Source: Saccoglossus kowalevskii
Taxonomy: Eukaryota > Hemichordata > Enteropneusta > Harrimaniidae
NCBI RefSeq assembly: GCF_000003605.2
Contig: NW_003124900.1
Coordinates: 47,605-71,470, forward strand
DNA: 23,866 nt
Reading direction: 5' to 3'
Position 1 is the first letter of the stretch. Each line of letters opens with the position of its first letter. The notes beneath the pieces were generated by a model that was given only the letters and a program-made list of their open reading frames with translations, did not search any database and had not been told where the DNA came from. This document shows, piece after piece, positions 1-23,866 of this stretch. The position numbers were made by a program, and so were the translations under genes.

Positions 1-3000
1 CAAATTCATAAAATTTCACAAGATGTAAACTATGACATTGATTAGCTGTATTTAGCAAGATATGTTTTTTTTCTTTTCTTGTTTATTCAGACTATAAAAC
101 TTGTCATCTGTAATATTAGTTTTCACTTCAACATTAGATATTGACTCGATCCGCTCCCTCTCTGTCAATAACAAAACCATATGGAATGAATCCACAGGTC
201 TGAAACTAAACATTTGCATAATTTATTCATAAAATTAGCATAATTTATGCAAACAGCCATGATGGCTGCCATATTCAGACTTCCTATTTGTCTGCTCAAC
301 CAATCAGCACCTAACAATATGTTACATGTGTCCACCAATATCCCATGCATAAATTATTAAATACCAAAATACTAAAATGCTTGACTACCTAACTGATATG
401 GTAAAAAAATGGTTGGATATTATTCGCACGGTGGCAAACCTCTAAAGATTCTGTCATTTTCTGATGATGATAACCCAATGTCGGTTGAGAGGATCAAAAA
501 AACGCAGAGGTAGGGGTCAAGTCAGGCTTTATTTTGGTGTTGGTTTATTTAAAAAATAGTTAATATGTAACAGGTTTATTGCAGTACATTGTGTGGATGG
601 GCAAGCCACCCTTGCCAAGCGATCTAAAAATAACACGAATAATTATGTAAATAATATTTGTTTTGGTAATAATAGTTCAATTCACAATGACAAGCTAAGA
701 TGAACCATACTAACCAGAAAAACCATAGCCGAAACAGGATTATATTCGGTGATTCGGTGAAATTAGTAGCTGACTATTTTTGTTTGTAATACGATGTAAT
801 CAACCTTGTGTGGTTTAATAGTCGACATGTTGTGACAAGTTAATCGTAAAATGTATTTCGGTTATAGCGGTTTGAAAGCTGTTATTGTTATATCTGTGAA
901 AAAAATAAAACAACTGGTCATTATTTGAATAAAGGCTGCAACTTTTTGTAAATTTTGAATTGAGGAATATCATTTTTTTTTTTTTAGAAAAATTATGTAT
1001 TTCCGGTACAAAATTTCTTTTCTGTCACGTTGAATCAAGAGTTATTACAAACATTTTCATTTCACTGCAAGTGTTCTTTCTTAAAATGTGTTGAATAATT
1101 TAAAAAATATAAGTGACTAACAGTTCTTGTTTTTTGTGAACTATGTATGACCCCCACCTCCCTCTGATTGGTGGAAAATAACTGGAAATTATTGTTTAAG
1201 TGGACACATTAGTGTCAAATTTGGTTTTTGTGTATCAACTGGTTTCCAATGATTTTCTTTCTTTATACTGAGAAAATGTCTATATTTCATGATTTAGTAA
1301 GTGTCGCTCTGAGAATTTTGATTGTAACAGATGCCCTATTAAAAATTTGAATATACATGTATGGTACTTTTCCACATGGATTTCGTTCACCTGTAGAAAC
1401 ACTCTTCAATTGAAACCTTGTTTGACTTTTCATATTTCTCATTAACACAACAGAGTTATTTAGGATATTTTTGACATCAAGCAACAGTTGATGACATGTC
1501 ACATACACTTTTGTTGTGCTAACCAGACTACAATTTGTTTGTTTTTGCCAATATTTTGACAAATTTTTTCCTATTTTCTAAAATTTCAATCATAATTCTG
1601 GACCAAATAAAACTTTACATTTACACAAAGATTTCTTGATCAAAAATTTTAGAATATGTTAGTCAACTTTTTGAAATACTTGTCTTGACAGACAAAATTA
1701 TTTTTAAATTTAGAATTATTTATTCTTAAGTGAAAGATTACGAGTTCTTACTAAAAATAGCACACAGAAGGCTATTCAGCATGTGAAACGGACAATGGGT
1801 ACAGACGAGAACGATCTTTTCAACCCCAACTGCATTACTTTGATCTGGCTTTTCAGCGTTTTTTTTACGATTCCCAGGGAATTTACTACTTGCCCCAAAG
1901 AAATTACAACAGCAGCAGTTATAATTACCTTTGTCGCTACTTTATTTCTTGTCTACTGATTCGTTTTTCCAAATCAAACATGATAATGATGTAAACTCTG
2001 ATCAAAGCTATTCCCCCTTAATTCACACAGTCAACAAATTAAGCTAATTGGACACTTAATTAGATTAAACTTGACATGTTGACATGGTTATTATATTTTG
2101 TAGTGTGTACTCCACTGTAAATTATCGCAAAATATTTCCATAATTAGGAATGTTTGTCATAATTCACCTTGATGTACAAATGTTTTTTTTTGGGTCTGAA
2201 TCAAAAAAAAAGCACCATATTTATGTGTTCACTTATTAGTTTAGATTAAAATACTTCGACCAATTAATTTTAATCACTAATGTATGGCTTCACAATTACC
2301 GGAAGTGGAAAATTAGCCTGCAGCTTTCTAGATACTGAAGAAAAAATAGAATATTTTGAGAATACTAAAATAGTACACAAAATATCTATAAGTCTGCCAT
2401 TTAATACGTGAATTGAGCTATCTAATCACTTGCGATATTTGATGTTTATCATTTTTTGGTTACTTTTTCGACGTGACTCGCATCATTGTAGGTTCATGTC
2501 AACTGGCACGCACTCCTGCTGGGAATTCTCTTTAAAAACGATAACAATATTTTGCTTGAAATTTTTAAAATGATTGAACAGGTGTTAAATGTTCCTGTTT
2601 AATTAAAGCCATTATTTTTTATTAAGTTTCCTGTTTCAATTAATCGGTCCATGATTACCTTGAAGCAAGCCGTGTCCATGCGTTTATACAGAATATTATG
2701 CGTGATTAATCACTAATAAATTCCTACAAATTTTGTTTGTCAAATTCATTTAGGATTTAATTATGTTTGTATTTTCAATATTTTTTTAGTATAGGCTGCT
2801 ATGAAAGAAATTATTCATTTCTGTCATGCGTGTCAGTCAGCTCACAACTTTTTTTTCCGGTTTCTGCAAAAATATCCTAAAAACGGAAGAAAATACTTTA
2901 CCATTTATGTTTTTTTGAACATTCTAGAAACATATCCATTAATTTGACTATAGTCGTGGATTGAACGTTTGACGTAAAAAAAGGAATTATTTAATTTTTA

Positions 3001-3141
3001 GCTTAAATTTCACTTTTTTTATTGTTGGTGTTTGACCAAAGGCCTGTAACAAAAATCGAACGAATATATTTTGAACTGAAATTTAATTTTTATAGCTCAA
3101 GTCAAAATCCTGATCTTTGAGGGTGAGAATATCTTTACTTT

Positions 3142-3250
3142 ATCAAAATTGACCATCATCAAATATGTATACCACGTTATTAAATAAAAATACTTCAGCG
3201 TTTATTGAATCCCATGTGATATTTTCATACAATTATGACGCTATGACTTT
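3142..3250 (+). repeat. Dispersed repeat, copy A
   Basis: The segment begins TCAAAATTGACCATCATCAA and continues through a TTGAAT(C/A)CCATG(T/G)GAT motif to a GACGCTATGACTTTTA end. The same order of motifs recurs about 14 kb away at 17493-17580 in the same orientation, with gaps. This looks like two old copies of one interspersed repeat. I do not recognise the family. Confidence 0.45.
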
Positions 3251-4004
3251 TATTGGTCTTGTAATTCATTATCTTGTGATGACTGGACAATGATTCATTT
3301 TGTGTCGAACTCCTGGTACGTGATGAATGGCTGAACGGCTTGTTACCTCTCCTCCATACTTTCATTCCCTGCTACCACCTTATTGCTGTGCTGGTTATTG
3401 AACTTATTGCTAAGTTTTTGAATAATATACCATTCTTCTTCTATTGACCAAACTTTTTGCCCAACTTCAAATGCTTTATATTGTATCAAGGGTAAATAAA
3501 CATAAGGGCAAGCAACTTTCATAATTGTGTATGATGGTAGGTGATCTCTGTGACTCCCACACATGTAAAAATCAAACTTACCATGACCATTAGCATTATA
3601 GATCACCATGGATACCATTGAAAGCTTAAAATAATGGTAATTGTGAAGTTACCAGACTGGATTGTTTTCATGATGGCTAAAACTCAAAGTATGCACCTTA
3701 CAAATACTCAACCTGAGATGACCAATAACTATTTCTCGCACTCAAAATTGTGTGGCGAATCATGTATTTTTTCCGCATGATTTCACTTCATCCTCCTCTT
3801 TTCAGTCCCTACATCAAACTTATAATCAAGTTTATTATTCCTTATTCAACATTCACTTTCAACAATTATGACTCGTTATGATTGAAAATTGAAATTTGAT
3901 CATTTTTTAATGTACCGGTACATGTAAACAGATTTTTAACAGGATGTAATAATTTTGTGGACAATGGTGGAAGTAAAAGGTTATAATTTATGCATTGCTC
4001 TGAC

Positions 4005-4036
4005 CATAGACCCTCCAGTAGACTGGAGGGTCTATG
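4005..4036. repeat. Perfect 15-bp palindrome with 2-nt spacer
   Basis: CATAGACCCTCCAGT (4005-4019) is followed by AG and then its exact reverse complement (4022-4036). The hairpin is flanked on both sides by the direct repeat TGCTCTGACC (about 3996-4005 and 4035-4044), which overlaps the arms by a base or two. It could be a tiny foldback insertion with its target duplication, or a hairpin formed by a local templated event. Confidence 0.75.
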
Positions 4037-4356
4037 CTCTGACCCTATGTTGGTTTCACCAGCAAATCATATTTCTGACAATCCTCCCTCTCCTCTCATT
4101 TAGGCTTCCACCCCTATTGACGTAATGGTTCAATCCAAGTGTTGGATTACATGTATACAAAAGAAAAAGCAATATTATGAAACAGCTGGAATATGGTTCA
4201 AAAAATTAAAAAAATGAATTATTACATTTACCGGTAATTGTTATAAGAAATAATCACTGATATTTGGATTAACAAAATTGTTCTCGTAATGAGCAAAATT
4301 GTTGTAAAATATAGCATCACTATAAAAATTATGAATGTGATTGCCCCTTTTTGAAG

Positions 4357-4503
4357 GTAATTACTCTTATTATCCTAGTTACATTGTTCGTTTTACTTAC
4401 ATATCTCGGCCAAGGCAGATCACCATACAACTTTGTTTGTATAAATACACTACCAGAATGCCCCAGCTTTGATTTTTTCTATACAGTGACAGATGACATA
4501 TTG
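4357..4503 (+). other. Orphan candidate exon with a hydrophobic (membrane-spanning) segment
   Basis: An acceptor-like tract (TTGCCCCTTTTTGAAG) precedes the segment and a strong donor (GTAAGT) follows at 4504. Read in phase 0 it gives 49 codons: about 17 strongly hydrophobic residues beginning VITLIILVTLFVLL, then a polar part with two Cys (FVCINTLPEC) ending before the donor. This would suit the signal-anchor or signal-peptide exon of a membrane or secreted protein. The frame stops soon after the donor. I found no exon with a matching phase nearby, and exon 1 of the PDZ gene has no acceptor in front of it. It may be chance in AT-rich DNA. Confidence 0.25.
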
Positions 4504-5514
4504 GTAAGTTCTTGGTTGGATTTTCTGAATTATTAATCCACCGCTAAATATAAATCTGCATTAAACAAGGATGTTAATTAAGTTTGATAAAAAATAGTTC
4601 ATACACTGGATGAAAAGCCTAAAAATTGTCAGTAAAAAAAAACAAGAGGTTTTCAGTGCTATGTCATCTGCAGCCTAAATTTTAAAAGGGGAAAAAAAAA
4701 AAGATGTATCATTTTAAATTAAAATGGAGGCAACGTTAATAAGTGTCTTTAAAAAACTTGATTCAAACATGTGGAAGTTTGTTTTGATACACAATCTCCT
4801 GAGTGAGTAAAAAATGTTCACTCAACGTGTGCTTTCACATGTCTGACCTATTTACTCCAAAAACGTCACTGAGGAACTATTATATCCTGTGACAATCGCT
4901 GTACAGAAGCCTTGGTAAGGTCAGTATTCAGCAATTCCAAATATTCTTGAACAATACAACTTATTCCGCATCAACAGAATCTCTGGTTTAGATTGTTTTG
5001 CTTTGTCTTGACTTCTGAATTAATTTGTTGGTGAACAATACCGCCTTCACAATTGAGTCACTCAACATTTCTCCAAGTAGGCGGTTAATAAAATGGCTAT
5101 TTTCGTTGTCTATTCTGCATTAGTGTTAACATGTTTAAGAGAAGACGCTACAATTTTGTTACGCCATTGTGCATTGTTATTGCTCATATTTTGGCGTCAT
5201 TGGATGAACAAACAGACTCGATTAAATCTTACCAGTGTTAAGGTCCATATTTACTAATTATGAAATACTGGTAACAAGAAACGCCCCCTGTACACTCACA
5301 CTTAACACACAATCACGATTGGTTTGTCCCTGAAACTGTACCATCATATGTAAACATATTGAACCTCAAGAAGTAAACGATTCGTCCCTAAGTCATTGTA
5401 AAATGCAAATTGTGGGTGAAGGCCTATACATGTACTTGATATGCATGGACGATCGATCGACTACTTGAAAAAAATCGGGAATGTCACAGATACAGCTATG
5501 GCCGAATTTCTCCT
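4504..5514. other. Non-coding DNA upstream of the PDZ gene; promoter/5' UTR presumably here
   Basis: No gene is visible. The promoter and 5' leader of the PDZ-domain gene should lie here, but I see no convincing TATA box or initiator. The frame of exon 1 stays open upstream to 5440 (a TGA lies at 5437), without another in-frame ATG. Confidence 0.4.
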
Positions 5515-5606
5515 ATGAACCGATTTGAAAAGGATTATTTTATGTCGTGGAGGGACGAGAACAGAAGTAGAAGTCAACAACTTTACAGAGTGGGATTTTT
5601 TTACCT
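5515..5606 (+). CDS. PDZ gene exon 1 (residues 1-31, start codon)
   Basis: The ATG opens a 30-codon frame beginning MNRFEKDYFMSWRDENRSRS. The exon ends two bases into a codon at a GTAAGA donor (5607), which exactly suits the phase of exon 2 (CT+G gives Leu31). The ATG context is not a strong Kozak match. The frame is open 25 codons further upstream, so an extra upstream exon with a different start is possible, although no acceptor AG is convincing. The first ATG, at 5498, is out of frame and stops after six codons, a minimal upstream ORF. Confidence 0.6.
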
Positions 5607-8600
5607 GTAAGAACAAAGAAACTTCTTTAAATGTCATCAGAAAGTTTGGGTGTTGTCAAGATAATTTGTTTACCCAAATACAGCAGTCGGCTAGTGTAGC
5701 TTCTAAGTCTACCAATTGTTCGGTATTTTTTTCTATTTTATGTTTACACCCATTTGTCTTTGTGTACAAGTGTTTTAATTGTTTGGAGTGTTTATTATAA
5801 AGTTCACGGTCTAACGAACTTTATGTGATGGTATATGACATAGTCACACGATATCGATGGCAGATAACAGTATTCTATTGAACTTGAATTTAGAGAATAC
5901 ATTGTGTGTGTAAAGACAGTGGTTATTGCTCTGTGTATTTTATGAGGGTCCTAGGCTATACAGCATATCCAATTACACAAAATTTGAATGCACTTCACAA
6001 CAACTATACCGCATAACCTTAAACGCACAATAACGCTAATTATAAACTACATTATGTAATCATGACATTTGATTCAGACTGAAAACATTAATGTTAAGTT
6101 ACAGATGTCATAGTCCCTATGATGTACATTTGATTGATTATCATTATCGTCCTTATCATCTCGTTTATCAATGTTCTCTGAGTGTTGTCTGTTTCATGCA
6201 TTATACAACATTATATATTATATACTAATGTTTATGGCTATAGAAAATTAACGCCATGACAACAAAAGCTGCGTTCTCACTGGCAAACTCGATCCGGATC
6301 GAGATGGAGCTACATGTAAACCTTGGCATGTGCCGAAATCTGTCTGAGAACCCACTTTTGTGTGTTGGAACGCATTTTAGTGGTACCGAAACCATCCCAG
6401 TGGCGAACCAGAGAGAGGTTTGCATAGCTCCTTTCATTCAAACTCAAAAAATGGCATTCAGCTAACGCTCTAATCGATTTCTTCCTTCAGTGATATATTG
6501 ACGTGAGCGCACGGCAAATAGACGGATTTTTCGTTGTGATTTCGGCTTATGCCGACTGGGTCCTGGTATGAACGCATTGTTATTAATCCCTATACAAACA
6601 TCGAAGATTAACTCTGTTTTGATCCGGATTGAGTTTTCCAGTGAGAACACAACTATTATGTATTTCGCAATAATATACAAAATAACAATGTGTTGCTATG
6701 GTAATTTATGATCCAATGCATTGAGATGTTGAGTAACTATATAATTTATTTTTAGTAATAAAATGTGAAAAATAATCATTCAAACTTCAGCCTATAACAA
6801 TTTCCGTTGAATTAAAGCTAAAAAGAATGGCTTCGTAGTGAGCACCAAATTGTAAACAAGACGTATAATAAATAGTGAAAGACACATTCTGCGAAAATAC
6901 TGATAATTTCATAAATACTTTAAATAACTTTCGTAAAATTTGGTAAGCCCCTTCAAATTATTAGTTCACTGAAATTGACATTGACCTTGTACTACCAACA
7001 GTGATGAAGGCACTAGAAATCATATTGTTCTCCCATGTCAACTTTTTTTACCAGTATATATATTATTAAAGATCAGCTACATTTTATAATTTTATAATGT
7101 GAACAATTCTGTAAATTTTTGGCAGGACAAATTCTATCAATTCATGTACTGGTCACTTTTCTTGAGCGGGTTGTCGGTCGATTAAAAGCCTGTAAATTTT
7201 TAGGAAAGAAAAAAATTTCTTCAAAATTTATTGTCTGAAATCGAAGCATGTATGTTAAGTGTCATTATAATTAAACCAAAGACACTGGAAAAAGTGTTTA
7301 GTGTCTTTGATTAAACTTTTATTCAATTTTTCCTAAAATTCTGACAAGGACCTGAAGAAAACATTTTTGTCTGACTGTGTGGTGAACATTGATATTTTGT
7401 TGTCGTCCTAACTATACTTTTCTGTTTTTCTCTTGTCAGGTCTGGACACACGCCAAATGGATCAAGACAAGAAGCACTAAAAATTTTACAGAAAAAAAGA
7501 GAAAGTCTCCAAGGCGCAGGATTGCAAAATGGCCATGGAACAACCCGACATAATGGACCTCTCAAAGCAGACCATACCATTCAAGCATATAGGGAAGATA
7601 GGTATGTTTAGGAAGAATTCACTCTCAACCTGTTGAACTTGAAAAAAAACTGGTCTGCTTATATAAATGATAAAATCTACTATTTTGTACAATCGTAGCA
7701 ATCAAAATTTGGTGTCACTCTAATTCAGGTATTTGTGGGATTGAAAGTCTGACATTTGGTTCAAAAAGTGCTTTGAACAAGCATTCTCTGCATAGCAACC
7801 ATTCGTACAAGTGGCAACGGGAATACATGGAGGTTCTTATTTTGAACTATGTATTGAATATATTTAACTCTTTGAAATTCAACTTGTCACCATTCACAAT
7901 ATATATCTGCATAACTTTTTTCATATTTTTTCTAAATTTTTGATCAAAACCTATAAACAATTAAAAGTTACATCTATTTGATTCAAAATTAACAAAAAGA
8001 TGATAGAAAAATTCATCAAAATGAAAAATGTTTCACAAATTTTTTGGTAAAATAATTATGGTGTCAAAAAATTAAACTAAATGTTTAAATAAATGCATTT
8101 CTATTCCTAATAATATCTGTATTATCCGCTTGAAAAACAGGACAATAACAACTCTATAGATACATGCAATAAATTGGTTTGTGACATAAAACAGTTTTCA
8201 AATTTATGAGTATGCAAATAACTGTGAAACACTCACCTCGATTATTGTTGTACTCAAGATCTGACGGAGAGTTAAATTTAGGCCACTAAAAAAAAAACCT
8301 TTGTAATGAATAACCTAGCAATATTTCTGGATTATGGGGAAAATGTGAAGAATATTGAACCACAATTTTTTCGAAGAAAAATGTTGTTCAAAGCATTAAT
8401 TAAAAAATTTTCACAACCTAAAAATTCACTATGATCAATTACCAACCATAGACTCCGGTCAGTCAAAATGAATATTTTGAACTGTAGGCATTAATCTGTG
8501 ATTCAGCCAATGACAGAGAGAGAAATCTAGGTCTGCCTAAGTCAATATGTGTACATACCAACAATTTTGAAACTTAATTGTGGTATTTTATAACCTGATA

Positions 8601-11600
8601 CATTGCCTGGATATATAATATTTAGTGATTGTATAATATAGTGATTGTAATTTGGATTGCGTATTAAAGATATAGAGCATCCTATCTCATTTGCATAAAA
8701 TATGGACGGTCATTAACAGTTGAACACCGATTACCGCTATCTTACCCTTTTGGGATTAAGAAACATAGTTGTTTTTGAGCCAACACTATATCTTCGATTT
8801 TCAGAATACATTGGTATATAATTACAATTCCACAGTCCATGAATAATTGCCACTAGCCAAATTTTACCTGATATCTGAAACTACCAGAAATAACAGAATT
8901 AATATAATTCTACAAAATAATTAAAAAAAAAATATTTTGATAAACCACCAACATATTGAGGTAGTGGTGTATTTTGACATACATGTAGTCAGCCATGATG
9001 TCTGAAGTTCAATCTGCTTGCATGGACCAATCAGATTGCAGGAATTTGTTTACAAGGAATGGAGATATATAAAATGATTACACTGCTTTATTACATCTAT
9101 TATGGGATATTATATCACATTACGTGAATACTGCGTAAAATTGAACGTCATTTTACTGCTCATTATAAAAAGTCAATTCAACTATAACGATGTGTATAGT
9201 TCAGGTTATGATTCAGTCATTTTTCTTATCTGACTCTGCAGGTCACCTCACCAGTTTCCTGTAATTATATGTGTTAAATACATGTCATAACAATTCATTC
9301 TCTGCTTGATTTTAATTCTTTTGTTTCCCTGCGATTATTTTTCCTGAATAGAGATGCGTACTCTCATCAGGGAGCGAGACCCAAACGAGCTGAATCAACA
9401 GGCGCCTTGCCAAATGACTATGGCGTAATACAGCATGAAGTTTTACATGACACTCCAATCAGGAATGACCTAGACAATCACCATGACAACCACCATCATA
9501 GCAACCACAAGAGCCAGGAGAGGAAAAATAGAAATGAGAACCGAAATCAGTCTCATGATATTATACCAGATAAAGATTCAAATCGAAATGGATTATCCAG
9601 AAGTCCGAGCAAATGTTCAGATAAAAGTGGCTCTTGTCGGTCTGTGCGTTTCGAAGACGAGAACGGGCCTAAACCGAAGCCCAGGCGTAAAACATCTAAA
9701 CCTAAGGAGGCTGATTATTTTGATGATGATGTTTTTGAGCAGCCTGGGGAGTCTCAAAGGACTACAGGGTCAGGTTCCCGAACAAACATGACATCATTTT
9801 CAAATCCTTATGCTGACATGGAACTATACTACCAGGATCATCAAAGGCGGAAAAGTGCCAGTCGGAAAAAGAATGTGGACAATTTATACAAGGAAACTAA
9901 TGGAGAAATATTTTCGGATGGAGATTATAATGGGATAAGTCATTCCAGGGTATCAGGATTAATTCAAGAGAATCCATATGAGGAATTACCATCTCGGACT
10001 CACAGTCGTAATTCCAATAGATCTCCAGAAAATATCTACACTGAAGTAGGGTATTCTAACCCTCATTTGGACCGAGCACTGGAAGAATCTAAAAGTAGAA
10101 CAGTTAGAAGTCATGTGACAGGAAAACCACCAATAGGAAAAGGTGCTTCAAGGCCAAGAAGATCCACAGGTGAGTAGTAATGTGAATACAATTTTAGAAT
10201 TGTTATTATATTTGAGATCTTTGAGACTACTGCAGTTAAACCAAAGTGAAAATACACCTCGTTCTTCGTGACCAATCAGAATGCTCCATTGTAAGACTTT
10301 ATGCATTAAATTTCCTGTTTTCTCAAATCAAAATCTTTATTCCAATTCTGAATTGTAAGCAGAATTGTTGACAGAACACATTCAATGCCTTCAAAAGTTT
10401 TCTCAAAGTTTCTATCAACACACACACATCCATGCGTGTCCCGTGCTATATCTTTGATCAATTTCCTACAGATCTTGCATATACTTAACATCTTGGCCGA
10501 TACCTGTGCATGTGTGATGATTTCATGATTGTGTCAAAGATGGCCGAATGGCGGCCATTTTCGTTGTGAAAAAAAAACATCAAAATTATGTATTTTTTTA
10601 TGTCCTGCACCAGATCTTGGGCATATGTATTTCCATTTCTTCAAACTTTGAGTAAAGATTAACTATTATGGGGAGTTGGTTAATACAAGTCATTTAAATT
10701 TGTAAATTTATTGCTCAAGATGGCCGACTAGTGGTCATTTTGTTTCACACAAACTCTAATCCAGACATATATCTCATACATGCTTTGGCATGTACATCAC
10801 AGCATACATACACACATATAACAATTTTGTCATCCGATCAAAAATGGTCAACTACTGACAATGTATTAGTTAAACAACGCTGAAATCAGATATTTTAACA
10901 TGTTCAGAACCAGGTGTGTTTGATTTGCTTCAAACTTAGTAGAAGGAGTAATCGTGAGTGAAAGTTGATGCACATCACTGTGATTTAGTTTGCAGAATAA
11001 CAGCCAACTCCTTCAATTCATCAAGTCATACAAGTATTGCAACATCATATCAGTTTTCTATATGCGTAATTTTTGTAACTATAAAATAGTAGTGTAATAG
11101 ATGTTGAATTACATATGCACAGGACTACTGATAAGAGCAAAATTATTCATAAATGTGTATAGTTTTGAGCCTCAAAATTAGTTTAGAACAATTTGAACAC
11201 CCAAGTAATGAGGGCGCGCTACATTTGAATGGAGTACTGAAATAAGTTGAAATTTGTCTCTCAGGTTATTGACAGTGATTATTAAGGCGCCCTCTAGTGG
11301 CAGGGTTGCACAATGATCTAGCAGAATTGCTTTTGATTTATATGATTGGTATAATAAGTTTGTTATCACCACTGAAACCATAATCATAATTATCTTTTCC
11401 TGATACGTTCAGGTAACTAAGAATCTAACTAAGAAAGGAATATTTACCCGACTAGATTTCTGCCTACCTGTAGTTAGCATCAAAATTTTTGGGAAATATT
11501 TCATTGCTTGAAGTATTTCAAATATCTCTCCAATATTTCATCATTACCATCACATATACCAGCTGTGATTGGTTAATCACATTTTCTCACGACTCGAAAT

Positions 11601-14600
11601 TGACAAAGAGAAATTATTATAGACAAATTTACTTTGAAAATATACAAAGTTAGGTGGTCTTCATGGCACCTTAACTAACACTAATTTATACTATGATTTC
11701 AGTTATCCATACATTGATTTCTATTGTAGATTCCCAAAAGCAATACTCTCCTCCATCATCAAATGACCCAAGATATGCACAAGTTCAGAGGTCACAGAAG
11801 AGAGCAACTCCAACCCCACCACCGCCTCCGGAGTTTGGTGGCATGGCAACCTATTCACCGAGAAACAGCCAGGACTCGGGGTCCTTGAATAGCAACCCTT
11901 GTATTAGTGAGCATGATGAAAGTATCGTACCATTGGAATCTGACGCACCAACACTGCCGATGCGAGGTTATGTTAGGTGAGTTTGATGATTCTTTTAATA
12001 AAACGTTTTTCATAACACGTAAATTTATTTAAATGAGGACGATGCCTTCAAAATTACAATGATTTTATAACCAATCATACTATACAATACTTTATTTTAG
12101 CTGGAATTAATTAATTTGTATGGAATTTATTTTCACTGATTGTTGATGAGTTAAATGTGAAATATAGGAAAAAACATGTATTCGCTGGATTTTACTTTCA
12201 TTTTTAGCGAAAGTAGCGAAAATAAATTCCAAGCGAAAATAAAGTATTCTACAGTAGTTCAATAAAATGCAATCAAGCACACTACTAATCATGCTGAAAC
12301 ATTGTTTGTTGTTTGTTTTTTCTCCAGTGATCTAGAAATGTATTCTGACATGACTGGGTCGAGGACTTCGCTCAACTCAAGGTCATCAGTTTCAGACAAA
12401 ATTCAGAGTTTTGGAAAAGCTGCCAAAAAACGTTTCCATTCTTTGAGACGCGCAGTTAGTTTGGACCGACTGGATAATAAGGGTCATAGGTCAGACCAGA
12501 TTTATGACACACCTAAGGTGAGATTTAATAATCTGCTATTTATTGTCCAGGGCACTCTTGTATGTGATACTGTGCCTATTTCATTGTCCCTGAACTTGCT
12601 TATTTGTTACATTTGCACAGAATATGCGCATGTGTTCTCGTGCCCCCAAAATGCATATACCGTATTACCCCGGGCACGCGCCCAGGGGCCTGAACGTACA
12701 AAATCGGGGAAAATTGGGGGTGGGCGCTTACCCGAGGACCACCCCAAAAAAGATTTTAAAAAGTTGTTTTTGTGATCGTATGATAAGGTCAAATAAAGGA
12801 ATGCTTTCGTACACTTTGTACACGTACTTATTTCTTGATTTATGCGAGGTTTCAATAAACGTGAGCACTCGGTCAAGATCTGTGGGAACACTAAGACACA
12901 GGGTCGAATTTCAAGAATAAAACTTGTTTTATGTCAGCGAATGAAGTTGTATTACTCACTGAAATTGACTACAAACTATGGTAAATATTGTTATCAATGC
13001 ACGGTTACATTTTTAGTAACCGTGATCAGTGCAAGTCGAAACGGCCGAGAAAAAACTACCGCTTGTAATCCAAGAAGGCGATGACCTAGTTAGCATAATT
13101 TTGTTCACGCACGTATTGATACATCGCATCGTAATTACTGAAGAATAGCAGACAGGGTTATGAAACAAATAAACCTTTTATTACTGATGTGAAATGTTTA
13201 CAAACTATTGTGAATACATAAACATATCCAAATGGCGATACATAAAAAACAGACTGAAAATAAACTCTGGTCGACCTCATTAACATGATTTATTCACGCA
13301 CCCACACACACACAAGACAAAATTATGATGCAACAAGTTCCCATCGTCGGCATGCCTCATTATGGTTATCGTAATGGACTTGAGGTCGGCAAAATGTGTT
13401 TTTCTCCAACGACAGAAAAATAATCCACATGACCGTAATGCCATAGCTGTGATGAGGGATGGAAAGAAAGTAGCAATGTCTCAAAAGTGCTAGCTCCCGT
13501 TCACAGTCAGCTGGCATCGGTGTCGCTGGGTGTATATAATAGAGGGAAGTTGTGCAACCAAATTTGCCGAGTTCGCAGTTTTTCGCCGATAAAAAAATAA
13601 CTAAGGCAAAAACTCACGGTTTTTCAGCATTTTTGTAATAAAGACATTATCCTCTATCAATAATCCGCCCCAAATAGAAACATTTCCACTAATTCTTGTG
13701 TTTTTTCGACGTTTTTTGAAAAACCTGCGATTAGGCTGCGAAAGTAGAACATTCCGGAGGGGGTGAAACGGAAGAGCCAAACTTAACGCGTAAAAATAGA
13801 ACGCGTATTTTGACCTCTACGTGGCCAACCAATGGCTGGACACGGATACGTTTTTGGTCGTTGCCAAAGAGCCTCGCGTCCATCGCCTGGCGATGCTCTT
13901 CCAATGAGTTTTTACGTAAAAACACAAACAAAACGGCCCTTTTCAGGGCCACCACACACTCCAAAAAGAGAACTACCGTAACAAACACACTGTTTAAATA
14001 AATCAAACGCGTTCGTTTTTGACAAATACAACTTTATTGTTGACCTAATTCTTGGCTAAAAATCACCCTGGGCGTTTAACCGAGGATGTCCCCAACATGT
14101 AACTTTTGTGAAAACAGGGGGGTGGGCGCTTGCCCAGGGAGGGGCGCGTGCCCGGGGTAATACGGTACATTCATTTGCCCCATTTGCATACATGTATATA
14201 TTATGTTATCTCCCAAACATTTATGTACATTCTAATGATGTAGCCCCAAACATGCATATGTATTTCATTGGCCCAGAATATGCATAATGTATTCTATTGG
14301 TCCCAAACATACATATACATTCTGTTAAGCCCAGAATATTCATATATGTATTCTATTGGCTCCAATGATGCATATATATATTTTTAATCGGCCCAAAATA
14401 TGCATATGTTTTCTATTCGGCCCAAAACATTCATGTACATTTCATTTGCCCAGAATATGCATATACACTCCATTGGCCCCAAACATGCATATGTATTCCA
14501 TTGGCTTAGAATATGCATAATGTATTCTATTGGCCCAAACATGCATTTACATTCCATTGGCCCAGAATATGCCTATGTTGTGGCATTTGCAATTATAGTT

Positions 14601-16124
14601 TTAACTTGAAATTGAATCACTATATGCCATTGTGGAATCGGTTCAAATACAGCGCTTTGTAGTCATAAGTTTTAAGAAAACATATAGGTCAAAGGTCAAT
14701 TGTGTACATTCCAACACATTGGATGACTTGTACCACACGACTCTGAAATATGTTAAAACAATTTGCATGCAAAATATGTATCATATTTTCAATAAATTTG
14801 TCATAATTTTTTCAGATGAAAAAGTCTCCATCTCTGAGATCGCTGACAAGTCGTATTGGTAGACGGAAAGAAAGTGATTATGACAGTTTTTATCAAAATG
14901 AACGAATGAAACAAGAGAAAAAGATGCAGCAGTAAGTTGTTTGTCTGTCCATCTGTCCATGTCTTATTCTTTAGCATTGATTTACCTGTATAGCATTATT
15001 TATCTGTGTTTGTGTCTGTCTATCCCTTCCTGAGAAGGTAACTCAGCTAACGAGGGAGATGCTGCATTTAGACATATTCTATAATTAGTGATCACAGTTA
15101 GTAAAACACTATCAATTTTAATTATAACAAGATGCCCCATAGTTTTGATGTTTGAAATATGTATTATTTCAGACATTTTTGCAACATGGTAAAATAAATA
15201 AAACAAAATTGTGACCTAGGCTGGTCAGTTGTAACCTCAAAAATGAGAAGTTAATACGCTCGTTCATGCATTTCTTGAAGTCTAAATTTCTTGATTGAGC
15301 ACGAATAGCCCTTGCATCATTCTGTGATTATAATCTGATTGGTCGTTAGATGTAACCTTTGACCTAGAGGGTAGTTTGGCACTTTATATTCATCACAAGC
15401 ATTTCCCATCCCGTCCCTCTGTTATTGCGCAATTGCTGTTTGTCTGTCCTATCATCAATAGTTTGTCTGTCTGTGTGTCTGCCTTTGTCTTTTTCGCGGT
15501 GTTGATTTACAACTATAGTTGTGTATCTATTTCAGAAGACCGGGGAGTGCACGTAGTGACAGGTCAATATCATCTAGAAAGAGTACAACATCATCAGTGA
15601 CATCACCAAATCATCTACGAAAAGTTGGGAGGATTTTGAAAAGTAACGTGGACGGAACTCTGATTATTGAGTTAGTCAAACCGCCAAGTGGCCCGTTTGG
15701 GTTCTATATTGCAAGGGGAAATGAAAAATTTGGTCGAGGTAAGTTATTATTGGTTAATATTCAGCGAAAGTTATTGTAGTGTTTGCTATTATAGAGTAAA
15801 GGTATATCCTGATAAATTCGGTCTGCTAATTTGTGATGCTCATATCTCGATACTACTGATACGCTGCCCTCTAGTGTCTGATAGGTGTTAATTTCTTGAC
15901 CAATGTCTGTGTTTCTTATTTCTTAAGGTATTTTCATATCTCGAATGAGTGATGGATATCCTGAAAAAATGTTTGCTGGATTAATGGGAATTGGAGACGA
16001 AATTCTAGAAATCAACGGTACTTCTCTTGTGAAGAAGACGCTTGATGATGTGTATGATGCGATGGCTGATCGGGATAGACTTGTCCTCAAAATCATGCCG
16101 TTGCTTTCGAGAAAGGACTGGTGA
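5515..16124 (+). CDS. Predicted scaffold protein with C-terminal PDZ domain (eight exons, 674 aa)
   Basis: This gene model joins 5515-5606, 7440-7601, 9352-10169, 11730-11976, 12328-12517, 14816-14931, 15536-15738 and 15928-16124. Every intron is GT...AG and the phases (2,2,1,2,0,2,1) match across every junction, which strongly supports the model. Residues 1-570 are polar and low in hydrophobic residues: a His-rich patch (127-137), an acidic patch (206-215), a Pro-rich TPTPPPPPEF tract (384-393) and a basic SFGKAAKKRFHSLRRAVSLD stretch (467-486). Six tyrosines sit in SH2-ligand-like contexts (238, 264, 294, 314, 373, 499). The PDZ domain covers about 573-668, with binding loop GPFGF (594-598) and GDEILEING (632-640). 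Its GIFISRM strand and spacing recall the PAR6-type PDZ. No kinase, SH3, GuK or membrane segment is seen, so I infer a cytoplasmic adaptor. A KIAA1614-like identity is a guess from memory of a C-terminal PDZ, not established. Confidence 0.85.
5607..7439 (+). other. Intron 1 of the PDZ gene
   Basis: The intron runs from GTAAGA to TTCTCTTGTCAG, phase 2. It is AT-rich and contains the foldback element at 6267-6654. It also has a 10-bp hairpin (CAAAGACACT / AGTGTCTTTG) near 7278-7310. No other coding segment is supportable. Confidence 0.6.
6267..6654. mobile_element. Foldback/MITE-like element of about 390 bp
   Basis: The 43-bp ends (6267-6309 and 6612-6654) are inverted copies at roughly 80% identity. 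They share GTTCTCACTGG, an AAACTC(G/A)ATCCGGATC core and a GAG end. Inverted similarity continues inwards: GCCGAAATC near 6332 and its complement GATTTCGGC near 6538. The two open frames inside, one on each strand, both read SIRIE because they lie on the two arms, so they are not genes. I see no clear target-site duplication and no transposase, so this is a non-autonomous DNA transposon of unknown superfamily. Confidence 0.7.
7440..7601 (+). CDS. PDZ gene exon 2 (residues 31-85)
   Basis: The exon follows a good polypyrimidine tract and CAG. It reads SGHTPNGSRQEALKILQKKR, a short charged segment that could form a helix, then a Gly/His/Asn-rich stretch, and ends at GTATGT (7602). The split codon AG+A restores Arg85 with exon 3. 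No domain is recognised. Confidence 0.8.
7602..9351 (+). other. Intron 2 of the PDZ gene
   Basis: The intron runs from GTATGT to TTTTTCCTGAATAG, phase 2. It is strongly AT-rich with no coding segment or clear repeat. A CCATGATGTCTGAAGTTC-containing stretch near 8992 loosely resembles sequence near 256, but too weakly to call a repeat. Confidence 0.6.
9352..10169 (+). CDS. PDZ gene exon 3 (residues 85-358), large polar exon
   Basis: This is the longest exon, open for all 818 bases. It encodes a Ser/Asn/Arg/His-rich, probably disordered region. Visible elements are a His cluster (NHHDNHHHSNH, 127-137), basic KPKPRRKTSKPK (192-203), acidic DYFDDDVFEQ (206-215) and four tyrosine motifs: YADM (238), YKET (264), YEEL (294), YTEV (314). 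Two of them are preceded by Asn-Pro. The donor is CAG|GTGAGT, phase 1. Codon content is clearly less AT-rich than the flanking introns, as expected for true coding sequence. Confidence 0.9.
10470..10870. repeat. Diverged repeats with ATGGCCG / CGGCCAT motifs
   Basis: Three related blocks are seen: AAGATGGCCGAATGGCGGCC at 10537, AAGATGGCCGACTAGTGGTC at 10717, and the decayed AAAATGGTCAACTACTGACA at 10840. An AGATCTTG...CATAT motif precedes the first two (about 10471 and 10613). The spacing (about 180, then 123) is uneven, so these are old, eroded tandem copies. The central motif is itself partly palindromic. Confidence 0.55.
11286..11302 (-). promoter_or_regulatory. CTCF-like motif
   Basis: Read on the minus strand this is TGCCACTAGAGGGCGCC, a near-ideal match to the vertebrate CTCF core (CCASYAGRKGGC plus flanks). 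CTCF is conserved through Bilateria with a similar motif. The same string can occur inside interspersed repeats, so occupancy is not implied. Confidence 0.4.
11730..11976 (+). CDS. PDZ gene exon 4 (residues 358-440), Pro-rich
   Basis: The exon begins DSQKQYSPPSSNDPRYAQV, contains TPTPPPPPEFGG (384-395) and ends before GTGAGT (11977) in phase 2. The poly-Pro tract is a possible SH3/EVH1/profilin ligand. Tyr373 (YAQV) is another SH2-ligand-like site. The 3' part is Ser/Asp/Glu-rich. Confidence 0.9.
11977..12327 (+). other. Intron 4 of the PDZ gene
   Basis: This is a short phase-2 intron, from GTGAGT to TTTTTTCTCCAG. Most of it is a nested inverted repeat (12087-12250). Confidence 0.75.
12087..12250. 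repeat. Nested inverted repeat (foldback)
   Basis: The left arm has AATACTTTATTTT, then GGAATTTATTTTC (12121-12133). The right arm has their complements in mirrored order: GAAAATAAATTCC (12218-12230), then AAAATAAAGTATT. The whole could fold on itself and resembles a small MITE. Internal TTAGCGAAAGTAGCGAAAAT is a short tandem of AGCGAAA. Confidence 0.6.
12328..12517 (+). CDS. PDZ gene exon 5 (residues 440-503), basic segment
   Basis: The exon reads SDLEMYSDMTGSRTSLNSRS, then SFGKAAKKRFHSLRRAVSLD, and ends QIYDTPK at GTGAGA (12518), phase 0. KKRFHSLRRAVSLDRL is an amphipathic basic stretch that could bind membrane phosphoinositides or 14-3-3 if Ser484 (R-x-x-S) is phosphorylated; that is inference. 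Tyr499 (YDTP) fits the pYxxP ligand of Crk/Abl-type SH2 domains. Confidence 0.9.
12616..12657 (+). repeat. Minisatellite, left remnant
   Basis: CAGAATATGCGCATGTGTTC and CCCCCAAAATGCATA are recognisable units of the array that resumes at 14168. The transposon has split a unit: AAAATGCATATA on the left continues as TACATTCATTTGCCCC on the right. Confidence 0.7.
13000..13024. repeat. 9-bp perfect hairpin inside the transposon
   Basis: CACGGTTAC (13000-13008) and GTAACCGTG (13016-13024) are exact complements around a 7-nt loop. It may be a protein-binding or structural site of the element. Nothing more can be said. Confidence 0.5.
13350..13510 (+). pseudogene. Frameshifted HIRAN-domain relic within the transposon
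   Basis: The frame 13395-13493 reads NNPHDRNAIAVMRDGKKVA (from 13419), which matches the signature N-P-x-D-x-N-A-I-A-V of HIRAN domains, then runs into TAG. A preceding frame supplies VGKMC (near 13385), like the VGExLxC that comes before this motif in family members. A following frame (13478 on) reads VSKVLAPV where family members read H-V/L-P-x-x-(L/I)-A-P. At least two frameshifts are therefore needed to read through, and the domain is dead. HIRAN is a DNA-end-binding fold (as in HLTF) and is also carried by animal transposon proteins. Confidence 0.6.
13935..13972 (+). promoter_or_regulatory. Histone-mRNA-type 3' stem-loop with purine-rich downstream element
   Basis: GGCCCT-TTTC-AGGGCC (13935-13950) is a 6-bp stem with a 4-nt loop, identical in form to the replication-dependent histone 3' stem-loop (GG-YYY-TTTC-type, loop UUUC). 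The 5' flank AACAAAAC and 3' flank ACCACACA also match. A purine-rich AAAAAGAGAA follows about 12 nt later, where the U7 snRNA-binding element lies in true histone genes. No histone coding sequence precedes it. A short frame (about 13803-13906, stop TGA at 13904) ends about 30 nt upstream, the usual stop-to-stem-loop distance, but its product is not a histone. Confidence 0.7.
14168..14590 (+). repeat. Minisatellite, about 30-bp unit, right block
   Basis: About 14 diverged units alternate between CCCAGAATATGCATAATGTA...TATTGG and CCCAAACATGCATATACATT...ATTGG types, suggesting a roughly 60-bp higher-order pair. Because 30 is a multiple of three, one frame stays open and gives a repeated decapeptide-like shadow. 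It has no coding support. Confidence 0.85.
14816..14931 (+). CDS. PDZ gene exon 6 (residues 504-542)
   Basis: After TTTTTTCAG the exon reads MKKSPSLRSLTSRIGRRKES, then an acidic/aromatic DYDSFYQNERMKQEKKMQ, and ends at GTAAGT (14932) in phase 2. It is basic and Ser-rich, with another possible helix at the end. Its internal ATG at 14816 is not needed as a start. Confidence 0.9.
14932..15535 (+). other. Intron 6 of the PDZ gene
   Basis: The intron runs from GTAAGT to TGTGTATCTATTTCAG, phase 2. It is unremarkable, with a (T)CTGTCTGT-rich pyrimidine stretch near 15437-15482. Confidence 0.7.
15536..15738 (+). CDS. PDZ gene exon 7 (residues 542-610), first half of the PDZ domain
   Basis: A Ser/Arg-rich linker (RPGSARSDRSISSRKSTTSS) leads into RKVGRILKSNVDGTLIIELV, then KPPSGPFGFYIARGNEKFGR, which supplies PDZ strands A and B and the carboxylate-binding loop (P-F-G-F, 595-598). 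The exon ends one base into Gly610 at GTAAGT. An intron inside a PDZ domain just before the GIFI strand is common in the family. Confidence 0.95.
15739..15927 (+). other. Intron 7 of the PDZ gene
   Basis: The intron is 189 bases, from GTAAGT to TTTCTTATTTCTTAAG, phase 1. It contains a second CTCF-like motif (15863-15881). Confidence 0.85.
15863..15881 (-). promoter_or_regulatory. Second CTCF-like motif
   Basis: On the minus strand this reads TCAGACACTAGAGGGCAGC, fitting the CTCF core CACTAGAGGGCAG. It has the same orientation as the motif at 11286. As before, binding is not shown. Confidence 0.35.
15928..16124 (+). CDS. PDZ gene exon 8 (residues 610-674), rest of the PDZ domain and stop
   Basis: The exon reads GIFISRMSDGYPEKMFAGLM, then GIGDEILEINGTSLVKKTLD, then a helix (DVYDAMADRD) and the last strand LVLKIMPLLSRKDW before TGA (16122-16124). 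This completes strands C-F and helix B of the PDZ fold. The residue at the start of helix B is near Thr647/Leu648 rather than His, which argues against a strict class I ligand preference. The protein ends about six residues after the domain. Confidence 0.95.
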
Positions 16125-16170
16125 TTGTAACCTCATCTCCACTGCAAACTGAGCCATAGTTTGTTTGTTT

Positions 16171-16176
16171 ATTAAA
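16171..16176 (+). terminator. Candidate poly(A) signal of the PDZ gene
   Basis: ATTAAA, the commonest variant of AATAAA, lies 47 bases after the stop. It is followed 20-25 bases later by a CA-containing site and a T-rich GGTTTTATTAGTGG stretch. No AATAAA occurs before about 17000, so a short 3' UTR is plausible, but a longer one cannot be excluded. Confidence 0.35.
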
Positions 16177-17194
16177 TCAAGTACATATTTCATTTCCACA
16201 ATGCAGGTTTTATTAGTGGAACAAAATGTGGTGGAATTATCTATTGGAATATGCGTGGGCTGTTCAACTCAGAACTTTGGTAAAACATCTACGAAGTGTT
16301 TTTATGACTTTCGTTAAGGGTACCCATGTACACATGTCATGTATGTGCACTACAAAAAGAGATAATACTGTAATGTAGAAGTTAAGGTAGCAGTTAACAG
16401 GGGTAAAATATGTAAATTGATCTGTGATTCAAACATTCTCCAATGGTACCTTAGCATGCTACAATAATAACCATCTGAACGCTGAGAATGTCTAAAGGAT
16501 TACCTGACGGCCAATTTCGTTACTGTCATTTTTTACTATTCTGTTTATTGAAGACACTGTTTTGTAACACTTCCAGTCACGCGAATTACCTGTGAATTAC
16601 ACAGTACGTTCTTGACTTTCTCGCCCAAATTTTTTCAGCACTTTGTATTGTTCTATCTTTTTGGAAATGAATCCTAATTTTGAAACCAATACACAAAATT
16701 TGAGTCAATTCTCCCAATCTTCTAAAGGAAATTGCAGACTATAAATGGTACTATTTTGTGAATTTGTGATGGAAAGAGGAACCCGGTGGTGAAAGGGTTA
16801 ACGGTGTACGTTAGGGCTCACTAGCGAAATTGGTCAATAGGTAACCTCTAAGAGAAACATTGGTGTTACGTATCCACTACTGTATTCATCTAAACCTAAA
16901 AGTTTCTAATGATGTTATAAGTTGTTTTAGTAGCATGCTTTACTTTTAGAAAATATCTGAATCTCAACATTTTTTTGTGACCCATTTCATTCTGAGCACA
17001 GTAAGTAATAATCGCTTTAAGGTGGTGTTAAATCTAAAATATTTTTATCATTTTCTTTTAACTTATTCTCTATTTTACTGTACATATGGATTTTTTGTCT
17101 GCAACTTTATTTATGTCTGCGTATTTATTTGTAATTGTTTCAAAATGCTTTCCATTCTTGATGTAAATGAAATTATCTTCAGAATAACAATTGT

Positions 17195-17242
17195 GGATTC
17201 AAAAGGGAATCTGGATCTGGATTCAAAGGGGAATCTGGATCT
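17195..17242 (+). repeat. 24-bp tandem duplication
   Basis: GGATTCAAAAGGGAATCTGG (plus ATCT) is followed at once by a second copy with a single A-to-G change. The duplication is in frame within a 106-codon open frame, but that frame has no other sign of coding. Confidence 0.85.
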
Positions 17243-17492
17243 GAGGATAACTTCAGCACTGTACAAATCAGTAGCTTTACTTTTAGAAGAAATGTGAATG
17301 TGGATTTAATTTGTTTTTCTCTATTTTTCATACCGGTATCCAAGGATTTTATAAGATGACAGTGTGATACAGGATGAAAACCCAAAAAGGACTTTATTTT
17401 ATGCTTGAATTTCTCTTTTCATAGTTCGATGTCGAAATAAGGATCTTTCCGAAGGGGAATACAGCATTGAGTTACCATTACCAGTACTTCAC

Positions 17493-17580
17493 ATCAAAAT
17501 TGGCCATCATCAAAAGTATACAACACATTATTTTGCATTTGTTGAATACCATGGGATGTTTTAACGTCACTGTGACCTTT
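17493..17580 (+). repeat. Dispersed repeat, copy B
   Basis: TCAAAATTGGCCATCATCAA, then a shorter spacer, then TTGAATACCATGGGAT and a TAACGTCACTGTGACCTT end. The order matches copy A at 3142-3250. Confidence 0.45.
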
Positions 17581-18759
17581 GTTTGTTCCCTTTTGATCAA
17601 TCTCACACATAACGCAGGGTTTCGGAGTGAACGAAAAACAGTTCAAAAAATCGTTACACAAGCTTACTTTCTAGAATTGCTATGCATATACATGTAAGTA
17701 CATTTGTCAAAGCGCTGGTCGTGTTCATCTTGACTGTTTTTACTATTGGCTTTGCTTATTCACAAAGTGTAAATTATGTACGAATCGTGTTTTTGAACAT
17801 TCACTGCATTCTGTAATGCCATTGGCTAGAGGGATTGGTTCTTTAGTTGCCATGCCAACAACTTCCCTGGCTGCTTTCTTACTGTATTGTATTGAGTTTT
17901 TTTTTTTTAAATGCAGGGTGTATTTAGCAATGTCCATTATATATCCATCCATATGCATATTTGCTGCCCATGTATATATATATATTTGATACCAGTTTTT
18001 ATTTTAAAATTTTATTTCATTTCATAAAGTTTATTCTATTTAGGTCAGTGGTTCCATGATGAATTTGGAATTGATAAAAATTAATATTTAGCTGTAAATT
18101 TCTTCAAAGGAATTTTTTCAGTTTTGCAATCAACTTCACAATGCAGTTGAATGAATATTGTTTGTCTTGTAAAAATAAACTACCCGTACTTGAAAAATCA
18201 TTTGCCAATCAATGCAACATTCGTTGTGATTGGATAACTAGTAAGCACTATGCATGTACTGCTTCTTGTGATTCGCTATCAGGTACAGCTAAACAAGGTG
18301 AACTTATCTACTGCCAGAAAATTCCCACCAAACACCAAATTTTACTGTAATTTCTAATTTATTAAAATTGGTACAAAATTAATCGGAATAGTGTTACAAA
18401 GTGATAATATTGTGGAATGTTTCCTTATGAGGCATTATCAGTGACAGTGACAGAGCTGCTTGAGCTGTCGTTTATCGATCAAGTTGATAAAGTTTGCCCC
18501 AAACCTTTCAATCCATATCTCAAACAACATCAGAGATCCTAGTAGCTACAAATAGTTACATTTATAGTCTGCTCTTGAGATGTTGCGAACAATTTTTAAA
18601 ATTTTTTGATCAAAAACTAGAAGCGATGTCATATTTTGTCTGTATGGTCCAAAATTAAGATTGAATTCAGTGAAAATTACAAAAAATTTGAACAATTTTA
18701 CCCAAATTCAAACTAGAAAAAAAAATTGCGCTTAAAGGGTTTAATAATATAGTTTGGCA

Positions 18760-19025
18760 AGTCAACTTTTGTCATTTTGAACAAAATAACCTGCATAAAT
18801 TTATAACATATTTTGAAAATTATGATAAATTATAGAAATTCAAAAAAACAAAATGATGTTGAAATGATTAAAAAAGGTTTTAGTTCACGTCATTGACTTT
18901 GATATATTTACATTGTCTGAAAATTATAAACAAACCTTATTTTAGATGCTTCATTGCTGCCATGCTTTGAATGCCAAAATAACTTTTTGTCACTTTTTTT
19001 GAAAATAAACCTGCATAATTATTCC
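18760..19025 (+). repeat. Diverged tandem pair, period about 220 bp
   Basis: CAACTTTTGTCATTTTGAAC...AAATAACCTGCATAAATTTA (about 18763-18803) recurs as AACTTTTTGTCACTTTTTTTGAAAATAAACCTGCATAATTA (about 18981-19022). The following A/T-rich sequence is also similar. The pair is old and eroded. The family is unknown. Confidence 0.4.
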
Positions 19026-20711
19026 TATATTTTGTTTCAAAAAAAATAAATATAAAAATATGTCCATTTTGTCCACAATTAAAAAAAAATTCCTCAAAAA
19101 ATGCATAAAAATGTTGCCCCTAACATTTTGGCGGGAAAAACTACTGTTTCAAAATTTGTTTTTAACTCCTGCCAACAATTTACAAATTATTCAATTCAAC
19201 ATTCCACTGATATTTTTATCAATTTCCTGACTATTGGTTGTGGTTGGACTACAATGTTGCAATGATATCACTTAAAGATTGCAGTTGCACGTTTGAGCAT
19301 AAACTTTAGAAATACATGTATAATTCTAAGGTCTATGATTGAAAGATCTGAATATTCTGCATATTAATTAGCTTCATTTGAATATTAATTAACTATTTAG
19401 CATATTCCACTTATATTTTATATAAAAAAATACAAAATCTTTAGCAGTAGTTGGGTGGGAGTGAGTTTACATAATAAATATGTTTCTTGATGTCCGGTGG
19501 CATTGATGTAGCCTGACTGAGCGCTTTTCCATAAACTATCATACCTCCCTCCCACATACACTTTCAGCTCACTACTAATATTGTGTAAACAGGGACAACA
19601 TTACATTCACAACTAATATGCTTTTAAAACTTTTATTCACCTTGAAAAGATAAAATATCATGATTGAAACATGACCTTAGATCAAAGTTCAGAGTTCATG
19701 AAACTTCTCATCCAATATGGCTGCCTGTTTTACTATCAAATATGTATGTATATATATAATTTCCAGCTGCATTGTTGACTCATTTTGGGGCTATTTGATA
19801 AGAATTTGTAAATTTATATTCTTCAGGCTGAATTGTATTTATTTAAAGGATACCAGTTAAGTTTTACACATTTTACTGTACAAATATACACATTCTTGAG
19901 ATGTCATATCTTTTTAAAAATGCTATAACATTGTGTGTCTTTTATTTATGTCAAATTATTAAACTGAAAATCTCTTATTGAGAGAAGGGTATGTTGAAAA
20001 TCTTAGAGGCTTGAAAAATGTGTGAGGAGGAAAATATTACATTTTATCTTACTATATTGTGATGTTTTTGTTTGTCACTAATTGACTGTGCTTCAGCGTA
20101 AGCATCAGTTTGAAATTTTGTGCTGTCTGGGGAAACCCTTTTTCAATGTTAGCTGAAGAGAGGTTGAATCCAATTTGTGCATAAATAGTCTGCAAACATT
20201 GCAGATGAAGACTGTTGTACAACATTCTGATCTACAATAAGATCCAAGTTTGGACTTTTTTTCCTATTTTCATTATTTTTTTTTTTTTTTTATACATTTT
20301 CTTTTACTTTATTTTTTTTAATTCATTATTCATTTGTTAGCATGTTTTAAAAAGTTTTGGTATTCAGAATGCCCAAATGTGGCAATAGTTAAAGTAATAA
20401 GACATACATAATAATCAAAAACAAAAAATATATACCCCGGTATTGTAAAAAATCATGCCCTACAATACATCATGTAACATGCAGATAACACACTTCGAGA
20501 GACACTCGTGTATGTTATTTACTGCATTCTTTTATTCCAAGTTCATACTATGGTAAGATATCAAAGATAAAATAAAACCTGTGTAGACAAAATATGTAAA
20601 CACATCAATAAATACATTTGACTCGATGAAGTGGCAATAATTATACAATTAATTATTGCAATAAATACAATAGACTGTCTAGCTCAGGGACCACATGTAC
20701 AGATTGATAGT

Positions 20712-20869
20712 TGCTTCTTTCGATTTAGTTAGTCTGTGAGTGTTTTATTATAATCGGTAGGGTTTTTTTTTCAGTTCTTCGTCAGGTTTCGCGTTCATGA
20801 CGAAGAATTGGAAAAAAACTATACCGATTATAATAAAACGCTCACAGACGAACTAAAGCGAAAGCAGCA
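20712..20869. repeat. Long near-perfect hairpin (about 72-bp arms, 13-nt loop)
   Basis: The left arm (20712-20784) and right arm (20798-20869) are complementary over almost their full length. Core matches are GTTTTATTATAATCGGTA with TACCGATTATAATAAAAC, and TTCTTCGTCA with TGACGAAGAA. The loop is GGTTTCGCGTTCA. A transcript from either strand would form a long double-stranded stem. The very short loop is unusual for a MITE and suits a hairpin RNA or a recent palindromic insertion. No miRNA identity is claimed. Confidence 0.8.
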
Positions 20870-23019
20870 GCTACAGAACTGCAGCTAACATTTTGGCATC
20901 AGGGAGATATAAATACATATTTGTCAGATAAATAGAAATTTATGATGGTGGCAAACATAGTGCATGATAAATAAAAGTATATTTATCTAAGAAATCTCAG
21001 AAATGCAATATTTAGAAATATACAAAATAGCTCACCCTGACTAGAACAACTCTAATTTGCGTGAAATACAATGCTCTCCTCAGCTTCAGGTCGCCATTCA
21101 CACAGCTCGAGCTCTATATGTCAAATACATGCAATTGCACACATTTTAGTAAATTATCAAAAAAAAATGTGTTTGACTGACAAAAAACTCATAAAAATGG
21201 GCATAGAATATATATCAAGAACTTTAGCAATGATATCCGAAAGGGATGTGACATTTAATATAAAGTAGAAGTACAATTCAGAAATGTCATAGACGATATG
21301 CATAAAGTTCAACACAAAATATAAAAATTTCGAAAATATTTTAAATAACAACTACAGTAACCTTAATTACAAAGATTAAACTTACCAGAAAAACCATCAA
21401 ATGGTTTTCAAGCTTGGCCAAAATTTACAAACGGAATCAAATTTCATATCACATGACCACAGCACAAAAAGAGCTTTCTTAAAATTACAAAATACACTGA
21501 AATAATACATTACACATCCTCTAAAGAAATTCACAACAATAATAACAAATTTACAATGAATTACAAAAGTAGAAATATGTTAATATATGCGCAGGTGACA
21601 ACCTTCCCGCTTTAATGTAAAAACTTCCCAGATAATGTTAGTGGGTCTTTACCATATCATCTATTTAGAATCACGTGAGCCTTTGTTTATATTTTAGACA
21701 CCTGGTGGCTGTTGGTCTTCTTTACCCAGTGAACACTGGTGAACAAATGGTCATATAATTATCCCCAAAAGCAGTACGGGCAACCAAAAACTGACACAGT
21801 GACACTTGCGTGGAATAATAAGATTGTTAATTTGCAAGCAAGATTCATTAAAGGGTGGTGGTCATCGTGCTGTGCATGTTCATTTTGCATTCAAACATCC
21901 GCTCTTAATATTTATACAAACTGCCTGGTAATGAGAACAAGAAGTTATGTGTACCTTGGCATCCAAACAACAAAGTCTCCACCAACTTCAGATCACAAAA
22001 TATGTTGTTGATGAAAAAAAAAAAACGTTTTGAAGGAGTTCAGAATACATTTTGGGTGTCCGCGGCTATTTGACAAATGTGTTCTACTATTTGTTCAGTA
22101 CAAGCTGTCCGCATGTTGTATGTCAAGCGCTTCAGCATCTGAATAACATTAAACTCTCATCCGATCTATGGACAACTGAATATTGCACACACAAAAATCG
22201 AAGCAAGGATGTAATTGGTGGTTTTCAAATAACATATAATGAATTACAACTCATCATATGTGAATACTGTGTCATTATTGGTCAATGCATGGTCACATGG
22301 GGTGATATAGAATTACGCACATGAACTTTTCCGAAAGTGTCACAATACGGAATACCAATGAGCAACTAATATTTGTTGTTATTATAAATCATTGTGAATG
22401 TAATTGTGTTGACCACTGTTGTAGTGAACGTAAAGTGTCTAAAGGGGTGTTTACTGGGTAACTTTCGGGATACCTTAATCTAGAAGTGGTGTATGTGTTG
22501 GACACAAACAGACTGATTTTATATAGGCAATATTATCCGTCCATTTCGCCTTTGAGTATATGTATAACACTACGGTAAAGACTTTCTCCGTCAACATTGT
22601 GAAATTCTTTCGTTTTTATGCAGAAAAATACAGTGTTTTACCAATTATATTATATTTATTAAAGTTGTTGTTCATACATGAGTTGTTAAACACACTACAT
22701 GCACATGCCTCCAAGTACCCTCGGCACACGGGTGTTCTTTCTTAAACTTTTTTTTATTTTGTTTTGTATATAATTTTTTTTTATTATTTCCAGTTCTATC
22801 TGTCTACAATCGACTTCGAAATAGTGAAGTTCCTGATTTTTCTTTTATACTAAGTACTAAGTGATTTTTTTATTTCATTTCTTGGACTGTTTTTTCGAGT
22901 TTAACATGTTTGTGTTCGTCTTTATTGTTATATGTTCTTCGTTAATAAATTCAAAGGTAAGTGTCAAATCGAAAGAATTGTTATTTATTCTATTATTTGG
23001 TTATTTCTTTGTCATGAAA

Positions 23020-23220
23020 TCCGGTGGCTACGTCCTGCGATCCGTCCTGCGTCCCTGCTTGCAATGCAAAGCACGCCCTCAACCCTGTTTGAAAGAAGTA
23101 TACTTGAGTAAAGTAACACGGACGTACAAACGACACTTCCTTGTTGTGTGTGTTGTGAGAAGTTTGTGCGCGTACCGCGATTGCCAGTATTTTCGTCTGC
23201 TTTAACACCAGATTTGCAGC
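23020..23220 (+). promoter_or_regulatory. Likely 5' UTR/promoter-proximal region of the copper transporter
   Basis: Base composition changes here to more G+C and CpG than the preceding kilobases, as is usual at a transcription start. It includes an ETS-like CTTCCT near 23136 and a repeated CGTCCTGCG (23031 and 23044). A weak acceptor, TTTGCAG, ends at 23219 just before CATG, so the coding exon may instead follow a 5' UTR intron. I see no clear TATA box or metal-response element. Confidence 0.35.
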
Positions 23221-23304
23221 ATGGATCATAATAATCATATGATGATGGACACAGGCACGGGCATGCCACCTACTGCAGGGGAGAATATGTCAATGACAAC
23301 GATG
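23221..23304 (+). CDS. SLC31A1: First coding exon of a CTR1-type high-affinity copper transporter (partial gene)
   Basis: The 28 codons read MDHNNHMMMDTGTGMPPTAG followed by ENMSMTTM, then a strong donor GTAAGA (23305), phase 0. CTR1 proteins import Cu(I) across the plasma membrane as trimers. Their extracellular N-terminus begins Met-Asp-His in animals (a Cu/Ni-binding ATCUN site) and carries His and Met clusters that collect copper. Here Met1-Asp2-His3, His6, Met7-9 and a MSMTTM cluster (23-28) fit this closely. The three membrane helices, with the MxxxM pore motif and the C-terminal HCH, would be in later exons outside the window. The assignment rests on the N-terminus only, so another SLC31 paralogue is possible. 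Confidence 0.75.
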
Positions 23305-23866
23305 GTAAGAAAATCTATTTTTTCACAGTACTATTTCTTTGCAACTAGCGTCTGTTTGTAAGATCATCACATCAAAAAATGTTACCACCACGGAGCGTAG
23401 TTCGTGCTGTTTCTTGTTTGTGGTGAAACGACAACTTTTTTCTGGGAACTCCGGCCGATGTCGGTTGCTGCGATTTCCAGCTAATATCAACAATCCGGCC
23501 ATGATTGAAGCAAATATAACCACCTCATGAAATGGCTTAATTTATAACAGTGGTCGTATTTTTCGTTTTGTATTTTTATCTTGGTCGGTCACCGGGGGTC
23601 AAGCTAGTGACCGATGGCATACGGCTATTACATTAAACACACTGAGTGTGCGGGGTTGCAAAATGTAAGAAAAATTTGCCCTTTTCACACGTGACACTGA
23701 AAATAGGCCACATCTTTAAGTGTTCTTGATTCAGTGTCACGTACGTACGTCACTGTGACGTTGACATATTTTTGTGGGCAGAGCTCCAGAAGGAGTACCT
23801 ACACTTTATGCAATTTTTTAAAAATTATGCTAATTTATTCATGACGTAGCAGTTTCTGTGCTCATG
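23305..23866 (+). other. First intron of the copper transporter (partial)
   Basis: The intron starts GTAAGA and runs off the window. Open frames on both strands in 23323-23530 are mirror shadows with no coding support. An 8-bp inverted repeat TCGGTCAC...GTGACCGA lies at about 23585-23614, and a 13-bp one at 23689-23742. Confidence 0.6.
23689..23742. promoter_or_regulatory. 13-bp inverted repeat with E-box and CRE-like half-sites
   Basis: ACGTGACACTGAA (23689-23701) and TTCAGTGTCACGT (23730-23742) are exact complements 28 nt apart. The left arm overlaps a CACGTG E-box (23688-23693). The right arm runs into ACGTACGTACGTCACTGTGACG, with two TGACGT-type half-sites on opposite strands. It may be an intronic enhancer or the ends of a small repeat. 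Confidence 0.35.

Follow-up and report, generated by a model that had tools for sequence, protein, structure and literature searches.

A histone-type 3' end behind the HIRAN gene of a DNA transposon in Saccoglossus kowalevskii, with the same cassette behind pogo-like and Tc1-like transposase genes

In metazoan replication-dependent histone genes, the stop codon lies shortly before a stem-loop (Rfam RF00032), and cleavage of the pre-mRNA normally falls in the ACCA 3' flank after the stem. A statement in one article (PMC2781718, 2009) calls this stem-loop unique to histone mRNAs, and we found no report of a histone stem-loop on transposons in the open-licence papers searched. The locus described here resembles the histone genes in its short gene, in a stop within the histone range of 24-36 nt before a stem-loop, in ACCA and in a downstream element. 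In contrast to histone genes, its gene encodes a HIRAN-domain protein and sits inside a mobile element. With non-autonomous transposons of the Tc1/mariner type, including pogo-like ones, the element shares TA duplications, inverted repeats and many copies, but it differs from them in that its cargo is a host-like gene whose 3' end is of the histone type. The protein belongs with the HIRAN proteins (Pfam PF08797), of which HLTF and Rad5 are members, by a domain match above the cut-off; unlike them, the transposon's version is a stand-alone domain of about 120 codons in which no helicase part was seen. To our knowledge, no gene ending of this kind was previously known for DNA transposons. If our interpretation is correct, we know of no earlier set of non-histone protein genes whose mRNAs end in the manner of replication-dependent histone mRNAs.

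The window, by which we mean the whole stretch of DNA analysed, comprises 23,866 nt of Saccoglossus kowalevskii (GCF_000003605.2, contig NW_003124900.1, positions 47,605-71,470, forward strand). An earlier note on this DNA had proposed a DNA transposon with inverted repeats at 12660-14165 that contains every visible part of a histone mRNA 3' end. Its account of the element and of the signal agrees with what we found, and the features are as follows.

12658-12659, no strand: TA target site duplication, left
12660-14165, plus strand: non-autonomous DNA transposon, about 1.5 kb long and present in many copies
12660-12683, plus strand: left terminal inverted repeat, CCGTATTACCCCGGGCACGCGCCC
13325-13493, plus strand: start of the HIRAN-domain gene (ATGATGCAACAA...), frameshifted in the window copy and open in copies such as L012
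13533-13539, plus strand: TATATAA, not conserved and outside the unit
13905-13907, plus strand: stop codon (TGA) of the HIRAN gene, preceded in the window copy by rearranged sequence in place of the original codons
13920-13934, plus strand: A-rich 5' flank, the beginning of the cassette common to host histone genes
13935-13950, plus strand: histone-type stem-loop GGCCCT-TTTC-AGGGCC (GGCCCTTTTCAGGGCC), from Rfam and the letters
13951-13956, plus strand: ACCACA 3' flank, the usual cut position in histone pre-mRNA
13963-13979, plus strand: histone downstream element AAAAAGAGAACTACCGT, matching host histone genes
13997-14002, plus strand: AATAAA, 46 nt past the stem, possibly a poly(A) signal
14142-14165, minus strand: right terminal inverted repeat
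14166-14167, no strand: TA target site duplication, right

The inverted-repeat arms, at 12649-12683 and 14142-14176, are 94% complementary. Among 20 copies fetched by DNA similarity, 19 showed element ends that read CCGTATTACC or GGTAATACGG with at most one letter changed, 31 ends in all. TA stands beside 29 of these 31 ends, the two exceptions being in L009 and L013, which fits a TA-duplicating transposon of the Tc1/mariner type. A DNA search of the host genome (572 Mb in 4830 contigs), in which 40 of 746 candidates were scored, gave at least 86 matching pieces of the element, and the inverted-repeat pattern matched 125 places at up to three mismatches, with none for the reversed control. Paired ends span 0.7-2.4 kb among the roughly 100 of these 125 places that were listed. 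The longest among the matches listed (C4122, 2.4 kb) was rejected as an autonomous copy: it is L072 and holds an inserted foreign repeat. As no DDE transposase gene was found in the window copy and none was seen in the copies read, the family is, as far as seen, non-autonomous. The copies read are mostly broken, and the window copy is broken and probably dead. A 28/56-bp minisatellite (CCCAGAATATGCATATGTATTCCATTGG) at 14243-14578 of the window lies near the element, which seems to sit in an intron of a PDZ-like gene, exons of a PDZ-like protein being visible by eye at 15540-16125. Further along the window are a long inverted repeat at 20708-20873 (62-nt arms, 89% complementary, 42 nt apart) and, by eye, the start of a CTR1-like copper transporter at 23221-23300.

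The stem-loop has exactly the letters that had been claimed for it, and its 6-bp stem and 4-nt loop fit the RF00032 consensus. The full Rfam model (RF00032, Histone3) matched 13930-13975 with 39.8 bits, above the gathering score of 34 (E 1.2e-8 in the window and 6.6e-8 in the whole genome), and folding of the strand at this place gave z = -4.0. The A-rich 5' flank and the ACCA 3' flank are both present around it. The purine-rich AAAAAGAGAACTACCGT, which the note had placed at U7 distance, begins 12 nt past the stem and occurs also in host H2A, H2B, H4 and H1 loci. It had been asked whether the same 16 nt might be abundant by chance; they have no second match in the window at up to three mismatches (shuffle mean 0.04), and the genome-wide E value of the Rfam match refutes a chance resemblance in an AT-rich genome, to which we assign a negligible probability. 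Instead of serving as a U7/SLBP site, the hairpin might act as DNA or in some other RNA step, for instance by binding transposase or by doing no more than stabilising the RNA. Some mobile elements indeed have hairpins near their ends, but this one lies more than 200 nt from the end of the element, 3' of the stop codon, and beyond the hairpin the whole histone context of A-rich flank, ACCA and downstream element is kept, so we regard such a role as very improbable. Each of the 26 aligned copies has AATAAA in the corresponding stretch past the stem, so transcripts may end there in poly(A), which counts against exclusively histone-type ends.

Upstream of the stem-loop, the note had seen a short non-histone frame stopping about 30 nt before the loop. 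Its TGA is 27 nt ahead of the stem, and since in other copies a HIRAN gene ends there, the frame in the window is the stump of that gene. In L019, L035 and L059, a frame with a VVKFQ end likewise stops 27 nt before the stem, and the frame end NIGFIVNEEKAERVRHML... is also found, with small changes, in L009, L010, L011, L012 and L013. Pfam PF08797 (HIRAN) matched L012 with 42.3 bits and L009 with 39.9 bits (cut-off 24.7), the domain beginning in both with the ATGATGCAACAA that stands at window position 13325; the match of copy L045 was below the cut-off (21.9 bits). At C1950:49899, a 126-codon open frame has a HIRAN match that, by coordinates alone, ends 13 nt before the stem-loop match. Judged from these copies, the intact element carried a small HIRAN-domain gene, apparently without introns. 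Across the host genome there are 71 HIRAN matches, which occur also outside this transposon family and a good part of which contain stops; HIRAN is probably a repeat-borne domain in this genome. Histone coding sequence is absent, as had been stated: when nine short histone motifs were sought in 20 copies, eight were missing and the ninth, KPAI, was found solely in a non-histone frame. A histone coding remnant inside the element is thereby rejected, and a HIRAN frame stands there instead. The TATATAA seen about 400 nt upstream of the loop is present at 13533-13539, but the compact histone-like layout that the note had built on it did not survive comparison. At the matching spot the motif occurs in none of 11 readable copies (15 other copies asked), and it lies 3' of the start codon of the HIRAN gene, within sequence missing from the compact copy L019. 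We therefore rejected this motif, present in the window copy alone, as a promoter.

Whether other copies keep the stem-loop was the check that the earlier note had named. Among the 20 copies that DNA similarity had retrieved, 17 contain the 3' module, and 15 of these 17 have the stem-loop, unchanged in 11 and altered in four (L005, L011, L012, L020). Loss, which together with neutral decay had been given as the outcome that would speak against a function, is limited to two of the 17 (L007 and L009, both deletions). Among 26 distinct copies, some of them found through the stem-loop, 20 have the exact 16 letters, four have changed and two have deleted stem-loops. Substitutions per cell in the young copies were 6/384 for the stem-loop, 15/468 for the downstream element and 104/3865 for the rest short of the terminal repeat, these being raw counts from a copy set partly found by the stem-loop itself. 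The stem thus changes slightly less than the rest, and the downstream element does not. Because the stem is nearly as variable as the rest, the young copies, taken alone, are compatible with neutral decay and prove nothing. Covariation of the stem was not counted, as the stems of host histone genes hardly vary either.

Three old relatives, L069, L070 and L051, retain recognisable gene ends and the cassette (37.8, 37.6 and 30.7 bits). The 16-nt stem-loop is unchanged in L069 and L070 and changed in L051, and young and old forms both retain the stem-loop and the downstream element. The three have repeated sequence in common, and L070 has, by eye, similar element ends. L069 has diverged from the young copies at 27.5 of 38.5 synonymous sites and at 14.5 of 135.5 nonsynonymous sites, in a comparison over the alignable codons of one old copy with gapped codons and non-aligning blocks dropped. 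By this comparison, the HIRAN gene was under purifying selection.

To see where else such stem-loops stand, we searched the genome with RF00032. With 75 of 50532 first-look candidates scored, at least 65 stem-loops were above the cut-off, 38 of them in three transposon kinds and 16 at histone genes. The 65 listed comprise 31 in the HIRAN element (29 young, 2 old), 16 histone, 4 pogo-like, 3 Tc1-like, 2 in a repeat family X, 1 other and 8 left unassigned. The 10 listed below the cut-off comprise 3 in the HIRAN element, 1 histone, 1 pogo-like, 1 in family X, 3 other and 1 left unassigned. Classes were assigned by coordinates, plus reading of the letters where available, and C1342 and C1272 are counted as HIRAN element. 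The same cassette of about 60 nt is present 3' of pogo-like (DDE_1) and Tc1/mariner-like (DDE_3) transposase genes. In the pogo-like L023 (DDE_1, E 4e-17) the stop is 31 nt ahead of the stem-loop, and in the Tc1-like L025 (DDE_3, E 4e-20) a 347-codon open frame stops 33 nt ahead of it; L024 and L044 are decayed copies. A sequence search with L025 against solved structures gave a best E of 0.02. Stop-to-stem distances, obtained for 18 of the 20 loci asked, were 24-36 nt in seven host histone genes, 27, 27 and 27 nt in HIRAN copies, 28 and 30 nt in old HIRAN copies, 27, 27 and 33 nt in Tc1-like genes and 31, 42 and 54 nt in pogo-like genes. The cassette was aligned for 24 chosen loci; the non-HIRAN loci compared, histone and transposon alike, have just 47-64 nt in common with the 3' module of the window.

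Relatives taken from protein searches extend these observations. For pogo-like relatives there were 31 match rows, and we read six tails from loci outside the stem-loop list. Five of them (L080, L081, L082, L083, L084) have the cassette by eye, partly decayed; Rfam found it in L080, L082 and L083 at E<=1 and missed it in L081 and L084. The sixth, L085, has no cassette and an AATAAA after the stop. It belongs to a pogo-like transposase end at C1946:18200-19015 (L085 = 18200-18600) with 40% identity to L023 and an acidic tail, which has no stem-loop. At a distance of about 0.4 kb the inverted repeat of the HIRAN element is present as a perfect copy; this transposase gene is a possible source of transposase for the family in the window. 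For distant Tc1-like relatives (54 match rows), seven tails were read: the cassette is visible by eye in two (L075, Rfam 23.8 bits, and L079, by eye alone), L076 and L077 are doubtful, and L073, L074 and L078 are without it. Overall, the cassette is frequent among the pogo-like tails read and of scattered occurrence among those of the Tc1-like relatives.

These distributions bear on how the element came by its 3' end. By accident, an ancestor may have acquired roughly 60 nt from the 3' end of a host histone gene, the copies carrying them since without function; the cassette is close to that of the host histone genes, the stem shows little added conservation in young copies, and most copies read are broken. 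Such passive carriage is nevertheless unlikely in our view, given that three unrelated transposon gene families have the cassette about as far 3' of their stop codons as histone genes do, and that it is still present in a relative in which some 70% of synonymous sites are different. Alternatively, a host cell-cycle HIRAN gene with a histone-type end could have been taken up whole, with no gain to the transposon; the 71 HIRAN matches are spread over many places in the genome, and selection in the host could account for the synonymous excess. We consider this distinctly unlikely: the same cassette is on pogo-like and Tc1-like transposase genes, the old relatives share repeated sequence and, in L070, similar element ends, and no HIRAN gene outside repeats was seen with a stem-loop among the 75 of 50532 candidates scored. 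The earlier note had left open whether the transposon captured the tail of a histone gene or uses histone-type processing for its own transcript. Own-transcript processing is the better supported at the level of the family, because the stem-loop ends a selected HIRAN gene and unrelated transposase genes end alike. Capture of a histone gene tail is a possible origin of the cassette, against which stand the mere 60 nt or so shared with histone genes and the absent histone motifs.

We next consider the processing machinery of the host. SLBP is encoded on C1837, where two neighbouring matches score 51.2 and 33.8 bits (cut-off 27), and the host H1, H2A, H2B and H4 genes carry the same cassette as the transposon. 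The H1 gene (L066:104-167) has one additional A between stem and ACC (GGGCCAACCACA). For U7, Rfam RF00066 gave 11 matches in the host genome, none over the cut-off. A pattern search gave a single match, L071, in which GUGUUAUUCUCUUUUAAUUUAUCUAG is followed by a short hairpin and a 9-nt pairing with AAAAGAGAA is possible; the letters of the downstream element considered for U7 pairing were AAAAGAGAACTACCGT. Because the pattern contained part of that pairing and, by a rough estimate, 0.5-1 matches could be due to chance (reversed control 0; Rfam 20 bits), L071 is only a candidate U7.

Together, these data suggest a transposon whose HIRAN gene probably uses replication-dependent histone 3'-end processing, and since this cassette also follows transposase genes of the pogo-like and Tc1/mariner-like kinds, the strategy looks like a recurrent one. 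The sequences establish the cassette, its place 3' of stop codons, its retention by old relatives, past purifying selection on the HIRAN gene, and the presence of SLBP in the genome. In the proposed mechanism, the HIRAN message would be laid out as a replication-dependent histone mRNA, with the stop, about 27 nt, the stem-loop, ACCA and the downstream element in this order. Host SLBP and U7 machinery would cut the transcript past the stem-loop, and the cut transcript, lacking a poly(A) tail, would undergo export and translation chiefly during S phase. Transposition proteins would then be made during DNA replication, when a cut-and-paste element can gain copies, and the element would benefit. 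A cut-and-paste transposon can gain a copy when it leaves DNA that has been replicated and inserts where replication is still to come, and the HIRAN domain, as in HLTF, binds the 3' ends of DNA at forks; S-phase timing would thus suit both gene kinds. That unrelated transposon genes end alike suggests that their expression is tied to DNA replication. Going by sequence, we lean slightly towards the wider proposal that, in several unrelated DNA transposon lineages of this animal, transposase and accessory genes are SLBP/U7-processed, non-polyadenylated and S-phase-limited, with transposition timed to replication. If true, the supply of transposase would be coupled directly, at the molecular level, to DNA replication. 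The histone-only rule would fall with non-histone genes in which selection maintains the complete signal, and such genes would be natural tests of what the 3' end alone confers, such as S-phase timing and export without poly(A). Speculatively, a histone-type end may also help messages to evade polyadenylation-dependent surveillance.

Several further stem-loops stand apart from these families. Repeat family X (L048, L052, L068) has the cassette 3' of a short frame ending ...AGEAHQALAVEKLRQFLKQSRKRV, and Pfam matched none of six frames from family X and L053. Histone-type stem-loops with no histone gene recognised upstream are present at L053:4985-5048, L029:1492-1555 and L054:5002-5065, and the viral contigs scanned for the cassette gave no match. 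Lastly, at C2222:752000-752623 (L083 = 752000-752130), a 502-codon pogo-like open frame with 29% identity to L023 is followed by a histone-type stem-loop and downstream element, and may represent an intact or domesticated transposase.
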